The position numbers and the translations under genes were made by a program. Shown here piece by piece: positions 1-64,000 of a stretch of 64,000 nt of DNA. Under the pieces are notes generated by a model. The model was given only the letters and a program-made list of their open reading frames with translations, was not told the origin of the DNA and searched no databases. The stretch is from an uncultured Bacteroidales bacterium (GTDB taxonomy: Bacteria; Bacteroidota; Bacteroidia; Bacteroidales; F082): the NCBI GenBank assembly GCA_947303085.1, contig CAMYXP010000001.1, positions 620,001 to 684,000 on the forward strand, in the 5' to 3' direction. Positions within the stretch are counted from its first letter, which is position 1. Each line of letters starts with the position of its first letter.

Positions 1-2
1 AA

Positions 3-506
3 AACACCACCACTTGCCAGCTCCACATGCGCAAGTTCAAGGACGGCGACACCATCACCGTGGAGCCGTGGCGCTCTGAGGCGTTTCCTATCATCAAGGA
101 CTTGATGGTCGACCGTTCGGCTCTCGACAAGCTAATCCAGGCTGGTGGTTACATCTCCGTTCACACTGGCGGCGTGCCTGATGCCAACGCCATCCCGATC
201 AACAAACATAAAGCTGATCTGGCGATGGATGCCGCGGCTTGCATAGGTTGCGGCGCATGCATCGCGGCTTGCAAAAACGGCAGTGCCATGCTTTTCGTGG
301 GCGCAAAGGTGTCGCAGTTCGCTCTTCTCCCGCAAGGCGAGGTGGAGTGGGCCGACCGTGTGCAGAAGATGGTGGCTCGCATGGATGAGCTAGGATTCGG
401 TAGCTGTTCCAACACTTACGTGTGCCAAGCCGAGTGTCCGAAAGGCATCTCTGTGACTAATATCGCCCGCATGAATCGTCAGTATTTGGCATCAAAACTT
501 AAATAA
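3..506 (+). CDS. sdhB: Succinate dehydrogenase/fumarate reductase iron-sulfur subunit, C-terminal part (5' truncated by window edge)
   Basis: Frame open from base 3; [19 protein letters not shown] and CQAECPKGI Fe-S cysteine motifs typical of SdhB/FrdB. Confidence 0.9.
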
Positions 507-542
507 AATTAAAAAAAGTTTTGATTTTTAAAAATCATTGAT

Positions 543-550
543 TATATTTG
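543..550 (+). promoter_or_regulatory. Bacteroidota-type -7 box TATATTTG upstream of lipoprotein gene
   Basis: TAnnTTTG match with an upstream TTTTG about 20 nt away. Confidence 0.45.
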
Positions 551-600
551 CAGCGTTAATAATCAATAAGTTGCGCCCGACACGAACTAGGGATGATATT

Positions 601-2658
601 ATGAAAAAGATCCTAACGCTGCTATTATCCGCTGCAATGCTTGTTGCTATTGTGTTTGCGACAGGTTGCAAAAAGAAAACAGATGATTCGAATCCGTCAA
701 ACGGAGGAGGTGTGACACCGCCTTCAACGTCGAAGATTTATTTCGGCTTGGTCGGCTACAACGACAGCCTCTTTATCAGAGAGATTAACCCATATAACAA
801 CGATTGGGTTGATGATTTCGTAGAGTTTGTCAATTCAACATATTATACCGAGGCTGGTCTGCTTTATTATGCCGACTATACCGCTTTGAATAATATGACA
901 AACGCACAGATACCAAAAAATCTGTCAAAGGTTTCGTTGATTACATTTACCGATGGTATTGACTATTATTCGCTTGATTCTGAGGAGACAAATCCTGAGG
1001 GTTATGCGACAAAAGCAGAGTATCGTGATGCTCTTAATGATAAGATTGTCAATGACTTAGTGCAAGGTAATAATATCGATGCCTATACTATCGGTCTGGC
1101 CGGTGATGAGGCTCAGTCGCATATTGTTGAGTTTAGAGAGAACCTCGAAAAACTGGCTAGCAATCCCGACAATGTTTATGAAGTCAATACCATGCCTGAG
1201 GCTGCCGATAAGTTTTATCAGATAGCTGATGATATTCACAATACTGTGGCCGAAAATGGTAACGTATTGGTTATGTTGGTGTTAGACTGCACTTATACCA
1301 TCATTAACGGTGGCGGCGCACCATGGCCATGGCCGGGACAGCCTCAGCCTGTGACTCCGATAACACCTCCTATCCCGGAACCGACACCTGCTGATCCTCC
1401 AATCACATATATCGTTGGACAAGTTATTACAATTTGTGATAATGGCTGGGGTACAACACCGTCTCTGGTAACTAATGCTGTTACCAATGTCACTGAAAAC
1501 TCAGCTAATTGCGGAGGAACTGTGACTAATAACGGCGGTTGGGATGTTTTAGAAGCTGGTGTCTGCTACAGCACCACACATAACCCGACAGTCACCGGCA
1601 ACCATGTGATAGGCAATGGAGTTACATCGTTTACATGTGAGTTGACAGGTCTGTCATCAGGAACGAAATATTATGCCAGGGCTTACGCGATAAATTCAAA
1701 GGGCGTTGGTTATGGCAATGAGGTGTCGTTTACAACCGAAGGCGATGAACCTGGCGGCGGCGGAGGCACAATCGGCGACTTCCAGTTCTCTGTAAGCTCT
1801 TCAAAAACTGTTTATTTCTCACAAGGTAACCTGCAATATCAGGCTTCGACCGACACATGGCGCTTCGCTGAGCATCAATACGATCGTATAGGCACCGCCA
1901 ATTCGAATATATCTTCAACCTACAGCGGCTGGATCGACTTGTTCGGTTGGGGCACAAGCGGTTATCACGACACGAACGATCCTTACAATGTCAATTTCCA
2001 GCCTTATTCAACGTCTAATGATGCTGTGTTTAACGATGAACCAGGTTATAGTTTGAACTGGGCAGGCTATGGTCCATCTCTTGATGCGGCTTCCCCTGAT
2101 TTAACGGGCGCAGGCGCTAATTACGACTGGGGCGTTTACAACGCTATCTCTAATGGCGGTAACCAGGCTGGTCAGTGGCGCACATTGACAGATGATGAAT
2201 GGTATTATGTTCTAATAACAAGAACTACCTCGTCAGGAATGAGATATGCTTTGGCTATAGTTAACAACATTCATGGCTTGATAATCTTGCCCGATAACTG
2301 GAGCGCATCATATTATGCTTTGAATGGAGTGAACAATGTCAGTAGCTATTCCGACAACATTATCAGTGCTACAACATGGCAGTCAGACCTTGAAGCTCAT
2401 GGCGCTGTTTTCTTGCCTGCTACAGGATATAGAGATGGACATGAAGTTTTCATGACTGAAGTATGGGGATTGGAGGTAGGCCCAATCGGGTATTACTGGT
2501 CGTCTATGCATTACATCGGTCAAGACTCGTTCTTTATCGCCGGTGGAGCGAATGCGCTTTGCTTCATGAGTCCTGAAGTCTATCAGATATCTCTTGGTGT
2601 TGATAGAAATTATCGTATGTATGGTCATGCGGTACGTCTTGTTAAAGACGTTCATTAA
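601..2658 (+). CDS. Secreted lipoprotein with VWA-like N-terminal region, Fn3-like domain and FISUMP-like C-terminal domain
   Basis: Start moved from ORF 538 to ATG 601 (MKKILTLLLSAAMLVAIVFATGCKKK lipobox). Fn3-like VTNVTENSANCGGTV...SSGTKYYARAYAINSKGVGYG. C-terminal VYFSQGNLQY...YYWSS...HAVRLVK pattern. Confidence 0.7.
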   Translation: MKKILTLLLSAAMLVAIVFATGCKKKTDDSNPSNGGGVTPPSTSKIYFGLVGYNDSLFIREINPYNNDWVDDFVEFVNSTYYTEAGLLYYADYTALNNMTNAQIPKNLSKVSLITFTDGIDYYSLDSEETNPEGYATKAEYRDALNDKIVNDLVQGNNIDAYTIGLAGDEAQSHIVEFRENLEKLASNPDNVYEVNTMPEAADKFYQIADDIHNTVAENGNVLVMLVLDCTYTIINGGGAPWPWPGQPQPVTPITPPIPEPTPADPPITYIVGQVITICDNGWGTTPSLVTNAVTNVTENSANCGGTVTNNGGWDVLEAGVCYSTTHNPTVTGNHVIGNGVTSFTCELTGLSSGTKYYARAYAINSKGVGYGNEVSFTTEGDEPGGGGGTIGDFQFSVSSSKTVYFSQGNLQYQASTDTWRFAEHQYDRIGTANSNISSTYSGWIDLFGWGTSGYHDTNDPYNVNFQPYSTSNDAVFNDEPGYSLNWAGYGPSLDAASPDLTGAGANYDWGVYNAISNGGNQAGQWRTLTDDEWYYVLITRTTSSGMRYALAIVNNIHGLIILPDNWSASYYALNGVNNVSSYSDNIISATTWQSDLEAHGAVFLPATGYRDGHEVFMTEVWGLEVGPIGYYWSSMHYIGQDSFFIAGGANALCFMSPEVYQISLGVDRNYRMYGHAVRLVKDVH

Positions 2659-2678
2659 TATTTGAATACCAAAACAAA

Positions 2679-2709
2679 ACGCCAGCCGATTCATCGGCTG
2701 GCGTTTTTT
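2679..2709 (+). terminator. Rho-independent terminator
   Basis: ACGCCAGCCGAT-TC-ATCGGCTGGCGT hairpin followed by a T run. Confidence 0.9.
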
Positions 2710-2743
2710 TATTAAAATATCAGCATGAAATTCAAAAATTTCG

Positions 2744-2751
2744 TATTTTTG
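2744..2751 (+). promoter_or_regulatory. -7 box TATTTTTG upstream of glycosyltransferase
   Basis: TAnnTTTG match 15 nt upstream of start. Confidence 0.45.
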
Positions 2752-2765
2752 CAAAAAGTAACAAA

Positions 2766-3890
2766 GTGAAAATCGCTGTAAATACTCGTTTGCTGTTGAA
2801 AGACAAGCTCGAAGGCATCGGCTGGGTAGCATACGAATGCCTCAGCCGTATCGTGAAAGCTCATCCCGACGACGAGTTTTACTTCATCTTCGACCGGAAA
2901 CCCGACCCGAAGTTTATTTTCGCTGAAAACGTTAAGCCCGTCGTGCTTTTCCCACAGGCAAGACATCCATTTTTGTATATCATTTACTTCGAGATTTCAT
3001 TAAAACGCGCTCTTCGCAAGATTAAACCTGACGTATTCGTCTCAACCGACGCATATCTCAGCCTGCGCTCAAAGACACCGCAAATAGCTGTGTTTCATGA
3101 CATTAACTTCGAGCATTTTCCGCAGGATTTTCCACGATTGGCCCTTTGGCATTATAAGAAGTTCTTCCCGAATTTCGCGCGTAAAGCTAAGAAAATCATA
3201 ACCGTTTCGGAGTTTTCGAAGCTGGATATCATTGATAATTATAAGGTTGAACCTGATAAAATTGAAGTCGTTTACAACGGTGCCAACGAAGGGTTTAAAC
3301 CTATCTCTGAAGAGGAAAAGACTGAGATTAGAAATCAATATACCTCTGGCTATCAATACTTTATGTTTGTTGGTTCATTGCATCCGCGAAAAAATCTGGC
3401 TCGTTTGTTCCCGGCCTACGATATGTTCAAGGAACGCACCGGCTCCGACGTTAAGTTGTTGATAGTAGGGGAGAAACGTTGGTGGACGGAGCCTATCCAG
3501 AAGGCTTACGAGGCGATGAAACATAAAGATGACGTCGTGTTTGTGGGTCATCTGCAGATGGATGAGCTTCATCGTGTTACAGCGGCGGCATTGGCATCGG
3601 TGTACGTTTCTTATTTCGAAGGCTTCGGCATCCCGATAGTCGAAGCTTATAAATGCGACGTGCCTGTGATAACGTCTAATGTAACGTCGATGCCTGAAGT
3701 GGCTGGCGATGCCGCGCTTCTCGTCGACCCGTTCGATGTCGAGTCAATAGCTAGTGCCCTCGAATTAGTGATGGATGAAAACGTCCGCAACTCGTTGATA
3801 GAGAAGGGTAGAGTCCGCCGAAACGATTTCTCGTGGGACAAAGCTGCCGAAGGCTGGTGGGACGTCATAAGTGAATTTGATAACAATTAA
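2766..3890 (+). CDS. Glycosyltransferase family 4 (GT-B fold)
   Basis: GTG start; FVGSLHPRKNLARLFPAY, SYFEGFGIPIVEAYKCDVPVITSNVTSMPEVAGDAALLVDP. Confidence 0.88.
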   Translation: MKIAVNTRLLLKDKLEGIGWVAYECLSRIVKAHPDDEFYFIFDRKPDPKFIFAENVKPVVLFPQARHPFLYIIYFEISLKRALRKIKPDVFVSTDAYLSLRSKTPQIAVFHDINFEHFPQDFPRLALWHYKKFFPNFARKAKKIITVSEFSKLDIIDNYKVEPDKIEVVYNGANEGFKPISEEEKTEIRNQYTSGYQYFMFVGSLHPRKNLARLFPAYDMFKERTGSDVKLLIVGEKRWWTEPIQKAYEAMKHKDDVVFVGHLQMDELHRVTAAALASVYVSYFEGFGIPIVEAYKCDVPVITSNVTSMPEVAGDAALLVDPFDVESIASALELVMDENVRNSLIEKGRVRRNDFSWDKAAEGWWDVISEFDNN

Positions 3891-3901
3891 AAACTAAAAA
3901 T

Positions 3902-5278
3902 ATGGAAGAGATCATTATGTATCCTGGTGAAGTAAAAAAAGATAATGTGAATTATAAAGATATTCAGGCTCAACATATTACAGCAGTTGAGCGTAATGTT
4001 TTGGTATTGGGTTCCGGTGGTCGCGAGCATGCTCTCGCCTGGAAAATCGCTCAAAGCGAAAGAGTATCAAAGGTTTACATCGCTCCAGGTAATGCTGGTA
4101 CAGCATCTGTTGGCGAAAATCTGCCAATAAACGCCTCTGATTTTCAAGCAGTTAAAGATGCTGTCCTGAAAAACCGCATCGACATGGTTGTAGTCGGTCC
4201 TGAACAGCCTCTCGTCGACGGCATAGTCGATTTCTTCAAGGCTGACGCCGACTTGAAAAACGTGAAAATCATCGGTCCTGACAAGCAAGGCGCACAACTC
4301 GAAGGCTCGAAGGCGTTCGCCAAGCAGTTTATGGAGAAATATGGCATCCCTACAGCAAAATGCTTCACCGTGACGACCGAAAACCTCAGCGACGGCTTGA
4401 AATATCTCGACACGCTCGAAGCTCCATACGTTCTCAAGGCTGATGGTCTTGCGGCAGGCAAAGGTGTGCTGATTATCAATGATTTAGCCGAAGCCAAAGC
4501 TGAGCTGAAAGAGATGCTTTCCGGCAAATTCGGTTCAGCGTCGGCAAAAGTCGTTATAGAACAGTTCTTGAAAGGTATCGAGGTGTCGATGTTCGTCCTC
4601 ACTGACGGCGAAAATCATGTCATACTGCCTGAAGCCAAGGATTACAAGCGCATTGGCGACGGCGATACCGGTCTTAACACCGGCGGAATGGGTGCTGTGT
4701 CACCTGTGCCTTTCGTCACCCCTGATTTCGTGGAAAAAGTTGAGAATCGCATAATAAAACCTACAATTCAAGGTCTGAAAAACGAGAAAATCGACTATAA
4801 AGGCTTCATTTTCTTAGGTTTGATGAATTGCGGCGGTGATCCTTACGTCATCGAATACAATGTGCGTATGGGTGATCCTGAGACTGAAGGCGTTATGACC
4901 CGCATCGACTCCGATTTCGCTGAGTTGCTCGACAAATGCGCTCAAGGCAAACTCAACGAGGCTCATTATCAGGCAAGTAAGGAGACTTCAGTCACTGTGA
5001 TGCTCGTTTCGGGAGGTTATCCTGAGGCTTATAAAAAAGGAATGAGAATCACAGGCTTGGAAAATGTCTGTCCTTGCTGCGTGGTGGCTCACGCCGGCAC
5101 AAAACTCGATGGCAATGACATCGTGACATCAGGCGGTCGCGTCATCGCTGTGACGGCACACGGCAAAAACATCGAAGAGGCGAGAGAAAAAGCTTATCAT
5201 AATGCAAAACAGATTGTTTTTGAAGGCAAAAATTATCGCCACGACATTGGTCTCGATTTAATGAATTATCATGCTTAA
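3902..5278 (+). CDS. purD: Phosphoribosylamine--glycine ligase
   Basis: VLVLGSGGREHALAWKIAQS, GPEQPLVDGIVDFF, KADGLAAGKGVLI, NVRMGDPETE. About 30-aa N-terminal extension before the conserved start. Confidence 0.95.
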   Translation: MEEIIMYPGEVKKDNVNYKDIQAQHITAVERNVLVLGSGGREHALAWKIAQSERVSKVYIAPGNAGTASVGENLPINASDFQAVKDAVLKNRIDMVVVGPEQPLVDGIVDFFKADADLKNVKIIGPDKQGAQLEGSKAFAKQFMEKYGIPTAKCFTVTTENLSDGLKYLDTLEAPYVLKADGLAAGKGVLIINDLAEAKAELKEMLSGKFGSASAKVVIEQFLKGIEVSMFVLTDGENHVILPEAKDYKRIGDGDTGLNTGGMGAVSPVPFVTPDFVEKVENRIIKPTIQGLKNEKIDYKGFIFLGLMNCGGDPYVIEYNVRMGDPETEGVMTRIDSDFAELLDKCAQGKLNEAHYQASKETSVTVMLVSGGYPEAYKKGMRITGLENVCPCCVVAHAGTKLDGNDIVTSGGRVIAVTAHGKNIEEAREKAYHNAKQIVFEGKNYRHDIGLDLMNYHA

Positions 5279-6263
5279 GTTCTTCAAACAGAGCTATTTA
5301 GGGCAACTCGTTGCGATATTGCTGCTTCTGGTGGCGCTGTGGATTCCCGCTTTTGTCTCCAACGTCTCGGAGGTGGCTGTGGGCAGTCCGACGACACCAC
5401 TATACAATATCTTAGCCAATATTTTCGACTCGTCGAGTCTGGCGATGACAATTTTCACTTTCGTGGTTTTCGGCACGAGCGTTCTGTTTTTTAACTCGAT
5501 GTTGTCTGTTAATCAATTAGTTACGCGAAACAGCAGCATCGGTGCCTTCATATTCATTCTTTGTATGTGCTGCGTGCCAATCAAAGATGAGTATTATCCT
5601 TTCTTGCTCGCTAACACATTGATAATGATGGCAATGCAGACAATCTATCTGATTTATCAGGTTGAAAAGCCGGAGGCATATCTTATGAATTCCGGATTGT
5701 TTATTGCCTTGGCCTCAATGTTTTATTATCCTTCTATAATATTGATTATATGGGTGTTACTGTCGATGTTGATAATGGATATCAGAGGAATAAAGCATTT
5801 TCTGATTCCGATTCTCGGCTTTTTGATGCCGTATTTTATACTGTTTGTCTACTTTTATTTTAATCATACACTGATTGATAATTTCAATGATTATGCATTG
5901 GCATTCAATGAGTTAGGATTTGAAAAACTCGGTATGACGACATTGGAATCGGTGGCTTTGATTTTGGTTTTTGTTTTTATTGGACTCTCACTTTTGATGA
6001 TAAAGTCAGGAAATGCTGATAATTCCGTCAGCACTCGCAAAAAAGTGCATGTAACGCTTTGGTTGCTTGTGTTTAGCTTCATGATGCTTTTCATGCACAA
6101 ACCTGTTGTTTGTAACGGATTGATATTCATGGTTTTAGCTGTTTTTGTGTCGATGGCTTTGTGCTATATCAAAAAGTCGAAAATCATCGATATTCTTTTG
6201 GTTTTATTGATGATTGCCATTGTTGTGAACCAGTATTTGCCATTGTTGGGGATTGTGATATGA
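5271..6263 (+). CDS. Multi-pass membrane protein (DUF6427-like)
   Basis: Strongly hydrophobic protein, overlaps the purD end by 8 nt; family name from recall of Bacteroidota membrane proteins. Confidence 0.6.
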
Positions 6264-6856
6264 ATTTGAAGCCGTTTTTCACCGAAGATCTTGTTGAGGC
6301 CGGTTGTGACGAAGCCGGTCGTGGCTGCATTGCCGGACCTGTGGTGGCTGCTGCCGTTATCCTTCCTCGTGGCATGGATTTTCCGGAGTTCGACGACTCG
6401 AAAAAACTTACTGAAAAGCAACGCGAGAAGCTAAGAATCAAGGTGTTGGAGAATGCTGCGGCTTATGGAGTAGGCATCGTTTCCGCAGAGGAAATTGATG
6501 AGATAAATATCTTGAATGCCTCTTTTTTGGCGATGCATCGTGCCATCGACCAGCTGAAGATTCGTCCTGAGTTGCTGCTTATCGATGGGAATCGTTTCAA
6601 CAAATACAAAGATATCAAGCATCAATGCATCGTTGGTGGCGACGCGAAATATCAGTCTATCGCAGCGGCTTCCATTTTGGCCAAAACGACTCGTGACCAT
6701 ATTATGCAGGAGCTTGATAATCAATATCCTATGTATAATTGGAAACAAAACAAAGGTTATCCGACTATTGAGCATAAAAACGCGGTGGCGGAGCATGGAA
6801 TGTCGCCGTTTCACCGCAAAACCTTCAATATGTCGATTCAACTGAAATTATTTTAG
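6260..6856 (+). CDS. rnhB: Ribonuclease HII
   Basis: ATGA overlap with preceding gene; [53 protein letters not shown]. Confidence 0.95.
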
Positions 6857-6907
6857 ATTTTGTAAAACAAACTTCGACCTTTCACGTTCTATTAAAAAAT
6901 AATAATT

Positions 6908-8464
6908 ATGGCAAACACAAGAATTCTTTGGGCTGACGATGAGATTGAACTTCTCAGGCCGCATATTATGTTTTTGGAACAGAAAGGTTATGAGGTGGAG
7001 ACCGCCAACAACGGCAGCGACGCGGTGGATATGGTGCATGAAAAGCATTTCGACATCGTTTTTCTTGATGAGCAAATGCCTGGAATCTCTGGCGTTGAGG
7101 CGTTGGAGAAGATAAAAGCCGACTTCCCGAACCTCCCGGTGGTGATGATTACCAAGAGCGAGGAGGAGCGCATCATGGAAGATGCCATCGGAAGCAATAT
7201 CGCCGATTATCTGATTAAGCCGGTCAACCCGAACCAGATTTTGCTTTCTCTGAAGCGTAATCTTGAGAATAAAAAACTCGTCGACGAGAAATCGACATCG
7301 AAATATCAGCAAGAGTTCCGTAAAATCGGAATGGACTTGAACAATAACCTCGACTACAACGAGTGGGTGGGTGTTTACAAAAACATCACTCGTTGGGAGC
7401 TTGAGCTGCAGAAATCGACAGACGAGGGCATCAAAGAGGTGCTTTTTATGCAGAAAAACGAGGCAAATACGCAGTTTTCGCGTTATGTCGAGAAAAACTA
7501 CTGCGACTGGGTGTCGGGCAAGGGCATCAATAAGCCAACGATGTCGCATACTGTGATGAAAGACAAGGTGTTTCCGCGTCTCGATAACAGCGATAAGCCA
7601 TTGTTTTTCATACTGATAGACAATCTTCGCTACGACCAGTGGAAGGCTATTCAGCCGCTCGTCGAGAACTATTTCCGTGTCGCCGACGATGACATTTATT
7701 ATAGCATTTTGCCGACCACTACGCAATATGCGCGAAATTCGATTTTTGCAGGACTGATGCCGCTTGAGATCCGCCGTCATTACCCGAAATACTGGACCGA
7801 TGAGGAGGATGAAGGCACTAAAAACCAGTTTGAGGGCGAGCTTTTGGGCGAACAGCTGCGCCGTTATGGCAAAAACATCAAATATTCTTATAATAAGGTG
7901 TTGAATCTGGCGGCTGGCAAGAAGCTTTTTGAGCAGATGAACAACCTTATGCAGAACAAGCTGAATGTTATAGTATACAATTTTGTCGACATGCTTTCGC
8001 ACGCCCGCACAGAGATGGAGATCATCCGTGAGCTTGCCGACGACGAGGTGGCATACCGCTCGCTGATGTTTTCGTGGTTTGAGCATTCGTCGCTGTTCGA
8101 CATGATGAAATTCATCGCACAGAAAGGCTGCGAGGCTATCGTGACAACCGACCATGGCTCTGTTTGGGTGAAGAATCCGGTGAAGATTTTGGGCGACAAG
8201 GCCGTCAATACAAATCTGAGGTATAAATATGGTAAATCATTGAATTACAATGCGAAAGAGGTGTTTGTGGTGAAAGACCCGGAGAAGATTTTCCTGCCTC
8301 GTGTCAATGTGTCGACCTCGTACGTCTTCGCGCGTTCCAATGATTTCTTCGCATATCCTAACAACTATAACTATTACGTGAATTATTACAGGAACACCTT
8401 CCAGCATGGCGGTATCTCCATGAACGAGATGATGATTCCTGTCGCATATTTGAAGGCAAAATGA
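6908..8464 (+). CDS. porX: Response regulator with PglZ effector domain (T9SS regulator PorX)
   Basis: Receiver domain (LWADDE, FLDEQMPGISG, MITKSEE, YLIKPV) fused to a PglZ-type alkaline-phosphatase-like domain (ILIDNLRYDQWK, TTDHGS). Confidence 0.9.
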   Translation: MANTRILWADDEIELLRPHIMFLEQKGYEVETANNGSDAVDMVHEKHFDIVFLDEQMPGISGVEALEKIKADFPNLPVVMITKSEEERIMEDAIGSNIADYLIKPVNPNQILLSLKRNLENKKLVDEKSTSKYQQEFRKIGMDLNNNLDYNEWVGVYKNITRWELELQKSTDEGIKEVLFMQKNEANTQFSRYVEKNYCDWVSGKGINKPTMSHTVMKDKVFPRLDNSDKPLFFILIDNLRYDQWKAIQPLVENYFRVADDDIYYSILPTTTQYARNSIFAGLMPLEIRRHYPKYWTDEEDEGTKNQFEGELLGEQLRRYGKNIKYSYNKVLNLAAGKKLFEQMNNLMQNKLNVIVYNFVDMLSHARTEMEIIRELADDEVAYRSLMFSWFEHSSLFDMMKFIAQKGCEAIVTTDHGSVWVKNPVKILGDKAVNTNLRYKYGKSLNYNAKEVFVVKDPEKIFLPRVNVSTSYVFARSNDFFAYPNNYNYYVNYYRNTFQHGGISMNEMMIPVAYLKAK

Positions 8465-8892
8465 TAGAAAAATCGTTCATAATCAACAGCGTAGACGAGC
8501 TTTCGCAGGTGTCAGATCTCTTGATATCTTGGCGAAATAAATCGAATATCATAGCATTTTACGGTTCGATGGGCGCTGGCAAGACCACTTTGATTAAGAG
8601 TCTGTGCCACAAGCTTGGAGTCACCGACGAGGTCAACAGTCCGACCTTTGCCCTTGTGAATGAATATCCTACGCCAGTCGAAGGCTCGATTTTCCACTTC
8701 GATTTCTATCGAATCAAAAAATTGGAGGAGGTTTACGACATCGGCTACGAGGATTATTTCTACAGCGGCAGATTATGCTTGTTGGAATGGCCTGAACTTA
8801 TCGACCCATTGATGCCGGAACATTTCATTAAGGTTGAAATTGCACTTGGAGATAGCGACAACGCAAGAAAAATCAAATGCACGGTTGTTTAA
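8461..8892 (+). CDS. tsaE: tRNA threonylcarbamoyladenosine biosynthesis ATPase TsaE
   Basis: GSMGAGKTTLIKSL P-loop, NSPTFALVNEY, FHFDFYRIKKLEEVYDIGYEDY, LLEWPE. Confidence 0.95.
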   Translation: MIEKSFIINSVDELSQVSDLLISWRNKSNIIAFYGSMGAGKTTLIKSLCHKLGVTDEVNSPTFALVNEYPTPVEGSIFHFDFYRIKKLEEVYDIGYEDYFYSGRLCLLEWPELIDPLMPEHFIKVEIALGDSDNARKIKCTVV

Positions 8893-9933
8893 ATGATCCT
8901 TTATAAAAACGATATTGCCAAATTAAAAGAAATAATCTCTTCTCACACCAAAACATTTTTGCTATTGGATGAGAACTCGGAAAAATATTGCCTTCAATAT
9001 TTCAATACTATTGATTTATTAAAATCAAATACTATAAAGATTGTAATCCCGGCAGGAGAGCAGCACAAAAACATTGAAACTGTTCAATATATCTGGTCGC
9101 AACTTGTTGAAAATCACGCTGATAGAAAGTCGTTGCTGATTAATATTGGTGGCGGCATGGTGACCGACATAGGAGGTTTTGCTGCTTCATGTTATCAACG
9201 TGGTATCGATTTTATCAACATTCCGACCACGCTTCTGGGCATGATAGATGCAGCTGTCGGCGGCAAAACCGGTGTTGATTTTCAAGGACTTAAAAATCAA
9301 ATCGGAGTATTCTCGCAACCACTTGCAGTGGTGATTTTGTTCGAGTTTCTTGAAACCCTGCCGAAAAGAGAACTGTTATCGGGTTTGGCGGAGATTATCA
9401 AATACGGCTTCATTGTTGACAAAACTTTCTTGGAAGCGAAACTTACTTATCCTATTTATCCTGAATATATCGAGAAAGCCATTGAGGCTAAAGACGAAAT
9501 TACACTTAGCGACACCACTGAGCAGGGTAGACGTAAGATTTTGAACTTCGGTCACACTGTCGGGCATGCCATTGAAACGTATCTTATTGATAATCATCAG
9601 GAAATGCGTCATGGGGAAGGGGTGGCGCTCGGAATGGTTTCGGCCTTGTATCTTTCTGAAAAATATTGTAATCTTGATCATAAAATAACTTTATATTATA
9701 AAGATATTTATGCTAAAAATTTCAATAGATTTGATTTGAATGATATTTCTGTCGGTGAGTTGCTTGAGATAATGCGTCACGACAAGAAAAATCAGGATGG
9801 AGATATCAGATTTGTGTTGATTTCTGATTTGGAAAAACCTGTTTATGATGTTGTGGTGAATCCAGAGGATATTGTTGATTCAATTAACTATATCGTTGAT
9901 TATCTGAGAGATGAAAATTATTGGGGCAAATAA
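8893..9933 (+). CDS. aroB: 3-dehydroquinate synthase
   Basis: NIGGGMVTDIGGFAASCYQRGIDFINIPTTLLGMIDAAVGGKTGVDF, NFGHTVGHAIE, HGEGVALGM. Confidence 0.95.
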   Translation: MILYKNDIAKLKEIISSHTKTFLLLDENSEKYCLQYFNTIDLLKSNTIKIVIPAGEQHKNIETVQYIWSQLVENHADRKSLLINIGGGMVTDIGGFAASCYQRGIDFINIPTTLLGMIDAAVGGKTGVDFQGLKNQIGVFSQPLAVVILFEFLETLPKRELLSGLAEIIKYGFIVDKTFLEAKLTYPIYPEYIEKAIEAKDEITLSDTTEQGRRKILNFGHTVGHAIETYLIDNHQEMRHGEGVALGMVSALYLSEKYCNLDHKITLYYKDIYAKNFNRFDLNDISVGELLEIMRHDKKNQDGDIRFVLISDLEKPVYDVVVNPEDIVDSINYIVDYLRDENYWGK

Positions 9934-11113
9934 AACGTTTGACGTCACCGTCGACCTTGTGGGTAGCAAGAGCGAATCAAACCGCGCCCTGATGATTGGC
10001 TATTACGGCGGCTTCAACCCCCGCATCAAAAACCTTTCAGTATCCGACGACACCGTCTTATTAAAAAATATCCTTGCTTCACTTTCTTATCCATCTTATC
10101 CTCCTTATCCATCTTATCCTAAAATAATAGATTGTTCTAACGTCGGCACCGTCCTGCGTTTTCTCTTGACAGCCTTGGCATTTCGTGACGGCGATTACAT
10201 CCTCACCGGTTCCGACCGCATGCTGCAACGTCCTGTTGGCGACCTCGTTGATGCCTTGCGCGTAATGGGTGCTAACATCGAATACATGGAGCAGGAGGGA
10301 TTCCCACCATTACGCATTCATGGTAAAAATCCTGTGGGGACAGACCGCGTCTATTCACCACAATGCATACACGTTGATATATCCCGCAGTTCGCAATTCG
10401 CCTCGTCGTTGTTATTGGCCAAACCATCGCATTTGCATCTCGACGGCGACCTGTCGTCTCTCCCTTATATCGACATGACCATCGACATCATGTGCCATTT
10501 TTCGGCATATGTTAAACGTGAGGGCCGTGACATCTTTGTGCGACCGTCTGAATATCAAGATGTTGAATATACCGTCGAGTCCGATTGGACCTGCGCCTCG
10601 TATTGGTACGAGATCGTGGCGTTCAGCGAGAATGGCCGCGCGCGTTTGCGTAACCTGCATCTCGATTCAAAACAAGGCGACGCCATTGTCGCAAAATGGT
10701 TCGAACAATTCGGTGTACAATCCGTTCAGGATGGTAACGATATAATCATTGAAAAGAATCATTCGATTTTTTTCAATGATTTATCATTCGATTTCATCAA
10801 CAACCCCGACCTGTACCCGACCATCGCCGCCACCTGTGCCGGATTGAACGTCGAAGGTCATTTCACGGGTCTTCGTAATCTCGTGCATAAGGAGTCAGAT
10901 CGGGTGGCGGCGATGACCATGGAGTTATCCCGTGTAGGGACAGACCGCGTCTGTCCGCCGATTTTCGATTCTCATAACGACCACCGCATCGCCATGGCCC
11001 TCGCGCCTCTGGCAATGAAAATCGGCGCCATTGAAATCAATAACGCCGATGTCGTTTCAAAATCGTATCCAAATTTCTGGGAGGAATTTCAAAAAATTAT
11101 TCCCAGCCGTTAG
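9911..11113 (+). CDS. aroA: 3-phosphoshikimate 1-carboxyvinyltransferase (EPSP synthase), carrying repeat-derived segments
   Basis: VGSKSESNRALMI, NVGTVLRFLLTALA, HKESDRVAAM, NDHRIAMALAPLA. Confidence 0.92.
   Translation: MKIIGANKTFDVTVDLVGSKSESNRALMIGYYGGFNPRIKNLSVSDDTVLLKNILASLSYPSYPPYPSYPKIIDCSNVGTVLRFLLTALAFRDGDYILTGSDRMLQRPVGDLVDALRVMGANIEYMEQEGFPPLRIHGKNPVGTDRVYSPQCIHVDISRSSQFASSLLLAKPSHLHLDGDLSSLPYIDMTIDIMCHFSAYVKREGRDIFVRPSEYQDVEYTVESDWTCASYWYEIVAFSENGRARLRNLHLDSKQGDAIVAKWFEQFGVQSVQDGNDIIIEKNHSIFFNDLSFDFINNPDLYPTIAATCAGLNVEGHFTGLRNLVHKESDRVAAMTMELSRVGTDRVCPPIFDSHNDHRIAMALAPLAMKIGAIEINNADVVSKSYPNFWEEFQKIIPSR
10084..10120 (+). repeat. (CTTATCCNT)n repeat inside aroA, encoding SYPSYPPYPSYP
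   Basis: ttcttatccatcttatcctccttatccatcttatcct; related tracts in intergenic DNA at 45834-45864 and 48926-48963. Confidence 0.85.
10334..10356 (+). repeat. Dispersed repeat, copy 1 in aroA (encodes VGTDRV)
   Basis: gtggggacagaccgcgtctattc; 20/23 identical to the copy at 10934. Confidence 0.85.
10934..10956 (+). repeat. Palindromic dispersed repeat, copy 2 in aroA (encodes VGTDRVCP)
   Basis: gtagGGACAGAC-cgc-GTCTGTCC, a perfect 8-bp inverted repeat with 3-nt loop. Confidence 0.88.
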
Positions 11114-11822
11114 TCAATACATCTACTATATGTATCACCTTAATCGGTAATCCCTGCTTTTTCGCATACGAATCGAGGTGCATCATGCATGCCGCGTCGT
11201 TGGTGATCAGATATTCGGCACCTGAATCGATGGCGTCTTTCAGCTTCTGGTCGGCCAGCGATGCTGAAATCGTCTCGTGCTGCAGCGCGAACATGCCTTT
11301 TCCCATGCCGCAGCAAATCTCAGGATGTTTCAAGTCGACCAACTCCAGTCCGTTGACCTTCTGCAGCAGCTGCCTGCCTTCGTTTTTCAAACCTAATTCC
11401 CTTAACGAGGAACAAGAGTCGAGATATGCCGCCTTATGCGGAAATACAGCTTCGAAATAATCTTTATGTAATTGATTTACAAGGAAATCGGTAATCTCGT
11501 GGATGTTGCCGACAAACTGGTTGCATTTGAGATGGAAACTCGAGTTATGGAAAATCTCTTTGTATCTCGTTTTGATGAATCCCACGCACGACGCGCTGAT
11601 GCCAACTATCGGACGGTTGTTGTTGAGGTCGTTGATGAACTTCTCCGCGAGGTTTCTGGCCTCCTCGACATAGCCGCTGTTGAACGCGAACTTGCCGCAG
11701 CATGTCTGCTCAGGGTTGTATTCCACCTCGACACCAGACGCCTTCAACAGCTTCATGGTGTTCATCGCCGTCATCGGGTAAAACTGGTCGATGACGCAAG
11801 ATACAAAGAGGTCTACTGTCAT
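11097..11822 (-). CDS. (Fe-S)-binding protein, LutA/GlcF-like with two CCG domains
   Basis: SCVIDQFYP, NPEQTCCGKFAFNSGY, SASCVGFIKTRY, YLDSCSSLRELG, EICCGMGKGMFALQH, NDAACMMHLD. Confidence 0.88.
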   Translation of the reverse strand: MTVDLFVSCVIDQFYPMTAMNTMKLLKASGVEVEYNPEQTCCGKFAFNSGYVEEARNLAEKFINDLNNNRPIVGISASCVGFIKTRYKEIFHNSSFHLKCNQFVGNIHEITDFLVNQLHKDYFEAVFPHKAAYLDSCSSLRELGLKNEGRQLLQKVNGLELVDLKHPEICCGMGKGMFALQHETISASLADQKLKDAIDSGAEYLITNDAACMMHLDSYAKKQGLPIKVIHIVDVLTNGWE

Positions 11823-11840
11823 GATTATCAGTGTTTTATG

Positions 11841-13964
11841 TTATTTCAAACCACGTGCCTTCAAATATGGCTCGATGCTCGGCTCTTGACCGCGGAACTT
11901 CTTGTACTGTACCATTCCATCGTCGTTGCCGCATTCCTGCAAGCAGTTGATTCTGAATGACTTGGCAAGCTCTGGGTTGAATAGGTCGCCCGACTCCTTG
12001 AAGTAGTTGAAAGCATCTTTGTCAAGCACCTCGGCCCAGGTGTAGGCGTAGTATCCGGCACTGTAGCCGCCGCTGAAGATGTGGGCGAAGTTGGTGCTGC
12101 GATAGCGTGGGAGTATCTCACGAATCAGTCCGATGGCCTGCATCTGCTCTTTCTCGAAAGTGTCGACGTCTAAGTCGCTGACGTCGGTCAGCTCGTGTAA
12201 TTTCATATCCAAGATTGATGCCGCGATAAGCTCAGTGGTGTTGAATCCTTGGTTGAACAGAGCGCTGTTTTCAAGCTTCTCGATGAGACTGTCGGGCATG
12301 ACTTCGCCAGTCTGGTAGTGCTTGGCATACATGCGAAGCACCTCAGGCTCTCCAGCCCAGTTTTCCATGATTTGCGACGGCAGCTCCACGAAGTCGTGAG
12401 GCACATTGCCGCATGTTCTAGTGTATCTTCCTTTCGAGAAGAAGGCATGCAGCGAGTGTCCGAACTCATGCCACATGGTCTCTGTCTCGTCCCAGTTGAG
12501 CAGGGCAGGGGTGTCGCCCGATGCCGGTGTAAAGTTCATAACCAATTGAATAAGAGCGGGATGCCACACTCCGTTGATGTCGTAGCCGCCATCGCGGAAC
12601 GAGGTGCACCATGCGCCGCTGCTCTTCGACTCGCGAGGATAATAATCCAAATAAAGAAGTCCGAGAACCGAGCCGTCGTAGTCTTTCACCTCAAAGGTCT
12701 CGACACCTTCGTAATATACAGGGATGTCGTTTCTCTTTTCAAAAGTGATGCCGTATAACTTGTTGGCGGCCATGAACATACCGTTGCGGACGTTGTCCAA
12801 AGATAAGTATGGTCTTATGTAATTCTCATCGAAATCGTATTTGTTTTTGCGGACAATCTCCGAATAATACCACCAGTCGGAGCCTTGAATCTCAATAGGT
12901 TCGTCGCGGAGGTCGCAATCTTGGTGAACCAGCTGTCGCATCTCACGTAACTCTTTCATAGCCAATTCATTAGCCGGTTTGAAGATATCGCTGAGGAATT
13001 TGTCGACAGTAGGGGCGTCTTTTGCCATATTGACGGCCAACACATAGTTGGCATAGTTGTCGTAGCCCAAAAGCTGAGCTTTTTTCTGTCTCAATGCCAG
13101 CATTTCCTTGATGATGGCTTTGTTGTCGTACTCGTTGTCGTTGTCGCCGCGGTTATAATACTCTTTGTACATCTTTTCGCGCAACATCGGGTTATTGTCA
13201 AACTGCAGGAACGGGATGAGGCTCGGTTTGCTGAGTGTGAACACCCATTGGCCTTCAAGACCTTCTTTCCGGGCTTGCTCGGCGGCTGCGTCGATGCTCG
13301 ACTGTGGCAGTCCCTCGAGGTCTTTCTCGTGTTTCACGATGAGTTTGAAGTTGCTGTTTTCCTTAAGAAGATTATTGCCGAACTGCAGACTCAAAATCGA
13401 GAGTCGCTCGTTGATATCGCGAAGCTGAGCCTGGTCTTCCTCGTTCAGACCGGCACCTTTGCGGATGAAATCGTTGTAATATTTCTCAACCACTCGGTTT
13501 TGCTGGTCGTCGAGGTTCATCTCGGCGCGGTGGTCGTAAACATATTTAATCTTTTCAAAAAGCACAGGATTCATTGCTATATCGTCGCCGTGAGCCGACA
13601 TAAGTGGCATCACTTCTTCTGCAATTGCTTGCATCTCGTCGCTGTTCATGCATTCCATCATATTGAAAAACACGCCGCCGACCTTGCCGAGCAGCTCGCC
13701 CGATTTGTCGTAAGCCCAGATGGTGTTTTCAAAATTCGGAGCCTCGGTGTTGTTGCAGATAGCTTCGATTTCGGCCTTATGCTGTTTCATTCCTTCGATG
13801 AAGGCTGGCATATAATGTTCGTTTTTAATCTTGTCGAAAGCCGGAGCCTCGAGATATGTGCCATAATCCGAGAAAAATGGATTTTCGTTGCAACTGTCTG
13901 AATTGCAAGAAGTTAAGCCTATGATACTCATTGCAAAAATGATTAATGTGTTTTTAATTTTCAT
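11841..13964 (-). CDS. dcp: M3 family metallopeptidase (peptidyl-dipeptidase Dcp-like), lipoprotein
   Basis: Lipobox GLTSCNSD; zinc site TMWHEFGHSLHAFF; NPFFSDYGTYLEAPAFDKIKNEHYMPAF. Confidence 0.92.
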   Translation of the reverse strand: MKIKNTLIIFAMSIIGLTSCNSDSCNENPFFSDYGTYLEAPAFDKIKNEHYMPAFIEGMKQHKAEIEAICNNTEAPNFENTIWAYDKSGELLGKVGGVFFNMMECMNSDEMQAIAEEVMPLMSAHGDDIAMNPVLFEKIKYVYDHRAEMNLDDQQNRVVEKYYNDFIRKGAGLNEEDQAQLRDINERLSILSLQFGNNLLKENSNFKLIVKHEKDLEGLPQSSIDAAAEQARKEGLEGQWVFTLSKPSLIPFLQFDNNPMLREKMYKEYYNRGDNDNEYDNKAIIKEMLALRQKKAQLLGYDNYANYVLAVNMAKDAPTVDKFLSDIFKPANELAMKELREMRQLVHQDCDLRDEPIEIQGSDWWYYSEIVRKNKYDFDENYIRPYLSLDNVRNGMFMAANKLYGITFEKRNDIPVYYEGVETFEVKDYDGSVLGLLYLDYYPRESKSSGAWCTSFRDGGYDINGVWHPALIQLVMNFTPASGDTPALLNWDETETMWHEFGHSLHAFFSKGRYTRTCGNVPHDFVELPSQIMENWAGEPEVLRMYAKHYQTGEVMPDSLIEKLENSALFNQGFNTTELIAASILDMKLHELTDVSDLDVDTFEKEQMQAIGLIREILPRYRSTNFAHIFSGGYSAGYYAYTWAEVLDKDAFNYFKESGDLFNPELAKSFRINCLQECGNDDGMVQYKKFRGQEPSIEPYLKARGLK

Positions 13965-13989
13965 GATTTAATGATGTTTGTACAAGCTG

Positions 13990-13997
13990 CAAAGATA
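13990..13997 (-). promoter_or_regulatory. -7 box TATCTTTG (minus strand) upstream of the M3 peptidase
   Basis: CAAAGATA on plus strand about 25 nt before the start codon. Confidence 0.45.
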
Positions 13998-14017
13998 CAA
14001 ATATTTTCAAAAAAATC

Positions 14018-14704
14018 TTGCTTTGTATTGATTTTATTGCTATTTTTAGTTTTATGTTTTCTGTCGCGATGAACGCGCAAAGTGATGGCTTTTTCCGTAA
14101 TAGTTTTAATTATAATAACCGTACTGCAGAGATAGATGATAATGATGGAACCGGAATAAATAACTACGGTATAGGTGAGACAGTTCCTCTTGGTGGTGGT
14201 TTTGCTGGCCGCCGGTGCGGGTTATGCTGTTGCGCGACGCAGGCGTTCGAGCAAAAAATTGATATCATTGTTATTGGCCTGTTTGACAGATGCAAGCAAT
14301 GGAGAGGGTAAATGCCTTTATGGTTTGATAATTTTCCCGGATACATATATCCATCCTTCTTCAGATCTAGCCCCGCTTCCCCCAAAAATTAATGATCCAA
14401 ACAGTGCTTTTACTGATAATAACTATACAATAGCGCAGTGGACGGAAATGGAAAAAGCCAAAGCTGTTTTCTTGCCTGCCGCTGGTTGTCGTTGGACTAA
14501 TCCAGATGCAAGTATTATAGCCTATAAATTCAAGATACTAATAATCATTGCTATTATTGGTCTTCTTCGGACGACATATCCCACCCATCTACACATGCAA
14601 AGAATATGCGAATAGGGACTGGTGACTTCGTGTCGAACAGCTATACTCAACGTGTCAGGGGCAACTGTGTCCGTCTTGTTCGTATTGCTACTTCTGCAGA
14701 ATAA
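14018..14704 (+). pseudogene. Degraded secreted-protein remnant with a C-terminal end paralogous to the 601-2658 lipoprotein
   Basis: Broken frames: QSDGFFRNSF...ETVPLGGG, then +1 frame LLAAGAGYAVARRRRSSKK and AVFLPAAGCRW, then another frame YYWSSSDDISHPSTHAKNMRIGTGDFVSNSYTQRVRGNCVRLVRIATSAE*. Confidence 0.75.
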
Positions 14705-14821
14705 TAGTCCGAATTGTTAAAATTTTTTAAGATTTCCTGCATTTAACCGCAATTTGTGTTAAAAATTGTTAAAAACACAAAAAAGTGCGGTGTTGTGGAT
14801 GCTCGGTTCGACAATTAATTG

Positions 14822-14829
14822 TAATTTTG
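14822..14829 (+). promoter_or_regulatory. -7 box TAATTTTG
   Basis: TAnnTTTG match upstream of the 14875 gene. Confidence 0.45.
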
Positions 14830-14874
14830 CGTCGGATTTGAAATTATTGTTTATCGAATAAAAACAAAAATTGT

Positions 14875-15267
14875 ATGAAACATAAAGATCCTATTGCTGA
14901 AGCGAGACGTTACGTGGATAACGCCAAAAAGACATTGAACGAAAACGGTGAGCTTGATATGGAAACCAAACTTTACCAAGATGAAAAATATGTTCGCGCT
15001 GCCGGTAATTACCTGTGGCTTGGCGTTCTTATGGCTCTTGATGCTGTTTTTAAGGTAAGAAAAGACCGTAGGACACGTGTTGATATTAATGCTTATCTTG
15101 AAGCAGTCGGGAAAAGAGACCGTAAATTGCTAAACTATGTCAACACTGGATACGATGTGATGCATCTTACAATGAATTATGACGGAGTGCCGGCTAAAGG
15201 CGTAAGCGATGAAGGTTTCCGTTTGGCTAACGCTATCATCGACCGATGCGAGACAATGTTGTCGTAA
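14875..15267 (+). CDS. Small conserved protein (DUF5618-like)
   Basis: 130-aa alpha-helical ORF with own promoter-like box; family assignment by recall. Confidence 0.55.
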   Translation: MKHKDPIAEARRYVDNAKKTLNENGELDMETKLYQDEKYVRAAGNYLWLGVLMALDAVFKVRKDRRTRVDINAYLEAVGKRDRKLLNYVNTGYDVMHLTMNYDGVPAKGVSDEGFRLANAIIDRCETMLS

Positions 15268-15314
15268 TTGTTTTAAATTGTAATTTTTTTCTTGTTTTTT
15301 AATTTGAAATATGA

Positions 15315-15322
15315 TATATTTG
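15315..15322 (+). promoter_or_regulatory. -7 box TATATTTG upstream of the glycogen operon
   Basis: TAnnTTTG match 35 nt upstream of start. Confidence 0.5.
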
Positions 15323-15356
15323 CAGTTTCATAAATTGGATAAAAATTTTTTGAAAC

Positions 15357-17372
15357 ATGGCATATATCTCTTTTGACAAACGGCAACTGGTGAACCTCGA
15401 ATTCACCATGAGCAAGGAGATTCTGCGCTCGAACCGCTCGGGAGCTTTCTACAACACAACGATAATCGGCTGTAACACAAGGAAATACCACGGTTTGCTG
15501 GTGGTTCCGCAGCCTCAGCTCGACAACAACAACCACGTGCTACTGTCGTCGATCGACGAGACCATCGTGGCAAATAAAGAGGAGTTTCATCTCGGAGTGC
15601 ATGAATATCAGGACGGGACGGTGGCACCGCGCGGACACAAATACTTGCGCGAGTTTACAGCCGAACCGATACCGAAGTTGAGATACCGTGTGGGAAGCTC
15701 GATACTCACCAAAGAGTATATCTTCGAGGAGAAAGAGCCTCGAATCCTCATACGTTATACGCTGGAAGAAGCGGCGCAACCGATAAAGCTGCGTCTGATG
15801 CCGTTCCTCGCGTTCCGTAACGTGCACATGCTCACTCACGAGAACTACGATGCCAACCGCAAATACACTCCGCTGAAAAACGGCGCGGCATGGCAGATGT
15901 ATGCCAACTACGACACTCTGTGCTTCCAGACATCGAAGGCCAACGAATACACCCATTGCCCGCTGTGGTATAAAAACGTGTTTTATATCAGGGAGTTTGA
16001 ACGCGGATACGACGCCGTCGAAGACCTCTATGTGCCTGGCTTCTTTGAGATAGCGATGAAGAAAGGCGACTGCATAGTGGTGTCGGCAGGAGTGGAGGAG
16101 AAGAATCCGGCCATGTTCAAGAAACAGTTTGAAAACCAGATAGAACACCGCATCCCTCGCGACAGCTTCGAACATTGTCTGCAGAACTCGGCGCAACAGT
16201 TTATTATTAAAGGTGAGAAGGGAACACGCATGTTTGCCGGATTCCCTTGGTTTGGCTCATGCAGCCGCGACACCTTCCTCTCGCTGCCGGGAATCTGTTT
16301 GGCAAACAATGACGAGAAGACGTTCAAAGAACTACTGAAATACTTCATCGAGAGGATGCAAGGAGCGTTTTTCCCGCATAAATACTACCAGAAGAGCCTT
16401 TATTACACGGCAGTCGACTCGCCGCTGTGGTTCTTCGTGAACCTTCAGAAATATGAGTCGATGCTGGGCAAAGAGAGAAAAGCGTTATGGCGTGAATATG
16501 GCAACGTGATAACCACCATACTCGACAGCTTCATCAACGGCACCGACTTCAACGTGAAGGCGCAGGATAACGGATTGCTTTACGCAGGTAACGAAAACCT
16601 CGCGTTGACATGGATGAACGTGTTCTGCGACGGTAAGCCATGGACACCGCGAACTGGATTCGCTATCGAGGTTAACGGATTGTGGTACAACGCATTACGT
16701 TATGGCGTGGAGCTTCTGAAAGCTGCCGACAAGAAGAATCCGCATCTGAAGACATGGCAGGAGGTGGCCGACAAGATCGAGAAGTCGTTCTTGCCAGTGT
16801 TTTATGATGAAAAGAACAATATGTTCTACGATTTCGTGAATGAGAAGGAGAAAAACAACATGGTGCGCCCGAACATGCTTCTGGCCGGCTCGCTGCGTTA
16901 CTCGCCACTCGACGACAAGATGAAGAAACGCATCTTGGATATCACACGCTCTGAGCTGCTGACAATCAGAGGGTTGCGTTCTCTGTCACCACGCGACGAG
17001 CATTACAAAGGCGTGACCATCGGCAACCACCGCGAGCGTGAGCAGGCATATCATAACGGAACAGTATTCCCTTGGTTGATAATGTCTTACGTCGATTTGT
17101 GCGTCCGTATTTATGGCAGGACGGCCCTTCCGTATCTCGAGGATTTGTACAACGGCTTCGGGCAGGCTATCTTCGAGAACGGCATCGGCAGCATCTCGGA
17201 GATCTACGACGGCAACCCGCCTCATGAGGCACGTGGCTGCATCTCGCAATCAACGAGCGTGGCGGCGCTGCTGTATCTGAATCATGTGATAAATTACCTG
17301 AAGAACGATGACCCGTTGTATGCGATTCATCATGTCTTTGGTGATAATAATTCAAAAAATACAAAACTATGA
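15357..17372 (+). CDS. Glycogen debranching enzyme (amylo-alpha-1,6-glucosidase family)
   Basis: FYNTTIIGCNTRKYHGLLV, AGFPWFGSCSRDTFLSLPG, ISEIYDGNPPHEARGCISQSTSVAALL. Confidence 0.93.
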   Translation: MAYISFDKRQLVNLEFTMSKEILRSNRSGAFYNTTIIGCNTRKYHGLLVVPQPQLDNNNHVLLSSIDETIVANKEEFHLGVHEYQDGTVAPRGHKYLREFTAEPIPKLRYRVGSSILTKEYIFEEKEPRILIRYTLEEAAQPIKLRLMPFLAFRNVHMLTHENYDANRKYTPLKNGAAWQMYANYDTLCFQTSKANEYTHCPLWYKNVFYIREFERGYDAVEDLYVPGFFEIAMKKGDCIVVSAGVEEKNPAMFKKQFENQIEHRIPRDSFEHCLQNSAQQFIIKGEKGTRMFAGFPWFGSCSRDTFLSLPGICLANNDEKTFKELLKYFIERMQGAFFPHKYYQKSLYYTAVDSPLWFFVNLQKYESMLGKERKALWREYGNVITTILDSFINGTDFNVKAQDNGLLYAGNENLALTWMNVFCDGKPWTPRTGFAIEVNGLWYNALRYGVELLKAADKKNPHLKTWQEVADKIEKSFLPVFYDEKNNMFYDFVNEKEKNNMVRPNMLLAGSLRYSPLDDKMKKRILDITRSELLTIRGLRSLSPRDEHYKGVTIGNHREREQAYHNGTVFPWLIMSYVDLCVRIYGRTALPYLEDLYNGFGQAIFENGIGSISEIYDGNPPHEARGCISQSTSVAALLYLNHVINYLKNDDPLYAIHHVFGDNNSKNTKL

Positions 17373-18664
17373 GAGTCTTGATGTTTGGTTGGGAGTTCCC
17401 GCCTCATATCACGGGCGGTCTCGGCACAGCATGCTTCGGCATGACAAAAGGTCTCGCCAAGAATGGCGTGGAGGTGCTATTTGTGGTGCCTAAGGCGCAT
17501 GGCGACGAGGATCAGACCAGCGTTCGTCTGCTCAATGCCAGCGACGTTACCGTCGACATCGACCATGAGACGGAGCGAAGCTATTGGGATAGAGTGCAAT
17601 ACATGGAGATTGGGTCGAATATCATCCCTTACGTTGGACCAGAGCAGTACGAAATCATGGTGGAGGAGCAGCGCCGTCATGCCACACGAGGATTCCGCAG
17701 CTCGGTGTTCGCGCCACGATATGAGTTCTCGGGCAAATATGGAGCCAACCTCATGGAAGAGGTGGCACGTTATGCCCTGATAGGCTCGTCGCTCGCCACG
17801 AAATACGATTTCGACGTCATCCATGCGCACGACTGGCTGACGTATTCGGCAGGTATAGCTGCGAAAGAGACGACAGGCAAGCCACTAGTGGTACACATGC
17901 ACGCCACTGAGTTCGACCGTTCGGGCGAGAACATCAACACCGATGTCTACGCAATCGAACGTTGCGGCATGGAGGCGGCCGACATCGTTATAACCGTGAG
18001 CGACTGGACTCGTAACATCGTCATCGAGAAATACGGCATCAATCCTGATAAGGTCATCACCGTGCATAATGCGGTGGAGCCAAGCGACAAATCGCTCGAC
18101 GAATACGAGCGCAGCGGCCTGAAAAACAAGGTGGTGACGTTCCTCGGACGTATCACCTACCAGAAAGGCCCGGAATACTTCGTGGAGGCGGCATACAAGA
18201 TTCTGCAGGTCGACCCGAGCATACATTTTGTGATGGCAGGCACTGGCGATTTGCTGCAAAAGATGATAAAACGTGTAGCTCAGCTGAAGATTGGAGCTAA
18301 TTTTCACTTCACCGGCTTCTTGAAAGGCAACGACGTCGACCAGATGTTCGCCATGACAGATGTCTTCGTAATGCCTTCAATATCAGAGCCTTTCGGTATA
18401 GTTCCGCTCGAAGCGATGCGATTGAAGGTGCCGGTTGTCATCTCGAAACAATCAGGCGTTTCGGAGGTTGTGGAGCATGCCTTGAAGGTCGATTTCTGGG
18501 ACATCAACGGACTCGCCGACGCTATCTACGGACTCTGCAAATACAAGGCCGTGAGCGACGTCTTCCGTAAGGAAGGAAAAGAAGAGGTCGATAACCTTAA
18601 ATGGGAATACGCCTCGAAGAAAATTAAGAATGTATATGAATTGGCAATAAACAAAACTAGATAA
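17369..18664 (+). CDS. Glycosyltransferase family 4, glycogen-synthase-like
   Basis: VLMFGWEFPPHITGGLGTACFGMTKGLAKNG, VIHAHDWLTYSAG, PSISEPFGIVPLEAM. Confidence 0.9.
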   Translation: MRVLMFGWEFPPHITGGLGTACFGMTKGLAKNGVEVLFVVPKAHGDEDQTSVRLLNASDVTVDIDHETERSYWDRVQYMEIGSNIIPYVGPEQYEIMVEEQRRHATRGFRSSVFAPRYEFSGKYGANLMEEVARYALIGSSLATKYDFDVIHAHDWLTYSAGIAAKETTGKPLVVHMHATEFDRSGENINTDVYAIERCGMEAADIVITVSDWTRNIVIEKYGINPDKVITVHNAVEPSDKSLDEYERSGLKNKVVTFLGRITYQKGPEYFVEAAYKILQVDPSIHFVMAGTGDLLQKMIKRVAQLKIGANFHFTGFLKGNDVDQMFAMTDVFVMPSISEPFGIVPLEAMRLKVPVVISKQSGVSEVVEHALKVDFWDINGLADAIYGLCKYKAVSDVFRKEGKEEVDNLKWEYASKKIKNVYELAINKTR

Positions 18665-18665
18665 T

Positions 18666-19793
18666 ATGAGGTCATTATGTTTCTATTTCCAAGTGCATCA
18701 GCCATATAGGCTCCGCACGTATCGTTTTTTCGATATCGGAAAGCGTCATTTCTACTATGACGAATATAACAACCGTATTGCGATGCAGCGTGTTGCTGAG
18801 CGTTGCTATCTTCCTATGAATCAATTATTTATGAAGAAGATAGAACAGCTTGGCTCGAAGATGAAGTTCGCCATCTCATTCTCGGGAACGGCTATTGAGC
18901 AGATGGAGGTGTATGCGCCGTATGCTCTCGAAAGCTTCAAAAAACTCGTCGCGACAGGCAATGTGGAGGTACTGGCTGAGACCTACTCGCATTCAGTTTC
19001 CTCGTTGATGAATAAAGATGCTTTCAAGATGGAAGTGGCTGAGCATAAACGACTTATGAAAGAAATCTTCAACGTCAGGACGAAGACTTTCCACAATACT
19101 GAGCTCATTTATTCCAACGAAATAGGTGCCGACGTGGCTGAGATGGGTTTCGATCTGATGCTGACGGAGGGAGCTAAGCATGTGCTTGGTTGGAAGAGTC
19201 CTAACTACTTGTATGTCAACGCGATAAATCCGAAGATGAAGGTGATGCTGCGTAACTGGAAGATGAGCGACGAGATAGCGTTGAAGTTTGGTAACGAGAA
19301 ATTCAACGTTGATGACTTCGTCAACTGGCTCAATTCGATTCCGAAGGAAGAGGAAATTGTGAATATTTTCATTGATTATGAGACATTTGGCGAAGGTAAG
19401 GACGCTTCAACAGGTATCTTCGACTTTATGAATTATCTGCCTGAAGCTGTATTGAAAAATACTGATTTTCAATTTGTTACGCCTCATCATATTGCCGATA
19501 AGCTGCAGCCGACAGGAGTGTTCGACGCACCTATCCCGCTTTCGTGCCGCGACGAGGAACGTGACCTCTCGACATGGATGGGCAACGACATGCAGGACGA
19601 TGCTCTGGCGACCTTGTACGGATGCTTTAAGAAGGTGAAAGCCTCTAAGGATGAGGAACTTATGCGCGACTGGCGAGCTTTGCAGGCCTCGGAAAACTTC
19701 GCCGCCATGTGCACGAAATATCCAAACGGCACCCCATACGACTATTACATTAACTACATGAATATTTTAACTGATTTTATTAACAGAATTTAA
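18666..19793 (+). CDS. Glycoside hydrolase family 57 (alpha-amylase)
   Basis: LCFYFQVHQPYRLRTYRFFDIG, ETYSHSVSS, HNTELIYSNEIG, FIDYETFGE. Confidence 0.93.
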   Translation: MRSLCFYFQVHQPYRLRTYRFFDIGKRHFYYDEYNNRIAMQRVAERCYLPMNQLFMKKIEQLGSKMKFAISFSGTAIEQMEVYAPYALESFKKLVATGNVEVLAETYSHSVSSLMNKDAFKMEVAEHKRLMKEIFNVRTKTFHNTELIYSNEIGADVAEMGFDLMLTEGAKHVLGWKSPNYLYVNAINPKMKVMLRNWKMSDEIALKFGNEKFNVDDFVNWLNSIPKEEEIVNIFIDYETFGEGKDASTGIFDFMNYLPEAVLKNTDFQFVTPHHIADKLQPTGVFDAPIPLSCRDEERDLSTWMGNDMQDDALATLYGCFKKVKASKDEELMRDWRALQASENFAAMCTKYPNGTPYDYYINYMNILTDFINRI

Positions 19794-19809
19794 CATAGTT
19801 TAGAGTTTT

Positions 19810-19855
19810 GAGTTTGGAGTTTGAAGTTGTCTAACTCCAAACTCCGTACTTCAAA
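19810..19855. repeat. Inverted repeat in intergenic AACTC/GAGTT-rich sequence
   Basis: GAGTTTGGAGTT (19810-19821) and AACTCCAAACTC (19833-19844), a perfect 12-bp inverted repeat. Confidence 0.8.
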
Positions 19856-19867
19856 CTTCAAACTTTT

Positions 19868-22800
19868 ATGAAAAAGACACCTAATTATTTGTTTGAGACA
19901 AGCTGGGAAGTTTGCAACATGGTGGGCGGCATCTACACCGTCCTTTCGACAAAAGCGGAAGAATTAAAGCAACTACTTGATGATCATTATATTACGATAG
20001 GTCCCGACGTGGTGAAAGAAGCCCACGAGACCTTGTATTTTATTGAAGACCCGTCGCTGTTTGCCGAGTGGCGCGAGAAAGTGGCGTCGCAGCTCGGACT
20101 GAAGGTGCGTGTCGGAAGATGGAAGATTTCGGCTAAGCCAATAGCCATTTTGATTGACTATACTTCGATGTATTCCATTAAGAATGAGATACTTGGACAT
20201 CTTTGGGAGAAGTATCAGCTTGACTCAATCCAAGGTCAGTGGGACTACATCGAGCCTGTGATTTTTGGCTATGCGGCAGGAAAAGTCATCGAGAGCTTCG
20301 TGGAGTGGAACGTAGGCGTGGACGACAAGGTGGTGGCGCAGTTCCACGAGTGGATGACAGGTGCCGGAGTGCTGTATCTGAAGGAGCATTGTCCTTATAT
20401 TTCAACGGTTTTCACTACACACGCCACATATCTCGGACGTGCCATCAGCGGCAACGGACTCCCGCTTTACAGTCAGCTTGAGACCTACAACTGGCAGTCG
20501 ATGGCGAGCCGTTTCAACATCGTCTCACAGCAGTCGATGGAGATGAAATCGGCCCAAAACGCTGACGTTTTCACCACCGTGAGCGAGATTACGGCTCAAG
20601 AATGCGAACAGTTTTTACAGAGAAAACCGGATTTTATCACTATCAACGGCATAAATTCAGATTTTAAGAAGTCGGTTGATAAATGTCGCAACGACCAGAG
20701 AACAAAGAGCAGGGCGAAGATCTTTGAAATTATCGACACCCTTTGCGGGAAAGAGGTTCCGCAGGATTCGATGTTAATTATCAACAGCGGTCGCTATGAG
20801 TTCCATAACAAAGGTATCGACCTGTATATCAAGCTGTTAGCGAAGCTGAATCATGATGAGAGTTTGAAACGCGACATCGTGGCGGTGATAGCGGTTCCAG
20901 GCAACATAGCCGGTCCTTCGAAGGATTTGACATATCGTTTGGATAAAAAAAATGAGATTAACGGTCACACTGAGTTTCCTTGCACGCACTATGTCCATGA
21001 TTATCAATATGATATGATTTTGAACGCTTTGCGCGAAAATGGCTTGCAAAACAACGAAGGCGACCGCGTGAAGGTGATGTTCATACCTGCATATCTGAAT
21101 GGTAACGATGGAATTTTCAACATAAAATACAACGATTTACTCTACGGATTCGACCTTTCGATATTCCCATCTTATTATGAACCATGGGGTTACACTCCGC
21201 TTGAGAGCATCGCTCATGGCATCCCGACAGTGACGATGGATGTGGCTGGTTTTGGAAAATATATCTTGAGTGAAAAGATTGATAATGAGGCAGTTACGGT
21301 TATCCATCGAGATGAGAATAATGGCGATTACGTCATCAATGAGATTGCAAAAGTGGTGACGAAAATGTCGGCTCATTCTGCAAAAGATATGGAGGAAATC
21401 TCAAAGAAAGCTCTTGAGATTGCGTCGAAGTTTGTTTGGAAAGGCCTGATTGTCAATTATTTAGATGTTTATAAACTTGCTATGGACAAAGCGTCGGGGA
21501 GAGAGTCGATGAAGCAGAGCAAACAGTATTCGGAGGTGTTGCGTAACTTCGATTTTAAGAAACAAGACACCCCTACATGGAAGAAGATGCTTGTTGAACC
21601 TAATTATTCGGAGCAGATGAAAAAACTTCAAGAGCTTGCGAACAACGTTTGGTGGTGCTGGAATGTCGATGCTGTTGAACTCTTCGAAAGTATTGATCCT
21701 ATTGCGTTTGAGCGTCTTGAGCAGAACCCGATAGCGTTGATGAAGAGCCTCACGAAGTTCCAAATCGACAGCCTCGAGCAAGACGCTAATTTCATCGAAA
21801 GACTGAATAAAGTTTACGATAAGTTTAAGAAATATATGTCGGAAAAGCCTGCCGACGACAATAAAATAGCTTATTTCTCAATGGAATACGGCTTGCTGAA
21901 GTCGTTGAAGATTTATTCGGGCGGTCTCGGTATACTTGCAGGCGATTACCTCAAACAGGCATCTGATTCAAATGCTAACTTATTGGCTATCGGTCTGTTA
22001 TATCGTTTCGGTTACTTCAACCAAGAGCTTTCGGTGTGGGGCGATCAGCTCTCGCAGTACCTGCCTCAGAAGTTCTCGATGCTCCCGATTGAGCCGGTGC
22101 GCGACGAGGAAGGCAACTGGGTGACGATAAGCATAGCGTTCCCGGGCAGAAGCGTTGTCGCGAAGGCGTGGAAAGTCAATGTGGGAAGGATAAGTTTATA
22201 TTTGCTTGACACTGATACTGAAAAGAACTCGCCGGAGGACAGAGCTATCACCGGACAGCTGTACGGCGGCGACAGCGAGATGCGAATCAAGCAGGAGATG
22301 TTCCTCGGAATTGGTGGCATTAGACTGCTTAACGCATTGAATATCAAGCCAACAATATATCACTGCAACGAAGGTCACGCCGCTTTCTGCGGTCTTGAAC
22401 GACTGAGCAACTACGTCATAAAACATAATCTTGACTTCGACGTTGCGAAAGAGCTTGTCAGAACTTCGACCTTGTTTACCACGCACACGCCTGTTCCGGC
22501 AGGTCACGATGCGTTTGAGGAAAACCTGATGAGAACGTATATGTCGCCATTCCCGAGCAGAATCAACCTTACGTGGGACGAGTTTATGAACCTTGGACGT
22601 ATGCGTCATAACGACCCAAACGAGAAGTTCTCGATGAGCGTGCTGGCTGTGAACCTCAGTCAGGAGGTGAACGGTGTGAGCAAGATTCACGGCAGGGTGA
22701 GCCGCGAGATGTTTCAGCAGATGTGGCCGGGCTATTTCGCCGAGGAAAACCACATCGGTTACGTCACCAACGGCGTGCATCTCCCGACATGGGCCGACCG

Positions 22801-24103
22801 CAACTGGCAACGCCTGTATAATAAGGTACTTGGCGAGGATTATCTTGCAAATCAGTCGGATCCGACAGTTTGGGAGAAGATTCAGAACGTGCCTGACAGC
22901 GACTTCTGGAAGATTCGTAAAGAATTGAAACACAATCTGATAGAGTTTATAAAAGTCAAGATTACCGATGACATGCAACGCCGCTCGGAGAGTCCGAAAC
23001 TGATTCTCGAGACGGTTGAGAAACTCAATGAAAACGCTTTGATTATCGGCTTCGCTCGTCGTTTTGCCACATACAAACGCGCGCATCTGCTGTTCAGAAA
23101 CCTTGAGCGTTTGGCGGAGATCGTCAACGAGCCGAAACGTCCTGTTATCTTCCTGTTTGCAGGCAAGGCGCACCCTAACGACAAGGCAGGTCAGGATTTG
23201 ATTAAGAATATCATTGAGGTTGGAAGAAGAAAAGAATTTATCGGTAAAGTGTTGTTTATCAATAACTACGACATGGAAATCGGTAAGCTTCTGACTTCGA
23301 GTGTCGATATCTGGATGAACACGCCTACACGTCCGCTGGAGGCTTCGGGAACATCGGGTGAGAAGGCGGCGATGAACGGCACGCTCAATTTCTCGGTGCT
23401 CGACGGCTGGTGGGCTGAAGGCTATCGTCCGAAGGCAGGCTGGGCCATAAAAGAGGAGAGAACCTACGACGACCAGCGTTATCAGGATGAGCTCGATGCC
23501 GAGACGATTTACAACACCTTCGAAAACGAGATTATCCCGTTGTATTACAAACGAAACAAGGAAGGCGTTCCGAGCGAGTGGATTCAGTGCATGAAGAACG
23601 ACATGATGCAGATTGCTCCGTTCTACACTATGAAACGCATGCTCGACGACTACTTTAGCCAGTATTACAACAAACTCATCGAGCGCACCAACTGGATGCG
23701 TGCCAACAGATACGCCAAGGCGTTTGAAATCGTCGATTGGAAACGCAACGTGGAGGCTAACTGGGATAAGATTGAGGTGGAATCAATTAAGGTGCCGGAT
23801 CCTGATGTGCGTCCGCTGACGTTCGGCGATGTGTTTATCGCTGAGATAATCTTGAAGACTCCAGGCTTGAAGAAAGGCGATGTTGGTGTTGAGTTGCTCT
23901 TTGCTGATAAGGTTAATAATGTGATAGACAAGCTGTTACGTGTAGAGGCAATGACGTTGGTCGATGCTGGCGAAGGCTGGGCGAGATACTACATCAGCAT
24001 GCCGATAACCTACGCTGGAGTGTTTAACTACACCTTCCGCATCTTCCCGACGAACGCCATGCTGCCGAACCGACAGGATCTGCCGCTCGTCAAATGGATT
24101 TAA
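19868..24103 (+). CDS. Fusion of GT3-type glycogen synthase (N-term) and GT35 alpha-glucan phosphorylase (C-term)
   Basis: N-term FETSWEVCNMVGGIYTVLSTKA, FTTHATYLGRAISGNG, FPSYYEPWGYTPLESIAHGIPTVTMD. C-term AYFSMEYGL...YSGGLGILAGDYLK, HCNEGHAAF, TNGVHLPTWA, TPTRPLEASGTSGEKAAMNG. Confidence 0.95.
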   Translation: MKKTPNYLFETSWEVCNMVGGIYTVLSTKAEELKQLLDDHYITIGPDVVKEAHETLYFIEDPSLFAEWREKVASQLGLKVRVGRWKISAKPIAILIDYTSMYSIKNEILGHLWEKYQLDSIQGQWDYIEPVIFGYAAGKVIESFVEWNVGVDDKVVAQFHEWMTGAGVLYLKEHCPYISTVFTTHATYLGRAISGNGLPLYSQLETYNWQSMASRFNIVSQQSMEMKSAQNADVFTTVSEITAQECEQFLQRKPDFITINGINSDFKKSVDKCRNDQRTKSRAKIFEIIDTLCGKEVPQDSMLIINSGRYEFHNKGIDLYIKLLAKLNHDESLKRDIVAVIAVPGNIAGPSKDLTYRLDKKNEINGHTEFPCTHYVHDYQYDMILNALRENGLQNNEGDRVKVMFIPAYLNGNDGIFNIKYNDLLYGFDLSIFPSYYEPWGYTPLESIAHGIPTVTMDVAGFGKYILSEKIDNEAVTVIHRDENNGDYVINEIAKVVTKMSAHSAKDMEEISKKALEIASKFVWKGLIVNYLDVYKLAMDKASGRESMKQSKQYSEVLRNFDFKKQDTPTWKKMLVEPNYSEQMKKLQELANNVWWCWNVDAVELFESIDPIAFERLEQNPIALMKSLTKFQIDSLEQDANFIERLNKVYDKFKKYMSEKPADDNKIAYFSMEYGLLKSLKIYSGGLGILAGDYLKQASDSNANLLAIGLLYRFGYFNQELSVWGDQLSQYLPQKFSMLPIEPVRDEEGNWVTISIAFPGRSVVAKAWKVNVGRISLYLLDTDTEKNSPEDRAITGQLYGGDSEMRIKQEMFLGIGGIRLLNALNIKPTIYHCNEGHAAFCGLERLSNYVIKHNLDFDVAKELVRTSTLFTTHTPVPAGHDAFEENLMRTYMSPFPSRINLTWDEFMNLGRMRHNDPNEKFSMSVLAVNLSQEVNGVSKIHGRVSREMFQQMWPGYFAEENHIGYVTNGVHLPTWADRNWQRLYNKVLGEDYLANQSDPTVWEKIQNVPDSDFWKIRKELKHNLIEFIKVKITDDMQRRSESPKLILETVEKLNENALIIGFARRFATYKRAHLLFRNLERLAEIVNEPKRPVIFLFAGKAHPNDKAGQDLIKNIIEVGRRKEFIGKVLFINNYDMEIGKLLTSSVDIWMNTPTRPLEASGTSGEKAAMNGTLNFSVLDGWWAEGYRPKAGWAIKEERTYDDQRYQDELDAETIYNTFENEIIPLYYKRNKEGVPSEWIQCMKNDMMQIAPFYTMKRMLDDYFSQYYNKLIERTNWMRANRYAKAFEIVDWKRNVEANWDKIEVESIKVPDPDVRPLTFGDVFIAEIILKTPGLKKGDVGVELLFADKVNNVIDKLLRVEAMTLVDAGEGWARYYISMPITYAGVFNYTFRIFPTNAMLPNRQDLPLVKWI

Positions 24104-24112
24104 ACGCTCTCT

Positions 24113-24151
24113 CGTCATTTCGAGCGAAACGAAGTGGAGTCGAGAAATCTC
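24113..24151. repeat. Dispersed repeat, TCATTTCGAGCGAA...GAGAAATCTC family
   Basis: cgtcatttcgagcgaaacgaagtggagtcgagaaatctc; related copies at 38706 and 52709 (inverted). Confidence 0.85.
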
Positions 24152-24165
24152 ATAATAGTAAGGAA

Positions 24166-24729
24166 ATGAAAAAGATAGTGTATATTCATGGTTTTGGAGG
24201 CTCGCCGTTCACTCAAACAGTGGGCTTCCTGAACCTTTACTACCCTGATTATGAATGGTGTGCGCTTGAGGTGGACCACCATGCTGGTGCTTCTATCAAG
24301 AAAATCAACGATTTCGCTAAGGAAAATGATGTCTTTGCCATGATTGGCACATCGCTGGGAGGCTTCTACATCCTCTGCAGCGACTTCAACGGTCCCAAGC
24401 TGGTGATAAACCCAGTCATCGAGCCTATGAAGTCGTTGAAAAAGAGTGTGGGCACTGTTCAGTATCATGCTCGCCGGAGCGATGGCGCAACGTCGTTCAA
24501 GTTTACGATGGCCGATTTGTTTGAGTTCAAGAAATTCAAATTCACTGTAAATGAGAATGTTACGTGTCATCATTGTGAGCACGACGAGCTTTTAGGCGAC
24601 GACATCAAACGCGATTACGAGAAAATCTTCAAAAATCGTAAGATGTGCCCTAAGAAGACGTTGCCATCTCACATCATCAGCGAGAGCTACGTGAAGCATG
24701 AAATCGGGGAGTGGCTCGTGACTATCTAA
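24166..24729 (+). CDS. YqiA/YcfP-type alpha/beta-hydrolase-fold esterase
   Basis: Start moved to ATG 24166; KIVYIHGFGGSPFTQT, MIGTSLGGFYILCSDFNGPKLVINPVIEP. Confidence 0.8.
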   Translation: MKKIVYIHGFGGSPFTQTVGFLNLYYPDYEWCALEVDHHAGASIKKINDFAKENDVFAMIGTSLGGFYILCSDFNGPKLVINPVIEPMKSLKKSVGTVQYHARRSDGATSFKFTMADLFEFKKFKFTVNENVTCHHCEHDELLGDDIKRDYEKIFKNRKMCPKKTLPSHIISESYVKHEIGEWLVTI

Positions 24730-25288
24730 ACACTTCCATCGCAATAGCGGCGCAGGCTTCGGCATCTGCTAAGGCGTTGTGATGTTTGTTCTTTTTGTCG
24801 AAATCGTAGCCGCAGGCTGAGGCTACAGTTTGAAGCTTGTGGTTTTCGATGTCGGGGAAGACGATTTCGGAGGCGCGTTTCGTGTCGTAAATCTTGAAAC
24901 GTTTGCGTCCCATTTTGTAATGCTCAAACAAAGAGTTCAGGCAGCGTTTCTCGAACTCGTAGCCATGTGCCACGAATGGTAACCCCTTGATTTTCTTTTC
25001 AATCTGGTTCCAAATTTGTGGAAATATCGGTGCGTTATCGGTGTCTTTTTTCTTGAGTCCGTGAATCTTTGTGGTGTAAAAATCGTAGTAGTTGGGTACA
25101 GGCTTCACCAGACTGTAAAACTCCTCTACAATCTCGCGGCCGCGCACGATAACGACTCCCATGCTGCAAACGCTGGTGGTTTCACCATTTGCGGCTTCAA
25201 AATCGATGGCGACGAAGTCGGGGAGGTCGGGAAGAACGTTGTCAGCCTTTGATTTCGCAGTAGTAGATGTCGATTCCATCGTCTTCAA
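24722..25288 (-). CDS. 3'-5' exonuclease, DnaQ/epsilon-like
   Basis: FVAIDFEAANGETTSVCSMGVV, IHGLKKKDTDNAP, FVAHGYEFEKR, HHNALADAEACAAIA. Confidence 0.9.
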   Translation of the reverse strand: MKTMESTSTTAKSKADNVLPDLPDFVAIDFEAANGETTSVCSMGVVIVRGREIVEEFYSLVKPVPNYYDFYTTKIHGLKKKDTDNAPIFPQIWNQIEKKIKGLPFVAHGYEFEKRCLNSLFEHYKMGRKRFKIYDTKRASEIVFPDIENHKLQTVASACGYDFDKKNKHHNALADAEACAAIAMEVFR

Positions 25289-25553
25289 ACATTGCTTCGC
25301 TCAGACAATACTGGCCAGGACGGTCGTCCTCCTGGAACAGATAAACCGATGCCTTATGGAAGGTCAATGGTTTCTGGTCGGCCGAGAGTTTCTGCACCAT
25401 CTCGTACGAAATGCCTTCAATCTTGCAGAGCTTCATCATCGCCGCGAGGTCGAGGTCGACGTTCAAAAACATGTCTTTTTTTCCTTCTTTCCAAGCAATG
25501 CTGATGATGCCGGTGGTAAAGAGCTCGAAATCTTTTATTTCAACTTTTTTCAT
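25242..25553 (-). CDS. Hypothetical protein, overlaps the exonuclease start
   Basis: 103-aa ORF between exonuclease and MATE genes, same strand, tight spacing. Confidence 0.6.
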   Translation of the reverse strand: MKKVEIKDFELFTTGIISIAWKEGKKDMFLNVDLDLAAMMKLCKIEGISYEMVQKLSADQKPLTFHKASVYLFQEDDRPGQYCLSEAMFEDDGIDIYYCEIKG

Positions 25554-26878
25554 ATATTTAGCTTTTCCCAGTTTGCAAATTTAATGTAAATTATTGATAC
25601 TAAAGCTATTAAGCCTCCGTAGATGTATTCACATGTCCATACCCATTCCACTTTGGTGGTGATATTTGTCAGCATCCAGATGTAGGCGATGTAAAGCAGA
25701 AGTATGCCGAATTCGAGCCACAAAGCCGCATTGGTTTTTCCTGTTCCTGACACCGATTCAAACGCTACGGCGCCAACCGCTTGGAAGATGATGGCTCCGC
25801 AAATCACGAAGATGGAAGGGATGGCGGCGCTGGCAAGTTCCATGTCGTCGGTGTAGATGCCCATGACAGTGGTAGGGAAGAAGATGCACACCAAAATCAA
25901 TGGGATGCAGCATAAGATGCAGTTAATCACTATCTTAAAAACGGTACTCATGACCTCGTCGGCGTGTCCGGCTCCAATGATACGGCTCGTAAGGGTGTTG
26001 GATGTCGCCAAAAAGCCGAAGACCGGGATAAACAGAATCATGTAGACGCTGCGTGCGATTGACGAGATGCCGATGGCCTGCTCGCCCATTTTCTCAATCA
26101 TGATGAAGAAAATGAACCATGCGCTGAACGAGAACAGCTTCTGGAACATAGTCGGGGTGGCTATCTTGAAGATGTTGATAATCAAATCTTTATTTATCCC
26201 GTGAGGCTTGAAAAGCTCGTATTCGCGCTTGCCTAAAGTGATGTAGGTGTAGACGAAGAAGAAGGTCGTCGCGGTGATTTCAGCTATCAGCGAAGCCAAG
26301 GCGGCGCCGGCGATTCCCATCTCTGGCAGACCCCAGTGGCCGAAAATCAGGCAGTAGTCGAGGATGATGTTGACCGTCGCCATGATAACCGTCGAATAGG
26401 TGATGACTTTCGTGTTTGAAAGTCCGGTGTAGAGCGAGCGGAACAGATAGTTGAAACACACGAAGACGATGCCGAACTGACGCACGTTGATGTATTCCAT
26501 CGCGCCGGCGTAGATGCTGTCGGAGGCGATGATGAAGTCGAGGAGCGGGGCTGAGAACAGCTTCATTATCGTAAACAAAAACAGTCCGAAAATGAGAATG
26601 GATGCCGCTCCGTGCTGGAAAATGCTGCCTATTCTATTGTATTCGTGTTCGCCGAACCGTCGCGCGATAATGATTTGAATACCAATGGCTAAGCCCATCG
26701 CCATGGTGGTGAACACGAAATAATACATGCCCGCCATCATCGAAGCGCCCAGGGCAATAACTCCGAGATGCCCCAGAAACGCCGTGTCGGTGAAGGTGAT
26801 GAGCGTCTGCGCGAGTCCGCCAATCATAATCGGAACCGCGATGCGCCAAATTTCCTTTGTCGAAATGTGTGTTTTCAT
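25550..26878 (-). CDS. MATE family efflux transporter
   Basis: Start moved to ATG 26878; IAVPIMIGGLAQTLITFTDTAFLGHLG and multiple transmembrane segments. Confidence 0.93.
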   Translation of the reverse strand: MKTHISTKEIWRIAVPIMIGGLAQTLITFTDTAFLGHLGVIALGASMMAGMYYFVFTTMAMGLAIGIQIIIARRFGEHEYNRIGSIFQHGAASILIFGLFLFTIMKLFSAPLLDFIIASDSIYAGAMEYINVRQFGIVFVCFNYLFRSLYTGLSNTKVITYSTVIMATVNIILDYCLIFGHWGLPEMGIAGAALASLIAEITATTFFFVYTYITLGKREYELFKPHGINKDLIINIFKIATPTMFQKLFSFSAWFIFFIMIEKMGEQAIGISSIARSVYMILFIPVFGFLATSNTLTSRIIGAGHADEVMSTVFKIVINCILCCIPLILVCIFFPTTVMGIYTDDMELASAAIPSIFVICGAIIFQAVGAVAFESVSGTGKTNAALWLEFGILLLYIAYIWMLTNITTKVEWVWTCEYIYGGLIALVSIIYIKFANWEKLNI

Positions 26879-26888
26879 AATATCGATG

Positions 26889-26896
26889 CAAAAATA
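26889..26896 (-). promoter_or_regulatory. -7 box TATTTTTG (minus strand) upstream of the MATE gene
   Basis: CAAAAATA on plus strand about 10 nt upstream of start. Confidence 0.45.
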
Positions 26897-26930
26897 CAAA
26901 ATTTTATGATGCAAATTGCGTTAAAATTAT

Positions 26931-26938
26931 TATATTTG
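26931..26938 (+). promoter_or_regulatory. -7 box TATATTTG upstream of the HEAT-repeat gene
   Basis: TAnnTTTG match. Confidence 0.45.
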
Positions 26939-27016
26939 TAATCTGAAAAATCTTGTCGATAAGATGAGATTTTGATTTGTAAGGTATTGAAAATTAAAGA
27001 TTTAATAATTGTTTTT

Positions 27017-28579
27017 ATGAAATTATTGAAAAATTTTATCGTTGTTTTGATGGTGATGGCATTGGTGCCGTCGACAGTTTTTGCTCAAAATTCAAAGAAA
27101 AAAAGATGCGATAGCGAAGATTGCGTTTTTGAAATAATGAAAAAGCTGAATTCCGAAGATCAATTGGTGGTGGCTGATGCTAAGAAATCCCTCGATAGCC
27201 TTGCTGATTATGCACAATTTACGGGCGACAGCAATTCATGTGATGCTTTGAGAAATTCAATAATTCCTTTCATAATGAAGTTCCCTGACAGTGAAAATAA
27301 TGAGTTTCTGTTTTCACTTCTGCCCAAGGTTTGCAACAGCGATGATGCTATTGAAATCTTTGAACTCGTTGATAATGAGTCACTTGCGGATGCGGCCATA
27401 AGAACCATTGGCGATATTCAGGGTACCGATGCTATTATTGAAAAATATATTTATAGGAATAAAGAAGACTTGAAATACAAGGCTGCGCTAGCGTATGCCG
27501 TTGGAAAACAAGAGATTACTAGCTTGGAAAACGAGCTGATTTCATGGTTGAAAGATGCTGACGACCCGACAAAAATTGAGGTTTACAATGCACTTTTAAT
27601 AATAAGAACCAACGGAAAGACAACTAAAATAGTTGAAAAAGGCGCGAAAAAGCTATACAAAAGCAAGATTCCTGAAAATAAGATTGCCGGAATGCGGCTG
27701 ATAGCGGCTATGGATGGTGAAAAATGTATGTCGAAGCTTTATAAAGCATTGAATGACAATAACAAAAAGGTTCGTGTCGCAGCTTTGGACCTCATGAAAC
27801 CATATACCAATGATAAGGTTTGTGCAAAAGTGGTGAAGAAATGCAAGAAAAGCATAGCAATTATTGATGTGATAGATTGGCTTGGCGATATCAAAAACGA
27901 CACTCAGATGGAGTTCCTGATTAGCCAGCTTTCGGTTGAAAATCCGAAGGTCGTCGAGGCTACTATACGTGCCATTTTCAAGATCGACAACGCTGACGGC
28001 ATCAATGCGGTGAAGCCGATGTTTGGCAGTGATTATCAAGATGTTATCAAAGAATCAATGATGACTTATGAAGGCGATTACCGCGCTGTTTTGAACGATG
28101 TGATCAGAACCGGAGATGTCAAACAGAAATTAGCGGCATTGCAGATTATTGAAGGTCGTCCGAATGTCGGTTTATTTGTACGTGTAATAGAATTATTATA
28201 TATTGAAAATCAAGCGGTTAGAGATGAGGCGTATAAAGTGCTCAAAGATGTTGTAGTTGTCGCGAATGCTGAGATGTTGAGTGCTCTGCTTGAGAACTGC
28301 GACGAGAAGTATGTTGAACAGGTGCAGCTTGCGATCAGAAATGCGATGAAAACCGCCACCGTTGAGAAAAAAGACTTGTTCGCCTCTACGCTGAAGCATG
28401 TGAAACCTAATATCATGCCTCGTTTCTATAATGTCTTCGCATATTTCGGAACAGAATTGTGCGTTGATAAGCTTATTGACGCATATCAAAACGGCGATTA
28501 TAAATTTGAGGCTAAAGAAGCATTGCTTCTCGTTGAAAATGAGCAATTTGCAGAAAAAATAAAAAAGGTGTTGAAATAA
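27017..28579 (+). CDS. Secreted HEAT-repeat protein
   Basis: Signal peptide MKLLKNFIVVLMVMALVPSTVFAQ; repeating helical units. Confidence 0.7.
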   Translation: MKLLKNFIVVLMVMALVPSTVFAQNSKKKRCDSEDCVFEIMKKLNSEDQLVVADAKKSLDSLADYAQFTGDSNSCDALRNSIIPFIMKFPDSENNEFLFSLLPKVCNSDDAIEIFELVDNESLADAAIRTIGDIQGTDAIIEKYIYRNKEDLKYKAALAYAVGKQEITSLENELISWLKDADDPTKIEVYNALLIIRTNGKTTKIVEKGAKKLYKSKIPENKIAGMRLIAAMDGEKCMSKLYKALNDNNKKVRVAALDLMKPYTNDKVCAKVVKKCKKSIAIIDVIDWLGDIKNDTQMEFLISQLSVENPKVVEATIRAIFKIDNADGINAVKPMFGSDYQDVIKESMMTYEGDYRAVLNDVIRTGDVKQKLAALQIIEGRPNVGLFVRVIELLYIENQAVRDEAYKVLKDVVVVANAEMLSALLENCDEKYVEQVQLAIRNAMKTATVEKKDLFASTLKHVKPNIMPRFYNVFAYFGTELCVDKLIDAYQNGDYKFEAKEALLLVENEQFAEKIKKVLK

Positions 28580-28592
28580 TCATCTGACTGCT

Positions 28593-29411
28593 ATGCGAAA
28601 AGTTAAATTGTTGATAATCATAGCGTTGTTGCTTTTGTCATGCTCGATGCGAGGGCAGACAAATGGCACTATGCTCGATAATATTGACTTTAACGACAAT
28701 AGTTTGATTGGCACCGACACTTTGAAAAACTCACTTTCGAGGTACATCACTTTGGTGGAGAATAACACCCAGATTCAGACCAAACAGGTGTATGCTTTGA
28801 TTTTGGCGACTGACAATATTTTGAGTCGCTGTGTGAGTTCGTATCCAATGTATAGATTTGTGTATCAATATCTTATATATGGATTTTCGGAGATGGGAGC
28901 TAATGCGGTGGTCGATTATATGGTTAGTTTGCCGTATCTCGAGTATCTCAATGCCGATGCAGGTCAGAGAAATGAGATGTTGCGCATCGCGGAAACTTAC
29001 CGTAGAGTGAAGATAGGTTCTAAAGCGCCTGATATTCAATCTGTTACGATAAATGGACAAGACTTTGATTTGTATGATGACGATGCCGATTACACAGTTG
29101 TACTGTTCTGGTCGTATTCTTGTTCGCATTGCAGAGATTTGATAAAGACTTTTCGATATTTTGTGAGGAAATATGACAATGTTACGCTTGTGACTGTCAA
29201 TGTTTCGGGTGATTTGAAGCAAGTGAAGCGACTGTTGAGACGTTCTCGTCTTTCAAAGCAAATCAACATCTGCGATGGCGATGGCTGGGAGTCGAAGATT
29301 GTTGATGATTACGCCATTGAGATGACACCGTCGATAATTTTGCTTGACAAGAAAAAGACTATTATTGCTAAACCATTGAGTATTAAAGAGATAGTAAGCT
29401 ATATTAAATAA
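28593..29411 (+). CDS. Thioredoxin-fold lipoprotein (TlpA-like)
   Basis: GSKAPDIQSVTINGQDFDLYDDDADYTVVLFWSYSCSHCRDLIKTF, with SCSHC active-site-like motif. Confidence 0.8.
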   Translation: MRKVKLLIIIALLLLSCSMRGQTNGTMLDNIDFNDNSLIGTDTLKNSLSRYITLVENNTQIQTKQVYALILATDNILSRCVSSYPMYRFVYQYLIYGFSEMGANAVVDYMVSLPYLEYLNADAGQRNEMLRIAETYRRVKIGSKAPDIQSVTINGQDFDLYDDDADYTVVLFWSYSCSHCRDLIKTFRYFVRKYDNVTLVTVNVSGDLKQVKRLLRRSRLSKQINICDGDGWESKIVDDYAIEMTPSIILLDKKKTIIAKPLSIKEIVSYIK

Positions 29412-32290
29412 TGAAAAAATTATATTTTTCGATTGTTGTTTTGTTGATTTGTTTTGTGGTCAAGGCTCAGACCGATGAGGATCGTTGGGTTGACTCTGTT
29501 TACAACTCGTTGACGATGGAGCAGCGTGTAGGGCAGCTTATAAACGTGAGGGCTAACTTGCCAAATAAGGCGTATTTCGTTGAGGTTCAAGAACTTATCG
29601 AGAAATATAACATCGGGGGCGTGACATTCTTCCGCACTGATGCCGAGCCTTTGCTGAGGCAGGTGAACCAGTGGCAGTCGTTGGCGCAGACGCCATTGAT
29701 GGTTGGCATCGACGGCGAGTGGGGCTTGGGAATGCGTCTCAACGACGGCATCTCATATCCGTATCAGATGACGCTTGGAGCCATTCAGAATCAACAACTT
29801 ATAGGCGAGATGGGAGCTCAGATCGCCGAACAATGCCGCCGTATCGGTATCAACATCGATTTTGCGCCTGACATCGACGTGAACAACGAGCCGAAAAACC
29901 CGGTCATCGGGATGCGTAGCTTCGGCGAGAACCCGAAAGCGGTGGCGGAACGCGGTACTCAGTACGCTCTCGGCCTTCAGAACAACGGCGTGCTACCTAC
30001 AATGAAGCATTTCCCAGGTCATGGCGACACGAAAAACGACTCGCACGAGACACTCCCGAAGGTGGATAAGAAGCTGAAAGAACTCAAAAAGACAGAATTC
30101 TATCCTTTCGAATACCTAATAAATAAAGGTGTTGCCGGCGCTATGGTGGGACATCTTTACATGCCGGCGATTGAACCTGTGAAAAACCTCTCGTCGTCGA
30201 TTTCGAAGAACGTGGTGACTGGACTTCTGAAAGATGAGATGGGCTTCGACGGCATCATTTTCAGCGACGCGATGGAGATGAAAGGCGCCTACCAGGGCAT
30301 ACATCCTGATGACGTCGGGCTGAGTGCGCTTTTGGCTGGCGTTGACGTGATACTTATGCCGATAAATCCGGAAAAAACCATTCAAAATATTGTAAATCAA
30401 TTGGATAACGTAGAGGTTGCAAAGAGGGTGGAGGAGAGCTGCAAGAAAGTTTTGAAGTATAAATACCGTCTCGGAATCGCTAAATATCAGGCGCAGTCAG
30501 AGATGTCGGTTGACAATGATTTACATCAGGCGAAATATTATAATTTGAGACAAAGGCTTTATAATGAGGCAGTTACGATGATAAGAAACAACAAAGAAGT
30601 GCTACCTCTGACGAAAGACGAGAAGATAGCGGTTGTTACAATCGGGACGACCGACAATGGGGCGAAACGTTTAGCTGGTGAAGGCTATGACGTGGAGTCG
30701 TTTGTCGTTGACAAAAATATTTCTAAGTCAGCTAAAGCAAAGATTATCAATGATTTAAAGAGATTCAAACTCGTTGTTGTCAATGTTCAAAACACTTCGA
30801 TTTATGCTACTAAAAATTTCGGAATAACCGATGAAACCGTTGATTTTGTTAAGACTTTAAGCAAAAACAACAATATCGTTTTCAACCTGTTTGCTTGTCC
30901 GTATGCCTTGAACAAATTCGATTTCAAGAAGTCGCCATTGGCTATCATTATTGGCTATGAAGACACGCAATGTGCAGTAAATGCTGTGGTTGACGTGATG
31001 GTTGGAAATATCAACCCGACAGGTAAGCTGCCTGTCACGATTAGCAGGAAATTCAAGATGGGCGATGGCTTGAGTTTTGAAGGCATGCTGACACCAGAAA
31101 CTTTGTCAGTGGAACTCATTGAAAATGAATATATTAGCAGGGTTGACTCAATAGCCTTGAATGGCATCGAGATTGGCGCTTATCCTGGATGTCAGATTTT
31201 GGCGATGAAAGACGGCAAAGTTATCTACGACAAGTGTTTCGGGCATTTCACTTACGACGGCGACCACGAGGTGCAGCCCGACGATGTTTACGATATCGCG
31301 TCGCTGACGAAGGTTTTTGCCACCACTTTTGCCATCATGAAGCTTTACGACAACGGCAAAATCAGTCTTGAAAGCAAGCTGAGCGATTATTTTCCATATC
31401 TGAAAAATACCGATAAAGGAGATGTAAAGTTGATAGAGATTATGACCCATCAGGCAGGGCTAACTGCTTGGATACCAATATATAAGAACACGATGAAGAA
31501 TGGCAAGCCCGATAATGATTTGTATAGAAAAAACATTGACGAGGATCATACTGTTCGTGTTGCGAAGGACATGTACATCTCGCAGGAATACAAGTTTGAC
31601 ATTGTCGGGACGGTGATTGGGTCGGAGACTTGTGAGAAGAAGTATAAATACAGCGATTTGGGCTTTTATTTCTTGCCGAAAATTGTGGAGATGGTGACGA
31701 ATATGCCGTTTGAGAGGTATCTGGAGGAGAATTTCTACAAGCCTCTGAATCTCAATCATATTTATTATAAACCATTGAGACACATTGAAATAGATAAGAT
31801 TGCCCCGACCGAAAACGATACCTGTTTCAGGATGCAGCTGTTGCGGGGCGATGTTCACGACCAGGCTGCCGCATTGATGGGCGGTGTGGCTGGTCATGCC
31901 GGACTCTTCGCCAACGCGCGCGACCTCGCCGTGATGATGCAGCTGCTTCTGGATGAGGGATATGTCAACAACAGGCAGTTTTTGTCGAGCTACACGATTA
32001 AAAAATTCACGTCGGCACCGTTCAAAGACAATATGAACCGTCGCGGCATAGGCTTCGACAAGCCTGAAGTCGACCCGACGGTGCCTTATTACACGCCGGC
32101 GAAACAGTCGTCGATGAAGAGCTTCGGACATACAGGATTTACTGGCACTTTCGCATGGGCCGACCCTGAAAACGGTCTCATCGTCATATTCCTGTCGAAC
32201 AGGGTTTACCCTGATGCGAGTAATAACAAGCTGTCGCAAAACAACATCAGAACTGAGATACATGAAATGTTTTATGAGGCAGTGAAATAG
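29411..32290 (+). CDS. GH3 beta-N-acetylhexosaminidase fused to a serine hydrolase (beta-lactamase family)
   Basis: GH3: FAPDIDVNNEPKNPVIGMRSFGENP, KHFPGHGDTKNDSHETLP, FSDAMEMKGAY. Serine hydrolase: YDIASLTKVFATTFA (SxxK), YSDLGFYFL, FGHTGFTGT. Confidence 0.93.
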   Translation: MKKLYFSIVVLLICFVVKAQTDEDRWVDSVYNSLTMEQRVGQLINVRANLPNKAYFVEVQELIEKYNIGGVTFFRTDAEPLLRQVNQWQSLAQTPLMVGIDGEWGLGMRLNDGISYPYQMTLGAIQNQQLIGEMGAQIAEQCRRIGINIDFAPDIDVNNEPKNPVIGMRSFGENPKAVAERGTQYALGLQNNGVLPTMKHFPGHGDTKNDSHETLPKVDKKLKELKKTEFYPFEYLINKGVAGAMVGHLYMPAIEPVKNLSSSISKNVVTGLLKDEMGFDGIIFSDAMEMKGAYQGIHPDDVGLSALLAGVDVILMPINPEKTIQNIVNQLDNVEVAKRVEESCKKVLKYKYRLGIAKYQAQSEMSVDNDLHQAKYYNLRQRLYNEAVTMIRNNKEVLPLTKDEKIAVVTIGTTDNGAKRLAGEGYDVESFVVDKNISKSAKAKIINDLKRFKLVVVNVQNTSIYATKNFGITDETVDFVKTLSKNNNIVFNLFACPYALNKFDFKKSPLAIIIGYEDTQCAVNAVVDVMVGNINPTGKLPVTISRKFKMGDGLSFEGMLTPETLSVELIENEYISRVDSIALNGIEIGAYPGCQILAMKDGKVIYDKCFGHFTYDGDHEVQPDDVYDIASLTKVFATTFAIMKLYDNGKISLESKLSDYFPYLKNTDKGDVKLIEIMTHQAGLTAWIPIYKNTMKNGKPDNDLYRKNIDEDHTVRVAKDMYISQEYKFDIVGTVIGSETCEKKYKYSDLGFYFLPKIVEMVTNMPFERYLEENFYKPLNLNHIYYKPLRHIEIDKIAPTENDTCFRMQLLRGDVHDQAAALMGGVAGHAGLFANARDLAVMMQLLLDEGYVNNRQFLSSYTIKKFTSAPFKDNMNRRGIGFDKPEVDPTVPYYTPAKQSSMKSFGHTGFTGTFAWADPENGLIVIFLSNRVYPDASNNKLSQNNIRTEIHEMFYEAVK

Positions 32291-32294
32291 TTGA

Positions 32295-32345
32295 GAGTTT
32301 AGAGTGTAGAGTTTAGAGTAGTTTTGAAGTTTATAGTGGAAAGTA
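32295..32345. repeat. 51-bp dispersed repeat, copy 1
   Basis: gagtttagagtgtagagtttagagtagttttgaagtttatagtggaaagta; 46/51 identical to the reverse complement of 62165-62215. Confidence 0.88.
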
Positions 32346-32404
32346 TTAAGTTTTTTGGCGAGAATATAGATATTTTATTTAATTTTGTAAGTCATTAAAA
32401 AACT

Positions 32405-33763
32405 ATGTCAAATCAGGCGAAATATGATTCTCTGAGAGAGCAATTTGATTCTTTCATCTTCCAGAATTACCATTATTCTGTCGAAAACGGGGACTTTTTT
32501 GCCAGTTTTGACTTTGTTTTATCCCCAGAAAACACCTTTCATCCTTGTTTCCGCATACCTGCTCGCAGTTTTTATCACTGGGATTCGATCCCGAAGCCCC
32601 TTCTCGACAATCTCGTCTTCCACATCGGAATGATTGAGCTTATCAGCTATTGGAAAATAGCTTGTCCGAAAAAGGTGATAATCAAGCCTTTTGCATTGGA
32701 TGAGGAACAGATTCGCTGGTGGAAGAAATTGTATTTCAACGGGTTAGGGGAATTTTTCTATGTCAATGGGATTGAGACGAGTATTGATGAGTTTATGGAA
32801 CTCGTTAATGATGATGAGGTTCCTCGCTGTACTCGGTATGACAGCGCTTTCAAACTGACGGAGCAGACATTGATTCCAGTTGGCGGAGGCAAAGACTCTG
32901 TCGTTACCCTTGAAATGTTGAAAAACCGTGTTCCTGCTATCCCATTGATTATCAACCCTCGAGGAGCCACAAACGAATGTGTGGCGGCGGCTGGGTTTAC
33001 GGAGGAACAGACAGCCATCATCAAGCGCACACTCGACCCTACGATGTTGAAAATGAACGCCGAAGGCTATCTCAACGGGCATACTCCGTTCTCGGCAATG
33101 CTGGCGTTTTATACCATTTTAATAGGTTTTGCGACGAAATCGAAATACATCGCGCTGTCGAACGAGTCGTCGGCCAACGAACCAACGGTGCCTGACACTG
33201 AAATCAACCATCAGTACAGCAAGTCGGTGGCTTTTGAAAATGATTTCAGACATTATGTGACTAAATACATAAACGCTGATATTCAATACTTTAGCTTCTT
33301 GCGACCGCTGAATGAACTTCAGATCGCAAAATTATTCAGTCGTGCCAAGGCATACCGCAAAGTGTTCAAGAGCTGCAATGCAGGCTCGAAGACCGACTCG
33401 TGGTGCGGCAGATGTCCGAAATGTCTGTTCACTTGGCTGGCGTTGTCGCCGTTCATCTCGAGATCTGAACTGACCGACATCTTTGGCAAAGACTTATTGA
33501 GTGACAATAACTTACGTCCGATTCTCGACCAACTTGACGGCTCCGTTGAGGTGAAGCCGTTTGAGTGCGTCGGTACAGTGGGTGAAGTAAGAGCCTGTGT
33601 CAACAAAATCCTGCAAACCGATGATAATCTGAAAGATACGATACTTGAAGGCGTCGCGCAAACCGACGACTTAACCGTTGAGGATTACGTGGCGCAGTTC
33701 GACGACGGCAACAATCTGCCTGAATCGTTCAAAAACATCTTGAAGGAGGGCTTGAATGCTTAG
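32405..33763 (+). CDS. murL: MurL-like UDP-MurNAc-L-Ala-L-Glu epimerase (PP-loop motif protein)
   Basis: LIPVGGGKDSVVTLEML, ALSNESSANEPTVPDTEINHQYSKSVAFE, WCGRCPKCLFTWLALSPFI; immediately upstream of a MurD-type ligase. Family match by recall. Confidence 0.72.
   Translation: MSNQAKYDSLREQFDSFIFQNYHYSVENGDFFASFDFVLSPENTFHPCFRIPARSFYHWDSIPKPLLDNLVFHIGMIELISYWKIACPKKVIIKPFALDEEQIRWWKKLYFNGLGEFFYVNGIETSIDEFMELVNDDEVPRCTRYDSAFKLTEQTLIPVGGGKDSVVTLEMLKNRVPAIPLIINPRGATNECVAAAGFTEEQTAIIKRTLDPTMLKMNAEGYLNGHTPFSAMLAFYTILIGFATKSKYIALSNESSANEPTVPDTEINHQYSKSVAFENDFRHYVTKYINADIQYFSFLRPLNELQIAKLFSRAKAYRKVFKSCNAGSKTDSWCGRCPKCLFTWLALSPFISRSELTDIFGKDLLSDNNLRPILDQLDGSVEVKPFECVGTVGEVRACVNKILQTDDNLKDTILEGVAQTDDLTVEDYVAQFDDGNNLPESFKNILKEGLNA
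32816..32845 (+). repeat. Dispersed repeat inside the murL-like ORF (encodes EVPRCTRYDS)
   Basis: gaggttcctcgctgtactcggtatgacagc; 26/30 identical to gagattcctcgcttcgctcggtatgacagc in the GH97 gene (minus strand, 50822-50851). Confidence 0.85.
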
Positions 33764-35036
33764 CATCAACACCATATTCAAACGCCTGCGCGGCAAACGC
33801 ATCCTGATTCTCGGATTCGGACGCGAGGGCAAGTCGTCGCTGGCGTTTATCCAAAAGTTTCTGCCTCATGCCATCGTTGGCATAGCCGATAAAAACGAGT
33901 CGGCTTTTAAGGATTTAAAAACTGATGCTAAATTATACTTCGGTGACAACTACTTCGATGCCGTCAACGATTACGACATTGTTCTTAAAACTCCTGGTAT
34001 CTCGTTGAAAGACAAAGATATAGACCTCTCAAAGATAACATCGCAAACTGATTTGTTTCTTGAGGAGTTTCATAATCAGATAATAGGAATCACAGGCACC
34101 AAGGGCAAATCGACTACTTCCACCTTGATTTACCATCTTCTGAAAGAGTCGGGAAAAGACGCGATTTTGGCTGGAAACATTGGTATTCCGATATTTGATA
34201 TCATTGAGAAAATCAACACAAACACCATAATAGTTTTTGAACTTTCGGCGCATCAGCTGCAGTTTATCCATCGCAGCCCGCACATCGGCATATTGCTCAA
34301 TGTCTTTGAGGAACATCTCGATCATTTTGGCACTTTTGAGGCTTATCGCGATGCTAAGTTGAACATTATCAGAAAGATGGGGGATGTGGACTGGGCTGTC
34401 ACCAACGACGAGTTCTGCTACGAAGCGGATCAGATGATGGTGCGTTCGCTTAATTATCAGTACTACGATTTTGGTGTCAATTGGGATGAGATTCCATTGA
34501 AAGGCGACCATAACCGATTGAATGTCAAAGCGGCGCTATGCGCTATCTATGCTTTCGGCATCCCGGTCGACGAGGTTTTGCCGCATCTTTACACCTTCCA
34601 GCCGCTCGAACATCGTCAGGAGCTGGTTGGTACTTTCGGCGGAGTGACGTTCTACAACGATAGTATTTCCACTATCCCACAGGCGGCTATCGCGGCGATG
34701 CAGACCATAAAAAACGTGACGTTTCTGCTTCTCGGCGGCTTCGATCGTGAGATAGACTATACACCTTTAATCGATTATCTTACAAAGCATCCTGTCAAGC
34801 ACATTTTATATACCGGCAAGGCTGGAAATCGAATGTTTGAGATGTTGCAAAAAGCTGGTTATCAAGGAGATATAAAAAATTTCAAAGACCTCAACGAAGC
34901 CTTTGAAATTCTTAAAAGTTTATCAAAACCCGGCGATGTGTGCCTGCTTTCGCCTGCCGCCGCCAGTTACGATCAGTACCGTAATTTCGAAGAACGCGGA
35001 CGTCTCTTCAAGAAGCTGGCGACTGATTTCTCCTGA
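33756..35036 (+). CDS. murD: MurD-type UDP-N-acetylmuramoyl-L-alanine--glutamate ligase (MurD2 candidate)
   Basis: GFGREGKSSLAF, GITGTKGKSTTSTLIYHLL, ELSAHQLQFI, EEHLDHFGTFEAYRDAK, YNDSISTIPQA, LLSPAAASYDQYRNFEERGRLFK; 8-nt overlap with the murL-like gene. Confidence 0.85.
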   Translation: MLSINTIFKRLRGKRILILGFGREGKSSLAFIQKFLPHAIVGIADKNESAFKDLKTDAKLYFGDNYFDAVNDYDIVLKTPGISLKDKDIDLSKITSQTDLFLEEFHNQIIGITGTKGKSTTSTLIYHLLKESGKDAILAGNIGIPIFDIIEKINTNTIIVFELSAHQLQFIHRSPHIGILLNVFEEHLDHFGTFEAYRDAKLNIIRKMGDVDWAVTNDEFCYEADQMMVRSLNYQYYDFGVNWDEIPLKGDHNRLNVKAALCAIYAFGIPVDEVLPHLYTFQPLEHRQELVGTFGGVTFYNDSISTIPQAAIAAMQTIKNVTFLLLGGFDREIDYTPLIDYLTKHPVKHILYTGKAGNRMFEMLQKAGYQGDIKNFKDLNEAFEILKSLSKPGDVCLLSPAAASYDQYRNFEERGRLFKKLATDFS

Positions 35037-35737
35037 CTTGCGCTGATGTAGAACAGGCAGAACTCATCCCATTGATTATGCGATGCGAATTTTCCGCAAA
35101 TAATGTCGTCGTCGATGATGTTTCTGTAAACCGACAAGGTGTCGCCGTAAATTGAATCCAACACGAAATTAGCCTCAAGATACTTGTCAAGCATATATTC
35201 AACATTTGGTCGGATGTAGACATCGGCTTCGATGTAAGCGCCGTTGTGGAAGAAGAAATCCATCTCGCCGCAGGCATACGAATAGCCTTTTGTCCTTGTA
35301 TATCGGTAAACCAAAAATGTGTCGACAATTGCCGATTGGTAAGGTTTTCCGTAGAGTTTCCTGATTCGGCTGGTTCCGCATCCGAATTCAAATGTAGGCT
35401 CAATGAAAAGGTCAACTTTCACGTCGACGGTCTTCTTTTCATAGCCATTGTCGAGTTTTAATCTGGCTTCGCCTACGTTTTTGCCATGGATTTTTCCTGC
35501 GCTTGATACGGTTATCACATCAATTGAATCAGGATTTATCGCAGTGTAAGTTATGTCATAATCCGATGTGACATCAATTTGACGGTCAAAATAGTTTGTT
35601 TGACCGCATAATGCCATCACGATAGGGTCGGAGTCATTGTAATTCAATGAGGTAGACTTGTCGTCTGACGCGCTTTTTTTCTTGCATCCGATAGCTAAAA
35701 CAGCTAAAATAATTGAGAAAAATAATACCTTTTTCAT
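34973..35737 (-). CDS. Ig-like (Big_2-like) lipoprotein
   Basis: Lipobox LAVLAIGCKKKSAS; ITYTAINPDSIDVITVSSAGKIHGKNVGEARLKL. Confidence 0.7.
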   Translation of the reverse strand: MKKVLFFSIILAVLAIGCKKKSASDDKSTSLNYNDSDPIVMALCGQTNYFDRQIDVTSDYDITYTAINPDSIDVITVSSAGKIHGKNVGEARLKLDNGYEKKTVDVKVDLFIEPTFEFGCGTSRIRKLYGKPYQSAIVDTFLVYRYTRTKGYSYACGEMDFFFHNGAYIEADVYIRPNVEYMLDKYLEANFVLDSIYGDTLSVYRNIIDDDIICGKFASHNQWDEFCLFYISASQEKSVASFLKRRPRSSKLRY

Positions 35738-35756
35738 CTTTTGAATTTTTATGATG

Positions 35757-35764
35757 CAAAATTA
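35757..35764 (-). promoter_or_regulatory. -7 box TAATTTTG (minus strand) upstream of the Ig-like lipoprotein
   Basis: CAAAATTA on plus strand about 20 nt before start. Confidence 0.4.
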
Positions 35765-35796
35765 TAAAAAATTTTCGAAAATTGAATAAAAAAACA

Positions 35797-35804
35797 TAAA
35801 TTTG
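35797..35804 (+). promoter_or_regulatory. -7 box TAAATTTG upstream of gcvP
   Basis: TAnnTTTG match. Confidence 0.45.
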
Positions 35805-35842
35805 CACGTTTGGAAATAAATAACAAATCAAAATATAACTCT

Positions 35843-38704
35843 ATGATTAACAACAACTTCATTAAACGTCACAATGGCCCGACAGAAGCAGATGTTGAAA
35901 AAATGCTCAAGGTCATAGGCGTGAAATCGACCGAACAGCTCGTCGATGAGATTATTTCTCCGGATATTCGTCTGAAAAAAGACCTCAATATCGGTCGCGG
36001 AATGAACGAATACGAATGCATCAGCCATCTCAAGGCTCTCGGCGCAAAGAACAAACAGTTCCGCAGCTACATCGGAATGGGTTACTACAATGTAATCACT
36101 CCAGGTGTCATCACACGTAACATCCTTGAGAATCCAGGTTGGTACACATCATATACTCCATATCAGGCTGAGGTTTCACAGGGCCGTCTCGAGGCTTTGC
36201 TCAACTTCCAGACTGTTATCAGCGACATGACTGCTATGCCATTGGCAAACGCTTCATTGCTCGACGAGGCTACAGCAGCTGCTGAGACAATGCTCATGTT
36301 CTACCACGAGCGTACACGTGCTCAGGTGAAAGCCGATGTCAAGAAGATTTTCGTGGCTAACGACATGTTCCCACAGACAATCGAGGTCATCAAGACAAGA
36401 GCTCATTTTCTCGGAATCGAAGTCGTTGTTGACGATATCAAGAACTTCAGCGCAGGCGAGGAATACTTCGGCGTAATCGTACAGAATCCTAACCAGTTCG
36501 GTGAAGTCATCGACTATCGCGAGTCAGTGAAAGCTTGGAAAGAAAAAGGCATGCAGGTTGGTGTCGCAGCCGACTTGATGAGCTTAGCTCTTATCACACC
36601 TCCAGGCAAATGGGGTGCTGACGTGGTGTTCGGTAGCAACCAGCGCTTCGGCTTGCCGATGGGCTTCGGCGGTCCTCACGCAGGATACTTCGCAACAACA
36701 GAAGCTTACAAACGTTCGATGCCAGGCCGTATTATAGGTATCTCGAAAGATGCTCTCGGCAACCCGGCTTATCGTCTCGCATTGCAGACACGTGAGCAGC
36801 ACATCAAACGTGAGAAAGCAACATCGAACATCTGCACAGCACAGGCATTATTAGCCATCATGTCAGGATTCTACGCAATCTATCACGGACAAGAAGGAAT
36901 CAAGGAAATTGCACATCATATCAACTGCCTCGCCGGTAAACTCGCCAAGGAATTGGAGAAATACGGCGTGAAACAGCTCAACAAATACTTCTTCGACACA
37001 TTGTTGTTCGAGTTGCCGGAAGGCGCTTGCACATGCAAAGTGAAGGAAGCCGCTGAGAAACACTGCATGAACTTCCGTATCATCGACAAGCAGCACTTCG
37101 GTATCAGCATCGATGAGACAACATGCCGCGAAGACCTCGACGAAATCGGAATGGTCATCGCTGAAGCTCTCGGCAAGGCACATCAGCCACTCGTTTGCGA
37201 CCCTAACTGCCAGAATTTCTGCGGCATCCAGGAAGGCATGAGAAGAACCTCAGCATTCCTGACAGCTCCAGTGTTCTCGAAGTATCGCAGCGAGACCGAC
37301 ATGATGCGTTACATGAAACAGCTCGAGAACCGCGACCTCAGCTTGAACCGTTGCATGATTCCTCTTGGCTCATGCACAATGAAGCTGAACCCTGCAACAT
37401 CAATGTTCGCACTTAGCTGGCCAGAATTCGGTAACATCCACCCATTCGTGCCGGCAGAACAGGCTGAAGGTTATCTTGAGATGATCAAAGAGATGGAGAA
37501 AGACCTCTGCGAAATCACAGGTTTCAAAGGCATCTCATTCATGCCTAACTCAGGCGCTAGCGGAGAATACGCAGGCTTGATGACCATCCGCCGTTACCAG
37601 GAGGCTAAGGGTGAAGGTCAGCGTAACATCTGCTTGATCCCAGCATCAGCACACGGAACCAACCCTGCATCAGCAGCCATGGCAGGTCTGCAAGTCGTCG
37701 TCGTGAAATGCGATGAGCACGGTAACATCGACCTCGCTGACGCTAAGGAGAAAGCCGAGCAATACAAGGACACTCTCGCCGCATTCATGGTGACATATCC
37801 TTCAACACACGGTATCTATGAAGACGGCATCCGCACCCTCGTGAAACTCGTTCACGACAACGGCGGTCAGGTCTACATGGACGGTGCTAACATGAACGCA
37901 CAGGTCGGCCTCACATGCCCAGGTTTCATTGGTGCTGACGTATGCCACCTCAACCTGCACAAGACATTCGCTATCCCTCACGGCGGTGGCGGTCCTGGTG
38001 TTGGCCCTATCGGTGTTGCAGAACACCTCGTCCCGTTCCTGCCAAGCCACGTCTGCTTCAAGACTGGCGGCGAGAAACAGATGGGCGCAGTGTCAGCGGC
38101 TCCATTCGGAAGCGCACAGATCCTCACAATCACCTACTGCTACCTCAAGATGTTGGGCGGCGAAGGTCTGAAGAAAGCTACAATGGGCGCTATCCTCAAT
38201 GCTAACTACCTGAAAGACAGACTCAAAGATTACTATCCGATTCTCTATACCGGCAACCACGGTCACGTTGCACACGAGATGATTCTCGACATCAACCAGA
38301 TCAACAAGACAACAGGTGTTGCCGCTATCGACATCGCAAAACGTTTGATGGACTACGGCTTCCACGCACCGACAGTGGCATTCCCGGTTCACGAGACTTT
38401 GATGGTCGAACCTACCGAGAGCGAGCCGTTGGCCGAACTCGACAGATTCGTCGACGCTATGATCAAGATCCGTCAGGAAATCAAAGACATCGAAGATGGC
38501 AAGGCACCTCAGGGCGACAACATCATCTCACACGCTCCTTACACAGCCGAGATGTTGATGGCCAACGAATGGAATTTCCCATTCAGCCGTGAAGAAGCTG
38601 GCTTCCCATTGAAGAGCGACGTCCAGGATAAATACTTCCCGCACGTCACCAGAATCGACGACGCCTTCGGCGACAGAAATCTGGTTTGCAGAGTAATGGA
38701 GTAG
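35843..38704 (+). CDS. gcvP: Glycine dehydrogenase (decarboxylating), single-chain P protein
   Basis: Start moved to ATG 35843; FIKRHNGPTEADVEKML, SYIGMGYYNVITPGVITRNILENPGWYTSYTPYQAEVSQGRLE, MIPLGSCTMKLNPA, HLNLHKTFAIPHGGGGPGVGPIGV. Confidence 0.97.
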   Translation: MINNNFIKRHNGPTEADVEKMLKVIGVKSTEQLVDEIISPDIRLKKDLNIGRGMNEYECISHLKALGAKNKQFRSYIGMGYYNVITPGVITRNILENPGWYTSYTPYQAEVSQGRLEALLNFQTVISDMTAMPLANASLLDEATAAAETMLMFYHERTRAQVKADVKKIFVANDMFPQTIEVIKTRAHFLGIEVVVDDIKNFSAGEEYFGVIVQNPNQFGEVIDYRESVKAWKEKGMQVGVAADLMSLALITPPGKWGADVVFGSNQRFGLPMGFGGPHAGYFATTEAYKRSMPGRIIGISKDALGNPAYRLALQTREQHIKREKATSNICTAQALLAIMSGFYAIYHGQEGIKEIAHHINCLAGKLAKELEKYGVKQLNKYFFDTLLFELPEGACTCKVKEAAEKHCMNFRIIDKQHFGISIDETTCREDLDEIGMVIAEALGKAHQPLVCDPNCQNFCGIQEGMRRTSAFLTAPVFSKYRSETDMMRYMKQLENRDLSLNRCMIPLGSCTMKLNPATSMFALSWPEFGNIHPFVPAEQAEGYLEMIKEMEKDLCEITGFKGISFMPNSGASGEYAGLMTIRRYQEAKGEGQRNICLIPASAHGTNPASAAMAGLQVVVVKCDEHGNIDLADAKEKAEQYKDTLAAFMVTYPSTHGIYEDGIRTLVKLVHDNGGQVYMDGANMNAQVGLTCPGFIGADVCHLNLHKTFAIPHGGGGPGVGPIGVAEHLVPFLPSHVCFKTGGEKQMGAVSAAPFGSAQILTITYCYLKMLGGEGLKKATMGAILNANYLKDRLKDYYPILYTGNHGHVAHEMILDINQINKTTGVAAIDIAKRLMDYGFHAPTVAFPVHETLMVEPTESEPLAELDRFVDAMIKIRQEIKDIEDGKAPQGDNIISHAPYTAEMLMANEWNFPFSREEAGFPLKSDVQDKYFPHVTRIDDAFGDRNLVCRVME

Positions 38705-38705
38705 T

Positions 38706-38734
38706 CGTCATTTCGACCGAAGTGGAGAAATCTC
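38706..38734. repeat. Short copy of the TCATTTCGA...GAGAAATCTC dispersed repeat
   Basis: cgtcatttcgaccgaagtggagaaatctc directly after the gcvP stop. Confidence 0.8.
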
Positions 38735-38746
38735 CACCTATAATTG

Positions 38747-38780
38747 TAGAGACGTCATATTATGGCGTCTCTATTTTTTT
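38747..38780 (+). terminator. Hairpin terminator after gcvP
   Basis: TAGAGACG (38747-38754) / CGTCTCTA (38766-38773) then T run. Confidence 0.75.
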
Positions 38781-38851
38781 ATCCACAAACCTTATAAACA
38801 AACAGAGCCGCTTCCTCGGAAGCGGCTCTGCCAATAGCCAATGGCCAAAAG

Positions 38852-41800
38852 CTATCTTCTCACAACCACCTTGATACCTGTCATCTCCTTGCCGTCGGCG
38901 ATTCTTACAATGTAAACGCCGTCAGTGAGGTTGTGACGAATCACGTTGACGCCTGTTGACGCATTTGCGCTCAGTACGTTCTGGCCAACCAAATTGAACA
39001 CGGTTACGTTTAATGCACCGTTACCGTTGTTAACAATCATGAGCTCGTTGTAGCTGTTCCAGACATCGACATTCAACGATGCTTCAGCTGTTATGACGCT
39101 TGAACCGATCTCGGCTGTAACCAAGATATCGTCGACCTCCCAAGCTGACGCACCTTCCTCGATAGTGCTGATGTATCTGAACGCGATGTGGCAATTCTCG
39201 CCAGTGAAATCGTTGAGTGAAATCTCACCCGACTCAGTCCATGTGTAGTTGCCTTCCGATGCGATGTAATCCAATGGCTCCCATGTTGCAGCTGTCGGAT
39301 CCTGGCCGTCATAATCGGTGCTGATGTAGAGCTCGAGTGCCGGACCGTCAAACTTGGTTGCATTTCTGAATGTCAAGGTGACATTCTGATAATCGCGTGC
39401 GTTGAGGTTGAAGGCAGGGGAGATGCACCACTGCTCATTGTCGACATCGTCGCCGTAACCATTGGCGTTGGCGTAATGGTTACCGCTGTACTGACCAATG
39501 GTCCATGGCTTGTTGCCTGCCACTGTCACAAATGTCCAGCCGTTCATTTCGCCTTCCCAGTCTTGGTTCAAGAGGACAATGACATCAGTGATGATGACGT
39601 AGTTGGCTGTAGCAATGCCGCTGTTGTCGTAGCCTTCCATCATCGCGATAGCCTTGATTGTCACGTCGCTGTCAACATGGATGGCTTCGGTGTAAACTGT
39701 CGATTCTGCTGTAGGATCGCTGCCGTCGGTGGTGTAGTAAATAGTAGCACCTTCTGTTGCGCAGTTAATCTCAATATCAATTTCTTCATAATATGTGCCT
39801 GATGCCATGCTGAAGACAGGTGTAGCCACTGTTGGTGTGACAACGCCGCCGCTTACAAACAGGTCGAGGAAGAAGTTGTAGTCAGCGCTTGTCATGTTGC
39901 TTGTCGAATAAGCACCGAACTTGTGCGAAGCATTCTTTGCAATACCACGATTTGTGGTCTCACCGTTGGTGATGACGAAGCCTGTGTAGTTAGGAATCAT
40001 TGCGCCTTCTTCTGATGTCATAAGTGCTATGTTCCATTCAGTCTGAACGTTGCCTGAGAAGTTGGTGCTGCTGCTGTAGCCGAGTGAGTCGCCTTCTGCG
40101 TTCACGAGTGTGATGACGTCACCGTTCATAATCACGTTCCACAGATATGTGTCAGCATTGTCTGCAATCTCCGCAGGGAGTTTCTCAACGCCACCGTCAT
40201 TCACTGATGTGAAGAGCACGCCGTCTGGCTTGCCTGTCACGACTGCCGGCATTGCATAGTAGCCGTCACCGACTGTCACGTCGTAACGTGATGCGAGGAT
40301 AACCTGATCGCCATCGTGCAAGTCGGCGAGAGCGTAGATTCTGTTCCAGTCGCCACCTGGCTGTGGTTGCTCTGTAACTGTACCGCTCAATGTCACAGTT
40401 GCTTCATTGCCTGATGATGCATTGATGTTGACAGCCTCGGTGTACTGACCGACTTCAGTACCATTCATTCTTACATAGATTGTGGTAGCTTCAAGATTTG
40501 TGACATCTTCGAAGAAAATCTGGGAGTCATAATTCTCATCATCGAGAGAAATCTCAAATGGACTTGCAACGGTAACGTTGATGCTACCTGTTGTTCCACC
40601 TGGAGCTGGCGTGATGTTACCTGCTGTCAAGACGAATGTCTGTGATGCTGAAGGCCCTTCGCCAATACGGTGTGTGAATCCGTTCAAAGCGCTAGGTGTC
40701 ACTGTCAGATATGGCTCTGAGGTGAATCCCATCAAAGTAATATCGTCAATCTCCCAAGCCGCAGCCTCTGTCTCTGTTGAGGTGTACTTGAATCCGATGT
40801 AGCAGTTGTCGCCAGTGAATGTTGACAAGTCGATGCTTCCTGACTCAGTCCATGTGTATGAACCTGTCGACTTGTTGAACTCGAGTTCGCTCCATGTCGC
40901 TGTGGCAGGTGTCTCGCCGTTGTAGTTGTTCGAGAAGAACAATTGTACATCCGGACCGTTGTAGTTCTTAGCGTTTCTGAAGCTTAAGCTTGCATTGCTG
41001 TAAACGTTGAGGTCGAAAGCAGGGGAGATGCACCATTGCTCGTTCACTCCGCCGTTGTAACCGTTAGCGTATGCGTAGTGGTTGCCGCTGTATTGTGCGA
41101 TAGTCCAGGCATTGCCGCCTTCAACTGTCACAAATGTCCAGCCGTTCATGTCGCCTTCCCAATCTTGGTTGAAGATGGTCACTGCACCTAATATAATAGT
41201 GTATTCAGCTGTCGCGATGTTGCTGTTCTCATAGCCTTCCTTCATGGCGATGGCCTTGATTGTCATGCTTTCAGCCACTGCGATAGGCTCGGTGTAAACA
41301 GCGCTTTCTGCTGTAGGGTCGCTGCCGTCGGTTGTGTAGTAAATAGTGGCATCTGCTGTGATGCATGCCAATGTGACTTCCTGCTCCTCATAGTATGTTC
41401 CTGCCTCTGGAGCGAATGTCGGTGTGGCGCATGTGAGTGTGCCACCGCCTGCTGTGGCGAAGATATCAATGAAGAAGTTGTAGTTGTCGGCAGCCATGTT
41501 CTGTGTGTGGTACGGACCGAAGTTATGGTTGCTGTTCAACGCAAACGCTCTAATTGGGGTGTTGACGTTGTTGATGACAAATGCCGAATATTCAGGAACC
41601 ATTGCTGTGGCTTCTGAAGTCTGGTAGGTGATAGCCCATGCAATGTTGTCGCCGCCTGTAGCGAAGTTGGTGCTGCTGGTGTAGCCGAGAACGTCGCCGT
41701 TGGCGTTGGTGAAGGTGTAGCCACCGTCAACAATACCTACTGTCCAGTAGTATGTCTCTTCCTCGTCAGCGATTTCGGCTGGCAGAACCTCGCTGTCGGT

Positions 41801-44746
41801 TGTCTCGCTTGTAAACAAAACACCCGTTGGCTTGCCCGATGCCTGTGCTGTCATTGCATAATATTGATTGGCATTCTCGTCGAAACGTGCAGCGAAGATC
41901 ACCTTGGAGCCGTCGGTAAGTGCCGAGATGTCTGAAATTCTTGTGTAATCGCCTGTTGGCTGTGGCTGCTCGCCTGTCACATTACCAGTCAAGTTGAATG
42001 TGATGTCATCAACTTCCGCCTGGTTGATTGTCAAGCTTTCGTTGTATTCACCAACTGCAAGACCTGCTTTCAATCTCACCTTGATGGTGTAGTTGTAAGT
42101 GCCTGAGCCTGAGTTGATTGTGATGGTGTTCTCCGGATAGAAATAGTCGCCTGGGAACGATGAAATCTCATAGCTCTCCGATGAATGGATGTATGTAGGA
42201 GCTGTGAGGCTTCTGCCTGTGATGTTGAATGTCTTCACTATTGAAGGACCTTCGTCAACCACGTATGTGAATCCCGACAGAGATGAAGGGGTGACAAACA
42301 CTCCTGCAGGATGTGTGTATGTTACATCGGCTGCGCTGTTGACGCGGAGCTGTGGAGCGTTGTAGCAACCGATAACGCCTGTCACTGTCACCATGTCGCC
42401 TTCCTCAAGACCTGCGACCACTGGTAACTTATAGATGTTCAAAGTGCTTTCGCCTTGTGTGATAGGTGTGTTGTTGTTATTGTTGATAGTGCCGATTGTA
42501 GCGTCGACAATCTGAACGCGTGTCGACTGCAGCATCTGTGTGCCAGCATGGTCAGCCAAAATTTCAGCGATGGTCTTCACCGCCACTGGAAGTGGGTTAC
42601 CTGTCGAAACAATAACAAACTGGTTGGCTGCACCGCCGTTAATTGAGGTGAGCTCAACGAGACCGTTGTAAACAGTCTTCTTACCGTATGCCAACACCAT
42701 GTCGCCAACAGCCAATGTTGAAGGAACGGTGTTGTTGTTCAAATACAAGTCGATACCTGCTGTAGCGTCTTGTGCATACACGTTTCTGCCTTCGATGAAT
42801 GTCACAACGCCTTGCACCAAAGCATATTCGTTGTTAGCCAACGTTCTTGCCTCGGCCATCGTCATCTGCTCGATGATGGTGTATGTCGCTGATGTCACGT
42901 CGCTGTTGTTCATTCCGGCTTTCACTGCCAATGCCTTAACTGTTGTTGTGGCGCTTACCATGAATGCTTCTGAATAAACTGTGCTGCTTGTCGTAGGATC
43001 TGTGCCGTCCAATGTGTAATAAATTGTGGCTTCTTCTGTGGCGCAGGCAATTGTCACCTCCTGCGCTGTGATGTATGTGCCTGTCGCAGGTGTGAATGTA
43101 GGATTTGCTACATGTGCCAACTCTGTGAATGTGGCGTTAACTGTCACATCTGATGCCGGCATTGTAAACTGCATCGTTGTCTGGTCGATGTCGATAACAC
43201 TGCTGCCATAACTGTATGTCAATGTTGCCAATTCATATCCTGAATATGGTGTTGCTGTCACAGTGATTGTTGCGCCTTCCAATGCCGATGTCGGGTCTGT
43301 TGTAACCGAACCATTGGCGATGCCTGTGGCCACATTGACATTATAATATGTAGGTAATGCCTCAATGATGTCATCAGTCGATCTTGGGAAAATCTGTTTT
43401 GTGGCATTATAGCATCCAACCAATCCGATGATATCGGCGTTTTCACCTGCTGTGACCTGCAGACCTGCCAAAACTTTGAATGAGTCGTAGCATGTCATGC
43501 TGCTCTCACCTTGTGTGAATGTTGTGGTTCTGTTTGCCGAGTTATTTGTTGCAAATGTGTGATTCTCGTCAAATGTGATGCCTTCAATCTTCACCAAGCG
43601 ATCTGCGTATGTGCTGTAATCGGCAAGAATCTCAGCCACTGTCACCACTGTCGGCTGTACTGCTGTGCCTGCGACGCCTTCAGGGAATGTCGAGGTAGGC
43701 TTGAACTCCATGGTTCCATTATAGAGCTGCGATGTTCCAAAAACTCCACCGCTGATGACGTCGCCGTTGTTATAGGTCTTACCCAAACTTCCGTAAATCA
43801 AAAGTCCGCCTGTTGCATCCTGCACATATAATGTTGTTCCATTCTGGAACACAGCTGTCAAATCACCCGAAATACCTGATACAACAGAGCTTGTAGCTGT
43901 ATGAGCGGCCTTCCATGCTGCGATGTTTGCATAAACTTCAGGGAAATTATAAACTGCTGTCGCAATGCTACTGTTGTTCATTCCCGACTTCACAGCCATT
44001 GCCTTCACTGTTGTAGTCTCGCTGATTGCGATAGGAGTGGAGTACACCGAACTGCTTGTCGTAGGTGCCGAGCCGTCCAAAGTGTAATAAATCGTTGCAC
44101 CTGTAGTCTCGCAATTGATCGTTACATTCTGTGTTGTCGTATATGATCCAGCCGCTGGTGAGAACGTCGGAGTGGCGACGCTCTCCATGCCACCGCTCTC
44201 TTTGTAAAACTCAGCTTTTACAAACTGTAAATACTTGTTGCTTGTCTGTGTTATTGTAATGTTGTATATGATTTTATAATACATGCCGGTCCAATCGGTA
44301 GCCGCAGGTCTGTTGAATGTCGTTGTCGAACTGGCAGCAAAATCTCCTGTCAATGTGCTTGTTGGATTGCTGAAGTCAGCATTCGCTGAAACAATCAAAG
44401 TCATTGAGTTGACGGTGACATTAGCCGCTGTTCCATGTGTTACAACAATTTTGGTGATGTTGTCCGACATTGCGTCCGTAGAGTACACAGGACGGTCAAC
44501 ACTGCTTAAGCTTTTACCACCAATACGCCATGGATTCATGGTGGTGTTACCGGTCACCATCCATGTCATGTCGTTTTGCGTAATTTCACTTTCAGCTGCA
44601 TAACCTGACGAACCTCCTGTTATTGTGCCGTCCAAAGTGTATACAACTTCTTCGGTTCTTGTCTGTCCTCTCATCCCTAATGGCTGAGCGACTAATGCCA
44701 GCATCATTAAAAATGCCGCCATCAAATAAGTAAATCTTTGTTTCAT
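38852..44746 (-). CDS. Large T9SS-secreted multidomain adhesin-like protein
   Basis: Signal peptide; four chitobiase C-term-like repeats (TIYYTxDGSxPTxxSxVYxxxI); two cleaved-adhesin-like domains (QDWEGxMNGWTFVTV...NEQWCISPAF); C-terminal sorting domain ending GVYIVRIADGKEMTGIKVVVRR. Confidence 0.9.
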   Translation of the reverse strand: MKQRFTYLMAAFLMMLALVAQPLGMRGQTRTEEVVYTLDGTITGGSSGYAAESEITQNDMTWMVTGNTTMNPWRIGGKSLSSVDRPVYSTDAMSDNITKIVVTHGTAANVTVNSMTLIVSANADFSNPTSTLTGDFAASSTTTFNRPAATDWTGMYYKIIYNITITQTSNKYLQFVKAEFYKESGGMESVATPTFSPAAGSYTTTQNVTINCETTGATIYYTLDGSAPTTSSSVYSTPIAISETTTVKAMAVKSGMNNSSIATAVYNFPEVYANIAAWKAAHTATSSVVSGISGDLTAVFQNGTTLYVQDATGGLLIYGSLGKTYNNGDVISGGVFGTSQLYNGTMEFKPTSTFPEGVAGTAVQPTVVTVAEILADYSTYADRLVKIEGITFDENHTFATNNSANRTTTFTQGESSMTCYDSFKVLAGLQVTAGENADIIGLVGCYNATKQIFPRSTDDIIEALPTYYNVNVATGIANGSVTTDPTSALEGATITVTATPYSGYELATLTYSYGSSVIDIDQTTMQFTMPASDVTVNATFTELAHVANPTFTPATGTYITAQEVTIACATEEATIYYTLDGTDPTTSSTVYSEAFMVSATTTVKALAVKAGMNNSDVTSATYTIIEQMTMAEARTLANNEYALVQGVVTFIEGRNVYAQDATAGIDLYLNNNTVPSTLAVGDMVLAYGKKTVYNGLVELTSINGGAANQFVIVSTGNPLPVAVKTIAEILADHAGTQMLQSTRVQIVDATIGTINNNNNTPITQGESTLNIYKLPVVAGLEEGDMVTVTGVIGCYNAPQLRVNSAADVTYTHPAGVFVTPSSLSGFTYVVDEGPSIVKTFNITGRSLTAPTYIHSSESYEISSFPGDYFYPENTITINSGSGTYNYTIKVRLKAGLAVGEYNESLTINQAEVDDITFNLTGNVTGEQPQPTGDYTRISDISALTDGSKVIFAARFDENANQYYAMTAQASGKPTGVLFTSETTDSEVLPAEIADEEETYYWTVGIVDGGYTFTNANGDVLGYTSSTNFATGGDNIAWAITYQTSEATAMVPEYSAFVINNVNTPIRAFALNSNHNFGPYHTQNMAADNYNFFIDIFATAGGGTLTCATPTFAPEAGTYYEEQEVTLACITADATIYYTTDGSDPTAESAVYTEPIAVAESMTIKAIAMKEGYENSNIATAEYTIILGAVTIFNQDWEGDMNGWTFVTVEGGNAWTIAQYSGNHYAYANGYNGGVNEQWCISPAFDLNVYSNASLSFRNAKNYNGPDVQLFFSNNYNGETPATATWSELEFNKSTGSYTWTESGSIDLSTFTGDNCYIGFKYTSTETEAAAWEIDDITLMGFTSEPYLTVTPSALNGFTHRIGEGPSASQTFVLTAGNITPAPGGTTGSINVTVASPFEISLDDENYDSQIFFEDVTNLEATTIYVRMNGTEVGQYTEAVNINASSGNEATVTLSGTVTEQPQPGGDWNRIYALADLHDGDQVILASRYDVTVGDGYYAMPAVVTGKPDGVLFTSVNDGGVEKLPAEIADNADTYLWNVIMNGDVITLVNAEGDSLGYSSSTNFSGNVQTEWNIALMTSEEGAMIPNYTGFVITNGETTNRGIAKNASHKFGAYSTSNMTSADYNFFLDLFVSGGVVTPTVATPVFSMASGTYYEEIDIEINCATEGATIYYTTDGSDPTAESTVYTEAIHVDSDVTIKAIAMMEGYDNSGIATANYVIITDVIVLLNQDWEGEMNGWTFVTVAGNKPWTIGQYSGNHYANANGYGDDVDNEQWCISPAFNLNARDYQNVTLTFRNATKFDGPALELYISTDYDGQDPTAATWEPLDYIASEGNYTWTESGEISLNDFTGENCHIAFRYISTIEEGASAWEVDDILVTAEIGSSVITAEASLNVDVWNSYNELMIVNNGNGALNVTVFNLVGQNVLSANASTGVNVIRHNLTDGVYIVRIADGKEMTGIKVVVRR
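39100..42290 (-). repeat. Internal tandem duplication (~1.6 kb per unit) in the adhesin gene
   Basis: Two copies of the block: BACON-like linker, RI..L.DG(S/D)(K/Q)VI(F/L)A domain, chitobiase-like repeat, cleaved-adhesin domain. Boundaries approximate. Confidence 0.8.
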
Positions 44747-44836
44747 TTTAAGTTAATTTAATTAATTATTTCTTTAATATTCAATTACTTATCCTGTTAT
44801 TAATAATTATCCTATTTCGGATAATAATCAATCTTG

Positions 44837-44844
44837 CAAAGATA
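44837..44844 (-). promoter_or_regulatory. -7 box TATCTTTG (minus strand), candidate promoter of the adhesin gene
   Basis: CAAAGATA on plus strand, about 90 nt upstream of start. Confidence 0.4.
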
Positions 44845-44894
44845 TAAAATCCCCTCGGTTTTTAGCCCCTATTTATAATAAATTAATAAATAAG

Positions 44895-44942
44895 TTATCA
44901 ACAAAATGTTGATAACTCGCCCAAATCACAAAGTTATCAACA
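44895..44942. other. Three TTATCAACA motifs (two as inverted pair), DnaA-box-like
   Basis: TTATCAACA at 44895-44903 and 44934-44942, TGTTGATAA at 44907-44915; one mismatch to TTATCCACA. Confidence 0.4.
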
Positions 44943-44950
44943 ATTTTATA

Positions 44951-45071
44951 GTTTTAAGACCAGATAAAAATCAGGCCTAGGGTGAGCGTAGCTTATCCAG
45001 ACTGATTTTTTCTGGTCTTAAAACCACCATAATTTTATAAAGAAAATCAGGCCTAGGGTGAGTGTAGCTTA
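44951..45071. repeat. Composite direct/inverted-repeat element
   Basis: Inverted arms gttttaagaccagataaaaatcag (44951-44974) / ctgattttttctggtcttaaaac (from 45002). Direct repeats tcaggcctagggtgag[c/t]gtagctta at 44971-44995 and ~45047-45071. Confidence 0.85.
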
Positions 45072-45074
45072 ATA

Positions 45075-45830
45075 TTACATTAATTCTACGCCAAACAGAG
45101 CAAAGTCATACTTTACCGGATCATTCTCATCAAATTCCCTTAATTTCGATGTCAAAAGCTCCACAGTGGTTCTGTCGTTGCTCTTTCTGTCTATGAGCCC
45201 TAAATCTCTCGAAACCCTCGCCACATGCACATCGAGCGGTATCATTAAATCTATTGGTTTCAGCCGTTTCCACACTCCCAAGTCAACAATGCCGTCATCT
45301 CTCACGAGCCACCTCAACGCCATGTGCAGCCTCTTGCACGCCGAGCCTTTCATCGGTGCCTCGCAACAAGGATTCGATATATGTTTGCTTGTAGCACCAT
45401 TCGCCTCCGCCATCAAATCCCTGAAATTCTGAATTCCCCTCCACACATCATGCTCCTCATTATAAAACACATCCTCTAGTCCGCTAATGCCTCTAAAGCC
45501 CCTAATGCCCCTAAAGCCTCTACAATAATACTTCAAATCTCTTCCAAAAAATGTCCTGTGCACACACATTCCGTCCTCCAACTTCTCCCATCCTCCCGAC
45601 ATCACATAGTCGTAAGGCGACCGTCCCATAATCTCCAACATCCTGTTGGCCGAGTTCAATATCATCTTCCTGTTGCCCCATGCGATTGTCGCCACCAAAA
45701 ACGACACAATCTCAATATCCCGCAAATCATTATACCTGTGTGGAAACTGAACCGGATCGTCTTTAATAAACGCCTCCGTGTTGTTTTTCTCCACCAACCC
45801 GTCCAAATAATCTTTCAAATTATTAATCAT
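45075..45830 (-). CDS. TIGR02757 (DUF2400) family protein
   Basis: DDPVQFPHRYNDLRDIEIVSFLVATIAWGNRKMILNSANRML, CVHRTFFGRDLKYYCRGFR, ICCEAPMKGSACKRLHMALRWLVRDD, PLDVHVARVSRDLGL. Confidence 0.88.
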   Translation of the reverse strand: MINNLKDYLDGLVEKNNTEAFIKDDPVQFPHRYNDLRDIEIVSFLVATIAWGNRKMILNSANRMLEIMGRSPYDYVMSGGWEKLEDGMCVHRTFFGRDLKYYCRGFRGIRGFRGISGLEDVFYNEEHDVWRGIQNFRDLMAEANGATSKHISNPCCEAPMKGSACKRLHMALRWLVRDDGIVDLGVWKRLKPIDLMIPLDVHVARVSRDLGLIDRKSNDRTTVELLTSKLREFDENDPVKYDFALFGVELM

Positions 45831-45833
45831 AAA

Positions 45834-45864
45834 ACTTATCCATCTTATCTTTCTTATCCCTCTT
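45834..45864. repeat. (CTTATCCNT)n tract, intergenic
   Basis: aaaacttatccatcttatctttcttatccct. Confidence 0.75.
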
Positions 45865-45937
45865 TAAACAAAGAGTGGAGCATGTCTTTCCACACTCCAC
45901 TCTAACGTCTAAGGTCTAAAGACTAAAGTCTAAAGTC

Positions 45938-47878
45938 TTACTTAACAACAACCTTTGTTGTCTGTTTGCCTGCGTTCACGAAGTAGATACCTGCCTCGAG
46001 GTTGTTAACGCGGACTTCTGAAACGTTTTCGTATGTCTTAACCAACTGACCAACAGTGTTGTAGATGTTGACGTCTGATGCGTTGCTGAGCTGGACTGTG
46101 AATGAACCCTTTGCTGGGTTAGGATAAACATTCATAGTTGTTTCAACTGTCATGACTGTCTCGTCTGTACCCATCTTGTGGAGGTAAACTTTAGCTGCAT
46201 GGTAGTAGTTGTTGTCTGGCACCGATTCGTCCTCTTGTACGAAAGTACCGATTTCACCGTCGCTCTGATAGCAGAGCCAGAGGTATTCACCTTCGCTGTC
46301 ATTATAGAGGTAAGGAATAACCTGGCAGTAAACATTCTCTTCATAGTCATTCATGAAGTCGGTCAAAACTTGTTTTGGAAGTCTCCATGTGTTACCACCG
46401 TCTTCTGACATGTTGAAGAATAATCTGTAGTATTGTCCGCTATAATCGTCGTTGTAATATTTGTTTACGTCACCGGCGACCATTGACCAGAATGCGAAGA
46501 TTCTGTTGCCTTCCATGTGCATTGTTGCAAATGCGCAAATACCACTGTTATATTTACCGTGAGTGTCTTTTGTATCATTTACCCAGTGATATTCAGCTGG
46601 CCAGTTTTCCTGATCATTCCAATCCAAAACGTTACCGTCATCATCAATGGCGTGGATAAGACCAATTAACTCAGGAAGTGTCTCGTGTTCTTGATCGCTC
46701 CAGTATGGTTGTGATGCATAGATGTCTTCAAACATATATGTTGAGTCCATAATGAATGGTTCGCCAATATTACCGATACCGCCTTCGCATAATGCGTTCT
46801 TTGGAAGAATCTCGCTCCAGTAGCCGATACCACCAATACCTGCATAGTATGAGCCTGAACCTGCTACGCCTGTTGAACCGTTGAATTCATAAACAATGTG
46901 GAGGTTGTCGTTTGCGTCAAATGCGGCGTTGGTCCAACGTGGATACATGAACCATGTGTCTGTGAAGTCGCCGTTGATGTTCGGGTGCTGATAGAATACT
47001 CTTTCGCTCCATGTTGCGCCGTTGTCTTCTGAAATGACAAGTTTGCCGTCGCTCCATGCATTGTTCAAAATGAATGATACGCGGTTTGGCTTCTCTGGGT
47101 TGTAAAGCATGAAGTAGCAAATGTTTGAACCGCCGTCTGTCATGTGATCAGCATCGAGGTTCGGAATTGTTTCATACTGATGTGTCCATGTTCCATTTGC
47201 ATACTGATAGAAAATGATTGGGTCTTTGCCTGGACCATCGCCTATTGTAGCTTCGCTGTTTGTAATGAGAACGTTGATGATGTCGAGGTTCTCACCTGAG
47301 CACTGTACCACTGGCCATACTGGGTCAACACCTGTTGTCACAGGAAGTGTGATGCCTTCACCGAAGTCGCGGTTGCCCTGGCGGAAGTCTTCAACGATGA
47401 AAATTCTTGCGTCAGATGCACAGTGAGCTGCAACGACGAGACCGTTCTCTTTGTAACGTGCGATTGAACCGAAACCGGTCTTCACACCCTCAACGCGGGT
47501 CTCTGTGAACTCCCATTCACCAACTGCCGGATCCCAAATGGCGAGACCAGTACCACGGTCTGAATAGCTGGCGTTTGTTGCCTGTGTGTAGCACATGACT
47601 GCATATCCGTCTGGCCATACTGCAACGTAGTTTCTTGCACCCTGGTTCGACTGCCAGTCGTAGAATGTCTGGCTCATCTCAATAGGCTCTTCTGCATCTC
47701 TTGCGATAATGCTTCTTGTTGCAACAACAGGAAGATCGACATTCTGACCTTCAAATCCTCTGAAAGTCTGTGCCTGTGCGGATTTTACGTCCTTAGCTGT
47801 TTGTTTCATGCTCTTTACCTGAGCAAATCCTGTAACGGCAATTGCCATCACCAGTGCTAATGTAAAAACTTTCTTCAT
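45938..47878 (-). CDS. T9SS-secreted protein, sialidase/BNR-like propeller with C-terminal sorting domain
   Basis: Signal peptide; BNR-like SEDNGATWSERVF and SEDGGNTWRLPKQ; C-term MNVYPNPAKGSFTVQLSNASDVNIYNTVGQLVKTYENVSEVRVNNLEAGIYFVNAGKQTTKVVVK. Confidence 0.88.
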   Translation of the reverse strand: MKKVFTLALVMAIAVTGFAQVKSMKQTAKDVKSAQAQTFRGFEGQNVDLPVVATRSIIARDAEEPIEMSQTFYDWQSNQGARNYVAVWPDGYAVMCYTQATNASYSDRGTGLAIWDPAVGEWEFTETRVEGVKTGFGSIARYKENGLVVAAHCASDARIFIVEDFRQGNRDFGEGITLPVTTGVDPVWPVVQCSGENLDIINVLITNSEATIGDGPGKDPIIFYQYANGTWTHQYETIPNLDADHMTDGGSNICYFMLYNPEKPNRVSFILNNAWSDGKLVISEDNGATWSERVFYQHPNINGDFTDTWFMYPRWTNAAFDANDNLHIVYEFNGSTGVAGSGSYYAGIGGIGYWSEILPKNALCEGGIGNIGEPFIMDSTYMFEDIYASQPYWSDQEHETLPELIGLIHAIDDDGNVLDWNDQENWPAEYHWVNDTKDTHGKYNSGICAFATMHMEGNRIFAFWSMVAGDVNKYYNDDYSGQYYRLFFNMSEDGGNTWRLPKQVLTDFMNDYEENVYCQVIPYLYNDSEGEYLWLCYQSDGEIGTFVQEDESVPDNNYYHAAKVYLHKMGTDETVMTVETTMNVYPNPAKGSFTVQLSNASDVNIYNTVGQLVKTYENVSEVRVNNLEAGIYFVNAGKQTTKVVVK

Positions 47879-47935
47879 GATAAAAATTTTTAGTTATTAA
47901 TTAAGTTAATTTAAATTTCTGTACATAGTACAACG

Positions 47936-47943
47936 CAAAAATA
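47936..47943 (-). promoter_or_regulatory. -7 box TATTTTTG (minus strand)
   Basis: CAAAAATA on plus strand upstream of the 45938-47878 gene. Confidence 0.45.
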
Positions 47944-48085
47944 CACAATTTTTTCAAACCACCAACAAAAAAAACAAAAAAAATCAAAAAAACTCTCACA
48001 CCTTATTATAATAATTGATAAACCTCCCCAAATCCCCAACCACAAAACTTTCAACTTTAAACTTTCAACTTTAAACTAAAATTTG

Positions 48086-48093
48086 TATTTTTG
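48086..48093 (+). promoter_or_regulatory. -7 box TATTTTTG upstream of kdsA
   Basis: TAnnTTTG match 15 nt upstream of start. Confidence 0.5.
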
Positions 48094-48107
48094 CAAAAAA
48101 TTTCGCA

Positions 48108-48923
48108 ATGATAACGTTATCAAACTATCCATTCCTGAAATCGTTGAAGCCCAACCGCTTCTTCCTCCTTGCCGGCCCTTGTGTTATCGAAGATGAGGAG
48201 TCGCCTTTCAAAATCGCCGAGCGTCTGGTGCGAATCACAAAAAGCCTCGATATTCCATTGGTTTTCAAAGGTTCATATCGTAAGGCTAACCGCTCGCGTC
48301 TTGATTCGTTTCAGGGGATAGGCGATGAACGCGCTCTCAATGTCTTGAAAAATATATCTACACAGTTCAACGTTCCTGTTGTCACCGATATTCACTCTTG
48401 CGAGGAAGCCGCCATGGCTGCCGAATATGTCGATATTCTTCAGATTCCGGCATTCCTGTGCCGCCAGACCGATCTTCTTATCGCTGCCGCTAAAACCGGT
48501 AAGACTGTCAATATCAAGAAAGGTCAGTTTCTTTCAGGTGAATCGATGCGTTTTGCTGTCGAAAAGGTGCAACAGTCTGGCAATCAGTCTGTTATGTTAA
48601 CTGATAGGGGTAATTTCTTTGGCTATCAAGACCTGGTCGTCGATTACCGTAACATCTACGAGATGCAGAAAAACAACGTTCCGGTCATCATGGATGTCAC
48701 TCATTCGTTGCAACAACCTAATCAGGTCGGTGGTGTCACCGGCGGCAAGCCCGAACTTATCGAATTGATTTCCAAGGCCGCCATCGCTGTCGGTGCCGAC
48801 GGTCTCTTTATGGAAACACATCCAAACCCGGCTCTCGCCAAATCCGACGGTGCCAACATGCTCCGCCTCGACCTCGTCGAAAATTTATTAACAAAATTAG
48901 TAAAAATTAAGGAATCCCTCTAA
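48108..48923 (+). CDS. kdsA: 3-deoxy-8-phosphooctulonate synthase
   Basis: FLLAGPCVIEDEESPFKIAERL, FKGSYRKANRSRLDSFQGIGDERAL, VTDIHSCEEAAMAAEYVDILQIPAFLCRQTDLL. Confidence 0.96.
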   Translation: MITLSNYPFLKSLKPNRFFLLAGPCVIEDEESPFKIAERLVRITKSLDIPLVFKGSYRKANRSRLDSFQGIGDERALNVLKNISTQFNVPVVTDIHSCEEAAMAAEYVDILQIPAFLCRQTDLLIAAAKTGKTVNIKKGQFLSGESMRFAVEKVQQSGNQSVMLTDRGNFFGYQDLVVDYRNIYEMQKNNVPVIMDVTHSLQQPNQVGGVTGGKPELIELISKAAIAVGADGLFMETHPNPALAKSDGANMLRLDLVENLLTKLVKIKESL

Positions 48924-48925
48924 CA

Positions 48926-48963
48926 CCCTTATCCTTCTTATCCTCACTATCCTTCTTATCCTA
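48926..48963. repeat. (CTTATCCNT)n tract, intergenic
   Basis: cccttatccttcttatcctcactatccttcttatccta. Confidence 0.75.
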
Positions 48964-48977
48964 TTAATCTAAAAACT

Positions 48978-49721
48978 TCAAACTTCTAACTTCAACATTT
49001 CCGCGCTTCCGTCTCCCCAGTTCCCGACAAGCGTGTCGTTTTTCACCAACGCCTTTAACGTTTTTATGAATTCTTTTCTTGAAACAGGGTAGGCCCCCAT
49101 TCTTTTAATATGACTCGTTTCCTGTTGAGCGTCAATGAGTTCCATATTGTTTCTTGTCATGAATTGACATAGGTTGTACAACGCCACCTTCGAGGCGTCG
49201 GTCTTGGTGTGGAACATCGATTCGGCGCAGAAAATCTTGCCGATCGAAACGCCATAGAGTCCGCCCACAAGCTCATTGTCCTGATAAACCTCCACCGAAT
49301 GCGCGAATCCGAGGTCATGCAGCTCACAATAAGCCGCTATCATGTCCTCGCTGATCCATGTGCTGGTCTCGTCCTTGTCTTCTTCCTCCTCGGCTTGGTC
49401 GTCGGTGCGCGGCACATTGACGCAAGCGCGTATGACTCCCTCAAAATCAGTGTCAAACGAACATGAATATTTGTTCGATTCTATGGTCTTCCACAACGAT
49501 TTCGTCATCTTCAATTCCGACGGTTTCAGAACCATCCTGGGATCTAACGACCACCATAAAATCGGCTCTCCTTCTTTGTACCATGGAAATATCCCCGATG
49601 AATAGGCGACGAGCAGCCTCTCGGGCGACAAATCTCCGCCAATTGCAAGTAATCCGTCTTTTGTCGAGCGGCTAACCGGCGGAAAATCAAGTACCTCGTC
49701 TTGTAACATGTAGATTGGCAT
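48978..49721 (-). CDS. aat: Leucyl/phenylalanyl-tRNA--protein transferase
   Basis: FPPVSRSTKDGLLAIGGDLSPERLLVAYSSGIFPWYKEGEPILWWSLDPRMVL, GGLYGVSIGKIFCAESMFHTKTDASKVAL. Confidence 0.95.
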   Translation of the reverse strand: MPIYMLQDEVLDFPPVSRSTKDGLLAIGGDLSPERLLVAYSSGIFPWYKEGEPILWWSLDPRMVLKPSELKMTKSLWKTIESNKYSCSFDTDFEGVIRACVNVPRTDDQAEEEEDKDETSTWISEDMIAAYCELHDLGFAHSVEVYQDNELVGGLYGVSIGKIFCAESMFHTKTDASKVALYNLCQFMTRNNMELIDAQQETSHIKRMGAYPVSRKEFIKTLKALVKNDTLVGNWGDGSAEMLKLEV

Positions 49722-49753
49722 GGTATTACGTATTTAGAGGTTTAAATTCCCCA

Positions 49754-49761
49754 CAAAGGTA
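49754..49761 (-). promoter_or_regulatory. -7 box TACCTTTG (minus strand) upstream of aat
   Basis: CAAAGGTA on plus strand. Confidence 0.45.
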
Positions 49762-49803
49762 AAAATAAATTTTCAATTATGCAAGTTTTTTACGCAATTT
49801 TTT

Positions 49804-49811
49804 TAATTTTG
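49804..49811 (+). promoter_or_regulatory. -7 box TAATTTTG upstream of truA
   Basis: TAnnTTTG match. Confidence 0.45.
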
Positions 49812-49822
49812 CAGTGCGAAAA

Positions 49823-50557
49823 ATGAATATGAACAGGTATTTCTTACATCTGGCATACAACGGAAAGGCTTATCACGGCTGGCAAATCCAACCTGGCGAC
49901 ATCAGCGTGCAGGAGGTGCTAGAAAAATGCATCAGCCTAAAACTGAAACAGCAGGTGTCGGTCATAGGCTGCGGCCGCACCGACACAGGCGTCAACGCGC
50001 GCAACTTCTACGCTCATTTCGAGTCGGAACCAATTGCCGATTTGCAACTTTTTGTAAATCAACTCAATATGTTTTTGCCAGATGATATTGTGGTATTCCG
50101 TTGCTGGCAGGTCGACCCCGATCTTCATGCACGCTTCGATGCAAAATCGCGTACCTATCATTATTATGTCACCCGCATGAAAAATCCTTTTCACACCGAC
50201 GACGCACTTTACATTTATGGTGATCTCGATGTCGAAAAGATGAATGAGGCTGCTAAGATTCTCTTTGATTATCAAGATTTTACAAGTTTTTCAAAGCTTC
50301 ACACCCAAGTGAAAACCAACAACTGTAAAATCATGGAGGCTTACTGGTTCGAACAAAACGGCTTGCTTGTCTTCCATATCAAAGCCGACCGTTTTTTAAG
50401 AAATATGGTGCGCGCTATCGTGGGTACACTGCTCGAAGTGGGGAAGGGGAAACTCACTCTCGACGGCTTCCGTAGAATCATCGAGCAAAAAGACCGTTGC
50501 TCCGCCGGCACCTCAATGCCCGCCCACGCTCTGTTTTTAGAAGAGGTTTTGTATTAA
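49823..50557 (+). CDS. truA: tRNA pseudouridine(38-40) synthase
   Basis: ATG at 49823 preferred over GTG at 49814; YFLHLAYNGKAYHGWQIQPGDISVQEVLE, GCGRTDTGVNARNFYAHF, FLRNMVRAIVGTLLEVGKGK. Confidence 0.95.
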   Translation: MNMNRYFLHLAYNGKAYHGWQIQPGDISVQEVLEKCISLKLKQQVSVIGCGRTDTGVNARNFYAHFESEPIADLQLFVNQLNMFLPDDIVVFRCWQVDPDLHARFDAKSRTYHYYVTRMKNPFHTDDALYIYGDLDVEKMNEAAKILFDYQDFTSFSKLHTQVKTNNCKIMEAYWFEQNGLLVFHIKADRFLRNMVRAIVGTLLEVGKGKLTLDGFRRIIEQKDRCSAGTSMPAHALFLEEVLY

Positions 50558-50564
50558 GCTTTCA

Positions 50565-50593
50565 GAACTACACGACTGTTTTTCGTGTAGTTC
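50565..50593. terminator. Inverted repeat between convergent truA and GH97
   Basis: GAACTACACGA-ctgtttt-TCGTGTAGTTC, perfect 11-bp arms, no long T tract. Confidence 0.55.
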
Positions 50594-50650
50594 AGAGATA
50601 GATAAAACAGATTTCAATGTCTGTGTAAACCAGTGGAATCTGTGAGTTTT

Positions 50651-52690
50651 TTATTGTATGATTACTACGGCTCCGCCGCCACTTTTCAACTCAATCGTTA
50701 TCTTATTATCCCTGAAATCCTCATCATCCCTATTGTCCCTAAACTCCCTAATGTCCTTAATGATTCTATAATCTTCCGCATTTCTCTCCGCGTTCACTCC
50801 GTCACAATAAATAATAACACTGCTGTCATACCGAGCGAAGCGAGGAATCTCAATCTCCACCGTCCTGGCCTCCCAGTTCGTTATCGCCCCGATATACCAC
50901 GTATCTCCCTTTCTCCTTGCAATCACTGCATATTCGCCAAGTTTACCGTCAAGCGCAATCGTCTCGTCCCAAACCGTCGGCACGCTTGCGATGAAATCGA
51001 CGCATTCCTGGTTCTGCATGTACTTGGTCGGACTGTCGCACAGCATGTTGAACGGCGACTCAAATATCACATACTCTGCGAGTTGCCTGCATCGTGTGCC
51101 TTGGCTCATCGGGTTGGTGTAGATGGCACGGAAGTGATATTTCGTGGCGTTGTCCATGGCACCCTGTGTGTAATCCAAGTTTCCAGCCACCATCCTGATG
51201 TACGGTATCATGCACTCGTAATTCACCTGGTTGAGGTCGTCGTCCCATTTCGACTGCTCCAAACCGTAAACGCCCTCGAAATTCAGCACGTTAGGGTAGG
51301 TGCGGCTCAGTCCCGTAGGCTTGTAAGCGCCATGAAAATCAACGAAAAGGTGATATTTCGCAGCCATCGCCGCCATCCTGTAATAAAAGTCAACAACCTT
51401 CTGGTCGTCTCTGTCCATGAAGTCGACCTTGAATCCTTTGATGCCCAACTCGCTGTAGTGCTTGCAAACGTGTTCCATGTCTCTGTCAATGGCAACATAT
51501 CCTGCCCAAAGCACCAATCCGACGTTACGTTCGTCGGCGTATGCCACAAGCTCTTCAAGATTTATCTCAGGCACCACTTGGAACAAATCGGCTTGCTTGT
51601 TCACCGCCCAGCCTTCGTCCAAAATCACGTATTCTATGCCATTTTTCGACGCGAAATCGATGTAATATTTATAGGTGTCGTTGTTGATGCCCGCCTTGAA
51701 GTCGACACCCCAGATATTCCAGTTGTTCCACCAGTCCCAAGCCACCTTTCCAGGCTTGATCCAACTCACATCTTTCACCCTCGACGGCGACGCGAGCTTG
51801 TAAACCATGTCGCTGTTCATCAGCTCGGCATCGTTCTCCGAAATCACCATAGCCCTCCACGGAAAGTCGCGTGTTCCCTTGACTTTCGCGACGAATTCCT
51901 CTCTCTCTTTCACCACCATCTGCAGCATGTTATGACCGCCTTGCTCCTCAACCTTCGGATATGTCGCTTGCACCGCCTCTAAGCTGTTGCCATTGCCTTT
52001 TCTGAAGAATGTTCCCGGATAATCTTCCAAATCCGACTCCATAATCACAACTTTTTTGCCGTCTTTCAAACATATTAATAAAGGTGTAAATGCTATGCGT
52101 TCCTCGTCCATCTTCGAGATGTTGTCAACGGTGTATTGGCTCTCAAACGATGTGAAAAACTGCTGCGTAAGGAAGTCACCTTCGCCTTTTCTGGCATTAA
52201 CGTATGGTATATATGCTTGATAATCATCGTCGAAGCAATAATTTACATTTTCTTTTTTGACAATTATCTGCTTCCTGAAACTCGTCGAAAATCTGTATGC
52301 CACTCCGTCGTCAAATGCCCTGAAAGTTATTTTATAATTCCCTTTAAAATTGATAATCAATTCATTATACTTATTCTCAACTTCTTTTTTCTTATAAAAA
52401 TCGGCATTCAAAACTTCATTTACCGAATTCGTCTTCACATTTTTTATCGTTCCTTTAAATCCTAAAACTTTCCCGTCTCCCAACTCTATCGAAATCGGTG
52501 ATTCATTGATAATCACTGTGTTATCATGCATTACTGAATATTTCACCTCATCCCTGACATTAATCTTTACCTCAATCTTTCCATTTGGTGATTTCAGCTC
52601 ATACTCATTAACGCCCTTAATGCCATTAATGCCCTTAACGCTATTAATAACCCCCAAAATAATCATTAAAAATACAATTAACTTTTTCAT
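50651..52690 (-). CDS. Glycoside hydrolase family 97 (SusB-like)
   Basis: ELKSPNGKIEVKINV, GVAYRFS, WIKPGKVAWDWWNNWNI, FASKNGIEYVILDEGW, VDFHGAYKPTGLSRTYPNVLNFEGVYGLE, GDTWYIGAITNW. Confidence 0.95.
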   Translation of the reverse strand: MKKLIVFLMIILGVINSVKGINGIKGVNEYELKSPNGKIEVKINVRDEVKYSVMHDNTVIINESPISIELGDGKVLGFKGTIKNVKTNSVNEVLNADFYKKKEVENKYNELIINFKGNYKITFRAFDDGVAYRFSTSFRKQIIVKKENVNYCFDDDYQAYIPYVNARKGEGDFLTQQFFTSFESQYTVDNISKMDEERIAFTPLLICLKDGKKVVIMESDLEDYPGTFFRKGNGNSLEAVQATYPKVEEQGGHNMLQMVVKEREEFVAKVKGTRDFPWRAMVISENDAELMNSDMVYKLASPSRVKDVSWIKPGKVAWDWWNNWNIWGVDFKAGINNDTYKYYIDFASKNGIEYVILDEGWAVNKQADLFQVVPEINLEELVAYADERNVGLVLWAGYVAIDRDMEHVCKHYSELGIKGFKVDFMDRDDQKVVDFYYRMAAMAAKYHLFVDFHGAYKPTGLSRTYPNVLNFEGVYGLEQSKWDDDLNQVNYECMIPYIRMVAGNLDYTQGAMDNATKYHFRAIYTNPMSQGTRCRQLAEYVIFESPFNMLCDSPTKYMQNQECVDFIASVPTVWDETIALDGKLGEYAVIARRKGDTWYIGAITNWEARTVEIEIPRFARYDSSVIIYCDGVNAERNAEDYRIIKDIREFRDNRDDEDFRDNKITIELKSGGGAVVIIQ
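50717..50775 (-). repeat. Degenerate TTAGGG-rich tandem tract in the GH97 C-terminal coding region
   Basis: Minus strand ...attaaggacattagggagtttagggacaatagggatgatgagg... encoding IIKDIREFRDNRDDEDFRDN; similar to 45484-45530. Confidence 0.65.
50822..50851 (-). repeat. Dispersed repeat inside the GH97 gene (encodes EIPRFARYDS)
   Basis: Minus strand gagattcctcgcttcgctcggtatgacagc; 26/30 match to 32816-32845. Confidence 0.88.
52606..52650 (-). repeat. Degenerate ATTAAGGGC tandem tract at the N-terminus of GH97
   Basis: Plus strand cattaacgcccttaatgccattaatgcccttaacgctattaata; encodes INSVKGINGIKGVN after the signal peptide. Confidence 0.7.
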
Positions 52691-52708
52691 AGTTTTCCTT
52701 TTTTTTAT

Positions 52709-52747
52709 GAGATTTTTCGATTCCGCTTCGCTTCACTCGAAATGACG
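52709..52747. repeat. Inverted copy of the TCATTTCGA...GAGAAATCTC dispersed repeat
   Basis: gagatttttcgattccgcttcgcttcactcgaaatgacg upstream of the GH97 start. Confidence 0.85.
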
Positions 52748-52803
52748 GTCATTTTTTTTATGACAAAATTAAACTAAATATCTTTTCGTATCTAAAAATT
52801 CTT

Positions 52804-52811
52804 TAATTTTG
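52804..52811 (+). promoter_or_regulatory. -7 box TAATTTTG upstream of pepE
   Basis: TAnnTTTG match. Confidence 0.45.
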
Positions 52812-52833
52812 TAAAAATTTTAAAAAATAAACT

Positions 52834-53598
52834 ATGAGAAATTTACTATTAATCAGCAATTCAACAAACTTTGGTGAAACATATTTGGCTTGGGCAATGA
52901 CTCAGCTCGAGCAGTTTTTCGAAAAAAATAAACTCGGCGCGAAGACCAAGGTCGCTTTCGTTCCTTTCGCTGGCGTTTTCATCGGCGGAAATCCTTATCC
53001 GAAGAGCTATGATGCTTATACTGAGAAGGTTAAGAAAGTTTTCAACGAGAAATTGGGTGTCGAAAAGTTCGTATCGGTCCACGAAGTAGAGGATAAAGTG
53101 GGTCTTGTGAAGACTGCCGACTGCATCGTCGTAGGTGGCGGCAACACCTTCCATCTCGTCGCGGAATTGCATAAATTCGGACTTATGCAAGCCATAGCTG
53201 AATGCGCCAACAACGGCACGCCTTACATCGGATGGAGTGCCGGCTCAAACATCGCTTGCCCTACTCTCTGCACCACAAACGATATGCCTATAGTGCAGCC
53301 TGCAAGCTTTAATACATTGAATCTCATACCTTTCCAGATAAATCCTCATTATCTCGACCCGCATCCTGAAATCGACAAGATGATAAAACATGGCGGCGAG
53401 ACTCGTCAGGACCGTATCAACGAATATCTCGCGGTGCGCCAGGAGATGAAGGTCGTCGGATTGCGTGAAGCCACAGCGATTTGGGTGGTTGGCGACAAGT
53501 ATTTCCTCAAAGGCGGCAAGAAAATGATGATTTTCCAATACGGCAAGGAACCTGTCGAGCTCGAACCTAATCAGGAAATAACGAAATTCGTGCTGTGA
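52834..53598 (+). CDS. pepE: Dipeptidase E (peptidase S51)
   Basis: VVGGGNTFHLVAELHKFGLMQAI, YIGWSAGSNIACPTLCTTNDMPIVQP, INPHYLDPHPE. Confidence 0.92.
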   Translation: MRNLLLISNSTNFGETYLAWAMTQLEQFFEKNKLGAKTKVAFVPFAGVFIGGNPYPKSYDAYTEKVKKVFNEKLGVEKFVSVHEVEDKVGLVKTADCIVVGGGNTFHLVAELHKFGLMQAIAECANNGTPYIGWSAGSNIACPTLCTTNDMPIVQPASFNTLNLIPFQINPHYLDPHPEIDKMIKHGGETRQDRINEYLAVRQEMKVVGLREATAIWVVGDKYFLKGGKKMMIFQYGKEPVELEPNQEITKFVL

Positions 53599-53644
53599 TT
53601 GTGAATAAAATGCGTTTTTTCTTGTTTTGTAAAAGAAAAATGTT

Positions 53645-53652
53645 TATATTTG
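53645..53652 (+). promoter_or_regulatory. -7 box TATATTTG upstream of the secreted five-gene run
   Basis: TAnnTTTG match about 30 nt before the 53683 start. Confidence 0.5.
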
Positions 53653-53682
53653 CAAATTTTATAGAAAATTAATAATTAAAAT

Positions 53683-54267
53683 ATGAAAAAGATATTTTAC
53701 CTCGTGATTGCGGTGTTGTTGCTCTCGGCAATTCCTGAAATCTCATTTGCCCAGTCGAACGACCCGTTCGATAATGAGACTCTTAAAGCGACAGGCACCA
53801 CAACAAAACGCGAAAAGAAAGTCGACCGTAAGAAAAAGGTTGAGACTGAAGAGGTTACAACAGCAAAACCTCAGCCGCAGCCACAACCGAAACCTGTTGT
53901 TGAAGAGGTTAAAGTAAACGATATGGTGGTCTCCAACCCTTGTGATGAATGGCTCGATTTCGAGTTAGTCTCTTTGGTTGGAAGCAGAGGATCACAAACC
54001 GTAAAGCTTACCGCTAAAATCACAAATCATAAGAGCAATAAGAGAATGTATGTCGGTGGAAATTTCATCGCCTACGATAGCGAAGGCGAGGAGCATAGAA
54101 CCGGTTATTACAGCGGATATGATATGCTTACCGATATCACGGTGAAGTTTTCACTTGATGTTCCTGGGAAAATCAACCCGGCTAAAACAAAAGTTATGCC
54201 TGTCATCAGCTTCAACATTGATGACTGCCGCATCGAATTGAGAAACGTGCCAATTGATTGGAAATAA
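53683..54267 (+). CDS. Secreted protein of unknown function with PQPQPQPKP linker
   Basis: Signal peptide MKKIFYLVIAVLLLSAIPEISFAQ; Lys-rich then PQ-repeat region, then beta-rich domain. Confidence 0.65.
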   Translation: MKKIFYLVIAVLLLSAIPEISFAQSNDPFDNETLKATGTTTKREKKVDRKKKVETEEVTTAKPQPQPQPKPVVEEVKVNDMVVSNPCDEWLDFELVSLVGSRGSQTVKLTAKITNHKSNKRMYVGGNFIAYDSEGEEHRTGYYSGYDMLTDITVKFSLDVPGKINPAKTKVMPVISFNIDDCRIELRNVPIDWK

Positions 54268-54279
54268 AAATGTTTTGTT

Positions 54280-55716
54280 ATGAGAAATATTACAAAATTC
54301 GCTTTTATTCAAGCTGTGGCGTTGCTGCTTTTGGCAAACACGGCTTTCGCGCAGAAACAAAATGAGAAAAGATCGGTCCTCGACCAGCAGTATGAGGTGC
54401 AATATTCCGGCGTAGGTCAGGACGGGACAAAGGTTTTCACTGTCATCACAACAGCTAAAGACGCCACCGAAGGTGTCGAGATGGCTAAACGTGACGCTGT
54501 GGCAGCCTGTCTTTTCCGTGGAATAGCGGCTTCGGGACAAACCAAAGCCACTCCGGCTATCGTGTCTTACGACGTGGCTGAGAAAAACATCGATTTCTTC
54601 GAGAATTTCCTGGCACTTCCGACAAAGAAGACCCCTGGCGGACAATATCATCGTTTCATCAACAGAACGGGTAACCCTCAGACCGTGAAAAACGGCAAGG
54701 CTTACAACGTCTCGATTGAGGTTCAGGTGAAATACGACGAACTCGTGAAATACATGCAGGATAAAGGCTATGCTACAGATGTCAAGACCACAACTGCCGG
54801 AAAATATGCCAAACCTATCCTGATGGTCGTTCCGTCGGATGTCTACTGCAACGACATGGGATTCGTACAGAAATGGAAAGACGAGAACGGCAACGTGCAG
54901 ACTATCCCTAACTACGATATCTTCGGCCGTGAAGACAGCCGCGACCTGCGTCTCGTGATAGCTTCACTGAATGAGATTTTCAAAAACAAAGGCTTTGAGA
55001 CACAGAGCCTTGAGTTCCTCCTCAAAAGCCTAAAACAGGAAGAACAGGAGAACGCTCTTATCGGTGACGACTACGAACTCGACGGCCAGATCGTTGAGTC
55101 GCCAATCGACCGCATCAAACGTACCGCTAACGTCGATTTCATCGTCGACCTTGACTTCGAGGTGATGGAAAAAGGCATGGGACGTTATATCACATTCAAC
55201 ATGAGAGCCGTCGACGTGAGTGCTAACGCTAGAGAAATAGCTCACGCTCACGGCGATGGAAAACCGTCTAACTCAGCTACAGTCAACACTTTGCTTGAAG
55301 AAGCTGTGCTTAATCACATGGATGGTTTCTGCAAGAAACTGCAGGATGAATTCGTCGACATGTCGAAAAACGGCCGTATGATTACCGTGAAAATCAAGAG
55401 AACCGACAACTCTCCATACAACCTCTTGAGAGATACCTTCGTGTTTGAAGGCGAACAAACAGCCTTGAACGATATCATCTACTATTGGTTGCAGGACAAC
55501 ACCGTCGATGGCAACCCTACAAGAACCATCACTCCTAACGTGCTGACATTCAATCAGGTGATGATTCCATTGACAAAAGAAGGCCGTCGTGGCGCTATCC
55601 AACGTGTTGATACTCAAAGCTATCTGACAGGTTTGCAAAGCTTCCTGAGAAACAATTACAGTATCGACGGCACCATCTATATGCGCGGCCCGAGCGAGGT
55701 TTGGTTGGTTTTATAA
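54280..55716 (+). CDS. Secreted DUF6175-like protein with LPP20-like N-terminal region
   Basis: Signal peptide ending ANTAFAQ; TTAKDATEGVEMAKRDAVAACLFRGIA. DUF name by recall. Confidence 0.6.
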   Translation: MRNITKFAFIQAVALLLLANTAFAQKQNEKRSVLDQQYEVQYSGVGQDGTKVFTVITTAKDATEGVEMAKRDAVAACLFRGIAASGQTKATPAIVSYDVAEKNIDFFENFLALPTKKTPGGQYHRFINRTGNPQTVKNGKAYNVSIEVQVKYDELVKYMQDKGYATDVKTTTAGKYAKPILMVVPSDVYCNDMGFVQKWKDENGNVQTIPNYDIFGREDSRDLRLVIASLNEIFKNKGFETQSLEFLLKSLKQEEQENALIGDDYELDGQIVESPIDRIKRTANVDFIVDLDFEVMEKGMGRYITFNMRAVDVSANAREIAHAHGDGKPSNSATVNTLLEEAVLNHMDGFCKKLQDEFVDMSKNGRMITVKIKRTDNSPYNLLRDTFVFEGEQTALNDIIYYWLQDNTVDGNPTRTITPNVLTFNQVMIPLTKEGRRGAIQRVDTQSYLTGLQSFLRNNYSIDGTIYMRGPSEVWLVL

Positions 55717-55733
55717 TTTAAAATGGTAAGAAA

Positions 55734-56282
55734 ATGAAAAGGATTAAATTGTTTTTATTGGCGGCGCTTGTAATGATTTCAAGCTCTTTGCTGAAAGCTC
55801 AGTCGGAAATGACCTTCGAACAGATGATACCTGTCAGAGTCCTCATGCCTGTTAACAAAGAGGTGAAAGGCGACGCCCTCACGGTGCTTTACAACAGAAT
55901 AAATCAGGCGGTGACACTCAACGGATTAGGCTCTTCGACCAATGAAAGCCGTTTCCTCATCGTCACATCTGTCACGATAATCTCAAAGTCGGTGGTGCCG
56001 GCAGTTCCGCCACAATATACCGCTGAGGTTGAGATGGCATTCTATTTTGTCGATAATGTCAACAAAGTGATTCTCTCGCAGGAGATGATTACCAAGAAAG
56101 GTATCGACAGCAGTGACGACAAAGCTGTGGCGAAAGCTATCAAATATGTTCAGGCTCGTGATCCTAAGTTCAAGAAACTCATAACCATAGGCAAACAAAG
56201 AGCCATAGAGTATTACAAAGCCACTGAAGCGACAGAGTCGGATGAGAACTCAACGCCTGATGTCTCTTGGATTTTTGAATAA
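55734..56282 (+). CDS. Secreted protein of unknown function
   Basis: Signal peptide MKRIKLFLLAALVMISSSLLKAQ; 17-nt gap from preceding gene. Confidence 0.6.
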   Translation: MKRIKLFLLAALVMISSSLLKAQSEMTFEQMIPVRVLMPVNKEVKGDALTVLYNRINQAVTLNGLGSSTNESRFLIVTSVTIISKSVVPAVPPQYTAEVEMAFYFVDNVNKVILSQEMITKKGIDSSDDKAVAKAIKYVQARDPKFKKLITIGKQRAIEYYKATEATESDENSTPDVSWIFE

Positions 56283-56297
56283 TGAAATTTTGAAGTT

Positions 56298-57224
56298 ATG
56301 AAAAAGATATTGATAATAGCACTCAGTTTGATTCTCCCTCTTTGCACATTCGCACAGAAAAAAGGCTTCAAACTCGTGGAAAAAAGCGGCGAAAAACCTG
56401 AATGGGTCGGAAAAGGCAGCGTAAAAGACTTTATCATCGTCCAGTCCGACAAACCAACTATCGATGAGGCTAAAGCCGACGCCATGCAGAAAGTGCGCGC
56501 TGAGATAGCCTCGTCGGTGGCGACAAATGTGATGCGTACTGTCAACTCTTATACCCAAAAGACCATCGAAGACGGTAACGCGACAACCAACGCCACTATG
56601 TCGATAGAATCAACTTCTAAAATAGCTAAAATGCCTGCTATTCAAGGAGTTAGCATCACTAAGGCAGAGACATATCAGGAGCTGTTTAAAAATAAGAAGA
56701 CAGGTGAGGAATATTACAACCTCTATGTGAAATACCCATTCTCGCAGTTCGACCTCGTGGAACTCGTCACAGCATACGAGAAACATGAGAAAGAGATTGA
56801 TAATCAAATCGCTGAATATGAAGACGGACTCGATAATATCGAATCGGTTGAACAGATCGACGCTGCAATCATTGCACTCGGAGCGCTTTCGAAAGAACTC
56901 GGTAGCGATGATGCCAGAGTCGACAGAATCAGCGGAATATCAAACAGATACATCGCGATTTATGATAATATCATCATTGATATCGTCAATAATGTGAAAG
57001 GACAACTCACTGTCAGACTCGTTTACAACGGCAAGACCGTCGCCACATCACAAAAACCACGTGTTTCGTCGAATTGCGCGGCGCAGTTTAATGTGAAAAA
57101 CGATGATAACAATGTGATTATCAACTACAATGCCGATTATTGCTACGATCAAGACGATAATTATATTGAGATTAGATTCAGATTCGGCTCGAAATTCGTG
57201 AAAGAAAAAGCATATTTTAAATAG
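56298..57224 (+). CDS. LPP20-like secreted protein
   Basis: Signal peptide; KPEWVGKGSVKDFIIVQSDKPTIDEAKADAMQKVRAEIASSVATNV. Confidence 0.65.
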   Translation: MKKILIIALSLILPLCTFAQKKGFKLVEKSGEKPEWVGKGSVKDFIIVQSDKPTIDEAKADAMQKVRAEIASSVATNVMRTVNSYTQKTIEDGNATTNATMSIESTSKIAKMPAIQGVSITKAETYQELFKNKKTGEEYYNLYVKYPFSQFDLVELVTAYEKHEKEIDNQIAEYEDGLDNIESVEQIDAAIIALGALSKELGSDDARVDRISGISNRYIAIYDNIIIDIVNNVKGQLTVRLVYNGKTVATSQKPRVSSNCAAQFNVKNDDNNVIINYNADYCYDQDDNYIEIRFRFGSKFVKEKAYFK

Positions 57225-57265
57225 AAATAATCAACAAACAAATTACTAACTAAAAATTTATTATC

Positions 57266-57871
57266 ATGAAAAAACTCGGTTTAATTTTAGGAATCGCATT
57301 GATTTCATTGGCAGCAATTTCATGCGGCTCAAGCAAAAAAGCAACAAAACAGGACGCACCGGCTCAGCAGCCAGCTCCAGTAGTTCAAAATCAACCTGCA
57401 GGTTTGCCATGTCCTGACTGCGTAGCAACAGCAACCAAATTCAAATATCTGGCTCAGACAGTCGCTGAAAGCGAATACGATATCCAGAGTGCGCGTATCT
57501 TCGCTGAGCAGAACGCTCGCGACGGTCTTCAGGCTATGATCGAGTCAGTCGTTACAAGATCAGTCGACCAGTTTACACAGCAACACCGCGATGGCAACAA
57601 TGTTAAAAACATTGCAAAAGGCACCATCCAGTCAGTTGGTATCATCAAAGGTAAGATCAAGAACACTCCTGTGACATGCTGGGATGCTCAGCCTAGCAAG
57701 CTCACTCCAGGTAAGATCGCTGTTTATGTTTGCGTTGAATACAATGCAGAAGAGGTCTATGAGCAGGTTGTTGAGACAATGAGCGCCGACAGCGAGCTGA
57801 AGATCGACTTCAAGCAGGAGCAGTACAAAAACGACTTTTACAAAGCTTTGGAAGAATACAGCAATAATTAA
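57266..57871 (+). CDS. LPP20-like lipoprotein
   Basis: Lipobox LAAISCGSSKK; YDIQSARIFAEQNARDGLQAMIESVVTRSV. Confidence 0.65.
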   Translation: MKKLGLILGIALISLAAISCGSSKKATKQDAPAQQPAPVVQNQPAGLPCPDCVATATKFKYLAQTVAESEYDIQSARIFAEQNARDGLQAMIESVVTRSVDQFTQQHRDGNNVKNIAKGTIQSVGIIKGKIKNTPVTCWDAQPSKLTPGKIAVYVCVEYNAEEVYEQVVETMSADSELKIDFKQEQYKNDFYKALEEYSNN

Positions 57872-57873
57872 TA

Positions 57874-60600
57874 ATGAAATATCAAGGGCTTAATGCCAAG
57901 CAAGTAGAAGAAAGCCGTGCTAAGCACGGCTTTAATATTCTCACTCCACCTAAAAAGGAGTCTGTTTTTCATCAGTTTTTGGGCAAATTCAAGGATTCTA
58001 TCATACAAATCCTTCTGATAGCCCTTGTCTTGTCGGTCGGAGTGGCTGTATATCAATATGTTACGACTGACGAGGGTGCTGGCGTTTTGCTCGAGCCACT
58101 TGGTATTTTCATAGCGATAATGTTGGCGACATGTGTCGGTTTTATCTTCGAGCTGAGCGCCAACAAAAAATTCGACATCCTCAATCAAGTCAATGATGAG
58201 GAGACCGTCAAAGTGATTCGTGACGGCAACGTCACCCTAGTGCAACGCCGCGAGATAGTGGTGGGCGACATCGTGGTGATTGAAACCGGCGACGAAGTGC
58301 CTGCCGACGGCGTGCTGCTAGACGCCTTTTCGCTGCAGGTCAACGAATCGGATCTTACAGGCGAGCCGATGGCAAGAAAAACCATCGACGAAAACGACTT
58401 CAACGACGAAGCCACCTATCCGTCAAACTGGGTGATGCGTGGTAGCAAAGTTATTGACGGTCATGGAGTTATGCAGGTCGAGAGGGTAGGCGACGAGACC
58501 GAATGGGGCAAGGTTTACAAAGGCTCACAAATCGATAGCAACGTCAAGACACCTTTAAACATCCAACTCGACAAACTTGGACAGGTAATATGCTATGCGA
58601 GCTATATAATAGCAGCTATAATCCTAGTGACACGTTTTGTGATGTATTTTGTCCATGTCGACCCGATTGGCGACGGCGTCGAATGGCTGAAATTCGCGCA
58701 ATATGCTCTTAACACATTGATGATTGCTGTCACAATTATCGTGGTGGCGGTGCCTGAAGGTCTGCCGATGAGCGTCACTCTCAGTCTTGCTTTGAGCATG
58801 CGTAGAATGCTGACAACCAACAACTTAGTCAGAAAGATGCATGCCTGCGAGACCATGGGCGCCGCAACCGTCATCTGTACCGACAAAACCGGCACTCTGA
58901 CGCAAAACCAGATGAGTGTCAGCGAGATATTGTCATATCGCAAGATCGACGATATACTGCGCGAGAGCATCGCGGTCAACACCACCGCACATCTCGATTT
59001 TACTGATAAAGAGAAGATAAAAGTGATTGGCAATCCTACCGAAGGAGCCATGTTGCTGTGGCTTAACTCGTTGGGAGCCAATTATTTAAAATATAGAGAG
59101 GATCTCAAACTTCTGTATCAGGTGCCTTTCTCCACGAAATATAAGTTCATGGCTACTATCGTCGACTCGAAGATATTCAACAAGCCGATGTTTTATGTGA
59201 AAGGCGCGCCTGAAATCATCCTCGCTCATTGTAATAGAATTGCTACCGATTCGGGAGCTGTTGATATTGAAAAATATCGAAAGGATATTGAAAATCAACT
59301 GCTTGCGTATGGTAACAAGGCTATGAGGACTTTGGCGTTGGCATATAAGGAGGCCGATCCGGACGAACAGTCGTTTGACCCGAAGACCGACAATCTGGTG
59401 GCTGAAAACCTTGTATTCTTGGCTGCTTTCGCTATTGCCGACCCGATCCGCTCTGATGTGGCCGATGCCGTGGCAAGCTGCATGAACGCTGGCATCGACG
59501 TGAAAATTGTCACTGGCGACACTCCTGGTACAGCTATCGAGATCGGACGGCAGCTCGGATTGTGGAAAGACACCGACCAGAAAGACTTCAACCATATCTC
59601 GGGCAAGGATTTTGAGGCGCTTTCCGACGAGGAGGCGAAACGTCGTATTCCATTGATAAAGATTATGTCGCGCGCGCGTCCTATGGACAAGGAACGCCTT
59701 GTGCGTCTGCAGCAATATAACGGCGAAGTGGTTGCTGTCACAGGTGATGGCACCAACGACGCTCCGGCTTTGAAAGCGGCGCAGGTGGGACTCTCGATGG
59801 GCGACGGTACCACAGTGGCGAAAGAAGCATCCGACATCACCATACTCGACAACTCGTTCAAGAGCATCGCCCGTGCTGTGATGTGGGGACGCTCGCTGTA
59901 TCTGAACATCCAGCGTTTCATACTGTTCCAGATGACAATCAACGTGGCGGCTTGCCTCGTGGTGATGTTCGGCGCCTTGCTTGGCACCGACGCCGTCCTG
60001 ACAGTGACGCAGATGCTCTGGGTGAACCTTATCATGGATACATTCGCGGCTCTGGCATTAGCCTCGTTGCCGCCTTCAGAAGCCGTGATGAACGAGAAAC
60101 CGCGTGCAAAAGACGCTCACATCCTCACCAAACCGATGATTTACTCGATTTTCACCGTGGGCGTGCTGTTTGTTCTCATCATGCTAGGATTTGTACAGTA
60201 TTTCAAACACGTCGAGGTGAATACTCTCGCCGATTTCTCGGTCATCGATTATCTTAATAATTACTTCAATTTCAAAACGTTAGATGGCGAAAAATATACA
60301 ACTTACGAGCATTCGCTGACGTTTACGATATTCGTTTTCCTGCAGTTCTGGAATCTTTTCAACGCAAAAGCTTATCACACTGGAAAAACGGCTTTCGCCA
60401 ATGCCGCCAAGAGTTTCGGAGGCTTTGAACTGGCTCTGGTGATAATTCTTGTCGGACAGTTTGTCATTGTCACGTTCGGAAGCGAGATGTTCGGCGTTGA
60501 ACCTCTCAAATGGCAAGACTGGCTTATATGTCTGCTCGGCACAAGCCCTGTCATTTTAATCGGTGAAATTGTACGACTTGTTAAAAAAGAAACTATTTGA
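57874..60600 (+). CDS. Calcium-translocating P-type ATPase (PMCA-type)
   Basis: VICTDKTGTLTQNQMSV, GDEVPADGVLL, TGDGTNDAPALKAAQVGLSMG, VAVPEGLPMSVTLSLA. Confidence 0.95.
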   Translation: MKYQGLNAKQVEESRAKHGFNILTPPKKESVFHQFLGKFKDSIIQILLIALVLSVGVAVYQYVTTDEGAGVLLEPLGIFIAIMLATCVGFIFELSANKKFDILNQVNDEETVKVIRDGNVTLVQRREIVVGDIVVIETGDEVPADGVLLDAFSLQVNESDLTGEPMARKTIDENDFNDEATYPSNWVMRGSKVIDGHGVMQVERVGDETEWGKVYKGSQIDSNVKTPLNIQLDKLGQVICYASYIIAAIILVTRFVMYFVHVDPIGDGVEWLKFAQYALNTLMIAVTIIVVAVPEGLPMSVTLSLALSMRRMLTTNNLVRKMHACETMGAATVICTDKTGTLTQNQMSVSEILSYRKIDDILRESIAVNTTAHLDFTDKEKIKVIGNPTEGAMLLWLNSLGANYLKYREDLKLLYQVPFSTKYKFMATIVDSKIFNKPMFYVKGAPEIILAHCNRIATDSGAVDIEKYRKDIENQLLAYGNKAMRTLALAYKEADPDEQSFDPKTDNLVAENLVFLAAFAIADPIRSDVADAVASCMNAGIDVKIVTGDTPGTAIEIGRQLGLWKDTDQKDFNHISGKDFEALSDEEAKRRIPLIKIMSRARPMDKERLVRLQQYNGEVVAVTGDGTNDAPALKAAQVGLSMGDGTTVAKEASDITILDNSFKSIARAVMWGRSLYLNIQRFILFQMTINVAACLVVMFGALLGTDAVLTVTQMLWVNLIMDTFAALALASLPPSEAVMNEKPRAKDAHILTKPMIYSIFTVGVLFVLIMLGFVQYFKHVEVNTLADFSVIDYLNNYFNFKTLDGEKYTTYEHSLTFTIFVFLQFWNLFNAKAYHTGKTAFANAAKSFGGFELALVIILVGQFVIVTFGSEMFGVEPLKWQDWLICLLGTSPVILIGEIVRLVKKETI

Positions 60601-60601
60601 T

Positions 60602-61021
60602 ATGAGAATCTTGATATTAAACGGACCGAATCTTAACCTTATCGGTAGAAGAGAGCCTGAAATATATGGTAATCAATCACTTGATGAGTTTATTGACACA
60701 TTGAAACAACGCTTCCACGATTGCGAAATCGACTCTTTTCAGTCGAATCACGAGGGAGTTTTGATTGATAAATTGCAAGAGGCAATGGATAAGTACGACG
60801 GCGTTGTTATGAATCCAGGCGGTTATGCCCACACCTCAATCGCATTAATGGATACCGTCAAAGCTATAAAAATTCCTGTTGTCGAGGTTCATATCTCAAA
60901 TATTTTCGAAAGAGAGGCATTCCGACAACATTCCTATACTGCCGAAGCCGCAGTGAAATCAATCGCCGGACACGGTTTGGAAGGCTACGCCGAAGCTGTG
61001 GAATATCTTGTGAAACGATAA
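60602..61021 (+). CDS. aroQ: Type II 3-dehydroquinate dehydratase
   Basis: Start moved to ATG 60602; MRILILNGPNLNLIGRREPEIYG, NPGGYAHTSIAL, EVHISNIFEREAFRQHSYT. Confidence 0.96.
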   Translation: MRILILNGPNLNLIGRREPEIYGNQSLDEFIDTLKQRFHDCEIDSFQSNHEGVLIDKLQEAMDKYDGVVMNPGGYAHTSIALMDTVKAIKIPVVEVHISNIFEREAFRQHSYTAEAAVKSIAGHGLEGYAEAVEYLVKR

Positions 61022-61023
61022 TG

Positions 61024-61094
61024 TTTTTAGTCATTGTTTTTCGGCTGCCGCTTTTTTTCAAAAATCGAAGGCCTTCAAAATTGATGACTAAAAA
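61024..61094. repeat. Inverted repeat between convergent aroQ and GT2 gene
   Basis: TTTTTAGTCAT (61024-61034) / ATGACTAAAAA (61084-61094), perfect 11-bp arms, 49-nt loop. Confidence 0.75.
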
Positions 61095-61100
61095 CTGTTG

Positions 61101-62120
61101 TTATGAAAAATCTCCTTCGTTAAGCTCAGTATACAATTTCTTCTTCTCCAAGAAATGCTTGAAAACGATATTTTTCTGATACACTTGTGATACGCGCTTG
61201 TGAGGAAGTACGTTTCTCTTTTTTATGAGTGCCGGAATATGTCGGTAGAAGCTCAGATGAGCTCTTGTAACCGCCCAGAAATCGCCTAAACAGCCGTCGA
61301 AAAGGAACTTGAGTCCTGCAACCCAATCGAGGAGAATTCTGTAAGAAATAGTTCCTATGACAGTGCCGTCGGGGAGGTTTTTCATCAGTAACGACAGGTT
61401 GTTGCGGAAGTTGAGATATGTCTTTCTCGCTGAACTCTTCGGCAATGTGCCGCCTCCGATATGGTAAATCTTCGATTGTGGACAGTACATCACCTTGTAA
61501 CCAACGTTTTTCACCCTCCAGCAGAAGTCAATCTCCTCCATGTGAGCGAAAAAGCTGTCGTCTAATCCTTCAAATTCATGATAAACGTCGGATCTGACAA
61601 ACATGCAGGCTCCTGTGGCCCAGAAAACCTCTTTTATGTCGTCATATTGTCCTTCGTCGGTCTCCAGGTGCTGAAAAACCCTGCCGCGGCAGAAAGGATA
61701 GCCGTATTTGTCGATGAAACCACCGCCCGCACCGGCATATTCAAACCTGCTTTTGTCGTTGTACGACAATATTTTTGGCTGACAAGCCGCTATGCTCGCG
61801 TCGTTGTCCATAAGCTCAATCACAGGCTCAATCCAATGTGGCGTGACCTCGATATCTGAGTTTAGCAAACAATAATACTCAGCTTCAACTTGACGCAACG
61901 CGAGGTTGTATCCTGTCGAGAAGCCGCCGTTATTGTCGTTGATAATCAATCGGATATCAGGGAAATGTTCTTTCATGAATGCCACGGAATCGTCGGTTGA
62001 GGCGTTGTCGGCGACGATAATCTCAGCTACATCGGCACTGTGCTCAATGACGATAGGAAGAAACTTCTCGAGGAATTTCTTACCGTTGTAATTCAATATG
62101 ACTACCGCGACTTTTTTCAT
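61101..62120 (-). CDS. Glycosyltransferase family 2
   Basis: VVILNYNGKKFLEKFLPIVIEHS, IIVADNASTDDSVAFMKEHFP, CLLNSDIEVTPHWIEPVIE, GACMFVRSDVYHEFEGLDDSFFAHMEEIDFCWR. Confidence 0.95.
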   Translation of the reverse strand: MKKVAVVILNYNGKKFLEKFLPIVIEHSADVAEIIVADNASTDDSVAFMKEHFPDIRLIINDNNGGFSTGYNLALRQVEAEYYCLLNSDIEVTPHWIEPVIELMDNDASIAACQPKILSYNDKSRFEYAGAGGGFIDKYGYPFCRGRVFQHLETDEGQYDDIKEVFWATGACMFVRSDVYHEFEGLDDSFFAHMEEIDFCWRVKNVGYKVMYCPQSKIYHIGGGTLPKSSARKTYLNFRNNLSLLMKNLPDGTVIGTISYRILLDWVAGLKFLFDGCLGDFWAVTRAHLSFYRHIPALIKKRNVLPHKRVSQVYQKNIVFKHFLEKKKLYTELNEGDFS

Positions 62121-62125
62121 GTTTG

Positions 62126-62133
62126 CAAAAATA
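62126..62133 (-). promoter_or_regulatory. -7 box TATTTTTG (minus strand) upstream of GT2
   Basis: CAAAAATA on plus strand. Confidence 0.45.
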
Positions 62134-62164
62134 CAATTTTTTTTTATATGATGTTTTATAAATC

Positions 62165-62215
62165 AACTTTCCACTTTAAACTTTAAAACAACTCTACACT
62201 CTACACTCTAAACTC
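62165..62215. repeat. 51-bp dispersed repeat, copy 2 (inverted relative to copy 1)
   Basis: aactttccactttaaactttaaaacaactctacactctacactctaaactc; reverse complement matches 32295-32345 at 46/51. Confidence 0.88.
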
Positions 62216-62302
62216 TAAACTGTAAAAAGATAAGGAGCTCGATTTTCATCAAGCCCCGTTATCGAAACAAAGTATGTGTGGTATGTGGTATGTTTAAAAT
62301 TA

Positions 62303-63787
62303 CTATCGTGGGTTGTCGTAATAATCTTTGGCTTTGTCGCCGTATGAATCAGGTTTTGCGTAGTCGTCGACACCGTAATCGTAGTATGTGCCGTAGGTTC
62401 TCTGGTAGATTTCTGTTGTCCATCTGAAGTTGTTGATTTCGCCTACAGCGTCGGAATGGATGAGTTGGAAATCGTTGGTGGCAAGGTCTCTTGTCATGAA
62501 CACGAACTTCTTGTTACGCTGGTTGCCGAGAGTGTAGTAATGCCAGATTTCGTAAGGGAATGCGCCCGGTTCGTTGTAGCTTTGGACTATTCTGTCAGGA
62601 GCGCCGTATTTCAGGAACACTATGCCTCTGTCGGAGTCGTAGCCCTTGCTGTTGACAGTCTTGAATGACGCGTTAACTCTCTTCACCTGCGCGTAATAGT
62701 CTAACCAAGCCTGTGCCGGGTCGATTCTGTTGCGGCTTGCCCAGAAGGTGTAGAAATACTGCTGCATTGTGGTGATGTCGTCGGTTTTAACAAGCTCACT
62801 CGCATAATCTTTCTCAACCAAAGTTGAGATAGGAGCGAGGGTCTTGATATATTCGCGGATAGTGTCGAGATTGTTGATTTTCCCTGAGAAAACATCTTCA
62901 GGTTTGATTGTCGCCATCATGGTGTTGTCAACCTGATAGTAAGGATTGCTTCTCTGGAAGAAATAACGGTTGTAGCCGATAATCTCGTTGTTTCTGTCGC
63001 GGGCTTCAAGCACAAGGAAATAATTGCCTGATGGCAGGTTGCTGATGTCCATGCTGTTGATAATGACATCGGTATCCTTGGTGTTCATTCTCTTTGTGAA
63101 GAAGAAATTGTTGAGCTTTGTGCCGTTCTCAAAAGCACTGATATAGGTGTTGAGAAGATATTTCTCGTCAGCGCCAAGCTGTTTGCTCGAATTGTAAATC
63201 TCAACGTAGAATGTGAGTTTGTTGACATTCTCAGGGTAGAAAGGCATAATCATAGGTATGAGATTGTAGCCGTTCTTTGTTGTACTCGTTTCTTTGGCCG
63301 CTTTTGAGTAGCTTTCAAGACCGATAATGCTTGAGAAACAGAACTTGTCAGGGAAATCAATAACTAATTGATCCTCAACTTTGAAAGGTTTGTCTTTTGT
63401 GTTGTTTACATCTTCAAGAACCACCTCAAATGAATAATTGCCGTTTGGCAGACTATAGCGCTGCATATCCATGAAAAAGCCGTTGATGTTTGCGGTATCC
63501 GCAACCGAAGGGCTTGATAATGAATACTTTCCGAAATTCTTTACCGACTCACCTTGTTTAAACATGATAGTGACGTTGATGGTGGCGTTGTACTGACCGT
63601 CGGCGTTTTTCACATAAACGAGGCTGCTCTTGTCGAAAGTGATATATGTCTCAACGTAGGGTGTTGATTCGTTTCCTGTTACATTAAAAGTGGCGTATGA
63701 TATATATGAGTTCAATGTTTTTTTCTGCTGAGCGCTTGCTGTGGCTCCGAGCATTACCATTAAACCGATGAGTAAGAGTTTTTTCAT
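62303..63787 (-). CDS. GWxTD domain-containing secreted protein
   Basis: Start moved to ATG 63787 (MKKLLLIGLMVMLGATASAQ); QYFYTFWASRNRIDPAQAWLDYYAQVKRVNASF...DSDRGIVFLKYGAPDRIVQ. Confidence 0.88.
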   Translation of the reverse strand: MKKLLLIGLMVMLGATASAQQKKTLNSYISYATFNVTGNESTPYVETYITFDKSSLVYVKNADGQYNATINVTIMFKQGESVKNFGKYSLSSPSVADTANINGFFMDMQRYSLPNGNYSFEVVLEDVNNTKDKPFKVEDQLVIDFPDKFCFSSIIGLESYSKAAKETSTTKNGYNLIPMIMPFYPENVNKLTFYVEIYNSSKQLGADEKYLLNTYISAFENGTKLNNFFFTKRMNTKDTDVIINSMDISNLPSGNYFLVLEARDRNNEIIGYNRYFFQRSNPYYQVDNTMMATIKPEDVFSGKINNLDTIREYIKTLAPISTLVEKDYASELVKTDDITTMQQYFYTFWASRNRIDPAQAWLDYYAQVKRVNASFKTVNSKGYDSDRGIVFLKYGAPDRIVQSYNEPGAFPYEIWHYYTLGNQRNKKFVFMTRDLATNDFQLIHSDAVGEINNFRWTTEIYQRTYGTYYDYGVDDYAKPDSYGDKAKDYYDNPR

Positions 63788-63815
63788 GATGCACAAATAA
63801 TTTACGTTTCGAGTG

Positions 63816-63823
63816 CAAAAATA
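63816..63823 (-). promoter_or_regulatory. -7 box TATTTTTG (minus strand) upstream of the GWxTD gene
   Basis: CAAAAATA on plus strand about 30 nt before start. Confidence 0.45.
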
Positions 63824-64000
63824 CTGTCGTGGGAAAATTTTGTCAAGGTTTTTGGCTCTGTTTTTTATCGAAAAATATCGACAAAATCCGTGTAATTATT
63901 TGACTGACAATAAATTACACTATGCTGATTTTAGTACTTGAATGTGCTTAAAAAACCGGGAATAAAATGATTCATTTCCAATTGTGTATTGAAAATATTC

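Follow-up and report, generated by a model that had tools for sequence, protein, structure and literature searches.

The EPSP synthase gene and its three repeat-derived segments

We analysed a stretch of DNA of 64,000 nucleotides (the window) that carries aroA, directly preceded by an aroB-like ORF (Table 1). The product was identified as an EPSP synthase by family profile, by alignment with solved EPSP synthases and by fold, the best Foldseek match being the E. coli enzyme (3fjx, TM 0.83). Across 30 AroA sequences, SKSxSNR, R107, SSQ, D300, N323, K327, R331, DHR and K384 were invariant; the family profile, fold and catalytic motifs of this AroA are intact. Its AlphaFold model had a mean pLDDT of 84.8 and fell below 50 only at residues 61–64 and 142–148.

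An initial annotation, made from the letters of the window alone, had proposed that aroA absorbed three repeat-derived segments. Re-reading the sequence and its translation recovered all three in place. The first reads TCTTATCCATCTTATCCTCCTTATCCATCTTATCCT, which translates as SYPSYPPYPSYP, and was classified by TRF as a 9/18-bp tandem array with a 100% match at period 18. The other two are copies of GTRGGGACAGACCGCGTCT, namely GTGGGGACAGACCGCGTCTATTC (10334) and GTAGGGACAGACCGCGTCTGTCC (10934), which are identical at 20 of 23 positions and each give VGTDRV when read in frame (residues 142–147 and 342–347). Copy 2 is a clean hairpin with 8-bp arms (GGACAGAC/GTCTGTCC) and a 3-nt loop, whereas the right arm of copy 1 has decayed. 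In the AlphaFold model, all three segments fall between secondary-structure elements. The initial annotation had placed the first two in loops, in agreement with the two stretches of lowest model confidence. The third segment (residues 342–347) lies between helix 331–339 and strand 351–353 of the model; the remark that it stands in place of a variable stretch before the NDHR motif was right, because alignment gaps make the E. coli enzyme ~14 residues longer there.

Table 1. Features of the window and host proteins of coding palindromes elsewhere in the genome
Feature	Coordinates	Strand	Encoded peptide or product	Remarks
aroA, EPSP synthase, host gene of the segments	9911..11113	+	400 aa	PF00275 E=2.9e-58; Foldseek; upstream neighbour
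(CTTATCCNT)4 tandem tract, AroA loop 1	10085..10120	+	SYPSYPPYPSYP, residues 59–70	
GTAG palindrome copy 1, AroA loop 2	10334..10356	+	VGTDRVYS, residues 142–149	right arm decayed
Imperfect inverted repeat, AroA loop 5	10744..10781	+	EKNHSIFFNDL	arm ~17, 1 mismatch, loop 4
GTAG palindrome copy 2, AroA loop 6 before NDHR motif	10934..10956	+	VGTDRVCP, residues 342–349	intact
Intergenic GTAGAGAC..GTCTCTA(C) palindrome, then T run	38746..38774	+		between convergent ORFs
CTTATCC 9-mer tract	45835..45864	+		outside convincing gene; doubtful 115-aa ORF
CTTATCC 9-mer tract, non-coding	about 48927/48928..48962	+		no ORF
4-alpha-glucanotransferase (MalQ, GH77)			VETMCTSS	insert inside Pfam-matched domain
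AnmK			KTMRTSS	insert inside Pfam-matched domain
RecD-like helicase			VETRLITS	
alpha-L-rhamnosidase			VETRHGTS	insert inside PF05592
LD-carboxypeptidase (Peptidase_S66)			VETHCRAS	insert between its two domains
Glycosyltransferase			VETHGRAS	
Transglutaminase-domain protein				more than one palindrome copy
PG_1098-like protein				two palindrome copies

Two dispersed repeat families

That the segments are repeat-derived was borne out by the dispersal of both repeat families over the genome (2.3 Mb). Sites were located by pattern matching, stretch by stretch, which under-counts degenerate copies; ORFs were called mechanically, without gene annotation. The palindromes consist of GTAGRGAC, a variable palindromic core and GTCYCTAC, and are 22–30 bp long, typically about 28 bp. 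GTAGRGAC..GTCY gave 90 strand matches, as opposed to 19 for the reversed pattern, and these collapsed to 58–60 sites at unrelated loci; GTAGAGACG..CGTCTC gave 60 strand matches and the reversed pattern none. GTAG is present at one stem end, a finding that is partly circular since the pattern selected for GTAG. Most copies of the GTAGGGACACACCGCGTGTGTCCG subfamily have GTAG at one end only, and many GTAGAGAC copies are tagged at both ends. While the ends are fixed, the cores are palindromic yet highly varied (ATGTGCACAT, TGCCATGGCG, TTTCCCGAAA, CGATTAATCG, CACGGCCGTG and CAAAATTTTG, as well as AAGGCATGCCTT in a GGGAC-type palindrome). The same few cores (TGCCATGGCG, TTTCCTGAAA, ATGTGCACAT and CACGGCCGTG) are met again at loci with no relation to one another and in more than one species.

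A search of the genome for further VGTDRV-type copies, as the initial annotation had suggested, yielded one intergenic copy on C2 and one in another ORF on C3 that reads VGTDHVCP. Together with both aroA copies, these represent the AGACCGCGTCT subfamily, which is rare in this genome. Elsewhere in the genus, its symmetric counterpart, ACACACCGCGTGTGT, is common. Across the genus, this subtype is also read repeatedly as GHTRCVPT, within a segment of the form 'V(D)xxGRVxVS..GMxxGVYVLRL' similar to a type IX secretion sorting domain (L069, L074, L096, L100, L119, L131, L139, L140 and L146). ACACACCGCGTGTGT was additionally seen in three contigs of Rodentibacter (Pasteurellaceae), and the GTAGGGACACACCGCGTGTGTCC palindrome in Rodentibacter contigs L102, L125 and L132; the occurrence of GTAGGGACACACCGCGTGTGTCC in a genus of Pasteurellaceae implies either convergence or cross-phylum transfer.

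Globally, GTAGAGACG N6-12 CGTCTC was found in each of the 100 genomes from the genus of the window (g1, gut/rumen Bacteroidales) but in only 4 of 74 genomes from 15 sister genera, with 2 to about 175 strand matches of GTAGAGACG..CGTCTC per g1 genome and close to none for the reversed control. The named relatives with the pattern were mostly uncultured Bacteroidales from ruminants, plus Ca. Limimorpha equi and bacterium F082. Many of these are metagenome assemblies, which would be in keeping with an assembly or binning artefact. However, the motif is shorter than a read, it occurs in 100 of 100 congeners with a near-zero control and essential frames stay open, so that we consider an artefact extremely improbable.

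The 36 intergenic copies were located between tandem ORFs (21), convergent ORFs (13) or divergent ORFs (1), with 1 left unassigned. A run of at least five T or A (A representing the other strand) adjoined 22 of these 36 copies, compared with 1 of 15 CDS copies. Their anatomy suggests that the intergenic palindromes probably act as transcription-terminator or 3′-end hairpins.

For the CTTATCC 9-mers, we obtained 55 matches in the genome and 0 for the reversed pattern; the tract was found at about 30–35 loci. The window alone has 8 CTTATCCNTCTTATCC-like matches, where 0.09 would be expected. Among 22 distinct loci examined, 12 were outside ORFs; the 10 within ORFs mostly encode KDKEDK-type linkers. 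The two further tracts in the window to which the initial annotation had pointed were found at 45835, with a doubtful 115-aa ORF, and at ~48927, with no ORF. The window also has 7-bp tandem arrays (AGTTTGG, AACTTCA, TCTAAAG, AAACTTT and AACTCTA, at 19797–19865, 32289–32319, 45901–45938, 48045–48077 and 62159–62226), and these many heptamer arrays beside the 9-bp arrays point to a general heptamer/nonamer repeat habit of the genome. A further dispersed element, beginning GTCATTTCGA, was noted at positions 24114, 38707 and 52737 (−) of the window.

Coding copies favour one frame and one length

Of the 58–60 palindrome sites, 22 were in ORFs of at least 100 aa, and about a third of the strict copies were in ORFs. 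Their host proteins were identified by Pfam (Table 1). Nearly all coding copies are in frame and give V(E/G)T....S. All 18 CDS copies with both ends recognisable were 28 bp long, compared with 19 of 40 copies elsewhere (P=6e-5, or P=0.002 once the two 27-bp aroA copies are counted). Similarly, 18 of 20 coding copies, those in aroA included, used the GTA-GAG-AC frame, with a second frame also open (P=4e-4). Such a length and frame bias would be expected if coding copies had to pass a filter for a single class of frame and length, or if copying took place within such a class.

Loop occupants differ between sister species

We compared the AroA loops of 18 near relatives, the species of the window included. 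At 71–84% identity, the loops of these enzymes held different palindromes, tandem repeats or nothing, and their residues differed accordingly. Loop 1 had KTRFIASH, VETMCTSS, TNPTNPTNP, GINGINGL or a short loop instead of SYPSYPPYPSYP; loop 6 had VKTFPETS, VETFPETS, VQTCHGAS or VKTHGRAS at the site of VGTDRVCP; VETRHGTS was found among the loop contents as well. The SYP tract of loop 1 was common to several sisters at one to six units, with other repeats in the remainder, which is how an in-frame 9-bp tandem repeat behaves. One relative (G116) has palindromes in five AroA loops. In loop 2, it shares the flank HGKNP with G000, but the one has VETFPETS where the other has VGTDRVYS. Overall, differing cores at the same site between conserved flanks were observed in AroA loops 1, 2, 3, 5 and 6. 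In loop 6 of G136 (L021), VKTHGRAS and VQTCHGAS stand side by side, and close relatives have only one or the other.

In loop 5 of the AroA encoded in the window, the imperfect inverted repeat (Table 1) overlaps an 11–12-bp direct repeat. Compared with the GTAG family, it was not a member; it is possibly another absorbed palindrome or a locally generated one, for example via template switching.

These alignments bear on the idea that the AroA peptides are conserved functional loop motifs and the DNA repeats coincidental. While AroA is essential and the frame is biased, which would speak for this idea, the sisters differ in the very residues concerned, and their DNA also turns up in intergenic regions and in proteins unrelated to AroA. 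Synonymous shuffling provided a further measure: the 18 near aroA genes have 13 hairpins where shuffling left 0.8, which rules out chance hairpins, whereas 20 genes from other genera have 1 (0.6 after shuffling) and the rest of the genus sample was also at chance level. Sister alignment, dispersed copies and hairpin shuffling thus rule out a conserved AroA motif, to which we give next to no credence. Conservation of the residues in close AroA homologues, or absence of the nucleotide motif from the rest of the genome, would have spoken against the initial annotation; homologues carry other repeats or nothing and both repeats are dispersed, so neither is the case. If anything, that annotation was too modest: the element is a superfamily with variable cores, present in many genes, whose loop occupant differs between sister species.

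In aroA of the best-supported sister pair (G120/G079, UFBoot 99), an identical GGAAGACAATTTGTAGAGACG is followed by GATGAGAATC in one and TTTCCTGAAA in the other, and then by CGTCTC. The same was seen in other proteins. For the LD-carboxypeptidase, GGAAAATGG-N6-GTAGAGAC-like ends are followed by differing cores in at least seven species, and MalQ has ATTTGCCANNN-GTAGAGA with three core types, besides empty versions in five species. AnmK and the helicase likewise have a fixed loop with differing occupants, and the helicase loop also takes in 9-mer tandem repeats. Fragments resembling the GTCATTTCGA element were noted in the helicase loop (L373 and L380), and in two further sister species (L290 and L293) the MalQ loop holds a longer in-frame element with GTCATTTCGA-like ends. 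Some core swaps could be gain and loss, as support for the inner nodes of the species tree is weak, and the species-level comparison did not recover exact insertion boundaries because filled and empty sites differ beyond the element.

Proposed origin and turnover of the loop segments

We consider it likely that the segments in AroA represent coding copies from two dispersed repeat families, a GTAG REP-like palindrome and a 9-bp tandem repeat, which are tolerated in loops and turn over with the frame preserved. Dispersal, in-frame position, loop location, frame and length bias, species-specific occupancy and in-register core differences are the established part of this explanation. The steps that would connect them are as follows. 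Outside genes, the palindromes lie downstream of genes, often next to a T run, and would serve there as terminator or 3′-end hairpins, and copies that fall into permissive surface loops with an open frame would survive as harmless V(E/G)T....S peptides. The occupant of a loop could then be lost, extended in tandem or receive the core of a different copy from the genome. In such an exchange, neither the GTAG/GTC ends nor the register would change, and the length would remain 28 bp, which also keeps the reading frame. We infer that the shared arms would anchor the exchange, by template switching or gene conversion and not by repeated excision and re-insertion, and that the host enzymes would remain active with their inserts.

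A bolder version, which we put forward tentatively and hold at somewhat below an even chance, is that fixed loops of housekeeping enzymes are landing pads, in which the core of a 28-bp palindrome would give way, at the same spot and with frame and register kept, to the core of another copy in the genome. Such a turnover would work like a cassette and independently of a transposase, and would diversify loops between sister species.

Alternatively, the loops could be filled by repeated independent transposition, with a tyrosine (HUH/RAYT-like) or other transposase excising and inserting GTAG palindromes and only tolerant loops being refilled. RAYT substrates are built in this way, with a GTAG tag joined to a palindrome (PMC3733652), and the loops also take unrelated repeats (9-mer tandems and GTCATTTCGA elements), so loop tolerance clearly matters. 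However, PF01797, the transposase domain of RAYTs, the textbook mobilisers of GTAG palindromes, had no match in the genome of the window (99.9% complete), and although 43 of 61 genomes searched have matches, 20 RAYT loci of relatives had no GTAGRGAC flanks within about 1.5 kb. Given the absence of PF01797 and these non-cognate flanks, we rejected RAYT as the mobiliser. Furthermore, identical register and flanks for differing cores would call for precise site preference. At the palindromes, flank matches equalled the shuffled expectation for 1–9 bp, so that there was no target-site duplication signal as in MITE-like transposition with target duplication. That no mobility machinery and no target duplication were found also counts against our main reading. 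Taken as a whole, we regard independent transposition as less likely than not, if still a serious competitor. RAYT-type genes of congeners (L203, L208 and L210) are flanked by palindromes of their own (GGCGGATGCTAG / GGGGATGATAGCTC), which are distinct from the GTAGRGAC family.

Palindromes might also be made and re-perfected locally by quasipalindrome template-switch mutation, their cores diverging in place without transfer between loci. This mutation class is known in E. coli (PMC7202029). It would account for a symmetric double change in MalQ, which has GAGAGGCAC..GTGCCTCTC in G085/G152 and GAGACGCAC..GTGCGTCTC elsewhere, and for partial arm duplications such as VETFPETSPETS. The same few cores are nevertheless found at unrelated loci and in several species, which local mutation would not yield. 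As the sole cause, local correction is largely refuted and we think it unlikely; it may have an additional role beside the exchange of cores between genomic copies.

Relation to known systems

So far, intragenic palindromes have been seen as accidents that are rare and tolerated. In the present case they occur throughout a genus, essential enzymes included, and close species (about 70–90% protein identity) supply filled, empty and differently filled versions of one and the same loop. Three questions thereby become testable: how such elements are mobilised in the absence of an obvious transposase, whether selfish DNA is neutral when translated, and at what rate it can rewrite loops. For annotation and structure modelling, there is also a warning here, as the loop differences of such proteins are repeat DNA and not by default adaptation. 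In the open-access literature, we found no description of in-register core exchange at fixed protein loops, nor of palindromic protein inserts in Bacteroidales or AroA.

The overall kind of element is nevertheless already known from intragenic REPs and the RPEs of Rickettsia. RPEs are palindromic repeats that are present in frame in genes for conserved proteins and are tolerated there (reviewed in PMC2229807); an RPE-bearing guanylate kinase retains enzymatic activity, as cited in the same review, and RPE-4 and RPE-6 are CGTC-tagged (PMC3733652). In-frame insertion into conserved proteins is thus shared, whereas RPEs are ~105–146 bp long and the elements described here are 22–30 bp, have GTAG ends, belong to another phylum and reach several copies per protein. 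PARCEL elements are likewise translated palindromic repeats, but they are described as intragenic tandem repeats of repeat proteins, in contrast to isolated inserts in housekeeping-enzyme loops (PMC2996958 for PARCEL). With REPIN/RAYT systems (PMC3116915, PMC2817692), the family has the anatomy of tag and hairpin in common; unlike in those systems, its genome has no RAYT, and where relatives have RAYTs, some of these adjoin palindromes of a different kind (GGCGGATGCTAG type).

The closest match is to GTAG-tagged REPs, which include intragenic copies (Di Nocera, De Gregorio and Rocco 2013, PMC3733652) and whose description the palindrome family fits, although that survey gives CGTC and not GTAG repeats for Bacteroidetes. 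Both are 20–40 bp palindromes with GTAG ends, with several core families per genome, mostly 3′ of tandem or convergent genes and with a minority in ORFs; in our case, the copies are mainly extragenic (21 tandem and 13 convergent of 36), with a large intragenic minority. In contrast to GTAG-tagged REPs, however, a single genome holds widely differing cores between its fixed GTAGRGAC/GTCYCTAC arms, the copies are often tagged at both ends, the genome lacks a RAYT, ORFs contain about a third of the strict copies and strongly favour one frame for them, and the cores at fixed protein sites differ between sister species.

Follow-up and report, generated by a model that had tools for sequence, protein, structure and literature searches.

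A probable MurD2-MurL branch of peptidoglycan precursor synthesis in Bacteroidales, with natural fusions and a stand-alone MurD C-terminal domain

Introduction

The closest described system is the MurD2-MurL pair of Xanthomonas oryzae (XOO_1320/XOO_1319; Feng et al. 2017, reviewed in PMC8788868). The use of L-Glu by X. oryzae MurD2 is set by E197 and R358, and the double change E197D/R358K switches the enzyme to D-Glu; in Escherichia coli MurD, the substitution K319T leads to acceptance of L-Glu (PMC8788868). MurL has no known conserved domains, and an adenylation mechanism was proposed for it by its discoverers from the formation of AMP (PMC8788868, PMC5808125). The hosts listed in two papers on the pathway are Gammaproteobacteria, Alphaproteobacteria and Actinobacteria, with no Bacteroidota among them (PMC8788868, PMC5808125). 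The route is an alternative to an essential pathway targeted by antibiotics and had previously been reported from relatively few genera.

Here, a gene pair was analyzed in a stretch of 64,000 nucleotides (the window) from an uncultured Bacteroidales bacterium. We interpret the pair as the MurD2-MurL branch of peptidoglycan precursor synthesis, with a probability of about 0.93. Judging from the genome sequence, this bacterium of gut/rumen type very probably builds its wall with L-glutamate that is attached first and inverted afterwards, the usual D-glutamate enzyme being absent.

Results

The murL-murD2 gene pair

Two ORFs of 452 and 426 aa lie on the + strand of the window (Table 1) and overlap by 8 nt, from the ATG of murD2 at 33756 to the end of the murL TAG at 33763. 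In the window's genus both genes are under purifying selection (median dN/dS of 0.08 for murL and 0.08 for murD2), and therefore the pair is not a chance arrangement of reading frames. The fusion protein encoded upstream of murL was also found near MurL in 24 of the best 80 named loci; it is probably a wall-turnover enzyme, forming part of the genomic context and lying outside the MurD2-MurL route.

Table 1. Positions of the genes, motifs and residues discussed (window coordinates, except for the last line).
Feature	Position	Strand	Basis or remark
GH3 (NagZ-like) + serine-hydrolase/PBP4B-like (beta-lactamase) fusion	29411..32290	+	Upstream of murL; Pfam/NCBIfam
MurL homologue	32405..33763	+	NF041275 match, X. 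sacchari identity, AF2 model
PP-loop GGGKDS, MurL residues 160-165	32882..32899	+	Invariant in 27 Bacteroidales MurLs and X. sacchari
Cys cluster C324-x9-C334GRC337PKC340	33374..33424	+	Cysteines invariant (27 Bacteroidales MurLs, X. sacchari)
AGGAGG, Shine-Dalgarno-like, for the murD2 start	33744..33749	+	Inside murL; 6 nt upstream of the start
MurD2 ligase	33756..35036	+	TIGR01087 316 bits; clade with X. sacchari MurD2
E186 = E197 of X. oryzae MurD2 (D182 of E. coli MurD), L/D-Glu switch	34311..34313	+	Alignment; mutagenesis PMC8788868
I304, at the place of E. coli K319	34665..34667	+	Alignment; PMC8788868
R331 = R358 of X. oryzae MurD2 (K348 of E. coli MurD), L/D-Glu switch	34746..34748	+	Alignment; mutagenesis PMC8788868
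178-aa ORF	G000:C1:363478-364011 (L010:8478-9011), outside the window		9 nt after mraY, 3 nt before ftsW

The MurL model NF041275 covers almost all of the first ORF (E=7.5e-77, 258.7 bits). This score is below the curated cut-off of 700 bits, which defines an equivalog of Xanthomonadales only, so that the protein is outside that equivalog yet homologous along nearly its whole length. Its identity to the annotated MurL of Xanthomonas sacchari is 30%, and the two proteins share 60 positions at which 97% or more of the 73 alignment rows agree, including GGGKDS, SNE, NHQ, SK and C324/C334/C337/C340. The residues of the PP-loop, of SNE-x-SA, of NHQ-x-SK and of the Cys cluster are thus conserved, as in the broad MurL family. 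The GGGKDS loop is expected to be the site of ATP binding and adenylation, and the four cysteines may form a metal site. The motif SNESSANEPTVPDTEINHQYSKS occupies residues 252-274 and CGRCPKCLF residues 334-342. The original prediction, which had described a PP-loop ORF with these motifs overlapping a MurD-type ORF by 8 nt, was exact in coordinates and motifs; its naming of the first ORF as MurL agrees with the homology to the Xanthomonas protein, with the reservation that the strong model match falls short of the Xanthomonadales cut-off, and its description of the host as Bacteroidales-like fits the nearest named relatives, which are Bacteroidales MAGs.

A Pfam search with the first ORF gave no domain above threshold, and a search of the PDB with its sequence alone gave no match. 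The AF2 model (pLDDT 92.6) matched PDB folds weakly in Foldseek, with a best E of 0.03, the matches including NadE, argininosuccinate synthase and GMP synthase; profile searches returned only weak matches to the PP-loop proteins TtuA/MnmA over the loop segment. These matches suggest a PP-loop fold and fit the adenylation mechanism proposed for MurL from AMP formation. A relationship with QueC was not significant in hhalign (probability 5%), and the local likeness in the C-terminal Cys motif, which is statistically weak, is no more than a lead.

Glutamate specificity and ancestry of the ligase

The second ORF passes the cut-off of the canonical MurD model TIGR01087 (316 bits against 212). At the three positions associated with the choice of glutamate isomer, the same letters were found in X. 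sacchari MurD2 (E206, R367 and I339) and in the MurDs linked to MurL, with E in 105/105, I in 105/105 and R in 104/104; one MurL-containing genome, G034, departs from this pattern with D-I-R. By contrast, all 30 MurDs sampled from genomes with MurI have D/K/K at positions 182/319/348, a combination that the window ligase, with E/I/R, does not have. A tree of 46 ligases placed every MurD2, including that of Xanthomonas, on one side of a branch with support of 100/99, and the canonical MurDs of the same MurL-containing genomes on the opposite side. Common ancestry with Xanthomonas MurD2 is therefore strongly indicated, though not immune to artefact, as the Xanthomonas branch is long.

The genome that carries the window (G000; 2.31 Mb, 12 contigs, 99.88% complete) contains no MurI and no other member of the Asp/Glu racemase family according to TIGR00067 or PF01177, models matched by 10/14 control genomes. 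Its sole PF01063 aminotransferase is the branched-chain IlvE, and hence the three models revealed no other synthesis of D-Glu. The window ligase is its only full-length MurD; of the weaker MurD matches, those checked proved to be the dcw-encoded MurE and MurC and, on contig C3, a MurC/Mpl-like ligase. With murE, mraY, ftsW, murG and murC in its dcw cluster, the organism has the equipment for making peptidoglycan precursors. The proposals that the ligase is a MurD2 and that a bypass of MurI of the Xanthomonas type operates here are thus borne out at the level of gene content: MurI is absent, the sole full-length MurD is of the E/I/R type and groups with Xanthomonas MurD2, and the dcw cluster, instead of a second complete murD, has only an ORF for the C-terminal domain between mraY and ftsW.

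Distribution and coupling of the genes

Among 198 genomes of the order, MurL was detected in 68 (one of them truncated at a contig edge) and MurI above the cut-off in 120, while none had both and ten had neither. The mutual exclusion is significant (Fisher p~1e-42), a value inflated by relatedness, though the pattern spans many families, and MurI above the cut-off was found in 0/50 further MurL-containing genomes. The MurD2-MurL pair thus turns out to be the predicted replacement of the usual D-glutamate route in about a third of the sampled genomes of the order. Of 297 genomes sampled across the phylum, those listed being mostly complete ones of other orders, only the window's genome had MurL, besides two marginal matches. 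The best 80 named MurL loci were nearly all from Bacteroidales/Bacteroidetes MAGs, many of them from rumen, gut and lakes.

MurD2 adjoins MurL or is fused to it in 108/111 loci, with an overlap in at least 78, as in the window, and a single frame in 10. The fused ORFs encode about 876-996 aa (L017, L018, L028, L053, L058, L062, L097, L104, L117 and L122). The two genes are apart in the lineages G001, G120, G071, G492 and G050.

Ten genomes lack both MurI above the cut-off and an intact MurL (G015, G075, G088, G118, G126, G127, G154, G179, G187 and G193), and a canonical D/K/K MurD is present in nine of them. G015 had no MurD match either, though it is 98% complete. In G075 and G179, a protein resembling D-amino-acid transaminases scored under the family cut-off. 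Such a protein, also below the cut-offs, was seen in G073 when a few MurL-containing genomes were inspected for aminotransferases as a source of D-Glu.

Outside these samples, a distant MurL-like hypothetical protein (27-30% identity) is encoded on Pseudonocardia plasmids (L156:2764-4164 and two other records); in the single locus inspected, none of its neighbours was annotated as MurD. MurL and MurD2 are also carried by MT836755.1 (L155:3881-6536), an unannotated 8.9-kb scaffold from human faeces labeled "Bacteriophage sp.", which is probably a bacterial contig rather than a phage.

Fate of the canonical MurD

The slot of the canonical murD in related genomes (mraY-x-ftsW) is occupied in the window's genome by the 178-aa ORF of Table 1. 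It matches residues of about 264-423 of canonical MurD (84 bits, 31%) and scores just below the Pfam cut-off for the Mur ligase C domain. The match of its model to solved MurDs (E 1e-10) is likewise to their C-terminal domain, and the ORF has neither the ATP-binding nor the central domain. Including this one, ORFs of 176-187 aa for the C-terminal domain were found in 32 MurL-containing genomes, 27 from the order sample (18 families) and five additional genomes closely related to that of the window; two apparent cases that reach the contig edge (G107 and G095) were dropped from the counts. Another 33 MurL-containing genomes keep a canonical dcw MurD with its catalytic residues and D/K/K in 33/33, one copy starting near a contig end. 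MurL-MurD2 occurs together with an intact D-Glu-type MurD and without MurI in G119, G196, G050 and 30 others of the order, and such a MurD needs a source of D-Glu.

The possibility that the 178-aa ORF is a decaying pseudogene was rejected by the constant length, the intact frames and the median dN/dS of the C-terminal-domain ORF, about 0.10 among the window's close relatives in the genus, with dS near saturation; this value is similar to those of murL and murD2 and marks the ORF as a gene that is kept. Full-length and truncated dcw MurDs occur side by side in five families (f27, f35, f50, f74 and f95), which makes a single origin of the truncation seem unlikely, but no more than 2-3 changes are forced by the starred branches of the tree. 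Most of the truncated ORFs begin at a Met that full-length MurDs have as well, which may explain their common length: a Met at position 256 was found in 31/33 canonical MurDs of MurL-containing genomes and in 21/30 of those with MurI. Several of the C-terminal-domain ORFs lack the equivalents of K319, T321 or K348, so they are unlikely to act as ligases and may instead have a structural or regulatory function.

Discussion

In the proposed route, L-glutamate would be joined to the precursor first by MurD2 and its stereochemistry flipped later by MurL. As a PP-loop enzyme, MurL would adenylate the alpha-carboxylate of the attached L-Glu with ATP, giving AMP, and this adenylation would acidify the alpha-proton. 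The pair would stand in for glutamate racemase and, in the window's genome, for the canonical MurD as well. The use of L-Glu by the ligase and the ATP-dependent epimerisation by MurL are predicted from homology and from the residues, and it is in this way that we infer the two reactions and their chemistry.

It is very unlikely that the pair consists of an ordinary MurD using D-Glu and a PP-loop protein with some other function, with D-Glu coming from a racemase that escaped recognition, from a D-amino-acid aminotransferase or from the environment. The ligase does pass the TIGR01087 equivalog cut-off, and D-Glu may be available in gut communities, but its specificity residues are E/I/R, it belongs to the clade of Xanthomonas MurD2, the genome has neither MurI nor any other member of the Asp/Glu racemase family, its one PF01063 protein is IlvE, and the MurL-MurD2 fusions tie both steps together. 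The loss of MurI would be explained too if MurL were a PP-loop racemase of free glutamate and MurD2 tolerated either isomer; as X. oryzae MurL showed no racemisation of Glu and has the UDP-linked dipeptide as its substrate (PMC8788868), and as the specificity residues indicate ligation of L-Glu first, this is the least probable explanation of those weighed here. The absence of MurI above the cut-off from every MurL-containing genome tested, together with the finding that the window's genome has no complete MurD besides the ligase of the pair, also makes it highly improbable, a little more so than an ordinary D-Glu ligase, that the pair serves a side pathway (a natural product or a modified wall) rather than bulk peptidoglycan, despite the canonical MurD that is also intact in about half of the MurL-containing genomes.

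That half counts against the MurD2-MurL interpretation in its simplest form, since a story of simple replacement fails to explain genomes that keep a D-Glu-type MurD; as a guess, they may use it for the salvage of D-Glu. For the others, we see an even chance that, after MurD2-MurL took over, the dcw MurD was trimmed repeatedly, at the same boundary, to a surviving non-ligase C-terminal domain. Located between mraY and ftsW, the stand-alone domain may be a scaffold or regulator of Mur or divisome enzymes, which, if true, would be a second, non-catalytic job of MurD. Its conservation makes a non-catalytic role of MurD in the division and cell-wall cluster testable.

The pathway itself is known, and what is apparently new is its broad host range in Bacteroidales, the natural fusions and the fate of the canonical MurD. 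Our literature search, confined to papers outside subscription, found no report of the Bacteroidales branch, of fusions or of the stand-alone MurD domain. Since Bacteroidales MurD2s pass the canonical MurD model, they can be misannotated as D-Glu ligases.

Compared with known proteins, MurL shares the GGGKDS loop with the PP-loop ATP pyrophosphatases (QueC, TtuA/MnmA, NadE and ArgG), and its C-terminal Cys pattern resembles that of QueC, but there is no significant full-length similarity to these enzymes. MurD2 has in common with canonical MurD (TIGR01087) the three-domain Mur ligase fold and the equivalents of the catalytic E157/H183/K198, and differs from it at the glutamate/nucleotide site, where E/I/R takes the place of D/K/K, in its separate clade and in its location outside the dcw cluster. 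The X. oryzae route has the same gene pair, catalytic motifs, L-Glu specificity residues and absence of MurI as the window, and X. sacchari has the same murL-murD2 order with overlapping ends. By contrast with that route, the Bacteroidales branch has natural MurL-MurD2 fusions and a MurL of 30% identity, and its members keep the canonical MurD or its C-terminal domain in the dcw cluster.
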